In this document: positions 1-64,000 of the stretch, piece after piece | How the letters are laid out: the number at the start of each line of letters is the position of its first letter | Numbering within the stretch: position 1 is the first letter of the stretch | From: an uncultured Luminiphilus sp. | Lineage (GTDB): Bacteria > Pseudomonadota > Gammaproteobacteria > Pseudomonadales > Halieaceae | Direction of reading: 5' to 3' | Assembly: GCA_943787485.1 (NCBI GenBank) | Contig: CALSMP010000006.1 | Span: 1-64,000 of the forward strand | Length of the DNA stretch: 64,000 bases | Program-made: the position numbers and the translations under genes | The notes under the pieces: model-generated | Database searches by the model: none | Told to the model about the DNA's origin: nothing | The model's input: the letters and a program-made list of their open reading frames with translations, nothing else

Positions 1-198
1 TCGGCCAGCTTTTTCATAAACCTTGTTACGAAGTGCGCGGGGTGCGGCGGGTCTCTCGTTGTTTCTTCTCTCCGGAGCCGCCCTGCGCCGACCGCGTGGC
101 TCACTAGCCCAGCGGCGGGAAACGGCACCGTCGACAAAAATCAACGCACCCGACACCATCACTGCCAGGGTAAGTGTGCTTACAACACGGGTAAACAT
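1..198 (-). CDS. TPR protein of the TonB2-type operon, N-terminal fragment (runs off the window)
   Basis: Only the first 66 codons lie in the window; the gene continues past base 1. The ATG at 198 has a strong GGGGAGG ribosome site 8-10 bases upstream and sits 22 bases after the tonB stop, so it is the last visible gene of the minus-strand operon. The N-terminus is a signal peptide (hydrophobic core around residues 6-22) followed by an Arg/Ala/Pro-rich stretch. In Vibrio-type TonB2 operons this position holds a periplasmic TPR protein; the repeats themselves are outside the window, so that identity rests on context. In the last 12 bases, removing one G would turn the end (YEKAGR) into YEKLAE, which looks more like relatives; a further single-base insertion is possible here. 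Confidence 0.6.
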   Translation of the reverse strand, partial: MFTRVVSTLTLAVMVSGALIFVDGAVSRRWASEPRGRRRAAPERRNNERPAAPRALRNKVYEKAGR

Positions 199-220
199 CG
201 TCCAAACCTCCCCAGGTTGC

Positions 221-823
221 CTACTGCTCGAGCTCGTAGGTAAATTTATTCTGCACGCCGGCTACTTCGATGGGTTCGCCATCGACCACTCGCGGCTTGT
301 ACTTGAACTTCTCAGCCGCCCTCACAGAAGCGCTTTCAAAGATCCCCGAAGGCTGGCAATCAACGGCCTGAGGATCTCGGATAGAGCCGGTTTTGGTGAC
401 CGTGTACTCAACAATGCAATAGCCAGAAATGCCTCGTGTTTGAGCGCGCCGCGGGTAAATAGGCGCCACCTTGACAATAGGCAGGTATTCGCCGTCACCT
501 GAAGACATGCCAGAAGAGCTAAGCTTCAAGTTGATTCCGGTCGTCGGCGCAGTATTTGCGACATTCATATCGATATCGGTATCAAAGTCGATAGGCTCCA
601 AATCAGGTGGTGGCTCTTCCGGGTCCTCCACCTTTTCGGGCTTAACTTCTTTCAGATTGGTTTCGATAACCTTGTCCGGGACAACGATGTCAGCAATCTT
701 GCGAGCCTTGGCGTCTTGCTGCTTGTAATCACGGTCCACCAAGGCCTGCATCAAGTAAAACAAGCCGATGGCAACTGGCACAGCCAACAGACCACCTAAA
801 ATAACGCGTGCTGAACTACCCAT
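221..823 (-). CDS. tonB: TonB family energy transducer of the TonB2-type system
   Basis: Couples the inner-membrane proton motive force, harvested by ExbB/ExbD, to outer-membrane receptors. The 200-residue protein has one N-terminal membrane anchor (about residues 7-28), a short acidic and Pro-containing spacer (around 45-75, with EEPPPDLEPIDFD) and a C-terminal TonB domain (about 105-200) containing YPRRAQTRGISGYCIVEY. The spacer is short, as in TonB2-type proteins and unlike the long EP/KP spacer of E. coli TonB. It follows two exbD genes and precedes the TPR gene. Start ATG at 823; the gap to exbD2 is 15 bases. Which of the cell's TonB-dependent receptors it serves cannot be told from sequence. 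Confidence 0.92.
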   Translation of the reverse strand: MGSSARVILGGLLAVPVAIGLFYLMQALVDRDYKQQDAKARKIADIVVPDKVIETNLKEVKPEKVEDPEEPPPDLEPIDFDTDIDMNVANTAPTTGINLKLSSSGMSSGDGEYLPIVKVAPIYPRRAQTRGISGYCIVEYTVTKTGSIRDPQAVDCQPSGIFESASVRAAEKFKYKPRVVDGEPIEVAGVQNKFTYELEQ

Positions 824-838
824 TAACGTTACGCCTCG

Positions 839-1256
839 TCATCCGTGGAGATACAGGGTGGCGCTGTCAGCACAGGGGCGTACCGTATCGATAAGCTCTT
901 CAACCGCAAACGCCGGGGTCTCCCGATCCACCTGCACCACAATGTTCGCCTGTGGTGCCTCTTTCTTTGCCGCCTCGGCCGTTCGCAGTGCTTTGTCTAG
1001 TGGCAATTTATTCTTGTTGTAGTAGATGTCACCGCGCTCATCCACTGCAAAAATATATGGTGCCTCGTTCACAGATCTCGGTCGTCGTTGCCTGGGGCTT
1101 AAAAATTTCTACGCCAGGTTCCTTAACAAAAGAGGATGTGACAATAAAGAAGATCAACATGATGAACACAACGTCCAGCATGGGCGTCAAATCGATTTGG
1201 CTACCGTCTTGCTGGGAAGCCTGACTGGGGCGGGTTGCCTGATCACGCATACTCAT
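839..1256 (-). pseudogene. exbD: second ExbD (exbD2), broken by one frameshift
   Basis: ExbD/TolR proteins are single-span membrane stator subunits that channel protons with ExbB. The start ATG at 1256 has a TGAGGT site and lies 10 bases after the upstream exbD stop. The N-terminal half is a close paralogue of that gene and shares DLTPMLDVVFIMLIFFIV, including the membrane Asp. After ...TEICER the frame is lost at about 1061-1067 (one base too many in a GG), and the periplasmic half (APYIFAVDERGDIYYN to the end) continues in another frame to 839. Removing one base restores a normal ExbD of about 138 residues. Either a sequencing error or a recent lesion; listed as broken because it cannot be translated as given. 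Confidence 0.8.
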
Positions 1257-1266
1257 CGTCAGAACC

Positions 1267-1671
1267 TCACTTATCGCTGGCCCAGCTGACGGAACCAACG
1301 CCCGCCTCTCTGGCCGCGTCGGCTACATCCACGACAACACCGGCCTCAGCCCCTTTCTCGACCTTGATCGTCACCGGCGCCTCTGGATCTTCCGCCAACA
1401 TTCGCTGAATGTTGGCTCTCACCGCGCGAATATCCACTCGGCGATTTTCCATCCAAATCTGGTTGTCAGCAGCGATCTCTACTAGGACGCTCACCGAGTC
1501 GTTGGGGTCTGTTTGCTGGTTATCGTCGGGCCGATTAATTTCAACACCGGCCTCTTTAATAAAGGACGCAACGACGATGAAGAAAATGAGCATGATGAAC
1601 ACGACGTCCAGCATGGGAGTCAAATCGATTTCCGCACCCCCGTCTTCTTGCTGTCTGGCTAGCTTGCGCAT
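1267..1671 (-). CDS. exbD: ExbD proton-channel subunit (exbD1)
   Basis: Intact 134-residue ExbD/TolR family protein: short cytoplasmic N-terminus, one membrane helix (about residues 15-38, DLTPMLDVVFIMLIFFIV with the conserved proton-carrying Asp), then a periplasmic domain. It forms the energising complex with the ExbB proteins encoded just upstream and passes energy to the downstream TonB. Spacing to exbB is 25 bases and to exbD2 10 bases, so one transcript is expected. Two tandem exbD genes after a TtpC-like gene are common in marine gammaproteobacterial TonB2 operons; here the N-terminal halves are still alike at the DNA level, pointing to duplication. Confidence 0.93.
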   Translation of the reverse strand: MRKLARQQEDGGAEIDLTPMLDVVFIMLIFFIVVASFIKEAGVEINRPDDNQQTDPNDSVSVLVEIAADNQIWMENRRVDIRAVRANIQRMLAEDPEAPVTIKVEKGAEAGVVVDVADAAREAGVGSVSWASDK

Positions 1672-1696
1672 GAATGCTTATCCTCAAAACCCCCGA

Positions 1697-2215
1697 TCAA
1701 TGATCGGACGTCAATTGATCCTCTAGAAGCTGCTGCTCACGGCTTGCAACACGCTGGAGATAGGTGTTCGCAAACAAGCCCGACAGCGCCGCCACCATAC
1801 CGGCCATGGTAGGAATCGTTGATTTTTCCACACCGCCAGCCATTGACTTGGCGTCACCGCCCCCGGTGACCGCCATGACGTTGAACACTTCAATCATTCC
1901 GGTCACGGTGCCCAGCAATCCCAGTAGCGGGCACAGGGCAACGCAAGTCGCAATCACGTTCATGTTGTCATTGATCAGCTCACGGCTGGTGGAGAGCAAT
2001 CGCATCCGGATCTGTTTGGCATTCCAGGAGCGCCGCTCGCCGCGACCCTCCCAATCGGCGACAAACTGCGGCGCGGTCCGCCTTCCAGCTCGACGAAAAT
2101 ACCAGAGCCGCTCAAAGATCAGCGTCCACATAAAGAACACCAACAAGGCAATTAGCCATAACACATTCCCGCCTTTGTCCATAAAGGCAAGGATGGTTTC
2201 AAATATCCCAGGCAT
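1697..2215 (-). CDS. exbB: ExbB/MotA/TolQ proton-channel protein (short form)
   Basis: A 172-residue ExbB/TolQ family membrane protein. It has one hydrophobic segment near residues 18-35 and two further helices around 85-105 and 130-150, with the family signatures CPLLGLLGTVTGMIEVFN and MAGMVAALSGLFANTYLQR. With ExbD it forms the inner-membrane motor for TonB. The preceding gene (2240-3660) is a longer ExbB-like TtpC; the TtpC + ExbB + ExbD + TonB set matches TonB2 systems described in Vibrio. The start ATG at 2215 follows the true end of the long gene by 24 bases. Confidence 0.93.
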   Translation of the reverse strand: MPGIFETILAFMDKGGNVLWLIALLVFFMWTLIFERLWYFRRAGRRTAPQFVADWEGRGERRSWNAKQIRMRLLSTSRELINDNMNVIATCVALCPLLGLLGTVTGMIEVFNVMAVTGGGDAKSMAGGVEKSTIPTMAGMVAALSGLFANTYLQRVASREQQLLEDQLTSDH

Positions 2216-2239
2216 GCGTCCGTCCTCTCCAGCGTTGAC

Positions 2240-3660
2240 CTAGCGCTTGTGCTCTCGCTCGGCATGCTCGGCAACGATGCCGGTGGCTTGCTCGTTAAGG
2301 ACGTGAATGATGCGCTGGGCACGACCATTAACAATCGTGTGCAGCAGACGGTTGGAATCGCAACCAACAGACCCAGAACCGTTGTCACCAGTGCGCTTGA
2401 AATACCGCCTGCCATCGCCTTGGGGTCGCCCGCGCCGAAAATAGTAATCGCCTGGAAGGTGATAATCATACCGGTCACGGTACCCAGAAGACCCATCAGA
2501 GGGGCTACCGCCGCAATAATCTTCAACAGCGTCAAACCGGCTTCCAGCCTCGGTGTTTCACGAAGTACCCCCTCTGCCATTTTGAGCTCGAGGGTTTCGG
2601 GATCCATATTGGGCGCATCCTCGTGGATCTTAAGTACCCGACCCAAAGGATTATTGGGGTTCGCTTTTGAAGACTTGAGCTGGGCGCTCACTTTTGCACC
2701 TACCGTCGTTAGGACTACTACGCGGAAGATGGCAAGCAGGAACGCAAAGGCGCCCACTGCCGTGATTGCGTAACCCACATAGCCACCCTGATGCCAGCGC
2801 TCGGCCAGCGTGGGGCTATCAATGATCGCCGCGAGGAAAGAGCCACCGGTCGGTCCGGTCGGATCAATACCAAACTGATGTAGACCCGCGCTTGCACCCG
2901 CCAAATCAGCACCTTGAGAGCCGAAAGCGCCACCGGGCTGCCGGGGTAGCTCAGTGAGCTGATTGTTGCTAAAAGAAAGGTAATTACCGTCGGTGTCAAT
3001 GACGTTGAAAGCACCCACGCGCACCACGTCGCGCTGACTCAACTCACCCGAGGGCGTTGCCACTTCAGCAGAAAAGCGAGAGATCGTACCCTGTTCCTTC
3101 ACTTCTCGCAGGATTTCGTACCACACCCGCTCAATCTCAGCGACGCTTGGCAGGCGATCAGACCCGCTCATTTTAGCGATAAGGTCCTTCAAGAACACTT
3201 CGCGCCCGGGGTATTCCGCTGACACCATCGACACGTCCATCTGGGAAGCCAAATCCCCAGTTGCAGCGGTCAGGTGTCCAAACAGCTCTGACAGCGTGCC
3301 GAGGCGCTCCTTGAGCTGCTCCTGTTTGGCCGCGATCAACAGTTCATTGTCCTCGAACTTCTTCTCGAGGCGTGCCGATCGACGCTCCTCGTTCTGACGC
3401 TCCTGCTCAGCGCGCTTGAGTTCTGCCGCCTGGTTGGTTTTGGCCTGGGTGAAACGCTTCTCCCGAGCCTCGTTCTCACTCGATGCGCGCGCCTGACCCT
3501 GCTTAACCAGCCCCAGGAGCTCATCCATATTTTGTGCGGCAACTTCCTGAGGGGTTGGACCCGCAGGCTCGGCGGGCGCCTCATCCTGTGCATAAGCGCC
3601 CCAAGAGGCCAGTGTGGCAACCGCCACTAAAGCTGAAGCTTTAACAATCTGCGCTTTCAT
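2240..3660 (-). CDS. TtpC-like long ExbB/MotA family protein with a frameshift near its end
   Basis: A long (about 473 residues once corrected) proton-channel family protein. It has a signal peptide (1-24), a charged periplasmic coiled-coil region (about 35-120, rich in Arg, Glu and Gln), a periplasmic domain to about 270, then the ExbB-like membrane core with PLMGLLGTVTGMIITFQ. This architecture is that of TtpC, the extra component of TonB2 systems. As given, translation runs to 2152 with an unrelated tail. Adding one base at about 2341-2350 (after AIPTV) gives the expected LLHTIVNGRAQRIIHVLNEQ ending in a TAG at 2240-2242. The missing base is probably a sequencing error or a very late lesion, since the rest of the protein is intact. 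Confidence 0.85.
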
Positions 3661-3662
3661 GA

Positions 3663-4445
3663 TTAGTTGGCCTCCGGTGCCGCAACGGGCATGTTCAGCA
3701 ATTCAATAGTGGCTTGTTTCTTGGCGATGCGTACACCCTTGCGAACCGCAGAGGCGTAGTCACCTGAGGATAAGGCTTCCCAGCTCTGGGTGCTGGTGTT
3801 CCAGGCCCCAGTCTCTGCGCCATCCTTGGTCTGGTACACCAGGGACACGCGGCCAACCCGCAGGATATCCACCTCACGGTCCACGCCGTTAACAGAAATT
3901 GTGTCGGGGTAGGACTCGATGCCGCGACCGTACTGTAGCTCGATGGAATAGAGTTCGAGAACCTGACGAAAGGCTTCGGCCGAGGTCACATCAGAACGAT
4001 CCAGATTCGAGCGCACCGCCTCGATGTTGCCCAATCGTGTGTCGAGGTCAAAGGGCATGTCGAGGTTAATAAACTGCTCGAGCCCATCGAGCATTCGACC
4101 TACCAGCGGCGGAATCTGCCGCTGAATAACCGCCGCTTCCGCAATGGAGTCGTCGATATCGGTAATTCGACGTTCCTGATTCGCGATTTGCCGCTCCAAC
4201 CGGGCGTTGTAAACCCGCAAACCGTCGACTTGCTTCATGACGGTCTTGTAGTCAGAGAGCAGATCCCGGGTCTCGTCGGCGAGTCGGTCGATCTTGGCCT
4301 GAGAGGTTTTGGCTTCAGCAGTCCGCTGTTTGCCCACGTCAAGGATATCGTCAATGGATGTGGCAGAAGACGAAGCGGCAACACCCAAGGTGCCACCAGC
4401 GACGCATGCCGCGAGCAGAACAGTTTTGAATCGATGGATGGTCAT
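3663..4445 (-). CDS. DUF3450 periplasmic coiled-coil protein of the TonB2 operon
   Basis: A 260-residue secreted protein with a signal peptide (cleavage near ASSSAT, residue 25-30). A long coiled coil follows (about 40-105, heptad-like with QVDGLRVYNARLERQIANQE), then a C-terminal domain. It belongs to DUF3450, whose genes head TonB2-type operons. A role as a periplasmic partner of the TtpC/ExbB motor is inferred from this fixed linkage; no biochemical function is established that I know of. It is the first gene of the operon and is separated by only 2 bases from the ttpC-like gene. Confidence 0.88.
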   Translation of the reverse strand: MTIHRFKTVLLAACVAGGTLGVAASSSATSIDDILDVGKQRTAEAKTSQAKIDRLADETRDLLSDYKTVMKQVDGLRVYNARLERQIANQERRITDIDDSIAEAAVIQRQIPPLVGRMLDGLEQFINLDMPFDLDTRLGNIEAVRSNLDRSDVTSAEAFRQVLELYSIELQYGRGIESYPDTISVNGVDREVDILRVGRVSLVYQTKDGAETGAWNTSTQSWEALSSGDYASAVRKGVRIAKKQATIELLNMPVAAPEAN

Positions 4446-4551
4446 GGGTTAGGCACTTCCTCTTATGGTCTCTGGCACCGAATTTCCGCTTGGTCGCGTG
4501 GTTCTGGTGCTGTTTGGCACATCATTCGGGGTATGTTGATACTCTTCGCTA

Positions 4552-4578
4552 GAATTATTTTATAGCGACTCTTTTCAA
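4552..4578 (-). promoter_or_regulatory. possible promoter of the TonB2 operon
   Basis: The 198-base gap between folA and the DUF3450 gene must hold the operon's promoter. On the minus strand TTGAAA (4578-4573) is followed after 15 bases by TAATTC, inside an AT-rich patch (TATAAAATAAT). The spacing is short for sigma-70, so this is only a candidate. No Fur-box-like palindrome was recognised there. Confidence 0.3.
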
Positions 4579-4643
4579 GGGTGTGAGACTCTACATGAGG
4601 ACCACAGCCGAAATCAATCAGGTTTCGCGTTTATTACATACGC

Positions 4644-5183
4644 TCAGGCATCGGATTCGGACTTGACCAGCTCAACCACACTAAAGTCATGGCTGTTGCG
4701 GTCTCCAGCCTCAACACGGTGCCGCGAAACCTCTCTCCAGCCCAATAATAACGACAGATCGAAGAACGTGTCACCCTGAACATCACCGTGGACCTGCGTC
4801 ACCACTGCCCGGTTCGCATACGGGAGGCTGAGTTTGTATATTTCCGCGCCTCCCACCACGCACAGCGCCCGGGCGTCATCCAACAGCGCCTGCTGTCTTG
4901 CTCGCTCTATCGCATCCTCGATGTCCTGAAAGACCTCGACCCCCGGGGCACGCCAGTCAGGGTCCCTGGTCAGAATGAGGTTGGTGCGACCGGGAAGCGG
5001 CCTACCCACTGAGTCAAAGGTTCTGCGACCCATGAGCACCGGACAGCCCATCGTGGTTCGCTTAAAATGCTGCAGGTCATCCGGCAGATCCCAGGGCAAG
5101 GCATTGCCTCGCCCAATGACCCCATTTTCAGATACCGCCAACACTAGCTCTACAGGTAGCTCGCCGGCTTCGGTGGCCGCCAT
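4644..5183 (-). CDS. folA: dihydrofolate reductase
   Basis: Reduces dihydrofolate to tetrahydrofolate with NADPH, regenerating the cofactor that thymidylate synthase oxidises. The 179-residue protein carries the DHFR core: VLAVSENGVIGRGNALPW near the N-terminus (substrate and Met20 loop region), MGRRTFDSVGRPLPGR (NADPH site, about 50-65) and VVGGAEIYKL (about 110-120). The ATG at 5183 overlaps the thyA stop by one base (TGATG), so translation is coupled; an in-frame TTG one codon upstream is less likely. About 20 residues longer than E. coli FolA, partly from an N-terminal extension. Confidence 0.96.
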   Translation of the reverse strand: MAATEAGELPVELVLAVSENGVIGRGNALPWDLPDDLQHFKRTTMGCPVLMGRRTFDSVGRPLPGRTNLILTRDPDWRAPGVEVFQDIEDAIERARQQALLDDARALCVVGGAEIYKLSLPYANRAVVTQVHGDVQGDTFFDLSLLLGWREVSRHRVEAGDRNSHDFSVVELVKSESDA

Positions 5184-6016
5184 CAAACAGCTACCGGCGC
5201 CGAAATATGGGCTTGGGGTTCGTAACCAAGCAATTCAAAGTCCTCGAAACTATACTCAAACAGGCTTGCTGGTTGCCTCAAAATCTTGAGAACCGGCAGA
5301 GCCGATGGTGTTCGCTCAAGCTGGCGCGCCACCTGCTCCTCATGATTGCTGTAAATATGCGCGTCTCCCAGCGTAATCACGACTTCACCCACGCCCAATC
5401 CGGACTGCTGGGCCAACATATGGGTCAGCAGGGCGACGGAAGCTATGTTGAAAGGCAAGCCCAGAAAAGTATCGCTGGATCGAATGAACAACAGGGCCGA
5501 GAGGGCGCCGTTGGCGACGTAAAACTGATAGAGGAGGTGGCAGGGTGGTAGGGCCATCCTGCCGGCCTCAGCATTCGCCTGTGGTGACTGAGTTTCATCG
5601 GGCAAATACTCCACATTCCAGCCGTGAAACAGAATACGGCGGCTTTCTGGCCGATGCTTTAAGCAATCGAGAACATAGGCAATTTGGTCAATGGCCTCAC
5701 CATCTCGCGTCGGCCAGCGCCGCCACTGCGCGCCGTAAACCGGTCCAAGATTGCCTTCGGCCGTGGCCCATTCATCCCATATGGAGACCCCGTTTTCTCG
5801 CAGCCACTGGGTGTTAGTATCGCCACTCAAAAACCAAATCAGTTCGTTGACCACACTTTTAAAATGAATTTTTTTGGTCGTGAGAAGGGGAAAGCCCGCT
5901 GTCAGATCAAAGCGTAACTGGCGCCCGAAGACAGAACGCGTCCCCGTGCCCGTTCGATCGCCACGGTCAATACCGTTGGCTCTGATATCTGCCAAAAGAT
6001 TCAGGTAAGCCTGCAT
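5183..6016 (-). CDS. thyA: thymidylate synthase
   Basis: Makes dTMP from dUMP using methylene-tetrahydrofolate. The protein has 277 residues. The catalytic Cys is at about residue 159 in [13 protein letters not shown]; the RGDRTGTGT phosphate-binding loop is at residues 18-26, and [15 protein letters not shown] follows the active site. It is about 13 residues longer than the E. coli enzyme, mainly from an insert at about 138-153 just before the catalytic Cys. It lies between lgt and folA on the minus strand, the usual gammaproteobacterial order. Confidence 0.97.
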
Positions 6017-6050
6017 AAATGGTCTCTACTGCCGATGGTCGCTATCCACC

Positions 6051-6851
6051 CTAGGCTGAACGCCGGTGGCTCGGGGCACGGATCGACCACCATAATAATG
6101 CAACTCCAATAATAACCATAGGAATGCACAACAACTGGCCACGGGTCATCCATCCGAAGGCCTGAAATCCCAAATGAACGTCGGGCTCCCGAAAAAACTC
6201 GGCGATGAAGCGCAGCACCCCATAGCCCAGCAAGAACAAGCCCGTCACTGACCAGGTCGGCCTGGGTTTGCGGCTGTAAAAAAACAGCACAAGGAACAGC
6301 AGACAGCCTTCGAGCGCAAATTGATAAAGCTGGGAGGGGTGGCGGGCTAACCCCAACGGATCTCGTGGAAAGACCATCGCCCAAGGGACATCGGCGGCTC
6401 TACCCCACAGCTCCTGGCCAATAAAATTACCGAGTCTGCCGAACGCTAAACCAAGGGGGGCCAGGGGAGCGACAAAATCTGCGAGCTTGCCCAGCGGGAT
6501 CTGCCGAGACTTGGCCAACCAAACAACCGCCGCAACAACCCCCAAAAAGCCCCCATGGAAGGCCATGCCGCCCTCCCAGACGCGAAACAGCCACAGGGGA
6601 TCTTCCACGAGCCGATCCCAGCCGTAGAAGAGTACGTAGCCTAGGCGGCCACCAACGACAATGCCGACCGCGGCATAGAAAATCAGGTCGTCTACCTGCT
6701 CACGGGCTATCGGAGCATGGAGCTCCTGACTCCGCCTGATGGCCAGCCACCAGGCGAAAGCGAGGCCTACCAAATACGTCAAGCCATACCAGTGGACCTG
6801 TAATGGACCAAGGGAAATTGCGACCGGATCAATCGTTGGATAGTCGAGCAT
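6051..6851 (-). CDS. lgt: prolipoprotein diacylglyceryl transferase
   Basis: Transfers diacylglycerol from phosphatidylglycerol to the lipobox Cys of prolipoproteins in the inner membrane. The 266-residue polytopic protein shows the family signatures: HGGFLG (about residues 98-103), GRLGNFIGQELWGR (about 135-148) and a C-terminal RGQLLCIPM segment. About seven hydrophobic segments are visible. The ATG at 6851 overlaps the ptsP stop by one base (TAATG), implying coupled translation. Confidence 0.96.
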   Translation of the reverse strand: MLDYPTIDPVAISLGPLQVHWYGLTYLVGLAFAWWLAIRRSQELHAPIAREQVDDLIFYAAVGIVVGGRLGYVLFYGWDRLVEDPLWLFRVWEGGMAFHGGFLGVVAAVVWLAKSRQIPLGKLADFVAPLAPLGLAFGRLGNFIGQELWGRAADVPWAMVFPRDPLGLARHPSQLYQFALEGCLLFLVLFFYSRKPRPTWSVTGLFLLGYGVLRFIAEFFREPDVHLGFQAFGWMTRGQLLCIPMVIIGVALLWWSIRAPSHRRSA

Positions 6852-9121
6852 TAGCGATTATCTCGATTTAAGCGGACATAACGACCCAAGCCCTTGCGCT
6901 CTATCAGGTTTTCGGCAAGCCGAATCACTGCGTGAGAAGAATGGACACCGACAAGCTCGGCTAGCAGCTCGTTTGCATCAGCCATGGTCAGGGAGTTGAT
7001 CACCTTTTTCACCCGCGGCAGGTTAATTGCCGACATAGACAACTGATCGAAGCCCATAGCAAGCAGCAACGGCACGGCGCGGGGGTCTCCCGCCATCTCG
7101 CCGCAGATGCTGACAGAACACCCCTCAAGATGGGCCGCATCGACAACCTGCTGCAGGGCTCCCAGCACGGCCGGATGGAGTCCGTGATAGAGCTCCGCTA
7201 CCCGCGCATTGTTTCTATCCACAGCCAGCAGGTACTGGGTGAGATCGTTTGACCCGACCGAAAGAAAATCGACACGATTGGCGAGCGCTCCCGTGAGCCA
7301 AACGGCCGAGGGCACTTCAATCATGACACCCACTGGCGGCAACGGCTGCTCATAGCCCTCGGCGAGCACCTCTTCATGGCAACGACGAATAAGGGCGAAC
7401 GACTCATCCACTTCCTCCACTGCTGAAATCATTGGCAGCAAAATACGGAGATTACCCAAGCCTTCGTTGGCCTTCAGCATCGCCCTTACTTGCGCCAGGA
7501 AAATTTCGGGGTGGTCCAGGGTGACTCGTATGCCCCGCCACCCCAAGAACGGATTGTCTTCCTGGATCGGAAAGTAGGGCAGAGATTTGTCACCGCCGAT
7601 ATCCAGCGTTCGCATGGTGACCGGTGCCGGAGCAAAAGTCTCGAGCTGCTCTCTATACAGCTGTCGCTGCTCCTCTTCACTCGGAAAGCGGTCGCGCAAC
7701 AGAAAACCCACCTCCGTTCGATAAAGCCCGACGCCCTCGGCGCCCTGCTCTATCGCCCCCACGAGATCCTCAATGATGCCCGTGTTAACCCACAGGGGAA
7801 TGCGCTTACCGTCAAGCGTTTGACAGAGCTCACCCCGCAACCCGGCCAACTCTTCCGTAAGCGCCAGATCCTGATCCATCAAGGCCTGAAAGCGCTCTAG
7901 CACCTGCTGGGAGGGGTTGACGTAAATACGCCCGCTATACCCGTCGACGACGAGCGTGCGATCCCCCAGTCGGTTATACGGGAGATCTGCCGCACCCATG
8001 ACGGCGGGTACGCCCATCCCCCTCGCGACAATCGCGGCATGGCTGTTCGCCGATCCGCGCAGAGAGACCACTCCCACGAGCCGTTCCCGGGGTATCTCCC
8101 CAAGGGCAGATGCCGTGATCTCCTCGGCGACAAGAATCGTGTGCTCTGGCCAGTCGCTGCGGGTTTCAGCGTCGTCCTGAAGATAGGTCAAGACTCGGGT
8201 CCCCAGATCCCTCACATCGACGGCTCGCTCTCTGAGGTAGCTGTGCTCCATCCGTTCGAAATGACGAATATGCTTGATCATCACCTGACTCAGGGCGCCC
8301 TGAGCCCACTCTCCTGACTTGATCAGGGCGGCTACCTCACCACCGAGCGCGGAATCATCGAGAATGCTCAAATACACCCCGAACAAGGCGTGATCCTCGG
8401 CGGATAGCTCCTCCCGCAGATTTTCGGCGACCACCTCAATGTCATCGCGCACGCGTGCAAGGGCGGAACGAAACGCCCGCATCTCCTGTCGTCGATCTAC
8501 CGCCTGTCGCGAGGGCACCGCGCCAAGGTCGGCGGTCGGCGAAACAAAGACGGCCTGACCAATACCAACCCCCGGGGAACCCGCTACTCCCTGAATTCGC
8601 GAGACTTCTTGGCTGGGCGCGTCCATCGCTAGTGCAGCACCCGTGACCTCGGCATGGGCGATGATGGCAGCAAGCTGCGCCGATATCGTAATGAGGAACG
8701 CCTCCTCGGCGTCGCTAAAACGGCGAGTATCGGACTGCTGAACCACCAACACACCCAGCAAGTCGCGCTGGTGAATAATGGGCGCGCCCATAAAGGTATT
8801 GAAGCTTTCCTCACCAAGCCCTGGCACTAGCTGAAAGCTTGGGTGGGCCATGGCGTCGTCGAGGTTGAGCATTTCACCCCGGCTTGCCACCCAGCCGACC
8901 AATCCCTCGTCAATACCCAAGGAAAATGCGCCCACTTTGTCCTTATTCAAGCCCTCAGTGGCCCGGAACACCAGACGCTGACTGCCTCTGTCTCGCAGAT
9001 AAACCGTGCAGACCTCGGTCTGCATCGCCGCTCTGACCTCATGGACAATAAGTTCGAGGGCCTGCGCCAAATCATCGGCGTCGTTGACCGCCTGCACTAT
9101 TTTGCGCAGCACCTCGATCAT
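6851..9121 (-). CDS. ptsP: phosphoenolpyruvate-protein phosphotransferase PtsP (EI-Ntr)
   Basis: First enzyme of the nitrogen-related phosphotransferase system: autophosphorylates from PEP and passes phosphate to NPr. The 756-residue protein has an N-terminal GAF domain (about 1-150), the EI domain with the phospho-accepting His at about 361 in [12 protein letters not shown], and a C-terminal PEP-binding barrel with catalytic Cys about 673 in [10 protein letters not shown]. Length and domain order match PtsP rather than PtsI. The ATG at 9121 overlaps the rppH stop (ATGA). NPr and EIIA-Ntr genes are not in the window. GAF domains in this family bind small ligands in nitrogen signalling. Confidence 0.96.
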
Positions 9122-9624
9122 GATCGCTTACCGGGTTTTCGTTGCCCGCCACCGGTAAGGGCAGGCAACAGCTCGGCCAAGGCCTGTCGGTAAACCTCAC
9201 GCTTGAAATCCACCACTGAGGTCAGCGGGTACCAAAAATTAACCCACTGCCAGTGATCAAATTCAGGATCCTTGTGCGCGTCAAGCCGAATGGCCGATTC
9301 ATCCGCGGTAAGACGCAAGAGAAACCAGCGCTGTTTTTGACCAATGCAAACAGGGTTTTCCCGTCGCCGAATGTACCGGGCTGGCAACCGATACCGAAGC
9401 CAATCTCGGGTTTTACCCAGGATCTTGACGTGCTCTGGCGACAGGCCCACTTCTTCATCAAGCTCACGGTACATGGCTTGCTCAGCCGACTCACCCGCAT
9501 GCATACCGCCTTGTGGAAATTGCCACGAGTCGCGCCCACCCACGCGCCGCCCCCACAACAGTCGGTGGTCTGCTGAAGCAATGATGATGCCGACATTGGG
9601 CCTGAAGCCCTGCGCATCAATCAC
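9118..9624 (-). CDS. rppH: RNA pyrophosphohydrolase (Nudix)
   Basis: Removes pyrophosphate from the 5' end of triphosphorylated RNA, starting 5'-end-dependent decay. The start is taken as GTG 9624, giving a 168-residue protein beginning [15 protein letters not shown] as in the family, with an AAGGGA site upstream. A longer open frame reaches 9888 but its extra part is antisense to the HAD gene. The Nudix box occupies about residues 39-61 ([20 protein letters not shown]). Head of the rppH-ptsP-lgt-thyA-folA minus-strand operon, divergent from the HAD gene. Confidence 0.94.
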
Positions 9625-9753
9625 ACGATCTTTATCCCTTGTGCCCAAAAGGTGTCCTTTTTCGGTTTGTACCAGCACCGCTCGCCCGATATTCTTCCAC
9701 ATCCCTGCCATCAGTGTTAGCACCGAGACTGCAGCACCCAACTGGAAACAGCC

Positions 9754-10407
9754 ATGGCTCTCGCCATCTTTGACCTCGATAACACCCTCATCGCCGGAGA
9801 TTCTGATCACAGCTGGGGCCAGTTCCTGTGCGCGGAAGGCCTTGTCGACGCACAACGCTTCAGTCATGACAACGACCGGTTTTACCAAGACTATCAGGAG
9901 GGACGCCTCGATATATATGCTTATCTGCGCTTTGCGCTCGCGCCTTTAACTGGGCGATCCATCGAAGAGGTCGCCAGACTCCAGCAGCAGTTTATGCGCG
10001 ATTGGGTTGAACCGATGCTGCTGCCGGCCGCCTTTGAGCTCCTCGACAAGCACCGAAATCGCGGCGACGAGCTGGTTATCATCACGGCCAGCAATACCGT
10101 CGTGACAGGCCCAATCGCAGAGCGGCTTGGTGTCGCGACACTCATGGGCTGTGATACCGAGATCGTCGGCGGAAAGTACACGGGCCAGCCCACTGGTGTG
10201 CCCTCCTTCCAAGAGGGAAAGGTCACTCGATTACAAGACTGGCTGGCAACCACAGGGCACTCGCTGACAGGGGCTTGGTTTTACAGTGACAGCCACAACG
10301 ATCTTCCTCTACTAGAACGCGTGGACAACCCTGTTGCCACTGACCCTGACCCACAGCTCGCCGCAGTAGCGAATGACCGGGGCTGGCCCATTATTTCGCT
10401 ACGCTAA
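9754..10407 (+). CDS. HAD-superfamily subfamily IB phosphatase (SerB-like)
   Basis: A 217-residue haloacid-dehalogenase hydrolase. Catalytic Asp7 and Asp9 lie in [11 protein letters not shown], motif II Ser/Thr in VIITAS (about 109-114) and motif IV in [11 protein letters not shown] (about 175-185). Subfamily IB members of this size include phosphoserine phosphatase-like and CicA-like proteins; the substrate cannot be named. It is commonly divergent from rppH in pseudomonads, as here. The last codons (Ile-Ser-Leu-Arg-stop) lie inside the first, divergent unit of a 20-bp tandem repeat, so its 3' end may have seeded the repeat. Confidence 0.88.
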
Positions 10408-10528
10408 GCCTTATTTCGCTGCGCTGGGCCATCTCGCTGCGCTGGGCCTATTCTCGCTGCGCTGGGCCTATTCTCGCTGCGCTGGGCCTATTCTCGCTGC
10501 GCTGGGCCTATTCTCGCTGCGCTGGGCC
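10391..10528. repeat. 20-bp tandem repeat, seven units, filling a convergent intergenic gap
   Basis: Seven head-to-tail units with consensus TATTCTCGCTGCGCTGGGCC. Units 4-7 (10449-10528) are identical; unit 3 is 18 bases; units 1 and 2 begin TTATTTCGCT, and unit 1 (10391-10410) is the most diverged and contains the HAD stop codon. The array ends exactly at the gcvH stop codon (10529). All bases between the two convergent genes are repeat. A unit length of 20 argues against coding, and there are no spacers, so it is not a CRISPR. It could be a variable-number locus or affect transcription ends. Confidence 0.95.
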
Positions 10529-10924
10529 TCAGGCGTCGTCCTCATCGCACATGGACTGGTATTCATCCGCGGACATCAGTCCTTCCAGCTCTGACAAATC
10601 CTCTGGCTGTAACCGAAAAAACCAGCCGTCATTGTAAGGGTCGGAATTTACCAGTTCGGGCTCGTCTTCAAGACTTTCATTGACCGCGAGCACCTCGCCG
10701 GTCAACGGTGAATAAATATCTGACGCTGCCTTCACCGACTCCACGACACCCGCCTGATCACCGCCAGCGATGCTGTCGCCCACCGTTGGTACCTCGATGT
10801 AAACGACGTCGCCGAGCGCGTTCTGAGCATGCTCAGTGATGCCGACCGTGATCGTCCCATCTTCCTCAAGGCGCGCCCACTCATGACTGCGCGCATACTT
10901 TAGTTCACTTGGGGTGTTACTCAT
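10529..10924 (-). CDS. gcvH: glycine cleavage system H protein
   Basis: Lipoyl carrier that shuttles the aminomethyl group between the P, T and L proteins of glycine cleavage. The 131-residue protein starts at ATG 10924 ([16 protein letters not shown]); an in-frame upstream start at 10948 would add 8 residues but lacks family support. The lipoylated Lys is about residue 65 in [15 protein letters not shown]. The C-terminus ends in acidic residues right at the tandem repeat. Unusually, neither gcvT nor gcvP adjoins it, although the rest of the pepP-ubiH-ubiI order is preserved; partners would have to be encoded elsewhere. Confidence 0.96.
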
Positions 10925-11016
10925 GGCGAATATCTGTCCTTCTGTCAATTCAACACAGGCAAGTCAAAAAGTGGCCACGCGGGTCACAGCACACGCGCTC
11001 CTAGCCGGTTGCATAA

Positions 11017-11043
11017 ACTATAGCGCGGGTTGCCTGTCCGCAA
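11017..11043 (-). promoter_or_regulatory. candidate promoter for gcvH
   Basis: In the 138-base gap between ubiI and gcvH the minus strand has TATAGT (11022-11017), preceded by TTGCGG (11043-11038) with a short 15-base spacer. This would give gcvH its own transcript with a leader of roughly 80-90 bases. No glycine-riboswitch signature was recognised in that leader. Confidence 0.35.
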
Positions 11044-11062
11044 GCCATCCTTGATGCGATTT

Positions 11063-12253
11063 TCAGCTAACTGCCTGACGGGCAAACCAGTCCCTCAACC
11101 AGCCGACGTCGTTAACCCAATTTAGCCCGAGGTTTCGAAGTACGCGCAACGCAGGATGACTAGATCCAAAGCCTCGCTTAAACCCCTCCATCGCAGCCAT
11201 CATCACTAGATTTTCCGTTTTACGACCTCGCTGATAACGTTTCAATGGCGCGGCATTACCCACATCCAGCCCACCGCACCAGGCTCCCTCGAGCTCTTTG
11301 GCGAGGACCGCCACATCTTTCAGTCCGAGATTAATACCCTGTCCGGCAAGAGGATGAATAGCATGCGCGGCATCACCCACGAGAGCGACTCTGTCGGCGA
11401 CATAATCGATGGCGTGACACTGGTGCAGCGGAAATGCCGCTCGTGGTCCCACCGCAATAACCTCGGGCGCATGTGGCCCCAGGGAACGGTTCATTTGAGC
11501 TGCAAACTCTCGGTCGGGCGCACTCATATACGATTCCCAGACCGCGTCATCCAAGGACCAAACAATGGAGCAAAGATGTTTGTCCGCCAAGGGCAGGAGC
11601 GCCAGCGGTCCGGTTGATAAAAATGCCTGGTAACAGATATCCCGGTGAGGCGTCGCTAACTGAACGGTGCCAACCACAGCGTGTTGCTCATACGACCAAG
11701 CGCGAACCGGCAGTGAAGCAAGTTCTCGAACAGTGGATCGGCCGCCATCAGCGCCCACCAACAACCCCGCCGACAGCGATTCTCCACTCTTCAGCATCAC
11801 GCCAATGGCGGTATCCGTGGGGTGCACCTCATCAATTCCATCATCCCAGATAATTTCAAGGCGCGGCCGTCGCTCCGCGCCTGCAATCAACGCCGCAATA
11901 ATGCACCGGTTTTCAACTATCTGCCCGAGGGTGCTGGCGCCAATCTGCGCGGCTGAAAATGCGATGTGTCCTGTGCCCTCTGCGTCCCAAACCGACATGC
12001 CTTGATAGGGACCTAAACGGTCGGGGTCAATGGATTCCCAGACACCCAGTCGGCGAAACAGGGATTCAGACGCTGCCGTCAGCGCACTTACTCTGACATC
12101 CCAGCCCTCGAGCCCGCTTGCCGGTTCAGCCGAACCGGGTTTAGTGCCCCGCTCAATAACACGGACATTCATGCCCGCATCAGCCAGGCACAACGCGAGA
12201 GTCAGCCCAGCGATCCCCGCCCCGCCAATTAGGATATCCGGACTGTCACTCAC
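11063..12253 (-). CDS. ubiI: FAD-dependent ubiquinone-biosynthesis hydroxylase, UbiI/VisC type
   Basis: Flavin monooxygenase of ubiquinone ring hydroxylation. The start is GTG 12253, overlapping the ubiH stop (GTGA); the 396-residue product opens with the dinucleotide fold DILIGGAGIAGLTLALCLAD. The second FAD motif GDAAHAIHPLAGQGINLGLKD lies at about 285-305 and the DG motif (LLVGADGGRSTVREL) at about 150. A longer open frame upstream is antisense-free but overlaps ubiH and lacks homology. Which ring position it acts on (C5, as UbiI) is inferred from its place after ubiH; UbiF/UbiM-like activity is not excluded. Confidence 0.9.
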   Translation of the reverse strand: MSDSPDILIGGAGIAGLTLALCLADAGMNVRVIERGTKPGSAEPASGLEGWDVRVSALTAASESLFRRLGVWESIDPDRLGPYQGMSVWDAEGTGHIAFSAAQIGASTLGQIVENRCIIAALIAGAERRPRLEIIWDDGIDEVHPTDTAIGVMLKSGESLSAGLLVGADGGRSTVRELASLPVRAWSYEQHAVVGTVQLATPHRDICYQAFLSTGPLALLPLADKHLCSIVWSLDDAVWESYMSAPDREFAAQMNRSLGPHAPEVIAVGPRAAFPLHQCHAIDYVADRVALVGDAAHAIHPLAGQGINLGLKDVAVLAKELEGAWCGGLDVGNAAPLKRYQRGRKTENLVMMAAMEGFKRGFGSSHPALRVLRNLGLNWVNDVGWLRDWFARQAVS

Positions 12254-13470
12254 GAGGATTGCCTCCCCGCCCGCAACTGCGAGCCAACACCGGTACCCCG
12301 CCGGGCGATATATCGGCGCAGGGGGCTCATCGTATCGAGGCCAGCGAGTGCTAAGTCTCTCGGCAAATCTAGCAGCAGCCCTCGTTGAGCGAAGAGCGTT
12401 GACAGCATATCCGTTGCACTGACCGTACGGTCCTGATCTTCTCGCACCGCGCCGACAAACCGATTGATCATGGCGGCGATAAAATCGGGCTCGGCTTGCG
12501 TCGTGGTTGCGCCCCAACTTGTCGCCAGCTGCCACGCATCGCGCAACGACAAGTTGAGTCCCTGCCCTGCAACAGGATGCAATCCATGGGCCGCGTTTCC
12601 GGCGAGAAGAAAGCCCGGTCTACTCTGCTCCTGCGCTAACACTCTGTCGAGGGTCCAGCCGGTGCGGGTGCCCACGTCGAGCACCTTGCCCAAGCGCCAA
12701 CCCACGGCGTCTTGCAGCGCCTCACAAAAGTGCGGCGCATCAGTCGCCTCCAACGCCAAGGCGGCATCTTTTGGCATTGACCACACAACATTGAAACGAC
12801 TGCCTTTTGATCCACTCCCGCCCGGCAAAGGCAAAAGCGCCAAAGGACCATGGGGGGTAAACCGCTCCCAGGCTATCCCGCGCTGCTCAGCATCAAAAAG
12901 CACATTGGCCACCACGGCGCGCTGACCGGGACTGCGCGTGTCAATGGGGATGCCGAGCTGCTGTCGCAAACTCGATTGACTACCATCGGCGATTACGACC
13001 AGATCGGCTGACAGCGTTTCCCCCGAAGCCAATACCACCCCGGGGCTGAGGTCACCACGCTGCACCGCCCGCACGTCCACCGGCGCCGCCAGCACGACAC
13101 CGAGTTCCTGCGCCCGACTTAACAGGGCACGGCCAAGATAATGATTCTCGATAACAAAACCCAAAGAGCCATCGTCACTGCCAACATCCGAGGGCTCGAG
13201 TACGCTGCTGCCGAAACGGTGTTGGTTAGACACGTGAATTTGTTGAATGACACCCGCCTGTTCGATAATTGCCGGCCAGACACCCCAGACCGAGAGAATG
13301 TCGCGACTCACGAGATTAAGCGCCGAGGCCCGGCTATCTAGGGGGCTGGGTGTGCCCGACGGCGGCACCCGGGCCTCCAATACCGTGACCTCAGTGGACG
13401 CGGAAACGTGGCGAAGGGCCATCGCAAATGCGAGCCCAACCATACCGCCACCGACAATTAGAACCTTCAA
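12250..13470 (-). CDS. ubiH: 2-octaprenyl-6-methoxyphenol hydroxylase
   Basis: FAD monooxygenase of aerobic ubiquinone synthesis. It has 406 residues with an N-terminal VLIVGGGMVGLAFAMAL Rossmann motif, LVVIADGSQSSLRQQLGI (about 160-175) and GNAAHGLHPVAGQGLNLSLR (about 290-310). The Asn in GNAAH, where UbiI has Asp, is typical of UbiH. It lies 6 bases after pepP and overlaps ubiI by 4 bases, in the usual pepP-ubiH-ubiI order. Confidence 0.94.
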   Translation of the reverse strand: MKVLIVGGGMVGLAFAMALRHVSASTEVTVLEARVPPSGTPSPLDSRASALNLVSRDILSVWGVWPAIIEQAGVIQQIHVSNQHRFGSSVLEPSDVGSDDGSLGFVIENHYLGRALLSRAQELGVVLAAPVDVRAVQRGDLSPGVVLASGETLSADLVVIADGSQSSLRQQLGIPIDTRSPGQRAVVANVLFDAEQRGIAWERFTPHGPLALLPLPGGSGSKGSRFNVVWSMPKDAALALEATDAPHFCEALQDAVGWRLGKVLDVGTRTGWTLDRVLAQEQSRPGFLLAGNAAHGLHPVAGQGLNLSLRDAWQLATSWGATTTQAEPDFIAAMINRFVGAVREDQDRTVSATDMLSTLFAQRGLLLDLPRDLALAGLDTMSPLRRYIARRGTGVGSQLRAGRQSS

Positions 13471-13476
13471 AACTGA

Positions 13477-14793
13477 CTAGCCTGCGGCCATGAGTGCTTC
13501 AATATCATCAGCAGTCTTGGGCACGCCCGCGGTGAGCACCTCGCAACCAGTTGCCGTGACCGCGACGTCATCTTCTATGCGCACGCCTATCCCACGCCAC
13601 TTTTTCGCGACCCGGGTATTGTTAGGTGAAATGTAGATGCCGGGCTCGATGGTCAACACCATGCCGGGCTCCAGCTGGCGCCATTTACCGTCGATGCGAT
13701 AATCGCCAACATCGTGCACGTCCATGCCGAGCCAGTGCCCGGCACGGTGCATGTAAAACTCCCGATACGCCTCGCGCTTAATCAACGCTTTTTCGTCCCC
13801 TTTAAGAAGCCCGATAGCTATCAGACCCCGGGTAATGACGCGCACCGTCGCATCGTGGGGTTGATTCCAGGTATTGCCGGGCTTGACCTTCGCAATAGCA
13901 GCGAGCTGCGCCTTCAAAACAATGTCATAGATCGCTCGCTGCTCCGCAGAGAACGTCCCACCCACCGGGAAGGTGCGAGTGATATCGGCGGCATAGCCCG
14001 CATACTCGCAACCCGCATCAATCAGCACGAGCTCACCTTCTTTGAGTTTGTCCATGTTCTCGGTGTAATGCAGTACGCAGGCATTGGCACCACCCCCAAC
14101 AATGCTGTTATAGGCCGGCGCGCGCGCGCCGTGCTCTCCAAACTCATGGAGGATCGCGTTCTCCAAGTGGTACTCACTGCGCCCGGGTTGGCACTCCTGC
14201 ATGGCTCGCACATGCGCTTGCGCTGAAATATCACCGGCTCGCCTCATCAGGCGGATTTCCGAGGCGCTCTTAATCAGCCGCTGCTCATGAAGCAGATAAG
14301 CAAGGTCGGTAAAGTCACCCGGCGGCTTCGCACCAGTCCTGACCTGACTCTTTATCTGGTTCACCCAGCCCATAACCCGACGATCAAACCGGTCGCTGTG
14401 CCCCATGGAGTAATAGATGTGCTGCTTGCCCTCAATCAGCCCGGGCAGGATGTCATCGAGATCGTCGATAGGGAACGCATCATCCATGCCAAAGTCGCTG
14501 ACCACCCCCTCTGGGCCTGCACGGTAACCGTTCCAAAGCTCCATTTCCGGGTCACGGTCCCGACAGAACATGACGACCTGGCCAGACTTGCGCCCCGGTA
14601 TCAGCGCGAGCACTGCGTCGGGCTCATTGAATCCCGTGAGGTAGAGGAAATCGCTGTCTTGCCTGAACGGATATTCGGTATCGCGACTGCGCGTACATTC
14701 GCCTGCAGCTGGCACCAACGCAATGCTGTTGCCATCCATCATTGACATCAAATAACGGCGACGCCGGGCGTATTCTGCTTTACTAATTTTCAC
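13477..14793 (-). CDS. pepP: Xaa-Pro aminopeptidase P
   Basis: Cytosolic metallopeptidase that removes N-terminal residues preceding proline. The 438-residue pita-bread-fold protein has an N-terminal domain (about 1-170) and the catalytic domain. Metal ligands are visible: two Asp in LIDAGCEYAGYAADITRTFP, His in HRAGHWLGMDVHDVG, Glu in LTIEPGIYI and Glu in GVRIEDDVAVT. It starts with ATG 14793 and is followed by ubiH, with ygfB upstream by 21 bases, the conserved gammaproteobacterial order. Confidence 0.96.
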   Translation of the reverse strand: MKISKAEYARRRRYLMSMMDGNSIALVPAAGECTRSRDTEYPFRQDSDFLYLTGFNEPDAVLALIPGRKSGQVVMFCRDRDPEMELWNGYRAGPEGVVSDFGMDDAFPIDDLDDILPGLIEGKQHIYYSMGHSDRFDRRVMGWVNQIKSQVRTGAKPPGDFTDLAYLLHEQRLIKSASEIRLMRRAGDISAQAHVRAMQECQPGRSEYHLENAILHEFGEHGARAPAYNSIVGGGANACVLHYTENMDKLKEGELVLIDAGCEYAGYAADITRTFPVGGTFSAEQRAIYDIVLKAQLAAIAKVKPGNTWNQPHDATVRVITRGLIAIGLLKGDEKALIKREAYREFYMHRAGHWLGMDVHDVGDYRIDGKWRQLEPGMVLTIEPGIYISPNNTRVAKKWRGIGVRIEDDVAVTATGCEVLTAGVPKTADDIEALMAAG

Positions 14794-14814
14794 GGTGTGT
14801 CCTCTAAAGTAGGG

Positions 14815-15393
14815 TCATTCTTCTTGTTCATTCAGCGCATCAATCACGATATTGAGCGCCGCCATCCTCACGTACTCCACGAGCTCTTCCAGCTCTCGAT
14901 CTGCTTCATCACTTTCGCTTTCATCGACATCTATCTGCGCAATGGCGGCAAAATCCTTGAGCGCCTCCGCTGCGCTGGGATCAATGGCTTCTGAGGCCGC
15001 TTGTGCAGCGCTCACTGCCTGGGTAAAGCCCGTTAAAAATCCCGCGGCCCAACTGCCGAGCGACGTCAACCGATTATGAAACTCTTCCTCGTCATCAGGA
15101 AGTAGGGGTGTGAATGCAAAATCCGTGTCGCGAACAGCCGACACCGTTGCTCCAGCAAGACGCTTGACGAACTCGGCAACTTCCCCCTGTAAATCCACGG
15201 CCAGGGCTTTTTCAAGCACCGACAGGGCTCTATCGAAATCCAATTCGCTTGCCAGAGGCTGCCCCGCTCCGAGTGTGCCTAGCAGTGCACCATGTAGCTC
15301 TGAGGGATTGAGCGTCAACCCCATGCCGAGGAGAACATCAGCCGCTTCCGACCAATCGGGCATTTCCTCATATTCACCAAGACTCTCCAGCAA
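14815..15393 (-). CDS. ygfB: UPF0149/YgfB family protein
   Basis: Acidic, mostly helical protein of the YgfB/UPF0149 family, which ends in a variable acidic tail. Family-like features are LTLNPSELHGALLGTLGAGQ near the N-terminus and WAAGFLTGFTQAV near residue 130. Start choice: TTG 15393 has a good GGGAGG site 7 bases upstream and gives an N-terminus of family length; GTG 15423 has no ribosome site and ATG 15363 has one too close. It heads the pepP-ubiH-ubiI cluster. A regulatory role for YgfB homologues has been reported in pseudomonads; function here is not established. Confidence 0.85.
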   Translation of the reverse strand: MLESLGEYEEMPDWSEAADVLLGMGLTLNPSELHGALLGTLGAGQPLASELDFDRALSVLEKALAVDLQGEVAEFVKRLAGATVSAVRDTDFAFTPLLPDDEEEFHNRLTSLGSWAAGFLTGFTQAVSAAQAASEAIDPSAAEALKDFAAIAQIDVDESESDEADRELEELVEYVRMAALNIVIDALNEQEE

Positions 15394-15515
15394 CACAACA
15401 CCTCCCGCCAGCTTATTCACCACGTCACTGATCGTTCAAAAGCCTGTCAGCGATGCTCCTACAAATTGCTTACACTTCGTACAGCAGCGGCATGAATTCC
15501 ATCAAGATTTCATTA

Positions 15516-15544
15516 TTGACCGTTGCTAGGCCGACACCTATAGT
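15516..15544 (+). promoter_or_regulatory. sigma-70 promoter for the small coiled-coil gene and zapA
   Basis: TTGACC (15516-15521) and TATAGT (15539-15544) are separated by exactly 17 bases, a near-consensus sigma-70 promoter in the divergent gap between ygfB and the plus-strand genes. The predicted transcription start is near 15551, just ahead of the coding start. Confidence 0.7.
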
Positions 15545-15574
15545 GACGGCTACGTGTTGCCAAGTGTAATCGCC

Positions 15575-15784
15575 GTGGCTGAGAAACTCATCCAAGCTCT
15601 CGAAAATAAAGTAGCTGATTTGATCGGGTTAAGCCGAGACTTAAACCGGGAGAATCGGCAGCTTAAGTTGCGGCTCGCCGAATTGCAGCGAGAACGGCGT
15701 GAGCTTCTGGAGCGGCAAAGACAGGCGGGCGAGCATATCAACAGCACGCTGGATCGACTCAGAAAAATCGAAGGTGGCGCGTGA
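15575..15784 (+). CDS. TIGR02449 family coiled-coil protein upstream of zapA
   Basis: A 69-residue protein that is nearly all coiled coil (ALENKVADLIGLSRDLNREN and onward to about residue 62). It belongs to the TIGR02449 family of short ZapB-like proteins always found before zapA. The GTG at 15575 is chosen because it gives the same number of residues before the conserved LxALxxK segment as pseudomonad relatives; an in-frame GTG at 15554 would make the mRNA almost leaderless. Its end overlaps the zapA start (GTGA). A cell-division role is inferred from the linkage. Confidence 0.78.
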   Translation: MAEKLIQALENKVADLIGLSRDLNRENRQLKLRLAELQRERRELLERQRQAGEHINSTLDRLRKIEGGA

Positions 15785-16098
15785 CTCGAACTCCCACCAT
15801 CAGCGTCGAAATCCTCGACAAAGAATATCAGGTAGCCTGCCCGCCGGATCAAGAGCGCGAGCTAGTGGCTGCCGCCCATCATCTTGACCAGCAAATGCGT
15901 GACATCCGCGCCACCGGCAAGGTTATCGGTCTGGAGCGGGTCGCAATCATGGCCGCACTCAATCTCAGCCATGAGGTGCTGGGGATGCGTGGCGGGGAGG
16001 TGCCGGCACAGTTAGATGGGCACGAGGATCGGATAAAGGCGATTACCAGTCAGCTGGACGAAGCGCTTTATCAGTTGCGTCAGCTTGAGATCAATTAA
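15781..16098 (+). CDS. zapA: cell division protein ZapA
   Basis: Promotes bundling of FtsZ filaments at the division ring. The 105-residue protein begins with GTG 15781 (overlapping the previous stop) and shows the ZapA pattern: ISVEILDKEYQVACPPDQE at the N-terminus, then LVAAAHHLDQQMRDIR and a C-terminal coiled coil (about 70-105). The zapA-6S RNA-fau order is the same as in E. coli. Confidence 0.93.
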   Translation: MTRTPTISVEILDKEYQVACPPDQERELVAAAHHLDQQMRDIRATGKVIGLERVAIMAALNLSHEVLGMRGGEVPAQLDGHEDRIKAITSQLDEALYQLRQLEIN

Positions 16099-16121
16099 GC
16101 AAAAAATCGTCTATACTTCCG

Positions 16122-16300
16122 ATATTCCTGGCGTACCCGCCAGACAGTCAGTCCTCGAGCCGATAATGCATTACCCGGGGACCACCGAACGCCGTTGTTG
16201 TGCAAGTCCGGCATGACCGGAAAGCCTGATACGGCTCGGCGGTCACCACCTTGAGCCGCAGGGTTCAAGGGCGACACTGTCAGCGGTACGTTGGGATGTT
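16122..16300 (+). ncRNA. ssrS: 6S RNA
   Basis: Binds the sigma-70 RNA polymerase holoenzyme by mimicking an open promoter. The gap between zapA and fau contains 6S hallmarks: GAGCCGATAAT near the 5' part, a central bulged region, and CTTGAGCCGCAGGGTTCAAGG near the 3' part. The ends pair as a long stem (TCCTGGCGTACCCGC at 16127-16141 with GCGGTACGTTGGGA at 16283-16296, with G-U pairs). A -10 box TATACT at 16112-16117 places the 5' end near 16123. Exact ends are estimates. Confidence 0.9.
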
Positions 16301-16321
16301 TAATTCCAGCCCTTTCTCGCG

Positions 16322-16879
16322 ATGTTAAAAACCGACTCTAAGGCGGTCTGGCGCCAACACATGCGGCAGCGGCGACGCCTTGCGGCTGCTCAGTATGTGA
16401 ACCCGCTGTCAATGAAGCACCTCAACGACTTGCCGGCCTGGGGCGCAGCACGGGTAGTCGCCAGTTATCAGGCGATAAAAGACGAGCTCGATGTATCGCA
16501 TGTCGATCGTGGGGCGCGCCAAGCCAACAAGGCGGTGGTATATCCGGCCATCGTGGGCCCTGGACTGATTGAGTTTCGCCTTTGGCGTGAGGGAGAGCCA
16601 CTGGTCGAGGGTGATATGGGAGTGCGAGAACCTGACCGGAAAGCGCAGGTGGTGCCCCTTCAGGCGATTGATTTCTTTTTGGTGCCGCTCCTGGCCTGTG
16701 ATCAACAGGGTTATCGGCTCGGGTATGGCGGCGGGTACTACGACCGGGCTCTGGCAGGTGCCGCTGGTTTTCGATGTGGCGTGGGCTTCAGTCACCAACT
16801 GGTGGAGCAGCTACCGACGGAGCCCCATGATCAAGCACTTCACGCCTTCCTCTCCGAGCAAGGCGTCACGGCGTTCTAA
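16322..16879 (+). CDS. fau: 5-formyltetrahydrofolate cyclo-ligase
   Basis: Converts 5-formyl-THF to methenyl-THF using ATP. The 185-residue protein has an N-terminal basic helix (WRQHMRQRRR), the substrate-site segment FFLVPLLACDQQGYRLGYG and the YGGGYYDRALA motif at about 140-150. It lies directly after 6S RNA and may be co-transcribed with it, as known for E. coli ssrS-ygfA. Confidence 0.94.
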   Translation: MLKTDSKAVWRQHMRQRRRLAAAQYVNPLSMKHLNDLPAWGAARVVASYQAIKDELDVSHVDRGARQANKAVVYPAIVGPGLIEFRLWREGEPLVEGDMGVREPDRKAQVVPLQAIDFFLVPLLACDQQGYRLGYGGGYYDRALAGAAGFRCGVGFSHQLVEQLPTEPHDQALHAFLSEQGVTAF

Positions 16880-16904
16880 CTGAAACCAAGTCCCAAGGTG
16901 GTGG

Positions 16905-17057
16905 TTACTGAACGATGATGCCCGCTTGCTGTGGCTTCATAGGCTCGTCGCTATCGCCAAACAACGAAGAAGTGGCCATTCCAAAAGCAACGATCAAGAC
17001 CAAGCCCCAGATAAGTCCGGGTGTTTTTCTTTGTCGACTCAAACTCTTTAACGGCAT
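16905..17057 (-). CDS. small single-span membrane protein, unknown function
   Basis: A possible 50-residue protein starting at ATG 17057: basic N-terminus (LKSLSRQRKTPG), one hydrophobic helix (about residues 14-32, LIWGLVLIVAFGMATSS) and a short polar tail. The in-frame start at 17093 would add 12 residues. There is no strong ribosome site. It lies convergent to fau and is isolated from ilvA by about 120 bases. Support is the clean positive-inside topology and the length of the open frame only; I do not recognise a family. Confidence 0.4.
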   Translation of the reverse strand: MPLKSLSRQRKTPGLIWGLVLIVAFGMATSSLFGDSDEPMKPQQAGIIVQ

Positions 17058-17180
17058 GAGCCAGAACTCTGGCGTGCGCCGCCCCCCATACACAAATTAT
17101 CCACAAGAGGCCAGAGTGTCTTTCCACAGGCTGAGAATGTCAACAAGAAACACCGGTGACCCGATGAATAATAACTCTTC

Positions 17181-18698
17181 CTAGCCTAGATAAGCCGCGT
17201 AAGCGGGATTGTCGGTTTCCTCCCAGAAGCGATACCCCACCGCAGCGATCGTGGACTTCAGTGCACTCCGCTTGCCCGGGGGAACAACCAGACCCACCAA
17301 CACCCGGCCATAGGCAGCGCCGTGGTTACGATAATGAAACAAGGAAATGCTGTAATCCTTGCCCAGCGCGGACAAAAACTTATAAAGCGCGCCGGGGCGT
17401 TCGGGAAACTCTACCCGGTAAATCGCCTCTTCACCCAGATCTGCAGGGGCGTGACCCCCCACCATGTGCCGAACATGAAGCTTGGCGGTCTCGTTGTCGG
17501 ATAGGTCCTGAACCTCATAGCCATTGGCGAGAAGCTTTTTTGTCAGCTGGTCGAGATCATCGCTCTGTGGCGTAATGGAGAGCCCCACGAAAACCCGCGC
17601 GCCTTCGGGACCTTGGTAACGGTAATTAAACTCGGTGATATTTCGTCGGCCCAACACGCTGCAAAAGCGCCTGAAAGATCCGGATTGCTCGGGAATCGAC
17701 ACGCTAATCACGGCCTCTCGACGCTCGCCAATCTCGGTCCGCTCAGAGATATAACGAAGCCGATCGAAATTGGTGTTGGCGCCGCTCACCGTGGCGGCCA
17801 TAGAGGCTCCGCTAACGCTGTGCGCCTGCACGTATTTTTTCATCCCTGCAACAGCGAGGGCTCCGGCGGGCTCGGCAATGGCTCGAGTATCCTCAAAGAT
17901 ATCTTTGACCCCGGCACAAATTTCGTCGGTAGACACGGTAATAACGTCGTCAACGCAGGCCTGAATCAGACGGAAGGTTTCCTTGCCCACCTGTGCCACA
18001 GCGCAGCCATCGGCAAACAAGCCTACCTCTTTCAGGGTCACTCGACGGCCCCGATCAAGCGCGGCGCGTGCACAGGCCGCGTCCTCAGGCTCCACACCAA
18101 TGATTTTGACATTCGGCCAGACATAACGCAGGTAAACCGCCATGCCTGCGATAAGGCCTCCACCGCCAAGGCAAATAAAAACATAATCGAGCGGGGCCCT
18201 CGCCTGCCTTGCGAGCTCGACCGCAATAGTCCCCTGGCCCGCAATGACATCGGGGTCATCAAAGGGGTGGATAAAGGTTAAACCCTCAGCTGCCACCAGC
18301 TGCTTAGCTTTCACCGCGGCCTCATCGAAGGTATCGCCGTGTAGCACCACGGTAGCACCAAAACGCTTTACGGCTTCGACCTTGATCGCAGGCGTGGTCA
18401 CCGGCATGACAATCTTTGCCCGGGCATTCAGACGCTGGGCAGCCAGAGCAACACCCTGCGCATGATTGCCGGCAGAGGCTGCGACAACTCCGGCCGCCAA
18501 CGCCTCAGGACTTAACCCGGCCATCTTGTTGTATGCCCCACGGCACTTGAAGGAAAACACCGGCTGCAGATCTTCGCGTTTCAACCAGACGCCGTTGTCC
18601 AACCGCGCCGACATCATCGGCGCATGCTCGAGGGGAGTCTCCTTGGCCACGTCGTAAACACGAGCATTGAGAATACGTTTGATATAGGAATCGGGCAT
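17181..18698 (-). CDS. ilvA: threonine ammonia-lyase, biosynthetic
   Basis: PLP enzyme deaminating threonine to 2-oxobutanoate, the first step to isoleucine. The start is ATG 18698 (MPDSYIKRILNARVYDVAKE), matching pseudomonad IlvA; the longer frame to 18776 has no family support. In the 505-residue product the PLP Lys is about residue 51 in SFKCRGAYNKM, and the glycine loop CLGGGGLIAGMAVYL is at about 175-190. Two C-terminal ACT-like regulatory domains (about 330-505) indicate feedback control by isoleucine. Divergent from tkt. Confidence 0.95.
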   Translation of the reverse strand: MPDSYIKRILNARVYDVAKETPLEHAPMMSARLDNGVWLKREDLQPVFSFKCRGAYNKMAGLSPEALAAGVVAASAGNHAQGVALAAQRLNARAKIVMPVTTPAIKVEAVKRFGATVVLHGDTFDEAAVKAKQLVAAEGLTFIHPFDDPDVIAGQGTIAVELARQARAPLDYVFICLGGGGLIAGMAVYLRYVWPNVKIIGVEPEDAACARAALDRGRRVTLKEVGLFADGCAVAQVGKETFRLIQACVDDVITVSTDEICAGVKDIFEDTRAIAEPAGALAVAGMKKYVQAHSVSGASMAATVSGANTNFDRLRYISERTEIGERREAVISVSIPEQSGSFRRFCSVLGRRNITEFNYRYQGPEGARVFVGLSITPQSDDLDQLTKKLLANGYEVQDLSDNETAKLHVRHMVGGHAPADLGEEAIYRVEFPERPGALYKFLSALGKDYSISLFHYRNHGAAYGRVLVGLVVPPGKRSALKSTIAAVGYRFWEETDNPAYAAYLG

Positions 18699-18842
18699 GC
18701 CGGACTTCCGCTGAGCGAGATGTCCTGAATCATAAGGGCTTAACGCGTCTGAGTCATGACAAAGAGCCGGTAACATTTGCTAGCTGGCGCCGCATCAATG
18801 ACAATAGCGTCCACAAAACCATCGCACGTTACCGGAGCCAAC

Positions 18843-20843
18843 ATGCCCAATCGTCTTGAACTTGCCAATGCCATTCGGGCCTTGAGCATGGATGCTGTGC
18901 AGGCAGCAAACAGCGGGCACCCCGGGGCACCCATGGGCATGGCAGATATCGCCGAAGTGCTGTGGAACGGATACCTAAAACACAACCCGGCTAACCCCAA
19001 CTGGGCTGACCGGGATCGCTTCGTTCTGTCGAACGGACACGGTTCGATGCTGCTGTACAGCTTGTTGCACCTGTCCGGCTATGACCTGTCAATCGAAGAC
19101 CTGAAAAACTTCAGACAGCTCCACGCCAAGACCGCGGGACACCCCGAATATGGCTACGCACCCGGGGTAGAGACCACAACCGGGCCGCTGGGCCAGGGGA
19201 TTGCCAATGCGGTGGGCATGGCGCTGGCCGAAAAAATTCTGGCCGATCAGTTCAACCAGCCCGAGCACACCATCGTTGACCACCGAACCTGGGTCTTCCT
19301 CGGCGATGGGTGCCTGATGGAGGGCATTTCCCACGAAGCATGTTCACTCGCCGGTACGCTGGGTCTGGGCAAGCTGATTGCGTTTTATGATGACAATGGG
19401 ATTTCCATCGATGGCGAAGTCGAGGCTTGGTTTACCGACAATACCCCGGCGCGTTTCGAAAGTTATGGCTGGCAGGTGATCCCGTCGATCGATGGTCACA
19501 ATGCCGACGCCATCGCGGGCGCCATCGACTCGGCGCTCACCGATACAGACCGACCAACGCTTATCTGCTGTAAAACTATCATTGGAAAAGGCGCGCCTAA
19601 CAAGCAGGGCACCGAGTCCTGTCACGGGGCGCCCCTCGGCGGAGATGAGGTGGCAGCAACGAGGGCGGCTCTGGGGTGGGAACACCCGCCCTTTGAGATA
19701 CCGAAGGATATCTCAGAAGCCTGGAACGCCAAGGATCGGGGCGCACGTACCGAAAACGAATGGCAAGGACGATGGGCTGGCTATGAAGCCGCACACCCGG
19801 CGCTGGCCGGAGAGTTCAGCCGGCGAATGGCAGGGCAACTCCCCGCCAACTTCGAGACCGCAATGAATGATTACATCGCCCTCTGTGCGGAGACGGCTGC
19901 CGATGTTGCCTCTCGGAAGGCATCCCAGCAGACCCTGAATGTTATGGGACCCGTGGTGCCCGAGCTTTTAGGAGGGTCAGCCGATCTCGCAGGCTCCAAC
20001 CTCACCTTGTGGGGCGGCTCCAAGGGAATCGACGCAAAGGATGCCAGCGGTAACTATATTTTTTACGGGGTTCGAGAGTTTGCCATGTCGGCAATCATGA
20101 ACGGCCTGGCCCTGCACAAAGGCTTTATTCCCTATGGCGCTACCTTTTTAATTTTTATGGAATACGCGCGCAATGCCGTACGCATGGCGGCGCTGATGCG
20201 CCAGCGCGTTATTTTCGTCTACACCCATGACTCCATTGGCCTTGGAGAAGACGGACCGACTCATCAACCCGTCGAGCAGCTCACAGCACTGCGCTCCACG
20301 CCAAACCTAGAAACCTGGCGACCGTGTGACACCGTGGAGTCCGCCGTCGCTTGGAAAGCCGCCGCGCAACGGCATGACGGCCCCTCAGCACTGGTCTTCT
20401 CGCGTCAGACCCTGCCACACCAGTACCGCGCCGAGGAAAACCTAAGAAACATCGAGCGAGGCGGCTACATTCTTGTTGATGAGGTCGGCGAACTCGACGC
20501 CATTATCATCGCAACCGGCTCCGAAGTGGCGCTCGCGGTCGATGCGGCAGCCTCATTGTCAGAGCAGGGTAAAGGCGTTCGCGTGGTATCGATGCCCAGC
20601 GCCGAAAGATTCTGCTCCCAGGACGCGAGCTACCGGGAACAGGTCCTGCCCAGCCATGTCCTCGCGCGGGTGGCGGTTGAGGCGGCTCATGCCGATTACT
20701 GGCATAAGTTTGTGGGCCTAGATGGGCGTATCGTCGGCATGACCAGCTTTGGCGAATCTGCACCCGGCGACTTACTGATGCAGGAGTTCGGCTTTACCGT
20801 CGACAATGTGGTGTCCGCCGTACAGGACGTCTTGCTGGATTGA
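18843..20843 (+). CDS. tkt: transketolase
   Basis: Thiamine diphosphate enzyme of the pentose phosphate pathway. The ATG at 18843 has a GGAG site (CCGGAGCC); the 666-residue product begins [17 protein letters not shown]. Seen are [18 protein letters not shown], the ThDP motif [20 protein letters not shown] and the pyrimidine-domain segment [19 protein letters not shown]. It heads a run with epd, pgk and fba, so pentose-phosphate and lower glycolytic/gluconeogenic enzymes share a locus. Confidence 0.96.
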
Positions 20844-20888
20844 TAAACACATACCGGCATCGCCGGCACCGGAACTTACCCCCCCATC

Positions 20889-21926
20889 ATGAGTTATCGA
20901 ATTGCTATCAATGGCTTCGGCCGAATTGGTCGAACCGTCCTGAGAGCCTGGGCACAAAGAGCGTCGTCTGAGGACATCGCGATCGTGGCGATCAATGAGA
21001 TCGCTGACGCCGAGACCGTTGTCCATTTGGCTCGCTATGACTCTACCCACGGGAGATTTCCAGGCCGGCTAGACCTGGAGCAAAGCAGGCTCCGGGTCAA
21101 TGACCATCGTCTACGGCTTCTTCAGCAGACCGATATTGCGTCACTTCCCTGGGGGGAAGAAGAGGTAGATCTCGTATTGGAGTGCACCGGCGCTTTTTCG
21201 GATCGTAGAACTGCTGAACAACACCTGCAGGCCGGTGGGCGCCGAGTGCTTTTGTCCCAGCCGGCGCAGCCTGACGTTGATAGCACCATTGTGTGGGGTC
21301 TGAATCAGTCAGTGCTGACCGCTCAACACCGAGTCGTATCCGCCGCATCCTGTACCACTAATGCCCTGTGTCCGGTACTTTTTATACTGGATCGAGTTGT
21401 CGGCATAGAAGCGGGGTCGGTGACCACGGTGCACTCGGCTATGAATGACCAGCCTGTATTGGATGCGTACCATCACACCGACCTGCGTAAAACCCGCGCG
21501 GCTTTTCAGTCGATTATCCCCGTCGATACCGAGTTGGCGATAGGCGTACCACGCATCCTGCCCCAGCTGGCAGGGAAGCTGACGGCCCATGCGCTACGGG
21601 TGCCCACACTCAATGTTTCCGCGATGGATATCACAATCCAAACCCACTCGCCCTGCGATCGCCAGCAAATTAATGACGCGCTTCGCCTCGCCGCCACTAC
21701 CGAGTTAAAAGGGGTCTTGGACGTGACCGACGAGCCACTGGCCTCCTGCGACTTTAACGGTGAACTCTGCTCAGCCGTAGTCGACGCCAGTCAAACCCAA
21801 GTAGCAGGCTCGCATTTGCTCAAGGTCCTTATCTGGTTTGATAATGAGTGGGCGTATGCCAATCGCCTCTTGGATATCGCCGCCCACTTTCAGCAGCTCG
21901 ATAAATTTTCAGATCCAACTTTCTAG
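20889..21926 (+). CDS. epd: erythrose-4-phosphate / glyceraldehyde-3-phosphate dehydrogenase
   Basis: NAD-dependent aldehyde dehydrogenase, 345 residues. It has an N-terminal IAINGFGRIGRTVLRAW nucleotide fold, catalytic Cys about 155 in SAASCTTN, and His about 181 in TTVHSAMNDQ. The segment VHSAMNDQPVLDAYHHTDLR followed by RAAFQSIIPVDT is the Epd form, distinguishing it from GapA. Epd supplies erythronate-4-phosphate for PLP synthesis; whether this copy also serves as GAPDH cannot be told. Between tkt and pgk, 15 bases before pgk. Confidence 0.88.
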   Translation: MSYRIAINGFGRIGRTVLRAWAQRASSEDIAIVAINEIADAETVVHLARYDSTHGRFPGRLDLEQSRLRVNDHRLRLLQQTDIASLPWGEEEVDLVLECTGAFSDRRTAEQHLQAGGRRVLLSQPAQPDVDSTIVWGLNQSVLTAQHRVVSAASCTTNALCPVLFILDRVVGIEAGSVTTVHSAMNDQPVLDAYHHTDLRKTRAAFQSIIPVDTELAIGVPRILPQLAGKLTAHALRVPTLNVSAMDITIQTHSPCDRQQINDALRLAATTELKGVLDVTDEPLASCDFNGELCSAVVDASQTQVAGSHLLKVLIWFDNEWAYANRLLDIAAHFQQLDKFSDPTF

Positions 21927-21941
21927 TCGCCCGGGAATCCC

Positions 21942-23090
21942 ATGAAACTGATGTCTGACCTCACCCTCGAAAATCAACGCGTCCTTATTCGCGAAGACTT
22001 AAATGTTCCGGTGAGAGAGGGCGTGGTGACGAGCGACGCACGGCTTAGAGCCGCACTCCCCACGATAGAAAACGCAATTACCCAAGGCGCTGCAGTCATA
22101 TTGATGTCTCACTTGGGCCGCCCCGAGGAGGGAACGCCGGACGCGGCGCTTTCTCTCGCCCCGGTCGCGGCTTGCTTGAGCCAATTGCTGGCAAAACCGG
22201 TGACGTTGGTCGAAGACTGGGAACACGCGGCGCCGAACCCCGGCGATATTTTGTTGCTGGAAAACGTACGATTTAATCCCGGCGAGAAAGCCAACGATCC
22301 TGCATTAGCAAAACGCTATGCGGCCCTGTGCGACGTTTTCGTGATGGACGCCTTCGGCACGGCCCACCGCGCTCAAGCGTCCACGCACGGGGTGGCAGAG
22401 TACGCACCGTGCGCTTGTGCAGGACCGCTGCTCGCCGCCGAGCTCGAAGCACTTGAGCGGGCGCTGACCAGTCCGGCCACACCCATGTTGGCGATTGTGG
22501 GGGGATCGAAAGTATCGACAAAACTCACCGTCCTCGAGAGCCTGGCCGAGAAATGTGACAGCCTGATCGTCGGTGGAGGTATCGCCAACACGTTTTTAGC
22601 AGCGGCGGGTTACCCGGTTGGGAAGTCGTTGTGTGAACACGATATGCTGGATACAGCGCGGACACTCATGGCCAAAACCCATATTCCATTACCGGTTGAC
22701 GTTGTTGTGGCTCAAGCCTTTGACAAGGACGCTGAGGCGACCGTAAAGCTGGCGGCGGAAGTGGACAACGAGGATATGATTCTGGACATCGGTCCTCGGG
22801 CAGCAGCGGCGATCGCCGAGCAGCTGAGTAGAGCGGGCACCATTCTTTGGAACGGCCCCGTCGGCGTATTCGAATTCGATCAATTTTCAGGGGGAACGCG
22901 CACAGTTGCCGAAGCTATCGCCGGAAGCGATGGCTTTTCCCTCGCCGGGGGAGGCGATACGCTGGCCGCAATCGACCAATTTGGGATAGCCGACAAGCTT
23001 TCTTATATCTCTACCGGCGGCGGCGCTTTTTTGGAATACGTCGAGGGTAAAACTTTGCCCGCAGTTGCTATGCTGGCATCCCGTGGCTAA
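21942..23090 (+). CDS. pgk: phosphoglycerate kinase
   Basis: Transfers phosphate between 1,3-bisphosphoglycerate and ADP. The 382-residue protein shows [11 protein letters not shown] at the N-terminus, [13 protein letters not shown] (about 50-62), [12 protein letters not shown] (about 185-196) and the C-terminal nucleotide loop [16 protein letters not shown]. Start ATG 21942 has a GGGAA site. Part of the epd-pgk-fba cluster. Confidence 0.97.
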
Positions 23091-23125
23091 ATATAGGCAA
23101 GCGTTCTGATCTACAGGAGAAAATC

Positions 23126-24175
23126 ATGGCTTTGATCAGTTTGAGACAGTTACTCGACCACGCTGCAGAGTATCAATACGGCGTCCCCGCTTTTAACGTA
23201 AACAATTTGGAGCAGACTCGCGCGATCATGGAAGCCGCTGACGCCACGGATTCACCGGTGATTATGCAGGCCAGTGCGGGGGCCCGAAAATACGCCGGCG
23301 CACCTTTTCTAAAAGCCATGATGGACGCGGCGATGGCCGAGTTTCCGCACATTCCCGTTTGCGTCCATCAAGACCACGGCACCTCCGCCGCCGTATGCCA
23401 GCGTTCGATCCAGTTAGGTTTCAGCTCCGTCATGATGGACGGCTCGCTGGGAGAGGACGGCAAAACCCCCATGGATTACCACTACAACGCGCGCGTCACC
23501 CGGCAGGTTGTCGAGATGGCTCACGCCTGCGGCGTGTCGGTCGAAGGTGAAATAGGATGTTTGGGTTCGCTGGAAACAGGCGAAGCTGGTGAAGAAGATG
23601 GTATTGGCGCGGCCGGCAAGCTGACCCATGAACAGATGCTGACGGACCCAGAAGAGGCCGCGCAGTTCGTCGCTGATACCGGAGTCGATGCCCTCGCCAT
23701 TGCCTGCGGCACCAGTCACGGCGCCTATAAATTTACCCGGCCGCCGACGGGCGACATCCTGGCAATCGACCGCATAAAGGAAATCCACAGCCGTATTCCG
23801 ACCACGCACCTAGTCATGCACGGCTCCTCAGCGGTGCCTCAGGACTGGCTCGCCATTATCAATGAGTTTGGTGGTGAAATACCCGAAACCTATGGCGTAC
23901 CTGTCGAGCAGGTCGTTGAAGGAATCAAACACGGCGTGAGGAAAGTAAATATTGACACCGATTTGCGCCTAGCATCCACGGGCTCAATCAGACGATTTCT
24001 CGCCCAGAACCCGAGCGAATTCGATCCACGCAAGTACTTGAAAGAGAGTCTGGTGGCCATGCGCGATATCTGTATTGCGCGCTATGAATCCTTTGGCACT
24101 GCAGGTAACGCGTCTAAGTTGCGCCCCCACAGCCTAGGGGCGATTCAAGAAGCCTATCTGTCCGGCGCCCTGTAG
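23126..24175 (+). CDS. fba: fructose-bisphosphate aldolase, class II
   Basis: Zinc-dependent aldolase cleaving or forming fructose-1,6-bisphosphate. The 349-residue protein has [20 protein letters not shown] near the N-terminus, zinc ligands in CVHQDHGTS (about 77-85), [12 protein letters not shown] (about 138-149) and MHGSSAVPQ (about 231-239). The CalvinA-type subclass with these motifs is widespread in proteobacteria. Excellent AGGAG ribosome site 9 bases before ATG 23126. Confidence 0.97.
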
Positions 24176-24202
24176 CGTTTGAAAAGCGACTCCCGGTACT
24201 CA

Positions 24203-25600
24203 TCAATCCGGGGAATTGGGCGGCACAGGGCTGTCTAGCTGATCGCCAAACAAGGTTCGAAGTGGTTTCTCGTGGGTGCGCCATCGCTCCCGTCGATTTT
24301 TATTTAACGGCTCGCGCACCTGCCACACACTCGCCGTGCGAACCGAATTATTTAGCGTGTGAAAATCCAGACACGCGGGATCCCAATCCTCATCTAACCA
24401 AGTAAAGAGCGCCCTCAGCGTCGACTCGGGATCTTCGACCAACGCCTCGTAACTGACCTTTCGTATCTTGTCGGGCAGTGCCTCCACCCAAAAATCAGCT
24501 ACTTGCTGGCAAAGGGCGATGTGATGAGCAATCGCCATCGGCTCAGTTGCATAGCCGTGTTGGGGGTGCAGACGGGTGCCATAAACAGAGACAAGGGTAT
24601 CTCGCCAATCACGCTCGGTGACAACAATCTTGGCTTCCGGGAGTACATCAAGGATTGTAGCGATATGAAATAAATTATCCGGGCGCTTATCAGTTACCCT
24701 CGCTTCCTCCGAGGCACGACGGTCACCCAGATGTTCTAGCCATCGCGACTTGATCTCAGTTTGCTCATTGGCGTCAGGCAGTCTTCCCGGTTTAATCATG
24801 CCACCACCCAAAGCATGTATTTCCCGTGGCCAAAACTCAGACTCCCCCAGGGGGTTGAATCTCGGATGAGCAGCAAGAATCTGTTCAAGCAGTGTCGACC
24901 CGGTTCGGAACATCCCGAGAATAAAGACAGGCGCATCTTTATCGGGCGAACCAATGACCGCTGAGGGAAGATTGCTCTGGAGCTGGTCTAAGACCAGACT
25001 GCGCCATTGAGCCCCAGGCCATGCAGGCTGTTTGACCTTGTCAGCCTCGTTCGCCTGAACAAGTGAACCCCAAGCACTGGCATGATCCCCTGCCCGCTCC
25101 CGTAAGCGATACAGCGCCATGAGCGCATCGGGATTGTTGCCTGCGAGCTCTTCCAATTGTCGTCCGGCCGCCGAGTCCAGTGTCAGCGTCGGATCGGCCT
25201 CCGCCAGACGGGCAAGTGCGTAAGGATCATCCGGTGAGAGTGCTGCAGCCCGAGCAAAAAGCATACGCGCAGTCTCTCGATCACCGGTTTGTTCTGCTAT
25301 GTGCGCACGATTGAAAACTGCTGGGTAGTAGTCGGGATTTTTTCGAAGCGCCTCATCGAGCCACCGAACTGCCGACTCTGGGTCAGCCAAACGATCTGAA
25401 TACACGGAGGCAAGGTTGCTCATCGCCTCCTCAGGTTCGCGAATACCGCACCCCAGTGCCCGCTCATAGGCCTCCACCGCCTGAACAAACAGTCCTGCTC
25501 TGCTCGACCACCAGCCGAGATTAAACCAGGCTGTTCCATTGGTTTTATTGCTGACCACTTGCGCGCGCCAGTGGGCCAATTGCTGACGAGTGTTATCCAT
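24203..25600 (-). CDS. TPR-repeat sulfotransferase family protein
   Basis: A 465-residue protein with an N-terminal tetratricopeptide region (about residues 15-190; units such as AWFNLGWW...AVEAYERALG and AVFNRAHIAEQTGD) and a C-terminal P-loop sulfotransferase domain (about 222-450). The 5'-phosphosulfate loop FILGMFRTGSTLLEQILAAH (about 227-246) is intact, and VTERDWRDTLVSVYG resembles the 3'-phosphate site. There is no signal peptide, so it is probably cytosolic; the acceptor is unknown. It lies directly downstream of a large TonB-dependent receptor, a pairing seen repeatedly in marine proteobacteria, but a terminator stands between the two genes. Confidence 0.88.
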   Translation of the reverse strand: MDNTRQQLAHWRAQVVSNKTNGTAWFNLGWWSSRAGLFVQAVEAYERALGCGIREPEEAMSNLASVYSDRLADPESAVRWLDEALRKNPDYYPAVFNRAHIAEQTGDRETARMLFARAAALSPDDPYALARLAEADPTLTLDSAAGRQLEELAGNNPDALMALYRLRERAGDHASAWGSLVQANEADKVKQPAWPGAQWRSLVLDQLQSNLPSAVIGSPDKDAPVFILGMFRTGSTLLEQILAAHPRFNPLGESEFWPREIHALGGGMIKPGRLPDANEQTEIKSRWLEHLGDRRASEEARVTDKRPDNLFHIATILDVLPEAKIVVTERDWRDTLVSVYGTRLHPQHGYATEPMAIAHHIALCQQVADFWVEALPDKIRKVSYEALVEDPESTLRALFTWLDEDWDPACLDFHTLNNSVRTASVWQVREPLNKNRRERWRTHEKPLRTLFGDQLDSPVPPNSPD

Positions 25601-25616
25601 AGCTCAACTTCGAGGC

Positions 25617-25650
25617 ATAAAAAAGCGGGCCAACGGCCCGCTTTTTATTT
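25617..25650 (-). terminator. rho-independent terminator after the TonB-dependent receptor gene
   Basis: A 7-bp GC stem (GCGGGCC/GGCCCGC at 25625-25631 and 25635-25641), 3-base loop, flanked by A-run and T-run on both sides, so it can work in both directions. On the minus strand it ends the receptor transcript before the sulfotransferase gene, whose start is only 17 bases further on. Confidence 0.88.
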
Positions 25651-25683
25651 AGGCAGTATACGCTGCCAGGTGCAACCGTTTCC

Positions 25684-28533
25684 TTAGAAGCGGAATGTCG
25701 CCTGAGCAAACAGGTACTGACCCAGTGTGTCGTAGAAACCTGCGATAGCGTTTGCGTTGGACGACAGCGACCCACCAACCAGCGGCGGCTCTGAGTCAAG
25801 CACGTTGTTCACACCGATCAGCAGCTCAGAATCACCCAGGAAGCGAATCGTCGCGTTGATGTCGAGATAGTTCTCACCGCCATCAGACTCACCCTGAACA
25901 ATCTGGTCAACACCGTCACTCTTGCCGTTGGTCAGACCACCATCGTAGTCAACACCACCGAAGTGACGCCACCGGATGCTCGCCGCCCAGAAGCTGTTGC
26001 TGTCGTAGCTAGCAGTGATCGTATGACGCCACTCTGGCTGTGGGTAGCAACGGCTGCTGATCAAACCAACACAGTCGTAAGTGTCAGCACCGGGGATTTC
26101 GATTTCCTTGGTCAACATGTAGGTACCTACCATGTTCACACCGAAGGTGCCACCAAGCGCATCGAGTGACCAGGATCCAGCCACGTCAACACCTTCCCAA
26201 GTGTTCGTACCGCCGTTAAGCAGTGAGTTGACGACAAAGCCGGTCTCACCCTGCCACAGCGAACCGTTACCCGCTCGAGTAATGTTCTCACAGAAGAGAC
26301 CGTTCTCAGCACACTGACGGAGAATGTTCTCTGCGCCAATGGTGGTTACGGTATCTTCGATTTCGATGCTCCAATAGTCGACAGACAATGTAAGCTCATC
26401 GAATGGAGTTAAGACCACACCCAGAGTGATAGTGTCCGCTTCCTCAGCTTCGAGGCTGGGGTTACCACCCGTGATCTGGTTGTACTGGTCAGCCGGGCTC
26501 AATGCGATGTTGCCGTACTGGGCAGCAGTTACGCCGGTACGAGCACACTGCTCAGGGCTGTACTCAGGCACTTCACCGGCAGTACCACCACAGGGGTCAA
26601 CACCTGCCCACAAACCGAGGTTCTGAGCCAGGTACAGTTCACCAACGTTGGGAGCACGTACTGCGCGGTTATAGCCTGCTCGGAGACGAACCAAGTCGAT
26701 CGGCTGCCAGTCAAGACCGAGTCGGTAAGTATCCTGACCGCCCACGGTGCTGTAATCCGAGTAACGATAGGCCAAGTCGAAGACCAAGCTATCGAGGACC
26801 GGAATGTTTGCTTCCCCGAAGAATTCAGTCACGTTGTAGCCACCGATCAATGAGGGGGTGGGACCACCCTGACCAAGCAGCTGGCCTTCCTCAAACACGG
26901 TGTCAGACAGACGCTCAAACTTCTCTTCACGCCATTCGTAACCTACAACAACCTTGATTGGGTTGCTGGTAGTCGGCAGAGAGAAGAGATCGCCCGTAAC
27001 GTAAGCGCTGATTACCTCAGTCGAGTTGTTACCGTTCAGGATTCCAACACCAGTCAGACCGGCAGCCTGCTCTGGGGTTACGCCCTGATAGGTGAACACA
27101 TCGTAGAGGATGTCAGCGGTATCGGGATCAATGTTCTTGGTAATGTTAGGCGCGAAGAAGTCGTTGACGTAAGTCGACGTAGATCGCGTGTTTGCATACA
27201 TGTAGCTCATATCATATGACCAAGTGTCATTGATATCGCCCTTCATACCAGTAACCAGACGGAATGCGTCATGGCTGGTGTTGTCAGAACGAGGGCCACC
27301 CTCAACGTTACGCTTACCGACGTAGACACCGAATTCACCGGTGTTGTCGGGATACAGCTCAGTCAGAGCCGCCTGGAAGGGCGCCGGGAAGTCATCCAGG
27401 TCCAGGATGTACGCCTCAGCGAAGAAGGTACCTGATTCAGCGATCTGAGCACGCGACGTGTTGCTCGCGAACATGAACTCCATGTAAGGAGTGAAATGAT
27501 CATTAAGTTTGTAGTCGGCAAACGCGCCCACTGACCACTGCTCGATTGGACGCAGGAAATGGTTCACAGGAGCGTAGTTGTAACGGTTGGTTCCATCCCA
27601 GGGAGTCAGACCACCAGAGGAATTGATGTTACCGAAGAATTCCTGATCGTAGTCATAGGCACGACCATTGGTGCCTGCGGGACCAGCGCCCCCAACAACT
27701 GTTGGCGCCAGGAAGTAGTTAGGGATGATCGCGTTTGCTGATCCACCCACACCCGTAGCAGAACCCGTCAACGCACCAGATGAGAAGTCACGCGATTCTT
27801 GACGCAACTCTTTCTGCTCGCGCCAGGTACCGTACATAGTGGCGTTACCCCTACCGTCGGCGAAGTCGCTACCCATGATGAAGTCGATTTGATAGTTCTC
27901 ACCATCAGGGCCTTCAGTTCCAGTGGGGTACTCAAAGTTACGCTGATCCATCAAACCCTGGATGTAAGCGTTGTCATTGTCATGGCGGTAGCCAGACCAT
28001 CCCGCGCGGATCTCTATACCATCCATCTTTCGGGTTACGAAGTTAACAACACCAGCAACCGCGTCAGCACCGTAGGTCGCTGATGCACCACCGGTCAGCA
28101 CGTCAACGCGCTCTAGTGCAATGGTTGGAATCTGGCCAACGTCTGGCGCCTGAGTCTGCGCGCCACCCGCCTGCATACGACGGCCATTGATCAATACCAG
28201 AGTACGGTTGGTGCCTAGACCGCGTAGGTCGATAGACGCCGTACCAGAAGAGCCGTTTGAAATGTTGGCATTCTGGCTTGTCTCGATAGAAGGCAGGCTG
28301 TTCAACACCTGTTCGATGTTCACGAAGCCAAGGTTCTTGATGTTCTCAGCGTCAACAACCGTTACCGGGCTGGTGGCACCGAAACCATCTGTGGTCGCAA
28401 TACGAGTACCCGTTACGATCACCTCTTCAACTGTATCATCTTCATCTTGACCAAAGGCAAGACCACTGGTCAGCGTTGTTGCCAGAGCCGCTGACACGGC
28501 CAAGCTCAGCTGTCGCTTATTGAGTGCGTTCAT
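25684..28533 (-). CDS. TonB-dependent outer-membrane receptor
   Basis: A 949-residue outer-membrane receptor. The start at ATG 28533 has an AGAGG site (MNALNKRQLSLAVSAALATT); signal peptide to about residue 27. A TonB box (DDTVEEVIVTGTRI) follows at about 29-42, then a plug domain (to about 160, with TASIDLRGLGTNRTLVLING) and a beta barrel ending in aromatic FAQATFRF, as expected for BAM recognition. The substrate is unknown: no siderophore or B12 biosynthesis gene is nearby. It is monocistronic by its terminator. The size and plug sequence fit the oligosaccharide/peptide-type receptors abundant in marine gammaproteobacteria, but that is inference. Confidence 0.93.
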   Translation of the reverse strand: MNALNKRQLSLAVSAALATTLTSGLAFGQDEDDTVEEVIVTGTRIATTDGFGATSPVTVVDAENIKNLGFVNIEQVLNSLPSIETSQNANISNGSSGTASIDLRGLGTNRTLVLINGRRMQAGGAQTQAPDVGQIPTIALERVDVLTGGASATYGADAVAGVVNFVTRKMDGIEIRAGWSGYRHDNDNAYIQGLMDQRNFEYPTGTEGPDGENYQIDFIMGSDFADGRGNATMYGTWREQKELRQESRDFSSGALTGSATGVGGSANAIIPNYFLAPTVVGGAGPAGTNGRAYDYDQEFFGNINSSGGLTPWDGTNRYNYAPVNHFLRPIEQWSVGAFADYKLNDHFTPYMEFMFASNTSRAQIAESGTFFAEAYILDLDDFPAPFQAALTELYPDNTGEFGVYVGKRNVEGGPRSDNTSHDAFRLVTGMKGDINDTWSYDMSYMYANTRSTSTYVNDFFAPNITKNIDPDTADILYDVFTYQGVTPEQAAGLTGVGILNGNNSTEVISAYVTGDLFSLPTTSNPIKVVVGYEWREEKFERLSDTVFEEGQLLGQGGPTPSLIGGYNVTEFFGEANIPVLDSLVFDLAYRYSDYSTVGGQDTYRLGLDWQPIDLVRLRAGYNRAVRAPNVGELYLAQNLGLWAGVDPCGGTAGEVPEYSPEQCARTGVTAAQYGNIALSPADQYNQITGGNPSLEAEEADTITLGVVLTPFDELTLSVDYWSIEIEDTVTTIGAENILRQCAENGLFCENITRAGNGSLWQGETGFVVNSLLNGGTNTWEGVDVAGSWSLDALGGTFGVNMVGTYMLTKEIEIPGADTYDCVGLISSRCYPQPEWRHTITASYDSNSFWAASIRWRHFGGVDYDGGLTNGKSDGVDQIVQGESDGGENYLDINATIRFLGDSELLIGVNNVLDSEPPLVGGSLSSNANAIAGFYDTLGQYLFAQATFRF

Positions 28534-28641
28534 TAGAAACCTCTTTGTTTGTTTTGGTTGAGCGCTCCAGCCGGAGCCCAAAGACCCGGATGACTCTCAA
28601 GAATACTCTGTTGGCCAAGGGAAAGGAGAGGGAGAAATGTC

Positions 28642-28656
28642 ATATTTGTGAAATAT
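28642..28656. promoter_or_regulatory. AT-rich inverted repeat upstream of the receptor gene
   Basis: ATATTT and AAATAT flank a 3-base centre (GTG), about 110 bases upstream of the receptor start, in a 202-base gap that is otherwise without a gene. It could be an operator; it does not match a Fur box. Short AT palindromes arise easily, so confidence is low. Confidence 0.25.
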
Positions 28657-28735
28657 TTACTTTCTGAGGGGGAACTTTCCTAAGAAACACACATTTTTTG
28701 CCAACAAGTTACCCTTAGCGGGCGGGGGTCACCCC

Positions 28736-29371
28736 TCAGTCGATCCGGTAGACCCCTATCGTGCGGCCGGAGGATTTCACTGTCATCGTCCAAAAGCCCA
28801 TAAAGTTTTTCTTCACTTCCACCGTTTGTCCATTAGCCGTGTGACGGTAATTGCTGCCGCTGCGCTGCCGCCACACCTGACCATTACTCATGGTAAATAC
28901 CGTTTTTCCGCTCCACCCCGAGAAGGGACCGACAATATCCGCCTCGAACGGCTCGTCCTTGGAGGCCTCCCGCGCTGCCTCTTCGGCGGCCTCCTCGTCC
29001 TTCGCCTTACTGATGGCCGCCTCTACCTCGATGGCCACGCGGCGCTCGATCTCCGCCTCCATGGCCAAGTTGTCCGCCGCCTCACTGTTGCCTGTAGCAA
29101 TCGAGCCGCCCCCAGGATTTGTGTTTCCGGACGCAGGGTCGTTGGTGCCTGTTTGGCCTACCGCATCAGTCGCCGAAGGCGCCATAAATCGCTCGCGCAA
29201 CCATCCATCCAAAAACTGCTGCTGCTCGGGGGACAAATTATCCAGCCCCGCAGCTTCCAACTCCTCTGGCGTCATTGCGTCGCGCAACCCCTGAAAATCC
29301 TGTGCAGCAGTCATGCCGGAGAACAACGCACCCCCTAGCACCAGCCACACGATCGCTCTGCCCAGCATCAT
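28736..29371 (-). CDS. secreted protein with C-terminal SH3-like domain, unknown function
   Basis: I do not recognise a named family. The start ATG 29371 (or the next codon) has a GGAGGG site; the product is about 211 residues. A signal peptide (about 1-22, core AIVWLVLGGALFSGM) is followed by a short helical segment (MTPEELEAAGLDNLSPEQQQ), a Gly/Asn/Thr-rich linker and an Ala/Glu-rich helix (about 105-145). The last 65 residues are a compact beta domain with many aromatics (FSGWSGKTVFTMSNGQVWRQ and VEVKKNFMGFWTMTVKSSGR). It lies on the same strand upstream of the receptor gene but with a 200-base gap, so it is probably a separate transcript. Confidence 0.75.
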   Translation of the reverse strand: MMLGRAIVWLVLGGALFSGMTAAQDFQGLRDAMTPEELEAAGLDNLSPEQQQFLDGWLRERFMAPSATDAVGQTGTNDPASGNTNPGGGSIATGNSEAADNLAMEAEIERRVAIEVEAAISKAKDEEAAEEAAREASKDEPFEADIVGPFSGWSGKTVFTMSNGQVWRQRSGSNYRHTANGQTVEVKKNFMGFWTMTVKSSGRTIGVYRID

Positions 29372-29659
29372 GTTTACCCTCCAACCGCATCTGCATTCGA
29401 TGCCCGAGCATATCCGCCCCGACGACACCCCTATCATCACACCGAGCGCCGGCCTAAATAAAGCCCCTGCATACTAATCACATCCTCCGCACACCAGTCT
29501 TGGGTTCTAAAATTCCTTTACAGACTCATTATCCCCAGCGTCACTTATCTCCAGCCCCATTACCGGCGCCATTAACTGCCGCCCTGGAGAGTGGTTAAGG
29601 CTAGTCATGCCAAAGCCGCTGACGCTATGCTAGCGCTCGACGTGGTAACAGGGTAACCC

Positions 29660-31066
29660 ATGGGAAACGGGCAAATAGCGAGCTTACTAAACGCCCTTGC
29701 GTCTCTCCTTGGCGATAGCCGCTGCCTGACCGACGAGGCGTCCAAGCACCACTTTGGCCGAGACTGGACCCGGTTTTGCGAACCTGACCCCGTCGCCATC
29801 CTTTTTCCAGAGTCGATTACGGAGGTGCAGCAGATTATCGCACTGGCGAGGCGCTTTGAGGTCCCCGTTGTCCCCTCCGGCGGGCGAACCGGGCTGAGCG
29901 GCGGCGCCATGGCAGCCCAGGGCGAGCTGGTGCTATCGCTGGAGCGCATGAACCGCATCCTCGCCTCAGACACAGCAAGCAAAAGCATCACCTGCCAAGC
30001 CGGCGCCGTCACAGCCGCCGTCCAAGAGGCGGCTAAGCAAATGGGGTTGATGTATCCCGTTGATTTTGCTTCCAGCGGCTCGAGCCAGATTGGCGGCAAC
30101 ATTGCCACCAACGCCGGCGGTATTCAGGTGATTCGTTATGGCATGACGCGAAACTGGGTGAGCGGACTCAAGGTTGTGACCGGGACGGGGGAGTTGCTAG
30201 ACCTTAATAAAGGTCTCATGAAAAACAACACGGGCTTAGATCTGCGACACCTGATGATCGGTTCGGAGGGCATCCTTGGCGTCATCGTCGAAGCCACGCT
30301 GCAACTCTGTTCGCCGCCACAAGATACCGGCGTCGCTGTACTGGGAATGCCTTCAATGCCCGCCATTATGTCGCTGCTCGAGCGCCTTCAGGCGCACAGC
30401 ACACTACTCGCGTTTGAGTTCTTCTCCGACCTCGCCCTGGAAAAAGTGATCAACCGACACGGCGTTGAACGCCCACTGACTACGGCTTGCCCTTTTTACG
30501 TCCTACTCGAATACGAGCACTCAGGGCCTGAGGCAGAGGCTGTCCTTTTGGAGCTTATTGAAAGCGCCATTGACGCAGGAACGGTGGTCGATGCGGTATG
30601 TAGTCAAAACATGGCCCAGGCCCGCGCGCTGTGGCGGCTTCGGGAAGATATTTCAGAGACCATTGCCGAGTGGACGCCCTATAAAAACGACATTTCAACT
30701 TCCGTCAGCGGGGTGCCCTCACTCATAGAACGCATCGAGGTGATCGTCGGCCAACGCTACCCACACTTCGAGGTTGTTTGGTATGGCCACATTGGTGATG
30801 GCAACCTGCACCTGAATATCCTCAAACCCGATTCGATGGCGGTGGATGAATTTCAACGCCATTGCAAAATCGTCAGTGCCGAGTTGTTTCAGGTAGTCAA
30901 AGACTCCGGGGGATCAATATCCGCCGAGCACGGTGTTGGCTTGCTTAAAAAAGAGTTTCTTCACTACTCACGCAGTGCCGAGGAAATTGCGTTGATGAGA
31001 GCGATCAAACGGCTCTTTGATCCGGACCTAATTCTCAATCCAGGTAAGGTCTTTGATCTGCATTAA
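29660..31066 (+). CDS. FAD-linked 2-hydroxyacid dehydrogenase (D-2-hydroxyglutarate dehydrogenase type)
   Basis: A 468-residue VAO/GlcD-family flavoprotein. The FAD-binding PCMH domain (about 40-220) contains VVPSGGRTGLSGGA and GGNIATNAGGIQVIRYGMTR; the C-terminal substrate domain carries WYGHIGDGNLHLNI with metal-binding His, and ISAEHGVGLLKK near the end. These features fit D-2-hydroxyglutarate or D-lactate dehydrogenases; serA, which often adjoins the former, is not in the window. Start ATG 29660 with AGGGT upstream. Exact substrate uncertain. Confidence 0.88.
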   Translation: MGNGQIASLLNALASLLGDSRCLTDEASKHHFGRDWTRFCEPDPVAILFPESITEVQQIIALARRFEVPVVPSGGRTGLSGGAMAAQGELVLSLERMNRILASDTASKSITCQAGAVTAAVQEAAKQMGLMYPVDFASSGSSQIGGNIATNAGGIQVIRYGMTRNWVSGLKVVTGTGELLDLNKGLMKNNTGLDLRHLMIGSEGILGVIVEATLQLCSPPQDTGVAVLGMPSMPAIMSLLERLQAHSTLLAFEFFSDLALEKVINRHGVERPLTTACPFYVLLEYEHSGPEAEAVLLELIESAIDAGTVVDAVCSQNMAQARALWRLREDISETIAEWTPYKNDISTSVSGVPSLIERIEVIVGQRYPHFEVVWYGHIGDGNLHLNILKPDSMAVDEFQRHCKIVSAELFQVVKDSGGSISAEHGVGLLKKEFLHYSRSAEEIALMRAIKRLFDPDLILNPGKVFDLH

Positions 31067-31116
31067 TCTGATCCGCAATAAAAACCCCGGCATCGCCCCA
31101 ACCCAGGTTGAGCGTG

Positions 31117-31794
31117 CTAGCCGGCGGGCAAAAGTTCTCTCACGCCTTCAGGGGTTCCCAAGAGCAATAGATCGGCCGGTCGACAGGCGAACAGGCCATT
31201 GCTGACCACTCCAGTGAGTTGATTGATCTCGGTTTCGAGCTCGCGCGGATTGCCAATTCGCAAGCCGTGAACGTCTACAATGACGTTGCCGTTATCGGTA
31301 ATCACACCCTCGCGCCACACCGGCTGACCGCCCAGCTTAACAAGCTCTCGGGACACATAACTGCGGGCCATGGGAATAATCTCAACGGGCAGCGGAAATC
31401 TGCCGAGGGTTTCTACCCACTTGCTCTCATCGGCGATGCAAATAAATTGCTTGGCAACGGCAGCGACGATTTTTTCGCGGGTATGTGCAGCGCCACCTCC
31501 CTTGATGAGCGCGAGCTGCGCATTGGCTTCATCGGCGCCGTCGATGTAGGCATCCAGTTCAGCGACGCTGTTTAAATCGGTCACGGGAATTCCCAACTCA
31601 CTGAGCAGTGCGGCAGAGCGCTCCGAACTGGCCACGGTAGTCTCGATGCGACCTCGGAGAGAGACCAGACCGCGAATGAAGCATTCCGCAGTGCTGCCCG
31701 TTCCAATGCCGAGGACAAGCCGATCGCTGTAAATGCTGGCTACTCGCTCGATGGCTGCGGCCGCTACCCGCTCTTTTAACGTCTGCTGGTCCAC
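31117..31794 (-). CDS. rpiA: ribose-5-phosphate isomerase A
   Basis: Interconverts ribose-5-phosphate and ribulose-5-phosphate. The start is taken as GTG 31794, which has a strong GGGGGG site and gives a 225-residue protein beginning [18 protein letters not shown]; the longer frame lacks support. Motifs: [14 protein letters not shown] (about 28-41), [19 protein letters not shown] with catalytic acids (about 72-90) and [16 protein letters not shown] (about 95-110). Convergent with the FAD oxidase gene. Confidence 0.95.
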
Positions 31795-31864
31795 CTTGAC
31801 CCCCCTTTTTTGCGATAACCGGGAGTATAGACAGGGGTGACCCAAAAAAGCCCACCATTAATAC

Positions 31865-31880
31865 ATCAAAATATTTTGAT
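31865..31880. promoter_or_regulatory. 16-bp perfect palindrome, candidate operator of the SAM-cycle operon
   Basis: ATCAAAATATTTTGAT is a perfect palindrome 31 bases before the start codon of the ArsR-methyltransferase gene. ArsR-family dimers bind such AT-rich inverted repeats in their own promoters. Its place suggests autoregulation plus control of metK, ahcY and metF, as reported for SahR-type ArsR regulators of methionine metabolism. The binding itself is inferred. Confidence 0.65.
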
Positions 31881-31911
31881 TAATGCCTAGTAGGGTGCTA
31901 GCCTGCGCGCC

Positions 31912-32898
31912 ATGACGCCAGCAATCCCCCTTGCCAGCATTGCGCCCGCCACGGGTGCCCCCGCTTTACCCATCCTATTCAAGGCCTTGGGGGACGAGTT
32001 GCGCCTTCAGGTATTGCGGCTCCTGAAGGATGAGTCTCTGAACGTGTCTGAGCTCTGTGAAGTCTTTCAGTTAAAACAAAGTGCTCTGAGCCATCACCTC
32101 AAGATTTTGGTGCAAGCTAACCTGCTCGCCCGCAAAAAAGAGGGGACCGTCACCTTTTACCGACGCGAGGTCCCCGAGGGCGTTCAGGAATCGCTGTTAG
32201 CCGAGGTGCTTCGCCAAATTGACGCCACGGCGCTTTCACCGCTGTTGCAGCGCGGGCTTTTGCGAGTCCAGGCGGTGCGCGAACAACACTCCCGGGCCTT
32301 CTTCCGTGATAACAGCGAGCGGCTGCGTGAACAACAGGAGCTTATTGCTTCCTGGGAGGACTACAGCAACGCCACGCTTCATTTGCTTGAACGCACAGAT
32401 AACTTGGCTGACGCCTCGGTCCTTGAAATCGGGCCCGGTGATGGCAGTCTGCTGCCCGCACTGGCAGAGCGGGCAGGGTCTGTGACGGGCCTCGATAACT
32501 CAGAGGAAATGCTGGCACTCGCGAAGGCTCGTACCCTTCGGCTTGAGAACGTCGTCTTGGTATTTGGCGAGGCCGAGGGACTGCTGGGTGACCAGCGCCA
32601 ATTTGATGTGGTCATCGCCAATATGGTGCTTCATCACACTCCGGATCCTGCGGCGCTGCTACGCGCAGCCGGGCAGTTACTTGTGCCAGGTGGGCGCATC
32701 ATCATCAGCGAGCTGTGCGCCCACGACCAACTCTGGGCTCGGGAGCATTGCGGCGATCTCTGGCTAGGCTTCGAAGCCGGTCAGCTCAGCGACTGGGCAC
32801 AAGCTGCCGGGCTTGAGAGCAGGGCCGAACTGTTCCTCGCTCAGCGCAATGGTTTTCAAATCCAAGTACGTCTTTTTCAAAAGCAAACAAATAAATAG
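31912..32898 (+). CDS. ArsR-family regulator fused to a SAM-dependent methyltransferase domain (SahR-like)
   Basis: A 328-residue fusion. Residues about 18-105 form an ArsR winged helix ([20 protein letters not shown], then LSELCEVF-like segment and [20 protein letters not shown] as recognition helix). Residues about 150-320 form a class I methyltransferase with [19 protein letters not shown] (SAM loop) and [16 protein letters not shown]. It lacks the Cys metal sites of arsenic or zinc sensors. The stop is 13 bases before metK, so it is the first gene of the SAM-cycle operon. The SAM-binding domain could sense SAM or S-adenosylhomocysteine, or still methylate something; the former is favoured by context. 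Confidence 0.88.
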
Positions 32899-32911
32899 CA
32901 AGGAATATAAG

Positions 32912-34069
32912 ATGAGCGAGTACTCACTATTCACGTCGGAATCCGTGTCCGAGGGGCATCCTGACAAGATGGCGGATCAGATTTCTGACGCCATTCTGGA
33001 CGCCATCATTGCCGATGATAAAAACGCGCGTGTCGCCGTTGAAACCCTTGTCAAAACCGGGATGGTCGTCGTGGCAGGAGAGGTCACCACCAACACTTAC
33101 GTGGACTTGGAGGAAGTGGTCCGCGGCGTCGTTACGGATATCGGTTATAACAGCTCCGATGTGGGTTTTGACGGCGCCTCCTGTGCTGTCATCAACGCCA
33201 TCGGAAAGCAGTCTCACGATATCGCTATGGGTGTCGATGAGGGCGAGAACAAAGAAATGGGGGCCGGTGATCAAGGCCTGATGTTCGGTTATGCCACCAA
33301 TGAGACTGACGTCCTTATGCCGGCACCCATCTATTACGCCCACCGGCTGGTCGAGAAGCAGGCCGAGCTCCGAAAAGCGGGGGCGTTGCCCTGGCTCAGG
33401 CCTGACGCGAAAAGCCAGGTGACGCTGAGTTATGACGAAGAAGGCAGGCCCGAGCGCGTCGACGCCGTGGTGCTTTCAACCCAGCACGATCCGGGTATCT
33501 CGCAGGCTGAAATTCACGCCCAGGTGCGAGAGCACATCATCGAGGCAGTACTGCCCAAGGAGTGGCTCCACGAGGGCACCCGGTTTCATATCAACCCAAC
33601 CGGCCAGTTCATCATAGGTGGACCGGTGGGCGATGCGGGACTCACTGGGCGCAAAATCATTGTCGACACCTATGGTGGTATGGCCCGTCACGGCGGTGGT
33701 GCGTTCTCAGGCAAAGACCCGTCTAAAGTCGATCGGTCCGCCGCCTACGCCGCTCGCTATGTGGCCAAAAATATTGTCGCCGCAGGCCTGGCCGAGCGTG
33801 TTGAAATTCAGGTTTCCTATGCGATCGGGGTTGCTGAACCCACCTCCATCTCCATCAATACTTTCGGTACTAGCCAGGTCGATGAGGCCGTTATTGTGCG
33901 ACTGGTTCGGGATCACTTTGATCTGCGCCCCAAAGGCATTATCGACATGCTCGATCTGAAAAAACCGATTTACCGCAACACCGCCAGCTATGGCCACTTT
34001 GGCCGCACAGGCGAAGGCTTCCCTTGGGAGCTTACCGACCGCGCGGAGGAACTGCGTAAGGCGGTCTAA
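32912..34069 (+). CDS. metK: S-adenosylmethionine synthetase
   Basis: Makes SAM from methionine and ATP. ATG 32912 has an AAGGA site and begins [20 protein letters not shown]; 385 residues. Signature segments are [12 protein letters not shown] (about 117-128) and [18 protein letters not shown] (about 260-277). Second gene of the regulator-metK-ahcY-metF cluster; fully intact, in contrast to the next gene. The opposite strand holds a long open frame (33707-34633) that is only a shadow. Confidence 0.97.
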
Positions 34070-34123
34070 ACCCTTTTCACATCCCATTAAAGAGCCAACC
34101 GCCTTCGGGCCAAGGAAACTGTT

Positions 34124-35533
34124 ATGAACACTGCTGTAAACGTCGACAATTTCACCGACTACAAGGTCGCGGATATCAACCTCGCTGGGTGGGGCCGCAA
34201 GGAGCTGGACATTGCGGAGAGCGAAATGCCCGCGCTCATCGCGCTGCGGGAACAATACCGGGAAGAGCAGCCTCTGGCTGGCGCCAAAATTCTCGGCTGC
34301 ATTCATATGACTATCCAAACCGGCGTGCTCATCGAAACGCTGGTGGCTCTCGGTGCCGAAGTGCGCTGGTCGTCGTGCAACATCTTCTCCACACAAGACC
34401 ACGCGGCGGCGGCGGTCGCTGCGTCGGGTGTCCCCGTATTTGCCTGGAAAGGGGAAACCGAGGAAGAGTACGAGTGGTGCATCGAGCAGACCATCCTCAA
34501 GGATGGCAAACCTTGGGACGCCAATATGATCCTCGATGACGGGGGTGATTTGACCGGCATGCTTCACGAAAAGTACCCAGAGATGCTCGAGTGCATCCAT
34601 GGCATTACCGAGGAGACAACCACCGGCGTTCATCGACTTTACGAAATGATTGCAAACGGCGAATTAAAAGTGCCCGGCAATCAATGTCAACGATTCGGTG
34701 ACGAAATCAAAGAACGATAACAAGTACGGCTGTCGCCATAGTCTCAACGATGCTATCAAGCGCGGCCTCGACCACCTTCTCGCAGGTAAGCGCGCGCTGG
34801 TTATCGGTTACGGAGATGTGGGCAAGGGTTCGGCACTTTCGCTGCGTCAGGAAGGCATGATCGTGCGCATTACTGAAGTCGATCCTATTTGCGCCATGCA
34901 GGCCTGCATGGACGGCTTTGAAGTTGTCTCTACCTTCAAGGATGGTGTCAACGATGGCTCGGAAGGTTGCATTAACACCGACTTACTGGCGACTACCGAC
35001 CTGCTCGTCACGTCGACGGGCAACTTCAACGTGTGTAATGCCGCCATGCTCAAAGCCCTCAAGTGTAGCGCGGTCGTGTGCAACATCGGCCACTTCGACA
35101 ATGAAATCGATACTGCATATATGCGGCAGCACTGGGAGTGGGAGGAGGTCAAGCCGCAGGTGCACAAAATCTATCGCGACCAGCGCCAGCAATGATCACC
35201 TGCTGCTGCTGTCCGAGGGCCGCCTCGTAAACCTGGGCAATGCAACCGGCCACCCTTCGCGCATCATGGACGGATCTTTCGCCAACCAGGTGCTCGCCCA
35301 GATTCACCTGTACGCCAAGCGCCGTTTTGCAGACCTCGAGCCTGCGGAAGCTTAAGCCCGGCGCATTGTCGCCGTGGAGGTTCTGCCCAAACAGCTGGAC
35401 GAAGCAAGTCGCTGCCCTCATGGTGAAGCCGGCTTTCGGCGGCGTACCTCGACCCGCCTCACCGAAGAGCAGGCTGACGTACATCGGCGTTTCGGTGGAC
35501 GGCCCCTTCAAGCCTGATAGCTACAAATATTAA
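34124..35533 (+). pseudogene. ahcY: adenosylhomocysteinase, broken by several single-base insertions
   Basis: Hydrolyses S-adenosylhomocysteine to homocysteine and adenosine. The first 184 codons are intact (ATG 34124, [14 protein letters not shown]-type region and [18 protein letters not shown]). The frame then changes at about 34673-34677 (extra base in CCCGG). The NAD domain with [18 protein letters not shown] and [12 protein letters not shown] continues in the next frame to about 35183, where another extra base occurs. An in-frame TAA lies at 35353-35355, an extra A at 35406-35407, and three extra bases near 35446, 35451 and 35479 together restore the frame for the proper end GPFKPDSYKY. 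Every shift is an insertion. Whether this is sequence error or real decay is open; flanking metK and metF are intact. Confidence 0.9.
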
Positions 35534-35546
35534 GTAGGAAAATCTG

Positions 35547-36437
35547 ATGGCCAAGGATGGCAATTGCAGCCTCGAATTTTTTCCCCCAAAAACCCTCGCA
35601 GGCCGTCTCAAACTGCTGGAAGAGACGTTACCAGCTCTTATTGAGCTCAATGCCTCTTACTGCTCGGTAACCTACGGTGCGGGGGGTTCAACACGAGATA
35701 CAACTGTTGATACGGTTCTGGCCCTATCAGAGCAGGGCTATGACGTCGCGCCTCACCTGAGCTTTGGCACGGAAGACGGCGCTCTCATAGAGCAGTTGAT
35801 AACTCGTTACCAGACAAATGGGATCAATAAGCTAGTTGCCCTGCGGGGAGATTTGCCCGAAGGCGTTAACACTGGGCACGACTTACGCCACGCCAGCGAA
35901 CTGGTGTCTTTTATTCGAGGTCTCACCGGTGATCACTTTGAAATAGCTGTGGCCGCCTACCCCGAAATTCATCCAGAGGCACCCGGTTATGATCGTGACA
36001 TTCTCTTTCTAAAAGAAAAACTGGACGCCGGCGCCAACCGGGCGGTGACTCAATATTTTTACAACGTCGAATCCTACTTCTATTTTGTTGATCGCTGTCT
36101 GGCGGCGGGAATTACCCAGCCTATCCACCCGGGCATTATGCCGATAACCAACTTTGCCAACGTACAACGCTTTTCAGCCGCCTGTGGTGCCGAGATTCCC
36201 CGATGGATTGAACGTCGCATGGGAGACTTTAGTAACGACCCTGATGGCGCATACCGTTTTGGCATTGAGGTGGTATCCCAGCTGTGCGCGACCCTCATTG
36301 AGAGTGGGGCGCCCCCGATACACTTCTATACGATGAATCAGTCAGCGCCTGTGTGTACCATTGCCCGCAACTGCGGACTAACAGGCTCGGACGGCTCTGA
36401 TGCGCGAGATAAGGCTTTACACCCCTCAGCCGCTTGA
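35547..36437 (+). CDS. metF: 5,10-methylenetetrahydrofolate reductase
   Basis: FAD enzyme reducing methylene-THF to methyl-THF for methionine synthesis. The 296-residue barrel has SLEFFPPKT (about residues 8-16, with the catalytic Glu), SVTYGAGGSTRDTT (about 40-53) and LVALRGDLPEG (about 96-106). It follows ahcY by 13 bases, completing the SAM-cycle cluster, and overlaps rsmE by 38 bases in another frame. Confidence 0.96.
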   Translation: MAKDGNCSLEFFPPKTLAGRLKLLEETLPALIELNASYCSVTYGAGGSTRDTTVDTVLALSEQGYDVAPHLSFGTEDGALIEQLITRYQTNGINKLVALRGDLPEGVNTGHDLRHASELVSFIRGLTGDHFEIAVAAYPEIHPEAPGYDRDILFLKEKLDAGANRAVTQYFYNVESYFYFVDRCLAAGITQPIHPGIMPITNFANVQRFSAACGAEIPRWIERRMGDFSNDPDGAYRFGIEVVSQLCATLIESGAPPIHFYTMNQSAPVCTIARNCGLTGSDGSDARDKALHPSAA

Positions 36438-37125
36438 TAACGGCTCCCATATCGAGCTGGACCCTGTCGCCGCTCATCATTTAGGTAAGGTGCTGCGCGC
36501 CTCCGAGGGCGACCTTGTCACCCTGTTTAACGGTGAGGGGGTCGACTGGGTTTGCAAGGTTTCTCGCGTCGACAAGAAATCCCTGTGGGTAGAAGTGACG
36601 GCACCGCAGGAGGTACCGACTGAAGCGCCTATTCACACCCATCTTGGCCTGTGCCTGAGCAAAGGCGATCGCTTTGACTGGGGTATTCAAAAAGCGACTG
36701 AGCTTGGTGTCAGCGAAATCACCCCGCTTTTCAGCGAACGAGTCGACGTAAAGATACCCGCGGATCGGCTGTCAAAACGCGTGGCGCACTGGCAGCAAGT
36801 TGTCATCAGCGCCTGCGAGCAGTGTGGCCGCGCGCGGGTGCCGACAGTGAACCCACCCGTTCAGCTGTCGACGTGGATTGGTATGACCACCGGCACACTC
36901 AAGTGGGTGATGCATCATCGGGCCAACGGCGACTTTCCATCGTCGTCACCCGAATCGATTGACCTGCTCATTGGCCCCGAGGGGGGGCTGAGCGACGAGG
37001 AGGTTGGCGCAGCAAACGTTGCCGGATTTCAAAGCCTTCAACTCGGGCCGAGAGTGCTACGAACAGAAACCGCACCCGTGGTTGCCTTAAGCGTTATCGC
37101 AGCACGCTGGGGGGATTTCGAGTAA
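36400..37125 (+). CDS. rsmE: 16S rRNA (uracil-1498-N3)-methyltransferase
   Basis: SPOUT methyltransferase for U1498 of 16S rRNA. The 241-residue protein has an N-terminal PUA-like domain (MREIRLYTPQPLDNG, about 1-70), then HLGLCLSKGDRFDWGIQKAT and the knot signature LLIGPEGGLSDEEV (about 190-203) with LGPRVLRTETA (about 217-227). The ATG at 36400 lies inside the metF coding region; 38 bases overlap, longer than usual but the N-terminus is the family's. Confidence 0.95.
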   Translation: MREIRLYTPQPLDNGSHIELDPVAAHHLGKVLRASEGDLVTLFNGEGVDWVCKVSRVDKKSLWVEVTAPQEVPTEAPIHTHLGLCLSKGDRFDWGIQKATELGVSEITPLFSERVDVKIPADRLSKRVAHWQQVVISACEQCGRARVPTVNPPVQLSTWIGMTTGTLKWVMHHRANGDFPSSSPESIDLLIGPEGGLSDEEVGAANVAGFQSLQLGPRVLRTETAPVVALSVIAARWGDFE

Positions 37126-37148
37126 GACTTTCCAACCGCCATCAACTC

Positions 37149-38396
37149 TTATTCAGCAGCTCTCGCACACCAATCCGCGTGAGCCCACTCCAACCACAGC
37201 GCCGCAGCATTCAGGAAATGCGACGTTCGCGGCGAATGAACAAGGTCGAAGGCGTGCTGGGCCCCCTCCAGCTCGGCATAGACGACCGACGGCGAACCCG
37301 CCGAGGACAGCTCAGCGACGAAGCGGCGCGCCTCTTCAACCCAAATAAGCGTGTCGTGACTGCCCTGAATAACAAAAAAAGGCGGTGCCTCCTCGCTCAC
37401 CCAACTGATCGGTGACGCCCGATCCCACAATTGGGGCGACGCCTCTTTTGAGACTTTCATCAGGGCGCGCCCGACCGGCCCATCGATCCGATTGCGATAA
37501 CGAATTTCGTGCCTGTCACAAAGGTCATAACAACCATACAGGGGCATCGCGGCCTGAATGGATGTATCCGCTGCCTCAAAACCCGGCTGCCAATCATTGG
37601 CACCCGCCGACAAGGCAGCAAGACTGGCGAGGTGACCGCCGGCAGAGCCGCCGGTAATGGCAATGAACCGAGGGTCACCGCCGTAGCCGCTGATATGTTG
37701 CCGAGTCCAGGCAATTGAACGCTTCACATCCACAATGTGATCGGGAAAGGTTGCTCGGGGCGATAACCGATAGTTGATGGAGACACAGACCCAACCTAGG
37801 GCAGCCATATGATGCAGTAGCGGCTGAGCTTGTTCTGCCTTGTGGCCCATCACCCATGCGCCACCATGCACGTGCAGTAATACCGGCCGGTGCTGCCCAT
37901 CCCGCGCAGGCAGGTAAATGTCGAGCAGATTCCGTTTGCCAGCGGGCCCGTAAGCGATATCTCGCTCTACTCTAACGCCCGGCCGCTGAAATCGTGTCGG
38001 ATGAAACCAAGCGTTCGAGTTGATCTGGTGGCTCAGCGGCATTCTCCTAGAGAGGGGTATGCCGCTCTCGAAGTCGACCCCTAGGCCCGTTCGAAGCGCA
38101 CGCTCAAACGTGCTTCCGCTATCAATATGTCGGCGCAACACAAACACGCTACCCAAAATCGACAGCATTAATAGAAAGTGGCTCAAGAACACCAGGGTAT
38201 CGCTCCCTAAGAACGCCACCGCCGTCAGCAGCACGAGGAGTTCCAGCAGCAACAAGGGCAGTGCGAGCTCCGTTGCAACCAATGATGTCAGGAACCACAG
38301 CGGTACAAGCCAACCCAGCGCTCGACCCCGAACGAGGGCTGTCAACGTCGCAATAACCGTAAAGAAAGCAAACAAGAGGTACACGATATCAAGCAT
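37149..38396 (-). CDS. membrane-anchored alpha/beta hydrolase (esterase/lipase HGGxW type)
   Basis: A 415-residue protein from ATG 38396 (GGAGAG upstream; an in-frame start at 38426 adds 10 residues). The N-terminal 95 residues are strongly hydrophobic with three or four membrane helices (VYLLFAFFTVIATLTALV, LALPLLLLELLVLLTAVAF and others). The rest is an alpha/beta hydrolase: oxyanion motif LHVHGGAWVMG, nucleophile Ser in ITGGSAGGHLASLA, Asp in IQGSHDTLIW and His in EGAQHAFDLV. The triad is complete. The catalytic domain's side of the membrane and its substrate are unknown. Divergent from gshB. Confidence 0.85.
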   Translation of the reverse strand: MLDIVYLLFAFFTVIATLTALVRGRALGWLVPLWFLTSLVATELALPLLLLELLVLLTAVAFLGSDTLVFLSHFLLMLSILGSVFVLRRHIDSGSTFERALRTGLGVDFESGIPLSRRMPLSHQINSNAWFHPTRFQRPGVRVERDIAYGPAGKRNLLDIYLPARDGQHRPVLLHVHGGAWVMGHKAEQAQPLLHHMAALGWVCVSINYRLSPRATFPDHIVDVKRSIAWTRQHISGYGGDPRFIAITGGSAGGHLASLAALSAGANDWQPGFEAADTSIQAAMPLYGCYDLCDRHEIRYRNRIDGPVGRALMKVSKEASPQLWDRASPISWVSEEAPPFFVIQGSHDTLIWVEEARRFVAELSSAGSPSVVYAELEGAQHAFDLVHSPRTSHFLNAAALWLEWAHADWCARAAE

Positions 38397-38475
38397 CAGC
38401 GATAAACTCTCCACAGTGGCGCACAACCTATGGCGCCAATAACGTCATCATTCAAGTTAACAAAAGGCCCTGGAT

Positions 38476-39435
38476 ATGAGTCGGCATGTCGGCGTAGTCA
38501 TGGATCCGATCGGCTCCATTAATTTTAAAAAGGATACGACTCTCGGCCTACTGTTGGCCGCGCAAGCCAAAGGATGGTACCTCTGGTACATGGAGCAGAG
38601 CGACCTTTACCTCGACCGAGGTGCAGCCCGGGCGACAATGCGATCACTTCACGTGGCTAACAACCCTGACGCCTACTTTAACTTAGGGGGCCCAGAAGAT
38701 CGCAAACTCGCTGATCTCGATGCGGTTCTTATGCGCAAAGACCCCCCGTTCGACATGGAGTTCATCTACACCACCCACTTACTGGAAACCGCAGAACGCC
38801 AAGGGACTCTGATTGTTAATCGCTGTGCGAGCCTGAGAGACTGCAATGAAAAGCTATTTGCTACGCAATTCCCCGATTGCTGTCCGCCTCTCCTCGTCAG
38901 CAGAGACATGGATCAGCTCAAACAGTTTCACGCCAAAGAGGGCGATGTCATATACAAGCCCCTAGACGGCATGGGGGGCAGCTCAATTTTTAGGGCGAAA
39001 CCCGACGACCCCAACCTGAGCGTGATTTTAGAAACCCTCACCGGGTTTGGCCGTCGAACCATCATGGCGCAGCGATTTTTGCCCGACATAGCCCAGGGCG
39101 ATAAGCGAATTCTGATGGTCAACGGTGAGCCTATTCCCTTTTGCCTTGCGCGAGTTCCCCTCGCCGGGGAGACACGGGGTAACTTGGCGGCCGGCGGATC
39201 GGGTACTGTGCAACCGTTAACGGACCGAGACCAATGGATTGCAGAGCAAGTGGGGCCAGAGCTCCGACGGCGCGGGTTGTTGTTTGTTGGGTTGGATGTC
39301 ATTGGCGACTACCTGACAGAAATAAATGTCACCAGCCCAACCTGCCTGCGGGAGATAGAAAACGAGCAGGCAATCGACATCGGGGGCTTGCTAATGAACT
39401 GCCTCGAGCAGCAAATGGCCGGTGGCAATGGCTAG
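38476..39435 (+). CDS. gshB: glutathione synthase
   Basis: ATP-grasp enzyme joining gamma-glutamylcysteine and glycine. The 319-residue protein has VGVVMDPIGSINFKKDTTLG at the N-terminus, the ATP-grasp segment VIYKPLDGMGGSSIFR (about 156-171) and the metal site LFVGLDVIGDYLTEINVTSP (about 272-291). It heads gshB-tonB-yqgE-ruvX, the order known from Pseudomonas, though the pilGHIJK genes often found upstream there are absent. Confidence 0.96.
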   Translation: MSRHVGVVMDPIGSINFKKDTTLGLLLAAQAKGWYLWYMEQSDLYLDRGAARATMRSLHVANNPDAYFNLGGPEDRKLADLDAVLMRKDPPFDMEFIYTTHLLETAERQGTLIVNRCASLRDCNEKLFATQFPDCCPPLLVSRDMDQLKQFHAKEGDVIYKPLDGMGGSSIFRAKPDDPNLSVILETLTGFGRRTIMAQRFLPDIAQGDKRILMVNGEPIPFCLARVPLAGETRGNLAAGGSGTVQPLTDRDQWIAEQVGPELRRRGLLFVGLDVIGDYLTEINVTSPTCLREIENEQAIDIGGLLMNCLEQQMAGGNG

Positions 39436-40177
39436 ATACGCGCTGAGTTGGGCGCAATTTGGAAAAGATCCCATGCTGCCGGCACTGGTGATTGCGGCAA
39501 CAGTCCATCTTGCGGTGATCTTGGGGGTTGGCTTCAGCATTAACGCCACCGAACAACCGGCACGGTCCATGGCCATTACGGTAGCGCTCGCTCCCGGCTC
39601 TGAGCCAGAACAGGCTCAGCACATTGCTGCGTTTAATCAGCGGGGACTTGAAGCAGCCGGCGGCGAAATGCAATCACAATGGCTGCCAGCGTCCTCCATG
39701 ACGGTCAGTGCCGAGCCACTGCCTGAGGACAATCAAGAAGGGCGGCAACTTAGCCCCAAACAAGCTCGGTCGGATTCCAACCCTGAAGCCCGCTATCACT
39801 CTCAGTCAGATAGCAGTGACATTGACCGCTCGCGCATCGGTGCGGTGGCGGCTCGGCGCTCCCTGGACGCAGCCTACTTGGCAGTATGGAGAGCTCGGGT
39901 AGAGGAGGTGGGCATCATGCTCGCCGAAGAGCATCGCGCGCTAGGTGATGGTGACGTGCGGTTGTTAGTGGCTATCGCCGCCAATGGTGAACTCGAACGC
40001 ATTCAAGTGCTGAAATCCTCAGGGGATCGTGCACTCGATCGCGCTGCACAAAATACGGTCGTGCTTGCCGCACCTTTTCCTGCGTTCCCGGGGGACCTCG
40101 CTAAACAGACCTCAGAACTTACCATCGTGCGCACTTGGCAGTTTAGAACGACAACCGAGCGCCGAAACCCGTCATGA
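39428..40177 (+). CDS. tonB: TonB family protein of the gshB locus
   Basis: About 249 residues from ATG 39428 (a GTG two codons upstream is possible); it overlaps gshB by 8 bases. One N-terminal membrane helix (about residues 15-38, LPALVIAATVHLAVILGVGF), a long polar linker (about 45-140) rich in Ser, Gln, Glu and Asp, and a C-terminal TonB domain (about 145-245, with VRLLVAIAANGELERIQVLK). The linker lacks the Pro-Glu/Pro-Lys repeats of canonical TonB. Pseudomonas has a TonB-like protein (TonB3) in the same position linked to surface motility, so a role other than receptor energising is plausible. Confidence 0.82.
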   Translation: MARYALSWAQFGKDPMLPALVIAATVHLAVILGVGFSINATEQPARSMAITVALAPGSEPEQAQHIAAFNQRGLEAAGGEMQSQWLPASSMTVSAEPLPEDNQEGRQLSPKQARSDSNPEARYHSQSDSSDIDRSRIGAVAARRSLDAAYLAVWRARVEEVGIMLAEEHRALGDGDVRLLVAIAANGELERIQVLKSSGDRALDRAAQNTVVLAAPFPAFPGDLAKQTSELTIVRTWQFRTTTERRNPS

Positions 40178-40788
40178 CAGCGAAGAACACCCGAGAGCCA
40201 AAAGCATCCGCCATGAAGCCTGCTCACTCGAAAAGCCTGCCGTCATTTCGTAATCACCTCCTGATTGCCACACCGGCTCTGGCCCAGGGCTTCTTCGCTA
40301 AAACCGTCACCTTCTTATGTGAGCACAGCGAAGAGGGCGCCATGGGGCTGGTGATCAACCAACCGCTCTCAGTGTCTTTTGCCGATCTTTTTGCCTCCCT
40401 TGAATTGCCCTTGGAGAGGCAAAATACCCAACAAAAGGTGTTCGCGGGGGGGCCGGTGAATACCGAGCATGGCTTTATCTTGCACAATCCGGAAGGCCAG
40501 TGGGAGTCCTCCCTGGCTATCAGCGAAGATTTCTCGCTCACTACCTCGCGGGACGTTCTGGCCGCCATTGGCGCCGGTGACGGGCCAAAGAAGTACCTCA
40601 TAGCACTGGGCTACGCGGGCTGGGGAGCGGGGCAACTGGAGGCCGAGCTAACGGAAAATACCTGGCTTACGGTGAAAGCGGATCCGGGTATCGTGTTTGA
40701 TACGCAACCCGCTGCCCGACTCGACGCTGCCGGTAAGGCGCTGGGTATCGATATTCACCTGATGTCCGATCAAGCGGGACACGCATGA
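40174..40788 (+). CDS. yqgE: YqgE/AlgH family protein (UPF0301)
   Basis: A 204-residue UPF0301 protein with HLLIATPALAQGFFAKTVTF, GAMGLVINQP and VFAGGPVNTEHGFILH, the conserved family segments. The ATG at 40174 overlaps the tonB stop (ATGA); an alternative ATG at 40213 gives an N-terminus nearer to relatives. Followed by ruvX with a 4-base overlap, the standard yqgE-yqgF pair. Molecular function is not settled in the family. Confidence 0.92.
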   Translation: MTAKNTREPKASAMKPAHSKSLPSFRNHLLIATPALAQGFFAKTVTFLCEHSEEGAMGLVINQPLSVSFADLFASLELPLERQNTQQKVFAGGPVNTEHGFILHNPEGQWESSLAISEDFSLTTSRDVLAAIGAGDGPKKYLIALGYAGWGAGQLEAELTENTWLTVKADPGIVFDTQPAARLDAAGKALGIDIHLMSDQAGHA

Positions 40789-41219
40789 ACAAAAAAGCTG
40801 AGCGGGTCATGGCCTTTGATTGGGGCCTTAAAAACATTGGTGTCGCCGTGGGAACCCGCGCGCTTGGGACGAGCCAGCCCTGCGCGGTAATAAAAGCCAA
40901 GGACGGTAGCCCTAATTGGGCGGAGGTAGAAACACTGATCGATACTTGGAGTCCGGCGCTTTTGGTGGTTGGGGATCCGCTCAACATAGATGGGTCGGAC
41001 GCCGAGATTACTCCGCGTGCGCGGCGCTTCGCCCGACAGCTTGAGGGTCGTTTTGGCCTCACGGTCGTGATGGTGGATGAACGACTATCGTCCCACGCCG
41101 CAAAATCAGAGCAGGCCGCCCTTGGCCATAATGGAGACTATCGGAAACGACCCATCGATGCTGAGGCCGCAAACCTCATTTTACAAACCTGGCTGACAGG
41201 GGACACGGATACAAACTGA
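40785..41219 (+). CDS. ruvX: Holliday-junction resolvase-like / pre-16S rRNA nuclease
   Basis: RNase H-fold protein (YqgF/RuvX), 144 residues, implicated in 16S rRNA 5'-end maturation. Acidic residues of the fold are visible in VMAFDWGLKNIGVAVG, VVGDPLNIDG, VVMVDERLSS and the final IDAEAANLILQ. It ends the gshB-tonB-yqgE-ruvX run; pyrR-pyrB, which follow in pseudomonads, are absent and the pilU gene is convergent 15 bases away. Confidence 0.94.
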   Translation: MNKKAERVMAFDWGLKNIGVAVGTRALGTSQPCAVIKAKDGSPNWAEVETLIDTWSPALLVVGDPLNIDGSDAEITPRARRFARQLEGRFGLTVVMVDERLSSHAAKSEQAALGHNGDYRKRPIDAEAANLILQTWLTGDTDTN

Positions 41220-41234
41220 GCCCCTAGGGGTTTT

Positions 41235-42362
41235 CTACTCCACTTCAAAATCTGTATTTTCAGTAAGCCCCCCTGCACCGTGCTCGTGCAGCTTAATGTT
41301 AAGGCGCACATCATTAGCAGAATCTGCGTGGCGGAGAGCTTCGGCATGAGAAATAAGCCCCGATTTGTAAGCTTCTATGAGACCTTGATCAAACGTTTGC
41401 ATGCCCTGCTCAGTAGAGCGTGCCATGAGTTCTTTGATTAAATGTACCTCGCCTTTGCGGATATGGTCCTGAATGAGGGCGGTGCCTAAAAGTACCTCGA
41501 CAACGGCAACGCGCCCTTTACCTGTAAGAGCGGGCAGCAGTTGCTGAGCCACCAGCGCGCGCAAATTCAATGATAAGTCCATCCAAATTTGATTTTGTTG
41601 CGCCGCAGGAAAGAAGCTTTGGATGCGATCGAGCGCTTGGTTCGCATTGTTGGCGTGCAAAGTACAAAAACACAGGTGACCAGTCTCTGCGAAAGCAAGG
41701 GCGGATTCCATGGTCTTAGCGGTTCTAACCTCTCCGATCATAATCACATCGGGGGCCTGTCGCAGCGTATTGGCGAGCGCGACTTCGTAGGACTCGGTAT
41801 CAAGACCGACCTCACGCTGGGTAACAAGACAACCCTTGTGGCTGTGTACGTATTCAATGGGATCTTCCACGGTAATAATGTGGCCGCTACTGTGGGTGTT
41901 ACGGTAATCCAACATGGAGGCGAGAGAGGTTGATTTTCCAGTGCCAGTGCCGCCCACTAAGATGACAAGTCCGCGCTTGAGCATTGCCAGCTGCTTCATA
42001 ACGGGTGGCAACCCCAAGGCTATGAAATCGGGGATTTCGGCACTGATTCGACGCAACACCAATCCGGGATGGCCGCGCTGAATAAAAGCGCTCGCGCGCA
42101 TGCGCCCGTACACGGGATGGTCGATAGCGTAGTTCGCCTCGTTGCCTTGGTTGAAAGCGTTATTAATCTGCTGACTCATGGTCGCCGATATCAACTCAGT
42201 CACCTGGTGCTCGCTCAAAGGCTGATCGCCAAGCCTCATCAGCTCGCCATCGACTTTTAGCGTGATAGGAGCGCCCACGGTAACGAAGGCATCCGAGGCC
42301 TGACGCTCAACAATTGCTTTTAGCAGTTCCTCCACCAAACCCCCTATGCCATGCAATGCCAC
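41235..42362 (-). CDS. pilU: type IV pilus retraction ATPase PilU
   Basis: Accessory retraction motor of type IV pili; 375 residues. Walker A VGGTGTGKSTSLASMLDY (about 135-152), Asp box HIITVEDPIEYVHSH, Walker B VIMIGEVRTAKTMES and His box ETGHLCFCTLHANNA are all present. The C-terminal tail (beyond about 345) extends past the PilT end, typical of PilU. It lies downstream of pilT on the same strand with a 68-base gap. Confidence 0.94.
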   Translation of the reverse strand: MALHGIGGLVEELLKAIVERQASDAFVTVGAPITLKVDGELMRLGDQPLSEHQVTELISATMSQQINNAFNQGNEANYAIDHPVYGRMRASAFIQRGHPGLVLRRISAEIPDFIALGLPPVMKQLAMLKRGLVILVGGTGTGKSTSLASMLDYRNTHSSGHIITVEDPIEYVHSHKGCLVTQREVGLDTESYEVALANTLRQAPDVIMIGEVRTAKTMESALAFAETGHLCFCTLHANNANQALDRIQSFFPAAQQNQIWMDLSLNLRALVAQQLLPALTGKGRVAVVEVLLGTALIQDHIRKGEVHLIKELMARSTEQGMQTFDQGLIEAYKSGLISHAEALRHADSANDVRLNIKLHEHGAGGLTENTDFEVE

Positions 42363-42430
42363 CCGACCAGCTTAACATTCGAGCGCGTGACCCCACATCC
42401 AGTCGCCGCACCTCTGTCTGCCCCTCGCAG

Positions 42431-43468
42431 CTACCCAATGCTGTCGGGCTGTCTTGCTTTTTCTCTTGCTGTCTCAAGGGTGATCAATTTTTTCTCAAAA
42501 AGACTCTGCAAGCACTGATCCATGGTTTGCATACCGATCGACTGACCGGTCTGAATAGCCGAATACATTTGCGCAACCTTGTCTTCCCGGATCAAATTTC
42601 GAATTGCCGACGTGCCGCGCATGATCTCATGTGCGGCAATACGGCCGCCGGCGCGTCGCTTTAGTAAGGTTTGCGATATGACTGCCTGTAGGGATTCAGA
42701 AAGCATGGAGCGAACCATAGCTTTTTCCGCGGCTGGAAAGACGTCAATCACACGGTCAATCGTCTTGGCGGCTGACGTCGTATGCAAAGTGCCAAAAACC
42801 AGGTGTCCCGTCTCCGCTGCCGTCAGCGCCAACCGGATTGTTTCCAGATCACGCATCTCGCCGACAAGGATAATATCCGGGTCTTCCCGAAGCGCCGAAC
42901 GCAACGCTTCGGAAAACCCTAAAGTGTCGCGATGGACTTCCCGTTGGTTAACCAAGCAACGCTTGGACTCGTGAACAAACTCGATGGGGTCTTCGATCGT
43001 CAAAATATGGTCATAGCGGTTGTCATTAATGTAATCGATCATCGCAGCTAGGGTGGTTGATTTACCCGAACCCGTCGGGCCGGTCACCAAGACTAGCCCT
43101 CTCGGCAATAAAGAAACGTCGCGAAAAACCTGCCCCATGCCCAGATCGTCCATCGTGAGGACTTTCGATGGAATGGTTCGAAACACCGCCGCAGCGCCCC
43201 GGTTCTGGTTGAATGCGTTGACCCGAAATCGAGCGACACCCGGCACTTCAAACGAAAAGTCGGTCTCAAAAAATTCTTCGAAGTCCTTGCGCTGCTTGTC
43301 GTTCATGATGTCGTAAATCAGGTCATGAACTTGTGCGTGGTCGAGGGGCGGCACGTTGATACGGCGGACATCCCCATCCACGCGAATCATCGGGGGTAAG
43401 CCCGCTGACAAGTGCAGGTCGGAAGCGCCTTGTTTCGCGCTGAATGCTAATAGTTCTGTGATATCCAT
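42431..43468 (-). CDS. pilT: type IV pilus retraction ATPase PilT
   Basis: Hexameric ATPase that depolymerises type IV pili for twitching motility and DNA uptake; 345 residues. ATG 43468 has an AAGGAAG site and starts MDITELLAFSAKQGASDLHL as in the family. Walker A VTGPTGSGKSTTLAAM, Asp box ILTIEDPIEFVHES, Walker B IILVGEMRDLETIR and His box ETGHLVFGTLHTTSA are intact, followed by the AIRNLIRE segment involved in retraction. Divergent from yggS. Confidence 0.96.
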   Translation of the reverse strand: MDITELLAFSAKQGASDLHLSAGLPPMIRVDGDVRRINVPPLDHAQVHDLIYDIMNDKQRKDFEEFFETDFSFEVPGVARFRVNAFNQNRGAAAVFRTIPSKVLTMDDLGMGQVFRDVSLLPRGLVLVTGPTGSGKSTTLAAMIDYINDNRYDHILTIEDPIEFVHESKRCLVNQREVHRDTLGFSEALRSALREDPDIILVGEMRDLETIRLALTAAETGHLVFGTLHTTSAAKTIDRVIDVFPAAEKAMVRSMLSESLQAVISQTLLKRRAGGRIAAHEIMRGTSAIRNLIREDKVAQMYSAIQTGQSIGMQTMDQCLQSLFEKKLITLETAREKARQPDSIG

Positions 43469-43526
43469 GGATTTCTTCCTTGATAAGCCAAAGACCAAAC
43501 TAGCCCACCTCGGCTATCATGGCACC

Positions 43527-44213
43527 ATGCAGCTGATAAATGTAGCCCATCGATTACAAAAGGTTCGCGAGCGGATCGCCATGGCTGAGTCCCGGGCCAA
43601 TCGACCGGCCGGCTCCGTCGAGCTTATCGCTGTCAGCAAGACCAAGCCCGTCGAAGACATCGAATTGGCGATTGCCGCTGGGCAACTAAAATTTGGAGAA
43701 AATTACGCGCAAGAAGCGGTGAATAAGGCCACATCAATCAATTCAGGACCGGTTGAGTGGCACTTTATTGGGCCTATCCAGTCGAACAAAACCCGGCAAC
43801 TGGCCGAACATATGCACTGGATTCACACCATTGATCGGCCAAAAATAGCGCTACGACTCAATGAGCAACGCCCCCGCAGCATGGGCCCGCTCAATATCTG
43901 CATTCAGGTAAATATATCTGAGGAGCCATCGAAAGCGGGCCTTAGCCCTGAAGACCTCAGCACATTCTTGCCCCTTTTTGATGATCTCCCCAACCTGAAA
44001 CTGCGTGGATTCATGGCGATTCCCGCCCCAAGTGACGACCCAGACAAACAGCGTCAACCCTTTAGGGCGCTGCACACCCTGTTTAATACGGCCAAGTTAA
44101 AGTATCCGCAGCTGGATACCCTATCGATGGGAATGTCGGCAGATCTTGAAATGGCGGTTGCAGAAGGCGCTACGATGGTGCGTGTTGGTACCGACATTTT
44201 TGGGCCTCGCTAA
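43527..44213 (+). CDS. yggS: YggS/PLPBP family pyridoxal-phosphate homeostasis protein
   Basis: Single-domain alanine-racemase-fold PLP carrier, 228 residues from ATG 43527. The PLP Lys lies in [14 protein letters not shown] (about 33-46); [25 protein letters not shown] and the phosphate-binding end [12 protein letters not shown] are present. It precedes proC, the classic yggS-proC-yggT linkage. A longer frame upstream overlaps pilT antisense and is discarded. Confidence 0.95.
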
Positions 44214-44265
44214 GCCGCGAACACCGCGCCGACACAGTATACTGTCGAGACCAGCAACCCCTAGC

Positions 44266-45147
44266 ATGAACAACCCAGAGACAGGCAAATTGAACGACAC
44301 AGTGACCCATCTAGCGACGAGTGGTTCGCTTCCCGCACACATTGGCTTTGTGGGAACGGGCAATATGGCGACGGCCATCATGGGCGGCTTGCTCGCTGCA
44401 GGTTACGAACCCGATCAAATCAGTGGCGGTGACCCCTCTGATAGCGCCCGAGAGCAATGGGCCGCTCGCGGGATCACCGCGTTATCGGTGGATGCCGCTG
44501 ACGTCATTGCAGAGGCTGATCTCGTCATCTTGGCGGTCAAGCCCCAGGTCATGCAGGCGGTCACTCACAGCTTGCGAGAAACGCTGAAAAAAGATGCCGT
44601 AGTAATGTCAATCGCTGCCGGCGTAACCGTTAAGGCGCTCCAGGAAATGTTTCAAAATTCCGAGCTTCGCGTCGTACGGTGCATGCCCAACACGCCTGCA
44701 CTGATTGGACTGGGTGCTTCGGGGCTATTTGCCAGCGCAGCCGTCAGCCCAGAGCAAAAGCAGCAAGTCGGCTCCGTCATGCAGGTCGTGGGCACCGCTT
44801 TTTGGCTCGAACACGAGTCGCAAATCGACGCGGTTACGGCTGTGTCCGGCAGTGGGCCGGCTTATTTTTTTGCCTTTATAGAAGCGATGATCAAGGCCGG
44901 CGAAAAGCTCGGCCTCGAACACGGCATCGCGACGCAATTGACACTGCAGACCGCGTTGGGTGCTGCCAGCCTCGCCAACAACAGTAACGAGCCGGTCGAC
45001 ATACTCCGGAAAAACGTGACAAGTCCGGGGGGTACAACCGCGCGCGCGCTGGACAGCTTTGATCGTGCGGGGCTCTCAAAAGTGGTATCCCAAGCCATGG
45101 AAGCGTGCTTTGATCGGGCGGTAGAAATGTCCGAGGAGTACAAATAG
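44266..45147 (+). CDS. proC: pyrroline-5-carboxylate reductase
   Basis: Last step of proline synthesis, NAD(P)H dependent. The 293-residue product from ATG 44266 has an unusual 22-residue polar N-terminal stretch before the nucleotide motif HIGFVGTGNMATAIMGGLL. Further signatures: VILAVKPQVMQAV, VRCMPNTPALIGLG, and the C-terminal DAVTAVSGSGPAYFFAFIEA with TSPGGTTARAL. The weak ribosome site leaves the exact start slightly uncertain. Confidence 0.95.
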   Translation: MNNPETGKLNDTVTHLATSGSLPAHIGFVGTGNMATAIMGGLLAAGYEPDQISGGDPSDSAREQWAARGITALSVDAADVIAEADLVILAVKPQVMQAVTHSLRETLKKDAVVMSIAAGVTVKALQEMFQNSELRVVRCMPNTPALIGLGASGLFASAAVSPEQKQQVGSVMQVVGTAFWLEHESQIDAVTAVSGSGPAYFFAFIEAMIKAGEKLGLEHGIATQLTLQTALGAASLANNSNEPVDILRKNVTSPGGTTARALDSFDRAGLSKVVSQAMEACFDRAVEMSEEYK

Positions 45148-45149
45148 CT

Positions 45150-45734
45150 GTGGGTGCTTTACAAGAGATTTTCCAGTTCTTGTTGGAGACACTGGGCTCG
45201 CTCTATCTATGTCTGGTAGTGCTCCGCACCATGCTTCAAGCAAGCGGCGCTGACTTCTACAACCCCATTTCCCAATTTGTAGTGAAGGCGACCCAGCCAC
45301 CGCTGGGTATTCTGCGCAGGGCCATCCCGCGCGGTCGGCGCTTTGACCCAGCACTGCTCGTACTCGCCATGGTGGTGCAGGCCATCGTGCTGGGCGGGCT
45401 GCTAGTTCTCGCCGGATACATCCCTTCGGTGGTACAGCTCATTACCTGGAGTGCCGTCGGTCTAATCGGTCTTGTTGTGAATACCTATTTAATCGCCATG
45501 GTGATCATGATCGTCGTCAGCTGGATAGCCCCCGGCAGCCACCATCCCGCGGTTCGCCTTGTCTATCAAATTACCGAGCCGGTCATGGCGCCTGTTCGCT
45601 CCCTGTTGCCGGCCATGGGCGGCCTCGATTTCTCCCCGATCGTGGTTTTTATCGTGATCAATGTGATTCAAATTTCACTGCGACACATCGCTGTGGCAAC
45701 GGGACTGCCAACTCAGTTGGTTATTGGAATCTAA
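45150..45734 (+). CDS. yggT: YggT family membrane protein
   Basis: A 194-residue protein with two YggT repeats, about five hydrophobic segments (first at 8-28, then around 70-90, 95-120, 155-175). Motifs are [20 protein letters not shown] and [20 protein letters not shown] start at 45150, two bases after the proC stop, with GAGGAG upstream. YggT homologues have been tied to osmotic tolerance; function is otherwise unclear. Confidence 0.9.
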
Positions 45735-45738
45735 GTCC

Positions 45739-46875
45739 GTGGCCACCCCATTTGAAGATGAGGGCAGTGTCGGTCTGGTAAAACCCAGGGTTGAGCACTT
45801 CGCGGAACCTTTCGCTCTTGCCTGCGGCGAAGTATTACCTGCCTTTGATCTGATCGTTGAAACCTACGGGACTCTCAACAGCAGTCGCAGCAACGCGGTG
45901 CTGGTCTGTCACGCACTGAGTGGTAATCACCATGCAGCCGGGAAACATGCGCCTGAAGACGCCAAGCCCGGCTGGTGGGACACACTGATTGGACCGGGCA
46001 AGCCTGTCGACACCAATCGCTTTTTTGTGGTGTCGCTGAATAATTTAGGCGGCTGCGATGGCAGCACTGGACCCAATACCATTAATCCGGCCACAGGGGA
46101 GACCTGGGGCCCCGACTTTCCTGATGTGACGGTCAATGACTGGGTAAATTCTCAACTGGCACTGGCTGAGCGACTCGACATTGATCGCTGGGCCGTGGTC
46201 ATCGGCGGAAGTCTCGGCGGGATGCAGGCGCTTTACTGGGCGGTCCACCACCCCGGTCGGGTTGCCAATTGTGTTGTATTGGCCGCCGCCCCCCGACTGA
46301 CCGCGCAGAATATTGCCTTCAATGAAATCGCTCGCCACGCCATTACGTCGGATCCGGATTGGCTTGAGGGCCATTACAGCAAACAGCAGAAAGTCCCGGC
46401 ACGAGGGCTCGCTTTGGCCCGGATGGTCGGGCACCTGACCTACATGTCGGCCGAGGGCATGACCGACAAGTTTGGCCGAGAGCGTCGAGCAACCGAACAC
46501 AGCGGTGAGCCAGAAATCTTTGAAGTCGAGAGTTATCTGCGATATCAGGGCACTCAATTCTCTACTCGATTTGACGCTAATACCTACCTGTTGATGACAA
46601 GGGCGCTCGATTATTTCGACATCGCCGACTACACCGACGGAGACCTCTCTGCTGCGCTATCTCCCATAACAGCGAGGCTGCTAGTGGTTTCATTTTCGAG
46701 TGATTGGCGATTTTCACCGGCGAGATCCCGAGAAATCGTAGACGCGCTGATAACGGCCAGCAAAGACGTCAGTTACGCGGAAATCGAGACCGATGGCGGT
46801 CACGATGCATTTCTTCTCAACGACCCAGACTATTGCCACTTGATGCGCGCGTGGCTCGAGCAGGTCACCCTATGA
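45739..46875 (+). CDS. metX: homoserine O-acyltransferase MetX
   Basis: Acylates homoserine for methionine synthesis. GTG 45739 gives [17 protein letters not shown]..., matching pseudomonad MetX; a TTG at 45724 is the alternative. The 378-residue alpha/beta hydrolase has NHHAAG (about 65), [17 protein letters not shown] (about 108-124) and the nucleophile Ser in [14 protein letters not shown]. The acid and His lie in [10 protein letters not shown] and DGGHDAFLL. Whether it uses acetyl- or succinyl-CoA cannot be judged here; relatives linked to metW often use succinyl-CoA. Confidence 0.94.
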
Positions 46876-47465
46876 TGCGCTATGACCTCACACGGATTAT
46901 GGACTGGGTACCCCGGGCGAGCCGAGTTCTCGATTTGGGCTGCGGGGACGGGGAGTTTCTAGCTCAGCTACAGACAGCGCGCGATGTCGAGGCGCTGGGG
47001 ATTGAGCTTGATATCAACAATATCACTGCTGCTGCTAGGCGGGGCATCTCTGTGATTCAGCAGGACATGGATCGGGGGTTGGATAATTTTCCAAACCAAA
47101 GTTTTGACATCGTCGTGCTGGCCCACGCGCTTCAGGTGTTGCACCGACCCCACTCCGTTCTCGAGGAGATGGTCCGCATTGGCAAAGAAGCCATCGTCAC
47201 TTTTCCCAACTTCGGTCATTGGCGTTGCCGACTCCACTTAGGATTATTGGGTCGTATGCCGGTCTCGAGGTTGCTGCCCTTCGAGTGGTATGACACGCCT
47301 AATATCCACTTCTGCACGGTCACGGACTTCGAAGCTCTGTGCGGGCAAATGAACATCGCCATCCTCGATCAAGATATTGTTACCGGCCCGCGAGCCACAA
47401 TCCTAAACTCCCTTGCCCCCAACCTATTTGGGTCTACGGCAATTTTCAGGATTTGCAAACAATGA
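46872..47465 (+). CDS. metW: methionine biosynthesis protein MetW
   Basis: Class I methyltransferase-fold partner of MetX, required for homoserine acylation in metX-metW organisms. ATG 46872 overlaps the metX stop (ATGA); 197 residues. The SAM motif [17 protein letters not shown] (about 18-34), [20 protein letters not shown] and [13 protein letters not shown] are characteristic. The coupled overlap supports joint function. Confidence 0.95.
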
Positions 47466-47902
47466 AGCGACTCGTTCTCTTTGCGGCCTATTTTGTACTG
47501 ATGGCGGGGGCCGCAACGGCGCAACAATCGGAGCGCTTCGATCAATTTGAACTGCACCGCAGCGTCGTTTACACCACGTTTTTAACGCCCGAAATCGCGG
47601 CGGAATACGGCATAGCTCGCGGAAAATACAAAGCGATTCTTACGCTATCAGTGCGTGATGTCGACGCTGGGGAAACAGCTGGGCGACCCATGACAATCAC
47701 AGGTGAAACCTGGGACCTAATCCGAGGAGATCCGTTGGAGTTCAAGGAAATCCGCGAGGGCCCCGCCACTTACTATATTGCCGATTTCGAATTTATCGAC
47801 CGGGAGTGGCGCTTCTTCGAGTTTGATTTTTTGCCCGAGGGAAGTGACAAGTCGTATCACTATAAGTTCAAGACCCAGCTGTGGAAACAAATGGATGACT
47901 AA
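47462..47902 (+). CDS. DUF4426 secreted protein
   Basis: A 146-residue protein from ATG 47462, overlapping the metW stop (ATGA). Signal peptide about 1-20 (LVLFAAYFVLMAGAATAQ), then a compact beta domain with FELHRSVVYTTFLTPEIAAE and FFEFDFLPEGSDKSYHYKF. It is in DUF4426, found between metW and rdgB in pseudomonads. Periplasmic location is expected; no function is established. Confidence 0.88.
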   Translation: MKRLVLFAAYFVLMAGAATAQQSERFDQFELHRSVVYTTFLTPEIAAEYGIARGKYKAILTLSVRDVDAGETAGRPMTITGETWDLIRGDPLEFKEIREGPATYYIADFEFIDREWRFFEFDFLPEGSDKSYHYKFKTQLWKQMDD

Positions 47903-48506
47903 CGCCAAAGACCATGGGCGCCAAATCATCGTGCTCGCCAGTGGCAATAAGGGAAAACTCCATGAACTTCAGGACGCCCTAGCGCCTGCTGGACTGACTC
48001 TGCGCAACCAATCAGATCATGGCGTAACAGAAGCTGTTGAAGATGGGGCGACCTTCGTCGAGAACGCCATCAAAAAAGCGCGCAACGCGTGCCAGCAAAC
48101 TGGCTACCCTGCACTCGCCGATGATTCAGGACTTGTGGTCCCGGCACTAGGCGGCACTCCCGGAATACACTCGGCACGCTATAGCGGCGAGGGTGATTCC
48201 GGCAATAATCAAAAACTTTTAGCCGCCATGCAAGGACTGGCTGGGGAAGAGCGCTCAGCCCACTTCGTTTGTGTTCTCGTGCTGCTTCAATCGGCAACGG
48301 ATCCCTCGCCCTTGATTGTAGAGGCGCGCTGGCACGGCCACATCGGCCTGGCCCCAAAAGGAGCAAACGGTTTTGGCTACGATCCGTTGTTCTTAGTGAC
48401 AGACAAGGATGGGCTGACCGCTGCGGAGCTAGCGCTTGAACAGAAGCGGGCGATCAGCCATCGAGGCCGGGCGGTCGCAATGCTTCGAGCCAAACTTGGC
48501 TGCTGA
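47895..48506 (+). CDS. rdgB: RdgB/HAM1 non-canonical purine NTP pyrophosphatase
   Basis: Hydrolyses dITP, XTP and similar to keep them out of DNA and RNA. The 203-residue protein from ATG 47895 has VLASGNKGKLHELQDAL at the N-terminus, ENAIKKARNACQQTGYPALA, DDSGLVVPALGGTPGIHSAR, GFGYDPLF and ISHRGRAVAML. Overlaps the preceding gene by 8 bases and hemW by 11. Confidence 0.95.
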   Translation: MTNAKDHGRQIIVLASGNKGKLHELQDALAPAGLTLRNQSDHGVTEAVEDGATFVENAIKKARNACQQTGYPALADDSGLVVPALGGTPGIHSARYSGEGDSGNNQKLLAAMQGLAGEERSAHFVCVLVLLQSATDPSPLIVEARWHGHIGLAPKGANGFGYDPLFLVTDKDGLTAAELALEQKRAISHRGRAVAMLRAKLGC

Positions 48507-49647
48507 CCCCCTAAAAATACCGATTTCGCTCTATGTTCACCTTCCCTGGTGCGAACGCAAATGTCCGTACTGTGATTTCAACTCCCACGAACAGTTCAAC
48601 CATGAGGACGAAGCTCCCTACATTGAGGCACTGCTAGAAGATCTTCGAATACAGCGTCCGACAACTCTTAACCGAAAGTTAGCGTCCATTTTTATTGGCG
48701 GTGGCACACCCAGTTTATTTAGCGGCGACGCTATTGCGCGATTACTGGCCGGTATTGATGAGATATGGAGTATCAGTCACAACACCGAAATAACACTAGA
48801 AGCCAATCCTGGCAGTAGCGAAGTCGCAAAATTCCGCGCGTACAAGCTAGCCGGTGTCACCCGCTTGAGCATTGGTGTGCAGTCGTTTGACGATACACAT
48901 CTCAGCCACCTAGGACGCATTCACCGCGCAGCCGATGCCCGATCAGCGGCCAGCGCGGCGGCACAAATTTTCGCAGACTGGAACATTGACTTGATGCACG
49001 GCCTTCAGGGGCAAACCCCAGAGCAAGCGTTGGCCGATTTGAGCGAGGGGATTGCTTTGTGCGGTCAACACCTCTCCTGGTACCAGCTAACCATCGAGCC
49101 CAATACGCGCTTTTGGTCCAACCCCCCCCTGCTACCCGAGGAGGATGACCTTAGCAACATTCAGGAGGCCGGAGCCTCACTGTTAGTAGCCTTGGGTATG
49201 GAGCAATATGAGGTGTCAGCCTGGGCCGCGAAGGGCAGGCTAAGTCGGCATAACGTGAATTACTGGCAGTTTGGCGATTACATGGGCATTGGTGCCGGAG
49301 CTCACGGAAAAATCACCGCCCGCGCAGGTGAGGTGATTCGCACTCAGCGCAGCCGCCTGCCAAAAGACTATGTCGCCAATATAAAAAGCGGAGCCATGCC
49401 CATCACCCGAGAAATACCGCCCGAGGAGTTGCCCGCGGAATTTATGATGAATGCTCTGCGACTTCGGGGCGGCGTCGCAACCCAGCTGTTCACCGAGCGC
49501 ACTGGCCTACCTATGAGTGTCGTAGCGGACGTCAAGGCCGGGCTGTGTGACCGTCAACTGCTGATTGATGTCCCAGATCGACTCCAAACCACCGATCTGG
49601 GGTATCGCTTTCTCAACTCCGTCACCGCAGCGTTTCTGGCTCCGTAA
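48496..49647 (+). CDS. hemW: HemW-like radical SAM heme chaperone
   Basis: Radical SAM protein (formerly HemN-like) that carries heme. The 4Fe-4S motif CERKCPYCDF lies near residue 20, followed by IFIGGGTPSLFSG (about 67-79), RLSIGVQSFDD (about 118-128) and DYMGIGAGAHGKI. Start: TTG 48496, inside the end of rdgB, gives the family N-terminus (PISLYVHLPWCE); the frame is open to 48436. The GGGTPS and single CX3CX2C motif fit HemW rather than true HemN. Confidence 0.9.
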   Translation: MAADPLKIPISLYVHLPWCERKCPYCDFNSHEQFNHEDEAPYIEALLEDLRIQRPTTLNRKLASIFIGGGTPSLFSGDAIARLLAGIDEIWSISHNTEITLEANPGSSEVAKFRAYKLAGVTRLSIGVQSFDDTHLSHLGRIHRAADARSAASAAAQIFADWNIDLMHGLQGQTPEQALADLSEGIALCGQHLSWYQLTIEPNTRFWSNPPLLPEEDDLSNIQEAGASLLVALGMEQYEVSAWAAKGRLSRHNVNYWQFGDYMGIGAGAHGKITARAGEVIRTQRSRLPKDYVANIKSGAMPITREIPPEELPAEFMMNALRLRGGVATQLFTERTGLPMSVVADVKAGLCDRQLLIDVPDRLQTTDLGYRFLNSVTAAFLAP

Positions 49648-49667
49648 TCACCATGAAGGCCCCGTGC

Positions 49668-50366
49668 TTACGAGATCTGCCGATGAAACAGCAAGTCCCA
49701 AACGCCGTGACCTAGTCTCGCGCCGCGACGCTCAAATTTAGTCTCGGGGCGCCAGGAGGGCCGCGGCGAATATTGGCCAGCTGGGGACGCGTTTTTTAAC
49801 TCGGGGGCAGCCTCAAGAACCTCCAGCATATGTTCGGCGTAGGGCTGCCAATCGGTAGCAAGATGAAGCCAGCCACCCTCAGCGAGTCGACTGACCAACA
49901 ACGAGACAAACGCCGGCTGGATAAGGCGCCTTTTATGGTGGCGTTTTTTATGCCACGGATCGGGAAAATAAATTTGGATCCCATCCAAGGCGGCAGGCGC
50001 AACACAGGACTCGAGAATGTCGACAGCGTCGTCTGCAAAGACGCGGATATTGTCTATCCCGCGATCCATAGCTTGCGAGAGCAGTCTGCCCACCCCCGGC
50101 CTGTGCACTTCGATTCCCAGATAGCGGTTTTGCGGGTTGCTCTCGGCCATAGCGATGAGCGAATCCCCCATGCCAAATCCGATTTCTATGATGCGGGGCC
50201 CCTTACTCTGGAACAGACTGTCCCAGTCGACACATCCGCGGTCTTTGTTCAGCCCAAATTTGGGGAAACCCTCGTCCCAGCCCCGCTGCTGGCCTTCGGT
50301 CATCCGACCCGCGCGCATGACAAAGCTGCGTATACGACGGTCGAATGACACAAAGTTGTCTGTCAC
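49668..50366 (-). CDS. trmB: tRNA (guanine-N7-)-methyltransferase
   Basis: Methylates G46 of tRNA. The 232-residue protein has FVMRAGRMTEGQQRGWDE at the N-terminus, IIEIGFGMGDSLIAMAE (SAM loop, about 59-75), the catalytic region IQIYFPDPWHKKRHHKRRL (about 130-148) and the end-domain TKFERRGARLGHGVWDL. GTG start at 50366. Convergent with hemW; thi genes that often intervene in pseudomonads are missing. Confidence 0.95.
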   Translation of the reverse strand: MTDNFVSFDRRIRSFVMRAGRMTEGQQRGWDEGFPKFGLNKDRGCVDWDSLFQSKGPRIIEIGFGMGDSLIAMAESNPQNRYLGIEVHRPGVGRLLSQAMDRGIDNIRVFADDAVDILESCVAPAALDGIQIYFPDPWHKKRHHKRRLIQPAFVSLLVSRLAEGGWLHLATDWQPYAEHMLEVLEAAPELKNASPAGQYSPRPSWRPETKFERRGARLGHGVWDLLFHRQIS

Positions 50367-50435
50367 AGTAGCGAGTTCCTAACAGGTTTACCTCAACCTA
50401 GGAGGCACGCCTTTATTTGGGCGGGGATAAGGATA

Positions 50436-50852
50436 CTAGGGATTGTCAGCCGATGTCCGAGCTGCCCCAAGGGCGAGGGAGCTTAACAGAACCCAGCCAA
50501 CTATCAGCAGGGTGCCGCCTATGGGCGTAATCGCACCTAGCCAAGTGACGCCTGACAGGACTACACCATAGAGGGATCCGCTGAAAATTATCACCCCCAC
50601 TAACCAGCAGCGGCAAATCCACAGGGCCGTTGATGTTTTTGCAACGTTAGATGGGTAGAGGATGGAGAGGGCAAGAACAAGAAGCGCAATACTATGGAAC
50701 AGTTGATAGGTGGCAGCTGTTTGCCATACCTCAAGCCGCTCCAGAGGTACCCGGCTCGCCAAGCCATGAGCGCCAAATGCGCCTGCCATGACCCCTGTCG
50801 CGCCCAGCAGTGACGCGGCTAAAAGCGGCCAACGAGGACCTGCGATACCCAC
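50436..50852 (-). CDS. DUF423 (YgdD-like) membrane protein
   Basis: A 138-residue inner-membrane protein with four hydrophobic helices and the DUF423 signature GAFGAHGLASRVPLERLEVW followed by ATYQLFHSIALLVLALS. It starts at GTG 50852, between rpoH and trmB, on the same strand as both. The molecular role of the family is unknown. Confidence 0.88.
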   Translation of the reverse strand: MGIAGPRWPLLAASLLGATGVMAGAFGAHGLASRVPLERLEVWQTAATYQLFHSIALLVLALSILYPSNVAKTSTALWICRCWLVGVIIFSGSLYGVVLSGVTWLGAITPIGGTLLIVGWVLLSSLALGAARTSADNP

Positions 50853-50873
50853 TCGATTACTCGCTCAAACAGC

Positions 50874-51749
50874 TCAAGCGGCTATAGACGCTCTAAGCTT
50901 TTTCATCGCGTTGGTTTCGAGTTGGCGAATCCGTTCAGCCGATATGCCATAGTCCGCGGCCAGCTCGTGTAAGGTCGCTTTGTTCTCAACCAGCCAGCGG
51001 CGGGACACAATGTCGCGGCTACGCTCATCGAGACCGGTCAACGCCCGCTGCAGACGCTCGTCACTGTCCCGGTCCGAATCTTCCGCCTCAACCATCATCG
51101 CCGGATCTGAGGACAGATCTTCGAGATAATGTTGTGGTGCGAACGCACCTTCGTCGTCATCGGCATCAACCGGCAAGTCGAAAGCCACATCGCGACTGGT
51201 CAGGCGGCCCTCCATGCGGCGGACTTCAGCTTCATCCACCCCCAAATCACTGGCAATCGCCCGAGTTTCGTCGGCAGTCAACCAGCTTAAAGTCTTCTTG
51301 GCGCTGCGCAAATTAAAGAACAGCTTACGCTGGGATTTGGTCGTCGCCACCTTGACGATCCGCCAATTGCGGAGAATGTATTCGTGCATTTCGGCCTTTA
51401 TCCAGTGCACGGCAAACGAAACGAGCCGTACTCCCTTGGTGGGATCAAAGCGCTTGACTGCCTTCATGAGGCCAACATTTCCTTCCTGAATAAGGTCCGC
51501 CTCAGATAAGCCATAGCCCGAATAGCTGCGGGCAATGTGGACAACGAAACGCAAGTGAGCGAGTACTAACTCTCTCGCAGAGTCAACACAATCCTCATAA
51601 AAAAGCTTCTCAGCAAGGGCCTGTTCGCGCTCAGCCGACAGCATCGGTATGGCGCTGACCGCCTGCACATAGGCGGGCAAATTGGCGCCGGGCGCCATCG
51701 CCAAGGTTGCGTTATAGCCAACTGTCAATGTTTTGGTGGACTCTGTCAT
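50874..51749 (-). CDS. rpoH: heat-shock sigma factor RpoH (sigma-32)
   Basis: Directs RNA polymerase to heat-shock promoters; 291 residues. Region 2 carries [20 protein letters not shown] and [19 protein letters not shown]. The RpoH box QRKLFFNLR (about 140-148), diagnostic for sigma-32, is intact, and region 4 ends in [22 protein letters not shown] 51749 has a GGGAGGG site. A perfect CIRCE element lies 30 bases upstream of the start, suggesting HrcA repression in addition to the post-transcriptional controls known for RpoH. Order ftsY-ftsE-ftsX-rpoH is the standard one. Confidence 0.96.
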
Positions 51750-51778
51750 AACTTGTCCCTCCCTACCATTGGGTCATT

Positions 51779-51805
51779 TTAGCACTCCCTATTAGAGAGT
51801 GCTAA
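51779..51805. promoter_or_regulatory. CIRCE element (HrcA operator) upstream of rpoH
   Basis: The 27 bases are TTAGCACTC, a 9-base spacer (CCTATTAGA) and GAGTGCTAA: both arms and the spacer length match the CIRCE consensus exactly. It lies 30 bases before the rpoH start codon on the minus strand, between ftsX and rpoH, and overlaps a possible -10 (TATTAG). HrcA normally represses groESL or dnaK operons through CIRCE. No hrcA gene is in the window. Confidence 0.92.
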
Positions 51806-51826
51806 TACGAAAAAGTTGCATCAAAT

Positions 51827-52783
51827 TTACCGGGGCTGTATCCGGCGCAAATGAATAAATGCCGTGCTCCAGGCACTTACCAACCCAGCCAGCCCACCCG
51901 CAACCGTCAGGCCAAACGCCCCTTTGAAGCCCAGACCGCTCACCGTTTGATCGCTACCGTACAGGGTGAAGAGCTCATCCGCTGGCCCTGCCAGAAAGCC
52001 AAACAGCAGCGCCACAAGAACTGCCCCCAACAAGCCGCCAACAGCCCCCGACCACAGCCCAGAATAAAGGAGCGGCCTGCGGGCAAAACCGTCTCCACCT
52101 CCAATGAGCTTAATTACGGTAATTTCCTCTCGCCGCGCCTCGATACCGAGCCGGATCGTGTTCCCAAGGATTAAAGCAGCGCCCAACACCATCAATACGC
52201 CCACCCCGGCGGTCAAACGACGCGCCGTAGCAATGGCGGCGCCCAAGCGGGCCTGCCACTGGGTATCGAAGACCACCTGGTCCACGCTTTCTAGCGTCGA
52301 CAAGGATATAAAAAGCGCATCAAGCTCAGCAGAACTCAGATTTTTATCAGGATGGAGATGAAGCAAATGGGGTAGCGGGTTTTCATCGAGATTATCCATC
52401 AGCTCGTTCAGCCCGATGCCATAGGCAAAATCTTTAAGGGCGTCGGCGCGATCCACTGTCTCGACGTCATCAATATTCGCCTGGCCTTCAAGCTCTGCTG
52501 CCAATTGGGTTGCAACCTCAAAGGGGGTATTCTGATCGAGGAGCAGAGTAAACCGAGCCGCTGTTTGAACACTCCCTGAGACAGCTTCAACGTTTTGCAG
52601 TAATGCCCACAGCGCCGCGGGTAGGGCCAGCGCCACGCCCACCGCGAGGCAGGTGACAAGGCTTTGAATCGGTTCTCTCCACAAGCGCAAAAAGCTTTGA
52701 ACAGCCGCCCGCCGGTGATGATCAAACCAGCTCACAAGAGCTGGACGCGGACCGACTTGAGCGTCTGGCACGGTAGCGTTCAC
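51827..52783 (-). CDS. ftsX: cell division protein FtsX
   Basis: Membrane partner of the FtsE ATPase; links division to activation of periplasmic amidases. The 318-residue protein has a cytoplasmic N-terminus, first helix around 42-64 (SLVTCLAVGVALALPAALWA), a periplasmic domain (about 75-185) with FTLLLDQNTPFEVATQLAAE, and three C-terminal helices (around 190-310). GTG start at 52783 overlaps the ftsE stop (GTGA). Confidence 0.95.
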   Translation of the reverse strand: MNATVPDAQVGPRPALVSWFDHHRRAAVQSFLRLWREPIQSLVTCLAVGVALALPAALWALLQNVEAVSGSVQTAARFTLLLDQNTPFEVATQLAAELEGQANIDDVETVDRADALKDFAYGIGLNELMDNLDENPLPHLLHLHPDKNLSSAELDALFISLSTLESVDQVVFDTQWQARLGAAIATARRLTAGVGVLMVLGAALILGNTIRLGIEARREEITVIKLIGGGDGFARRPLLYSGLWSGAVGGLLGAVLVALLFGFLAGPADELFTLYGSDQTVSGLGFKGAFGLTVAGGLAGLVSAWSTAFIHLRRIQPR

Positions 52784-53442
52784 CGACCAACTCCCCCTAC
52801 CAGCCGGCCCTCTTTGAGTGTAATTATCCTGTGCCGCAAGCGAGAAATAAGGGCGAGATCGTGACTGGCAACGATGACTGTCACGCCAACCCGATGAAAG
52901 GCCTCAAAAAGGGCCATGATTTCCGCCGATAAGCCCGGGTCGAGATTACCGGTAGGCTCATCCGCGACCAGAACTTTGGGCCTCGCCACGACAGCTCGCG
53001 CAATACCGACTCGCTGCTGCTCGCCCCCCGACAACACAGCCGGGTTTGCCGACTCGCGCCCCAGCAGACCTACCTTGTCTAGCGCGGCGCGCACCCTTCG
53101 CCCAACATCTCGAGGATGAAACCCAGCGATATCAAGTGGTAGCGCCACGTTATCGAAAATACTACGGTCGAATAACAGCTGATGATCCTGAAAAACAAAA
53201 CCAAAATCTTGACGATATCTCGCGACTTGCCTTCCCCGAATTGTTGCAACATCTTTGCCATTGACCACAAGCCTACCCGAGGTTGCACGGTCGAGAAGCA
53301 TGAGTAATCGGAGCATGGTGCTTTTCCCCGCGCCCGAGTGCCCGGTTAGAAATACCATTTCTTCCCGAGCAATCTCCAGCGAGACATCCCGCAAGGCGTC
53401 GTGACGTTCAAAGCGCTTGCTGACCCGCTCAAAACTAATCAC
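52780..53442 (-). CDS. ftsE: cell division ATP-binding protein FtsE
   Basis: ABC-type ATPase of the FtsEX complex; 220 residues. Walker [10 protein letters not shown] (about 34-42), Q-loop [11 protein letters not shown], signature [14 protein letters not shown], Walker [13 protein letters not shown] and switch His in [10 protein letters not shown] are complete. Between ftsY and ftsX with a 4-base overlap to ftsX. Confidence 0.96.
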
Positions 53443-53454
53443 GCAATAACCCCC

Positions 53455-54486
53455 TCATTCTGTATCAAACAAAGCAGCAACAAAGTCATCCGCGATGAAC
53501 GGCTGCAGATCACCCGCCGCTTCACCCACCCCGATAAACCGAATCGGACGCTGCAGCATTTCCGCAATTGCGAAAATAACGCCCCCGCGAGCCGTGCCGT
53601 CAAGCTTAGTGAGCACCATACCCGTGATACCTACAGATTGATCAAATTGCTCAGCCTGAGAAACGGCGTTCTGTCCAGTCCCCGCGTCCAGCACAAGCAG
53701 GGTTTCATGGGGCAAACCCGGATCTATCTTACGCATCACCCGAACCACCTTCTCGAGCTCCTCCATCAAATGAGCCTTGTTTTGCAGCCGGCCCGCCGTA
53801 TCCGCGATAAGCACGTCGACCCCTTTAGCCTTCGCCGATTGCACAGCATCAAAGAGCACCGAGGCGCTATCAGCTCCGGTATGCTGGGCGACGACGGGGA
53901 CGTCATTACGCTCGCCCCAGGCTTGCAACTGCTCAACAGCGGCGGCGCGAAAGGTATCTCCGGCTGCCAACATAACGCGCTTCCCTTGCTGCTTATAACG
54001 ATGCGCCAACTTGCCTATCGTCGTGGTTTTACCGGCCCCGTTTACACCAACCACCAGGATGACGAAGGGCTGCGCTGTGCTGATATCGAGGGGCTGCTCA
54101 CAGGGCTTTATGATGGTTTTTAAAGCGTCCCGTGTGGCAGCCATGACAGCCTCGCCGCTCCCTAGCTCACGACGAGACACCCGGCCGGTAATATCAGCAA
54201 TGATCCGAGCCGTCGCAGCCATGCCCACGTCCGCCATCACCAGGTGCTCCTCCAGCGCCTCAAGTAACTCGTCATCAATCTCTTTCTTGCCAAGGAAAAG
54301 GTTCCCGAGCCCGCTTGCGAGCTGTGAGCCGGTTCGACTCAGACCATTTTTTAGCCGGCCATAAAGCCCGGCGGTCGCCTGTTCCTCGGGAGCCTCTATA
54401 GATCCACCTTTCGCATCGGTATCGGTAGGGCTCGCCGGTGGGGCAGCCTCATCGGGGTGTTTGCTTGTTCGTTTAAATAACTTCAT
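53455..54486 (-). CDS. ftsY: signal recognition particle receptor FtsY
   Basis: GTPase docking ribosome-nascent chain-SRP complexes at the membrane. The 343-residue product from ATG 54486 has a short acidic/polar A domain (about 1-45), the N domain (LFLGKKEIDDELLEALEEHL) and the G domain: VVGVNGAGKTTTIGKLA, LAAGDTFRAAAVEQL, DTAGRLQNKAHLMEEL and LTKLDGTARGG. A shorter A domain than in E. coli. An in-frame start at 54567 has no family support and overlaps the divergent rsmD region. Confidence 0.95.
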   Translation of the reverse strand: MKLFKRTSKHPDEAAPPASPTDTDAKGGSIEAPEEQATAGLYGRLKNGLSRTGSQLASGLGNLFLGKKEIDDELLEALEEHLVMADVGMAATARIIADITGRVSRRELGSGEAVMAATRDALKTIIKPCEQPLDISTAQPFVILVVGVNGAGKTTTIGKLAHRYKQQGKRVMLAAGDTFRAAAVEQLQAWGERNDVPVVAQHTGADSASVLFDAVQSAKAKGVDVLIADTAGRLQNKAHLMEELEKVVRVMRKIDPGLPHETLLVLDAGTGQNAVSQAEQFDQSVGITGMVLTKLDGTARGGVIFAIAEMLQRPIRFIGVGEAAGDLQPFIADDFVAALFDTE

Positions 54487-54580
54487 CGAAGGACTGTCTG
54501 CTCGTTGTTTTGCCGCTGACCAAGGGTTTATAGGCGTTAGTGTAAACTTTAAGAATAACCACCGCACTGAAGGACCTGAA

Positions 54581-55156
54581 ATGCGACACCACGGGCGTCA
54601 GCGCTCAGACACGGGATCACTGCGCATCATCGGGGGCGACTGGCGAGGGAGAAGGCTTTCATTCCCTGCCATTCCCGATTTGAGGCCCACAAGTGACCGC
54701 GTTCGTGAAACCTTGTTTAACTGGCTGCAGCCCGGACTCCGCGACAGCCACTGTCTTGATATGTTCGCGGGGAGCGGCGCCCTTGGCCTAGAGGCCCTTT
54801 CCCGGGGCGCCAAACACTGCACGTTTTTGGATCAGGCGCCCGCGGCGATTACAGCCATTCAAAGCCACCTCGAGATGCTCAAGGCGACGGATAGAGCGCA
54901 TGCGGCCATTGCTGACGCCTTGTCTTGGACAGGTGAGCCCTTCGATATTGTTTTCGTGGACCCGCCCTTCGCGCGCGAGTGGGTGCTTCCCAGCCTTGAC
55001 CACTTGGTCGCGAGCAACCTACTCACCCATCACGCACTGATCTATGTGGAGACACCTCTAGACTACGCGCTAGAGGCCCTACCGCCGCCATTGAAGACCT
55101 CCCGTGATAAAAAGACCGGCAATGTCCGTTATCTCCTGTTAGAGAAACATCCCTAA
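54581..55156 (+). CDS. rsmD: 16S rRNA (guanine-966-N2)-methyltransferase
   Basis: Methylates G966 of 16S rRNA. The 191-residue protein from ATG 54581 (AAGGAC site) has LRIIGGDWRGRRLSFP, TSDRVRETLFNWL, the SAM motif CLDMFAGSGALGLEALSRGA and the catalytic FDIVFVDPPF. Divergent from ftsY, the conserved gammaproteobacterial arrangement. Confidence 0.95.
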   Translation: MRHHGRQRSDTGSLRIIGGDWRGRRLSFPAIPDLRPTSDRVRETLFNWLQPGLRDSHCLDMFAGSGALGLEALSRGAKHCTFLDQAPAAITAIQSHLEMLKATDRAHAAIADALSWTGEPFDIVFVDPPFAREWVLPSLDHLVASNLLTHHALIYVETPLDYALEALPPPLKTSRDKKTGNVRYLLLEKHP

Positions 55157-55219
55157 TGGTGGTTTGTGTACAGGTGTTTGCTTGTGTACATTCAAGGCGT
55201 CACTACCCGAGGAAGTTAA

Positions 55220-56508
<1,289 letters not shown>

Positions 56509-56593
56509 TCACCTTGCCCCCGTTTGTGTTGTGAAGCCCCGACAGTGAATCGCCTAAGGGCTGGGATGGCGAGCCGGTGGGTGAATTTTAGAC

Positions 56594-56629
56594 AAAAAAA
56601 ACCTCGAGCTTGGCTATCTCGAGGTTTTT
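56594..56629 (-). terminator. rho-independent terminator after rpmG
   Basis: Inverted arms ACCTCGAG (56601-56608) and CTCGAGGT (56618-56625) around a 9-base loop, with eight T residues following on the minus strand. It ends the rpmB-rpmG transcript ahead of mutM. A flanking T-run on the plus strand makes it partly bidirectional. Confidence 0.88.
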
Positions 56630-56659
56630 CGGCCACTCCAACGGGAGTCGCTGGAGAAT

Positions 56660-56815
56660 CTACTTGATCTTGCCTTCTTTATAAATGACGTGCTTACGCG
56701 CGACTGGGTCAAACTTCTTCATCTCTAACTTTTCAGGCATGGTGCGCTTGTTTTTGTCAGTGGTATAGAAATGACCTGTGCCAGCTGTCGAGTTCATTCG
56801 AATTTTTTCACGCAT
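56660..56815 (-). CDS. rpmG: 50S ribosomal protein L33
   Basis: A 51-residue ribosomal protein starting [19 protein letters not shown] and ending YKEGKIK. It is the C-minus form: no zinc-binding Cys pairs ([20 protein letters not shown]), as in E. coli L33. It lies 11 bases after rpmB in the usual rpmB-rpmG pair. RBS AGGAGAAAG precedes the ATG at 56815. Confidence 0.97.
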
Positions 56816-56826
56816 AATCTTTCTCC

Positions 56827-57063
56827 TCAGACCTTTTCGCCGCGAGCGCGAAGCTCTGCAAGCACCGTATCGATACCGCGCTTATCAATAATACGCATAC
56901 CCTTGGATGACACGCGAAGTGAAACGAAGCGCTTCTCCGACTCAACCCAAAAACGGTGATTATGAAGATTGGGCAAAAAACGGCGGCGCGTCCGGTTTTT
57001 TGCATGTGAAACGTTGTTACCAGTTACGGGGCGTTTGCCGGTAACCTGACAGACTCGTGACAT
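56827..57063 (-). CDS. rpmB: 50S ribosomal protein L28
   Basis: A 78-residue ribosomal protein from ATG 57063: [20 protein letters not shown], then [20 protein letters not shown] and the C-terminal [20 protein letters not shown]. Length and sequence are the standard gammaproteobacterial form. First gene of rpmB-rpmG. Confidence 0.97.
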
Positions 57064-57149
57064 GGTTGAACCTTGCGGGTCAATTAAAAGGGTGCGCTTT
57101 ATACCAGAGGACCCCGAGGGCCGCAAGTCTGCCCCCGGGAGCCCATGTC

Positions 57150-57836
57150 TCAGCGGCGAGGCATATTGCCCGTTTCAGCCATCGAAAAACACTGCCCGTG
57201 GCCGACAATCAGATGGTCGAGCAAGGTCACATCAATCAACTGCAGGGCCGCCGCCAAGCGCTGAGTAATGCTGTGATCGGCCAGGCTGGGCTGCGGGTGC
57301 CCCGAGGGGTGGTTATGCACCGCTATTACCGCCGCCGCTCCAGCCCTGAGGGCCGCCGTGACAACTTCTCGCGGGTAGACAGCCGCGCCATCCAAGGTGC
57401 CCACGAACAGGCAGTCGGTTCGCAGTAGGCGATGACGGCTATCGAGCAACAAACAAGCAAAATGCTCGCGATCCTCCATGGCATATTGACTGCAAAGGAA
57501 GCGTTTGGTCAGTCGAGAGCTTGCTAAAACGGGGCCTTGATGCAGGTCTTTCGCGGCCACCACCCGAATAAGCTCCAGAGTGGCCTGCAGCTGTTTGCGC
57601 ACCCCAGGACCGACGCCGGGAACATGGACATCCCCAGCCAGTATGGCCTTTAAGGTCGACCGCAGACACCATCGGTGTGCGCTGAAACCCTTGAGGAGAG
57701 CGTCTGATGCCCGAGGATTGTGTGTTCCCAAAGCCCGCGCCACCAGCGCTAGCGCGTCCCAATCGGGCTCTGGTGGGCCTATGCGCGCGGCCCGTCCACC
57801 CTGATCGGTATCAGTCCCATGGATTTCAGTGTCCAA
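57150..57836 (-). CDS. radC: RadC/DUF2466 (JAMM-domain) family protein
   Basis: A 228-residue protein with a helix-hairpin-helix-like region (about 68-85, [13 protein letters not shown]) and a C-terminal JAMM metal-site domain: [20 protein letters not shown] (about 168-187). The usual RadC N-terminus (PREKLL..GA..LSDAELLA) is not recognisable; it is replaced by a diverged stretch [20 protein letters not shown]. The apparent start is TTG 57836, with no better alternative. RadC's role is unresolved; a DNA repair role has been withdrawn for E. coli. Divergent from coaBC. Confidence 0.88.
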
Positions 57837-57888
57837 AATAACGTCCAGATGCTACCTTCTGCAGAATTTTCTCAGTTGTATCAACACG

Positions 57889-59124
57889 ATGGGACACCTA
57901 AGTAACCGAAATATCATCATTGGCGTATCAGGAGGCATCGCAGCCTACAAGGCTGCTGAGCTTGTGCGCCTGCTCCGGCGGGAAGGAGCCATCGTCCGCG
58001 TCATCATGTCTCGGGGCGCGCTGGCCTTTATTACGCCCCTGAGCATGCAAGCCCTGTCTGGCAACCCGGTGCACACGGAGCTCCTTGATGAAGACGCTGA
58101 AATGGGTATGGGGCACATCGAGCTGGCCCGCTGGGCAGATATGCTCATACTGGCTCCAGCGACCGCCGACGTGATTGCCCGACTTGCCCAGGGTCGCGCC
58201 GACGACTTGCTAACCACAGTTGCCCTCGCGACCACTGCACCCCTCTATGTAGCACCCGCGATGAACCAAAATATGTGGCTCAACCCGGCCACGGCTACCA
58301 ATATAGCTACGCTTACAGAGCGAGGTATTACGGTTGTTGGGCCCATTGCTGGGGATCAAGCCTGCGGCGATAACGGGCCCGGGCGGCTGCTGGAACCCGT
58401 CGAAATGCTTGCCGCCATCACCAATCGATTGCCCGCAAGACCGCTAGGGGGTAAGCGGGTGGTCATTACTGCCGGACCTACCCGGGAGGCGCTCGACCCT
58501 GTGCGCTACCTATCCAATCACAGCTCGGGAAAAATGGGGTTTGCTTTGGCAGGCGCTGCCGCCGAGGCAGGCGCCGAAGTCGTGTTAATTACAGGGCCAG
58601 TGGCACTTGAATCGCCCGATCACATTTCACGCGTTGACGTTGAGTCAGCCCAAGAGATGCTTGCCGCCGTCATGGACGCGGTTTCATCGGGCACCGATAT
58701 CTTTATCGCCGCCGCGGCAGTCGCTGACTATCGGCCGATTTCCGTCGAAGCACAAAAGATCAAAAAAACTGAAAGTGAGCTGTCTCTGGCACTGGTGCGC
58801 AACCCAGACATCCTCAAAACAGTTGCTAACGCGACTAACCGACCGCCCCTCGTGATTGGATTTGCCGCCGAAACCCACCAGGTCGCCCAGCACGCGAACC
58901 TGAAGCTGGTGACAAAAAGCCTTGACGCTATAGTCGCAAACGACGTCTCGAGAAGCGATATCGGCTTCAACAGTGACTATAACGCCGTCGCACTGTTTAC
59001 TGCATTAGGCAGCGAGATTACTCTGGAAGGCTCTAAGCGGGTAGTCGCGGAGTCGCTGATCGCGGCATTTACCGAGATGCTTGAAAGCAAGGCAACAAAC
59101 ATCATGGGTACTACCAATGGCTAA
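57889..59124 (+). CDS. coaBC: bifunctional phosphopantothenoylcysteine decarboxylase / phosphopantothenate-cysteine ligase
   Basis: Two consecutive steps of coenzyme A synthesis. From ATG 57889, 411 residues. The N-terminal FMN-dependent decarboxylase half has IIIGVSGGIAAYKAAELVRL, APATADVIARLAQGRADDLL and PAMNQNMWLNPAT, with the ACGDNGPGRL Cys. The C-terminal ligase half has VVITAGPTREALDPVRYLSN and AAAVADYRP, ending in a KAT region. It overlaps the next gene by 8 bases. dut, which usually follows, is absent. Confidence 0.95.
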   Translation: MGHLSNRNIIIGVSGGIAAYKAAELVRLLRREGAIVRVIMSRGALAFITPLSMQALSGNPVHTELLDEDAEMGMGHIELARWADMLILAPATADVIARLAQGRADDLLTTVALATTAPLYVAPAMNQNMWLNPATATNIATLTERGITVVGPIAGDQACGDNGPGRLLEPVEMLAAITNRLPARPLGGKRVVITAGPTREALDPVRYLSNHSSGKMGFALAGAAAEAGAEVVLITGPVALESPDHISRVDVESAQEMLAAVMDAVSSGTDIFIAAAAVADYRPISVEAQKIKKTESELSLALVRNPDILKTVANATNRPPLVIGFAAETHQVAQHANLKLVTKSLDAIVANDVSRSDIGFNSDYNAVALFTALGSEITLEGSKRVVAESLIAAFTEMLESKATNIMGTTNG

Positions 59125-61558
59125 ACAACCTACCCTCCGCATCGGCAGGAACCAGCTTCAGCGCGTCATAGTGCAAGCCACAGTCGTTGCGGGTTCGGGG
59201 TTACTGGTTGCCTTCTTTTTGCTCGCTGCGATCAGGGAGCCGGTAGCGCTTGAGGAGAGCGAGAAACAGCTCTCGCAAGTTGCAGTCAATGGTCGCGCCC
59301 ATGTCATTTCCCTCTACATGAGTGATCTCGAGCAGCGTGTCGAGCAGTTCGCCGGCTCTTTGCCGCCTTACTCAGCGGCCGCGGAACTCGTTCCAGAGAC
59401 GGTTGGCTTCCCGGATGCAGCTTCGGTGTCTTACATCCCGCTGGGTGACCTGGGAACGGTTAAAATTACACCGGGGGACCACGGCCTCAAATCACACATT
59501 GATATCGATATTGTCCGTCGGGCATTCGCGGGTGAACAACCTGTCCCTGAATTTATTAGCATAAATGGCAACGCTTATACCTTACTTGCTAGAGGCGCCG
59601 GCGATCCGATTCATGGCGTTGTCCTACTCGAAATGACTCAGTCCCGCCTTGCTGAGCTCGCGTCGCCATCAAATGAGGGTCTCTACCGGCTCGTGCAAAG
59701 ACAACAAAACGGTGCCGTTTTTACGATAGTGGGCGAGCTTAAAGGCGAGGTTGTCGCCACGGCACCGATAGCAGGGAGCCTTTGGTCGCTTGAGTTTCAG
59801 CCAAACAAAAATTGGCTTGCGATGATTCAGCCCGGGTGGTCGTCGCTGGTGAGCGCCTTTATTATTGCGGTTGCAGCCCTCCTGCTCGCGGCCTACTGGC
59901 TGCTTAAAGAGGCGCCACTGACACTTGTGAGAGAGGTTGCAAGCGTATTGACCAAATTGGATGCAGAAGACTCGATCATCATCAACACGCCCGCCCTAAA
60001 ACCCCTCGTCAATGCACTTCTGCTGGCCAAACAGCGATTATCTGCTCCCACTCAGGCTGGGGCAAACCCCAATGTCGCCGGCCAAGAGCCGAGCTCTGAT
60101 CCATCACCCCACTCAGAAGAAGTGCAGGCAAATCTGGCCGAGGCACAGCCACCCAGTGACAAAATAACCTCACCCGAGACGGCGGATGTCGCGGCAGCGC
60201 AGCACGATAGTCTCCAGCTCCTCTTTGAGGACAGCCGCATACGAGGTGCCGTTGACACCGATCTAAATCCCAGAATGGTAGAGCAAATTGGTCAGGCGAT
60301 AGCCGTTGTTTGTCGTGACAAGGGTGCCAGCTCTTTGGTGGTAGCCTCAGATGGCATGCCCGGCAGTGAGCAGATTCGGGCCCCTCTTATTAAGTCGCTA
60401 TTGGCGAGCGGTGTTGATGTCCTAGACATCGAGTCGGCATCCATGCCGTTGCTGAGATTTGCGACTCACAGTATGGATTCAACATCCGGCGTCATGATCA
60501 CTAGCGACCTCCATGACCCGCGCGTTGTAGCTCTTGAGCTACTACTCGATCGACAGCTTGCCAGTGGAGAGAGCCTCGAGCAGATCCTGACAGCCCTGCG
60601 CGCGGGGTCGCGTGTGTCCGGCGCCGGCCGAGCCGCCAAGCAGGCCATTGTCCCTCGGTATATAGATCATGTGCTCGGCGAAATAACTCTGGCGCTGCCG
60701 CTTAAGGTAGTCATCAACGTATCACATGGTGCGACAGGCGCCGCCGCGATATCTCTGATTGAGTCGCTGGGTTGTGAAGTCGTGAAGGTCAATGATGAGC
60801 GCGACGACGACGCCCAACCCCTTGAATACGCGCTGTCACAGCTTGGCAGAGTGGTTGCTGAAACTCGCGCCGATGCCGGTCTACTGATCGATCAAGCTGG
60901 TGACCGGCTTCACGCAGTGACCAACGAGGGGATTCCTGTTGCTACCGATCAACTCATGATGATTCTGGCTCAGGACATCTTGGAGAGAAACCCCGGGGCA
61001 GACATAGTCTATGACGTTAACTTCAGTCGACATTTCGCGCCCTTTATTACCCGGTGCGGCGGTCGGGCTCAAATGTCGCGGAGTGGTCTGGTGTTTGTTG
61101 CCGAGAAGAGCCTTCAGTCCCGCGCGCTGATCGCCGCCACTTTTTCGGGTCATATTTTATACGCTGAACGCTGGTACGGTTTTGCAGACGCGCTCTATGC
61201 GACCGCACGGCTTCTGGAGGTTCTATCTAGCCAATCTGAAAGCTTTCAAGAGCGTATATCCCAACTGCCGCAAGCCGTCAGCACGCCAGAGTTTTTGTTG
61301 CCGCTCGATACAGAGGCGCGAAAAAGAGTCATGCGTAGCCTGCTAGGCCACCCTGATTTTCCAGGCGCAAGAGTTACCACCCTAGACGGCTTGCGTCTCG
61401 ATTATGCAGACGGATGGGGTGTTATTCGTAACTCAATCCCTGACGGCGCCTTGGCCATTAGATTAGAGGGCAATGACAGCGCGTCCTTGTCACGAATAAA
61501 AGCCGTGCTACAGAAAGCGCTGTCAGAGGCAGCGCCCGAATTGACAATACCCCTTTAA
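59117..61558 (+). CDS. membrane-anchored AlgC/PMM-like protein with degenerate active site (probable pseudoenzyme)
   Basis: An 813-residue protein from ATG 59117, in the algC position. Residues 1-16 are basic; a helix at about 18-40 and another at about 244-264 flank a periplasmic sensor-like domain (about 45-235). A low-complexity linker (about 305-360) leads to a phosphomannomutase-like region (about 365-813). Fold-level similarity to AlgC is plain (ERNPGADIVYDV, HILYAERWYGFADALYATAR, TTLDGLRLDYADGWGVIRNS). But the phosphoserine loop TGSHNP is SDLHDP (463-468), the metal loop DGDGDR is DQAGDR (592-597), the KTGHS loop is SRSGL (654-658), the sugar loop GEMSGH is ATFSGH (674-679) and the phosphate loop RASNTTP is RNSIPDG (771-777). 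Enzymatic activity is therefore unlikely. Pseudomonas has a related long AlgC that remains catalytic. Confidence 0.87.
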   Translation: MAKQPTLRIGRNQLQRVIVQATVVAGSGLLVAFFLLAAIREPVALEESEKQLSQVAVNGRAHVISLYMSDLEQRVEQFAGSLPPYSAAAELVPETVGFPDAASVSYIPLGDLGTVKITPGDHGLKSHIDIDIVRRAFAGEQPVPEFISINGNAYTLLARGAGDPIHGVVLLEMTQSRLAELASPSNEGLYRLVQRQQNGAVFTIVGELKGEVVATAPIAGSLWSLEFQPNKNWLAMIQPGWSSLVSAFIIAVAALLLAAYWLLKEAPLTLVREVASVLTKLDAEDSIIINTPALKPLVNALLLAKQRLSAPTQAGANPNVAGQEPSSDPSPHSEEVQANLAEAQPPSDKITSPETADVAAAQHDSLQLLFEDSRIRGAVDTDLNPRMVEQIGQAIAVVCRDKGASSLVVASDGMPGSEQIRAPLIKSLLASGVDVLDIESASMPLLRFATHSMDSTSGVMITSDLHDPRVVALELLLDRQLASGESLEQILTALRAGSRVSGAGRAAKQAIVPRYIDHVLGEITLALPLKVVINVSHGATGAAAISLIESLGCEVVKVNDERDDDAQPLEYALSQLGRVVAETRADAGLLIDQAGDRLHAVTNEGIPVATDQLMMILAQDILERNPGADIVYDVNFSRHFAPFITRCGGRAQMSRSGLVFVAEKSLQSRALIAATFSGHILYAERWYGFADALYATARLLEVLSSQSESFQERISQLPQAVSTPEFLLPLDTEARKRVMRSLLGHPDFPGARVTTLDGLRLDYADGWGVIRNSIPDGALAIRLEGNDSASLSRIKAVLQKALSEAAPELTIPL

Positions 61559-61611
61559 CTAAAACTCTACACATCACATGCAGCTTACAACACACTGCAA
61601 AACGAGATTAA

Positions 61612-62502
<891 letters not shown>

Positions 62503-62573
62503 AACGGGTTCTGATTGCGTCCGAGGTCTTCAGTGGCTAGCATCGTCCCATAGATCGACGTAACGGGAAGGAT

Positions 62574-63176
62574 ATGCCACAGCCACGCTCTGAACGCCGC
62601 GAACAGATCCTGCAAACGCTGGTTGTGATGCTGGAGGAGAATGCTAGCAGCAAAATTACCACCGCCAGACTGGCAGAGCGCGTTGGCGTCTCCGAAGCAG
62701 CGCTCTACCGCCACTTTGCCTCAAAAACCAAAATGTTCGAAGCGCTGATCGAATTTGCCGAAGACACGCTATTTACTCGAGTGCGGCAAATAAGCGAAGA
62801 AGGCTCCAGCGCCCTTATCGCCTGTGAAAGGATGCTGGCTCTGTTTCTTGGCTTTTGCGAGCGTAATCCTGGTATTGCGAGAATCCTTCATGGCGAGGCA
62901 CTTGCCAACGAGGAGCCTAGGCTTCACCTTCGAGTGAGCCAAATCTACGACCGGCTTGAAACCCAGTTGAGGACTACACTAAGACAAGCAGAAAACCATG
63001 AATCTCTGCGACCACAACTGGTCCTCAACGACGCCGCGACCTTGTTGATGGCCGCTGCAGAAGGCAGGTTAAGCCAGTTTATTCGGAGCCAGTTCAAAAG
63101 ATCACCCCTCACAGGCTGGCCCGAACAATGGGCCGTACTCACGGGGGGCTTTATGCGAGAGGTTCCAACCCAATAA
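62574..63176 (+). CDS. slmA: nucleoid occlusion factor SlmA (TetR family)
   Basis: Binds chromosomal sites and blocks FtsZ assembly over the nucleoid. The 200-residue protein has a TetR helix-turn-helix with KITTARLAERVGVSEAALYR followed by HFASKTKMFEALIEFAED, both SlmA-specific, and FLGFCERNPGIARILHGEAL in the ligand-like domain where FtsZ binds. Between argB and pyrE, its usual neighbourhood. Confidence 0.94.
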   Translation: MPQPRSERREQILQTLVVMLEENASSKITTARLAERVGVSEAALYRHFASKTKMFEALIEFAEDTLFTRVRQISEEGSSALIACERMLALFLGFCERNPGIARILHGEALANEEPRLHLRVSQIYDRLETQLRTTLRQAENHESLRPQLVLNDAATLLMAAAEGRLSQFIRSQFKRSPLTGWPEQWAVLTGGFMREVPTQ

Positions 63177-63179
63177 ACT

Positions 63180-63830
63180 CTAGTTCCTTTGGCGCTCCAT
63201 GCTCTGCCGAAGAGCCACCACGTCTTGTAGCTGCTGAAATCGATCAATGTCCATCTGATACCCCTCATTTACCGTATCGACTTGTGCTTCCCGCTCTTCT
63301 ATCTGCCGTTCGGTGGCGTCTATTTCCGTTTTGGCAATCGCAATATAATCAAGATCTTCGATTCGGGGCTGGACCCCCAAACGCTCGCTCTCAGCAACAC
63401 GTGCCTGTGCATTTTCAACCTGCTGACGCAAGCTGCGACGATTGCTTTTAAGGATCGACACCCGGATCTTCAGGTCTCTCAACGCTCTGTCTCTTGCAGC
63501 CTCGATATCCTCAGTAGTCGAGTACCGGAGCAGCAATGACTCATCCCAAGCCTGGAGGCGCTCCTGCTCGGAAATAGCCTCGGACTCAAGCTTCCTCGCC
63601 TTGTTAGCATCCTGCTTTTCCTCCCCAGTCAGCGCTCGTGGGACAACCCGCAATACCCGGCCCGTTTCATCAAGAACCTCATAACCATGATCGATAAATT
63701 CAGCCGGCACACGCCAATCAACCACCACGATCCCCGCATCATCTTTATAACGGTAAAGATTGTCCGAATGAGCCCAAGACGCACCGAGAGCCAATCCCAG
63801 AGCCCACCATATCAGCAGACGATTAAACAC
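63180..63830 (-). CDS. DUF4124 domain secreted protein with coiled coil
   Basis: A 216-residue protein with a signal peptide (about 1-21, LLIWWALGLALGASWA), an N-terminal DUF4124 beta segment (NLYRYKDDAGIVVVDWRVPA, about 24-43) and a long charged coiled coil (about 75-210). GTG start at 63830 lies inside the end of pyrE (8-base overlap), so it is coupled to pyrE. No function is known; a periplasmic location is expected. Confidence 0.85.
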   Translation of the reverse strand: MFNRLLIWWALGLALGASWAHSDNLYRYKDDAGIVVVDWRVPAEFIDHGYEVLDETGRVLRVVPRALTGEEKQDANKARKLESEAISEQERLQAWDESLLLRYSTTEDIEAARDRALRDLKIRVSILKSNRRSLRQQVENAQARVAESERLGVQPRIEDLDYIAIAKTEIDATERQIEEREAQVDTVNEGYQMDIDRFQQLQDVVALRQSMERQRN

Positions 63831-64000
63831 CGTAGTTATCCCGATATTTCAGCATGGCATCGAGGTACTGGCGCCTGTCCCCCTGCGCAGCTAACCATTC
63901 AATGACGTCATGGAGGTTGATTACACTGATAACACGGAGGCCAAACTCTTCCTGTACCTCTTGCACCGCTGACAGCGCTCCCTGACCCCGCTCACAGCGA
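63823..64000 (-). CDS. pyrE: orotate phosphoribosyltransferase, C-terminal fragment (runs off the window)
   Basis: Makes orotidine monophosphate from orotate and PRPP. The last 59 residues are visible on the minus strand; the gene begins beyond base 64000. The fragment RCERGQGALSAVQEVQEEFG and its end LDAMLKYRDNYGV match PyrE C-termini, which finish in YRxxYGV-like ends. It precedes the DUF4124 gene on the same strand. Confidence 0.9.
   Translation of the reverse strand, partial: RCERGQGALSAVQEVQEEFGLRVISVINLHDVIEWLAAQGDRRQYLDAMLKYRDNYGV

Follow-up and report, generated by a model that had tools for sequence, protein, structure and literature searches.

A clade of apparently non-catalytic, membrane-tethered AlgC homologues in Luminiphilus

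What does a phosphomannomutase homologue do when its active-site residues are gone and its gene is still kept? The question is raised by one gene in a window of 64,000 nucleotides from an uncultured Luminiphilus sp. (contig CALSMP010000006.1, positions 1 to 64,000, assembly GCA_943787485.1), which we call pseudo-AlgC. Our preferred reading, with a probability of about 0.55, is that pseudo-AlgC is the Luminiphilus orthologue of membrane-bound AlgC, which has lost catalysis and kept a non-catalytic output by partner binding or conformational change.

The locus and its predicted protein

The earlier note on this DNA had placed the gene in a coaBC-algC-argB slot, and an 813-aa frame indeed lies between these neighbours (Table 1). 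The protein consists, in order, of a transmembrane helix, a periplasmic domain, a second transmembrane helix, a disordered linker and a phosphomannomutase/phosphoglucomutase (PMM/PGM) fold. As had been proposed, helices of transmembrane length flank a confidently predicted periplasmic fold in the AlphaFold2 models, and the PMM/PGM fold is seen there as well. The full-length model has a single helix 4-81 at the N-terminus, whereas the N-terminal model has helix 13-39; in the full-length model, pLDDT falls below 50 at residues 310-357 of the linker. The modelled periplasmic domain, which the note had called sensor-like, resembles a Cache sensor. Foldseek matched it to the sensor domains of KinD, CtaA, Mlp37 and PctA at E-values of 8e-6 to 3e-4, with moderate TM-scores.

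The PMM/PGM-like region turned out to be full-length, as claimed. Using phmmer, residues 369-812 were aligned with P. aeruginosa PMM/PGM (best E 4.6e-76), and the Foldseek TM-score of the model against this enzyme was 0.92 (target-normalised). Pfam matched PGM_PMM domains I, II and III above the cut-off; it did not match domain IV and gave no family match in the N-terminal/periplasmic part. Pfam, the alignment and Foldseek together place the region in the four-domain fold of the alpha-D-phosphohexomutase superfamily.

Table 1. Features of the pseudo-AlgC locus in window coordinates.
Feature	Position	Strand	Details
coaBC ORF, upstream neighbour	57829..59124	+	8-nt overlap with pseudo-AlgC start
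pseudo-AlgC gene, putative membrane-tethered pseudo-phosphohexomutase	59117..61558	+	813 aa, ATG start
Predicted first transmembrane helix	59153..59233	+	residues 13-39; AlphaFold2 N-terminal model
Predicted periplasmic Cache-like domain and leading helix	59240..59827	+	residues 42-237; model; Foldseek
Predicted second transmembrane helix, extending into cytoplasm	59837..59965	+	residues 241-283; N-terminal model
Predicted juxtamembrane helix (292-309) and disordered linker up to PMM domain	59966..60217	+	residues 284-367; models
PMM/PGM-like region	60221..61552	+	residues 369-812; phmmer alignment; Foldseek
Former phosphoserine loop TSDLHDP	60500..60520	+	Ser108 position = Asp464; HMMER alignment
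Former metal loop DQAGDR	60890..60907	+	D244 lost; alignment
Former KTGHS loop SRSGL	61076..61090	+	H308 lost; alignment
Former sugar-binding loop ATFSGH	61136..61153	+	E325 lost; alignment
Former phosphate-binding loop RNSIPDG	61427..61447	+	N424, T425 lost; R421, S423 kept; alignment
argB, downstream neighbour	61618..62502	+	

Loss of the catalytic loops across Luminiphilus

The five altered loops all read as the earlier note had described them, and GRDGR is lost too, with ASDGM in its place. One position was corrected: the HMMER alignment puts catalytic Ser108 on Asp464, not on Ser463. In P. aeruginosa PMM/PGM numbering, the window protein has the family residue at 8 of 19 catalytic/ligand positions (R20, D242, D246, R247, S327, H329, R421, S423). 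The phosphoserine of T(G/A)SHNP is replaced by Asp464, the three metal-binding Asp of DGDGDR are not all present in DQAGDR, and neither the GEMSGH sugar loop (ATFSGH) nor the RxSNT phosphate loop (RNSIP) is found. Judging from these residues, the window protein probably lacks an active PMM domain such as that of membrane-bound AlgC.

In the dead copies, conserved loop columns are lost preferentially over the other conserved PMM columns. The comparison used the 148 PMM columns with an identity of 95% or more among intact proteins, with gaps set aside and cells that are not independent. The window protein retains 19 of 41 loop columns against 69 of 104 non-loop columns. The homologues L005-L015 retain 255/446 conserved cells in loops and 807/1127 elsewhere, and L016-L021 retain 37/240 and 293/608, respectively.

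A homologue is present in 18 of 57 Luminiphilus genomes, and the loops are degenerate in all 18. The phosphoserine column is not serine in 17 of them; in L017 a Ser aligns there, but the surrounding loop no longer matches. Between 2 and 12 of the 19 catalytic residues are retained. Outside Luminiphilus, 44 homologues from other Halieaceae genera were examined, out of 69 matching family genomes, and every one of them has the serine. The 18 degenerate homologues led us to reject an isolated sequence error or a recent single loss, and together with the serine in the other genera they make isolated error or chance unlikely. In a tree with 44 intact and 7 outgroup sequences, the dead copies are monophyletic (support 96). 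They evolve faster (mean root-to-tip distance 2.55, against 1.23 in intact copies), and the branch of the window protein is long (0.997). The earlier note had asked whether the loops are degenerate across a clade, and named relatives with intact loops as a ground for refutation; the degenerate homologues form a single clade, and no intact relative was found in Luminiphilus. By parsimony, a single loss of catalysis at the base of the genus probably preceded the deletions described below.

The residues that remain bear on another explanation, by which the cytoplasmic domain would bind a sugar phosphate without turnover and inform the membrane part or a partner of its level. The window protein (P0001) keeps R421, S423, R247, D242 and D246. 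L005-L010 retain D242, D244, D246, R247, H329, the lysine at 118, Ser423 and Thr425, as does L012 up to the contig end, which truncates its last loop. Vertebrate PGM5 is likewise inactive with substrate binding intact, according to the excerpts of the sources cited below. However, E325 is changed in 17 and His308 in all 18 Luminiphilus homologues, and L016-L021 are left with 2-3 of the 19 catalytic/ligand residues in a domain still conserved outside the loops. We consider such ligand sensing unlikely, although it survives best among the alternatives.

Selection on the gene and its repeated deletion

Selection was assessed by pairwise NG86 dN/dS in 28 hand-chosen pairs, 15 dead and 13 intact. 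Saturation was lowest in two dead pairs, whose PMM dN/dS was 0.115 (L018/L019, dS 0.29) and 0.032 (L009/L010, dS 0.53). Mutase dS was undefined in 7 of the 15 dead pairs, including both pairs with the window protein (L004/L005, L004/L014). The ratio near 1 that the earlier note had named as refuting was not seen: in the measurable pairs, all of them sister lineages of the window protein, the values are far below 1. Frames are open over the match in all 18 homologues, L012 being truncated by the contig end. A neutral pseudogene was judged unlikely from the open frames and the low dN/dS. Along with the single degenerate clade, the ratios in the sister-lineage pairs support a selective loss of catalysis under continued selection.

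The gene was deleted at least five times within Luminiphilus on a genus tree built on coaBC and argB, i.e., the flanks of the gene itself, and some deletions are recent, with scars. The slot lacks the gene in 27 genomes and holds a remnant in one; 11 of the 57 have neither a full-length match nor an informative slot, and many genomes are incomplete. In G046, the nearest relative of the window genome by argB, the gene is lost. Two versions of the slot occur in G028, possibly a mixed genome. Deletion breakpoints are common to L133 and L137, yet these are not sisters on the tree. Repeated deletion means that the gene is dispensable in some settings.

These deletions would also fit a relic on its way out, useless once catalysis was gone and drifting toward deletion. 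The longer branches of the dead copies, the window's included, point the same way, as does the loss of conserved sensor residues: N126, E129, Y147 and S156 each occur in 40 or 41 of the 41 intact periplasmic domains but have disappeared from all 18 dead ones. Thus, the domain may have stopped reading its original signal, and the loss of these four near-invariant polar residues argues against an unchanged sensing role. A relic is nevertheless improbable given the low PMM dN/dS (0.03 and 0.12) of the two dead pairs with the least saturation, open frames throughout, the preferential loss of loops and residues that are invariant across the 18 aligned dead copies. An intact gene without catalytic machinery in about a third of sampled Luminiphilus species suggests a job other than catalysis.

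It could be that the membrane sensor part alone matters and the mutase fold is a mere dimerisation or stability module. At equal PMM identity, relative constraint is shifted to the N-terminal part: in 4 of 5 shared bins, dead pairs conserve this part better than intact pairs do (for example, N-terminal identity 0.37 against 0.26 at PMM identity 0.4-0.5; in the 0.9-1.0 bin there is no shift, with 0.83 dead and 0.88 intact). L109, G113, P119, G123, D131, R134, E145, V168 and Q194 are N-terminal residues that do not vary across the alignment of the 18 dead copies. However, the two dead pairs with the least saturation both have a lower dN/dS in the PMM part than in the N-terminal part, and none of the 29 informative slots holds a copy that has lost the mutase part alone; this makes the explanation quite doubtful. 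That the protein is still an enzyme with altered chemistry is highly improbable: although the metal loop, Arg20, His109 and Lys118 survive in L005-L010 and L012, 17 of 18 homologues have a changed nucleophile and that of L017 is doubtful, and metal ligands are also lost in L004 (the window protein), L011 and L013-L021.

A proposed non-catalytic output and comparison with known systems

The preferred reading, a partner-binding or conformational output kept without catalysis, could have arisen as follows. In the ancestor, a Cache-like periplasmic sensor would have been joined through the membrane to an active cytoplasmic PMM/PGM. Catalysis would then have become redundant and been lost, and the function that was kept would be non-catalytic. 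Most likely, the cytoplasmic four-domain fold serves the sensor as its output, through conformational change or a bound partner, and partner binding was retained after catalysis became redundant. This output may be a moonlighting role already present in the active ancestor, comparable to GlmM inhibiting CdaA. No partner, ligand or phenotype was found for pseudo-AlgC.

The search for another intact PMM/PGM gene, suggested earlier, found GlmM and a CpsG-type PMM, both intact, in the window genome; beyond these and pseudo-AlgC no further mutase-family gene was found (three PGM_PMM_I places; genome 89.7% complete). A CpsG-type match at E 1e-60 is present in 95 of 100 family genomes. Polysaccharide export PF02563 occurs in 7 of 57 Luminiphilus genomes: five carry the dead gene (out of the 18 that do), one has an empty slot and one an undetermined slot. 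It was not found in the window genome. A PilT-family match above the cut-off, in a family that includes paralogues, was found in 18/18 genomes with the dead gene, 19/27 with an empty slot and 1/1 with a remnant; 8 empty-slot genomes lack it, and 6 of these group in a single clade of the genus tree. For PilO the counts were 13/18, 13/27 and 0/1. These hand-made tallies are raw counts, uncorrected for genome completeness and shared descent. They indicate that many species lacking the pseudo-AlgC gene have retained pili; the association is loose, and a one-way link of pseudo-AlgC to type IV pili is possible.

At somewhat less than even odds, Luminiphilus transmembrane receptors that evolved from a sensor-tethered enzyme signal by partner binding via a dead phosphohexomutase, and membrane-bound AlgC generally has a second, non-catalytic signalling output. 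The Luminiphilus copies are a natural separation-of-function experiment, a sensor-tethered mutase minus its chemistry, and the clade lets one ask whether membrane-bound AlgC does more than make sugar phosphates. Since HTCC2080 is a cultured Luminiphilus strain, the question of a non-catalytic AlgC role is open to experiment.

Reportedly, Qian, Fei and Galperin (2019) described AlgC with two transmembrane segments, a dCACHE periplasmic domain and coaBC-dut-algC clusters; it is said to be needed for twitching in Lysobacter enzymogenes, with mutases active or presumed active. The window protein would share the two transmembrane segments around a Cache-type domain, as modelled, and its gene shares the place between coaBC(-dut) and argB; unlike those mutases, it lacks the phosphoserine and most ligand residues. 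Of 19 loci examined, 4 contain a dut motif (L207, L208, L213, L214), but none of the 5 Luminiphilus loci does, the window slot included. Membrane-bound AlgC is already in print as a membrane-bound PMM of Gammaproteobacteria (Environ Microbiol 21:3969, PMC6773520, as cited in the excerpts of PMC9537760). Long AlgC frames occur widely in the order, and by frame length membrane-bound AlgC is common there. Tethering as the novelty was therefore rejected. Of the new kind of sensor that the earlier note had proposed, the tethered architecture was already known because membrane-bound AlgC is in print, and the catalytic loss across a clade stands.

P. aeruginosa AlgC PMM/PGM (1k35; S108A 1k2y; S108D 2fkm) is alike in fold and in the alignment of residues 369-812; it differs in that the window protein keeps 8 of the 19 catalytic/ligand residues. 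Inactive phosphohexomutases are known from vertebrates: the excerpts of PMC7761743 and PMC5570346 present PGM5/aciculin as an inactive superfamily member with a non-catalytic role, which keeps phosphoserine and substrate binding and for which an origin by duplication is suggested. Both proteins appear to be retained inactive members of the superfamily. In contrast to PGM5, the window protein has lost the serine and most ligand residues, and pseudo-AlgC has a sensor tether, of which the PGM5 excerpts describe none. According to the excerpted literature, GlmM, also of the phosphohexomutase fold, regulates a membrane protein, the cyclase CdaA, which it binds and inhibits. The GlmM chains of the GlmM-CdaA complexes (7olh, 7ojs, 9g69) match the pseudo-AlgC model in Foldseek; GlmM, unlike pseudo-AlgC, is a separate, active protein. 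No bacterial pseudo-phosphohexomutase was among the matches listed in the open-licence literature searched; the excerpts of PMC8694187 do not mention AlgC, and those of PMC8545117 hold nothing relevant. New here, compared with these systems, is a bacterial clade of pseudo-mutases on the already known membrane-bound AlgC receptor.

Domain structure and active site of the pseudo-mutase

The pseudo-mutase matches PMM/PGM domains I-III above the Pfam cut-off, and its residues 369-812 align with nearly complete P. aeruginosa PMM/PGM (phmmer). No Pfam family matches its first 365 residues. The full-length AlphaFold2 model (44-row alignment) has a mean pLDDT of 87, with residues 310-357 below 50, and the TM-score of its mutase part to P. 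aeruginosa PMM/PGM, normalised to the target, is 0.92. Using Foldseek with a separate model of residues 1-310 (mean pLDDT 91), we found the best solved matches in a chemoreceptor model (9a65) and in four sensor domains, those of KinD, CtaA, Mlp37 and PctA. For KinD, E is 8e-6; for the other three it reaches 3e-4. TM-scores of these matches lie at about 0.3-0.5 when normalised to the query and at 0.4-0.6 when normalised to the target, and the rmsd is mostly 5-7 A. These domains are of the Cache type. Qian, Fei and Galperin reportedly assigned a dCACHE domain in membrane-bound AlgC.

Features in the window and at other Luminiphilus loci
Feature	Position	Strand	Remark
Pseudo-mutase ORF, 813 aa	window 59117-61558	+	flanked by coaBC and argB
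coaBC-algC junction	window 59117-59124		scanned for the dut motif
Tandem PilT-family ATPases (PilT-, PilU-like)	window 41235-43498	-	~16 kb upstream of the pseudo-mutase
130-aa ORF (stop to stop)	L134 (G001) 4133-4522		in-frame internal deletion; pseudo-mutase start and end
argB remnant	L013 (G006) 3869-4105		short N-terminal part, directly after the pseudo-mutase

We compared 19 catalytic or ligand positions, in P. aeruginosa numbering. Every one of them is conserved in at least 43 of the 44 homologues examined from other Halieaceae genera. The window protein keeps 8 of the 19; among the other Luminiphilus homologues, L005-L010 keep 10-12, L011 and L014 keep 7, L013 keeps 3 and L015-L021 keep 2-3, while the contig-truncated L012 keeps 8 of 15 covered positions. 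The nucleophile is replaced by Asp in the window protein and by Gly, Ala, Asp, Leu or Gln in other dead copies; L017 has Ser there, but the surrounding loop no longer matches. The earlier note had proposed selective loss at the catalytic loops. Over 148 mutase columns with at least 95% identity among the intact proteins, with gaps set aside, the window protein keeps 19/41 loop columns versus 69/104 others (p 0.04). The corresponding cells kept are 255/446 versus 807/1127 in L005-L015 (p 7e-8) and 37/240 versus 293/608 in L016-L021 (p 5e-20). Because related sequences contribute cells that depend on one another, all these p-values are too favourable. This alignment supports the proposal: loop columns were lost more than other conserved mutase columns.

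Distribution of the dead gene and selection on it

A full-length homologue was found in 18 of 57 Luminiphilus genomes (one copy is cut by a contig end), and the loops are degenerate in all 18; the earlier note had asked whether this holds across a clade. The dead copies form a single clade (support 96) when their mutase domains are placed in a tree together with 44 intact and 7 outgroup sequences. At E 1e-25, the family search matched 81 of 100 genomes, of which 69 lie outside Luminiphilus; the catalytic serine is present in all 44 homologues examined from these 69. A separate search of named genomes, from which the best 80 of 363 loci were taken, gave 71 with the serine, six of which show minor loop variants (DGDADR or SHHP). 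The other nine are six Luminiphilus loci, HTCC2080 and two records of Halieaceae bacterium, and these last three correspond to members of the Luminiphilus set. TGSH is present in all of the best-scoring 28 further loci of the order search, with slight loop deviations in six; some are Halieaceae counted before. The homologue sets overlap. The dead-clade profile matches 239 of 293 genomes of the order at E 1e-60 or better. Among the matches listed, all but 22 (hand count) lie in frames of at least 778 aa; therefore, a long form is common.

The tethered AlgC L069 (G061, another Halieaceae genus) has several softened loops (GSHCP, DGDADR, SRTGH, AEFSGH) with the serine kept; it may represent an early step towards the same catalytic loss. 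In L058 (G058) and L059 (G057), the AlgC frames reach 1010 and 1027 aa, which exceeds most of the others examined, and GSHND stands in place of GSHNP. A simple motif scan found a dut motif close to algC in the loci of Nitrococcus, Sedimenticola, Halopseudomonas and Aquisalimonas; it found none in the 5 loci examined from Luminiphilus or in 8 further loci of Halieaceae type.

We estimated dN/dS for 28 hand-chosen pairs. The two least saturated dead pairs, L018/L019 and L009/L010, gave 0.115 and 0.032 for the mutase part and 0.185 and 0.125 for the N-terminal part; among intact pairs, the mutase values lie between 0.03 and 0.22. The low dN/dS that the earlier note had proposed to look for is seen in these two pairs; for the window protein, dS was undefined in both pairs tried. 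Since its branch is also long in the mutase-domain tree, selection on this copy is deduced from its open frame and from the clade, in which none of the 18 frames is broken.

When pairs are binned by mutase identity, dead pairs resemble each other more in the N-terminal part than intact pairs do in four of five shared bins (0.37/0.26, 0.39/0.29, 0.56/0.50 and 0.76/0.65; pairs are not independent), and the bin of highest mutase identity is reversed (0.83 versus 0.88). We read this as constraint in the dead copies apparently moving toward the sensor part. Residues G113, D131, R134, E145, V168 and Q194 of the sensor part are kept in all 18 dead copies; N126, E129, Y147 and S156, which 40-41 of 41 intact proteins have, are missing from all 18. 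By these residues, the sensor part is not simply kept, and a change in the signal or in its coupling is possible.

Gene deletions and other mutases

We examined 30 coaBC-argB slots, 29 from Luminiphilus genomes lacking a full-length match plus L137, which lies on a second G028 contig. One slot shows argB alone. The gene is absent from 28 of the 29 informative slots, and G001 retains an in-frame fusion of both gene ends, 2019 nt being absent by blastn coordinates. L133 and L137 share a deletion scar in which about 150 nt from the gene's 3' end remain. On a coaBC+argB tree (47 Luminiphilus leaves, 11 others), the genomes without the gene are spread over at least five places, and G046, sister of the window species there, is among them. 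The 57 Luminiphilus genomes, 11 of them uninformative, yielded no intact copy. If none exists in the genus, catalysis was lost before the deletions. G006, which carries the argB remnant, has no other argB at E 1e-40 (98% complete), and arginine auxotrophy is possible.

The earlier note had suggested looking for a second intact mutase gene; the window's genome (89.7% complete) has two, GlmM and a CpsG-type PMM, both with intact motifs. The latter adjoins genes that read as mannose-1-phosphate guanylyltransferase-like and GalU-like. A CpsG-type match at E 1e-60 occurs in 95 of 100 Halieaceae genomes, so a substitute was probably available when AlgC lost catalysis.

Possible mode of action and relation to known systems

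The nucleophile and many ligand residues are gone, and the fold is under purifying selection where this is measurable. Therefore, our preferred reading is a membrane receptor whose output does not rely on catalysis and works by binding a partner: the periplasmic sensor part would act on the cytoplasmic mutase fold, which would bind this putative partner. GlmM inhibits CdaA by binding it and so shows that a membrane enzyme can be under the control of a phosphohexomutase fold (PMC8573169), and PGM5 shows that a superfamily member can persist without activity (PMC7761743, PMC5570346). Among the Luminiphilus genomes, neither polysaccharide export nor type IV pili are strictly associated with the dead gene; PilT-family genes occur in 18/18 genomes with it, yet also in 19/27 without it. 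The distance from the PilT-family genes to the pseudo-mutase is similar on G003:C23, G056:C1 and G007:C27, among other Luminiphilus contigs.

Among the open-licence papers listed for pseudo-mutases and Luminiphilus, we found no bacterial clade that keeps the receptor scaffold and loses the chemistry. Such a clade is what appears to be new here; tethered AlgC itself is known, membrane-bound AlgC having been published by Qian, Fei and Galperin 2019 (cited in PMC9537760).
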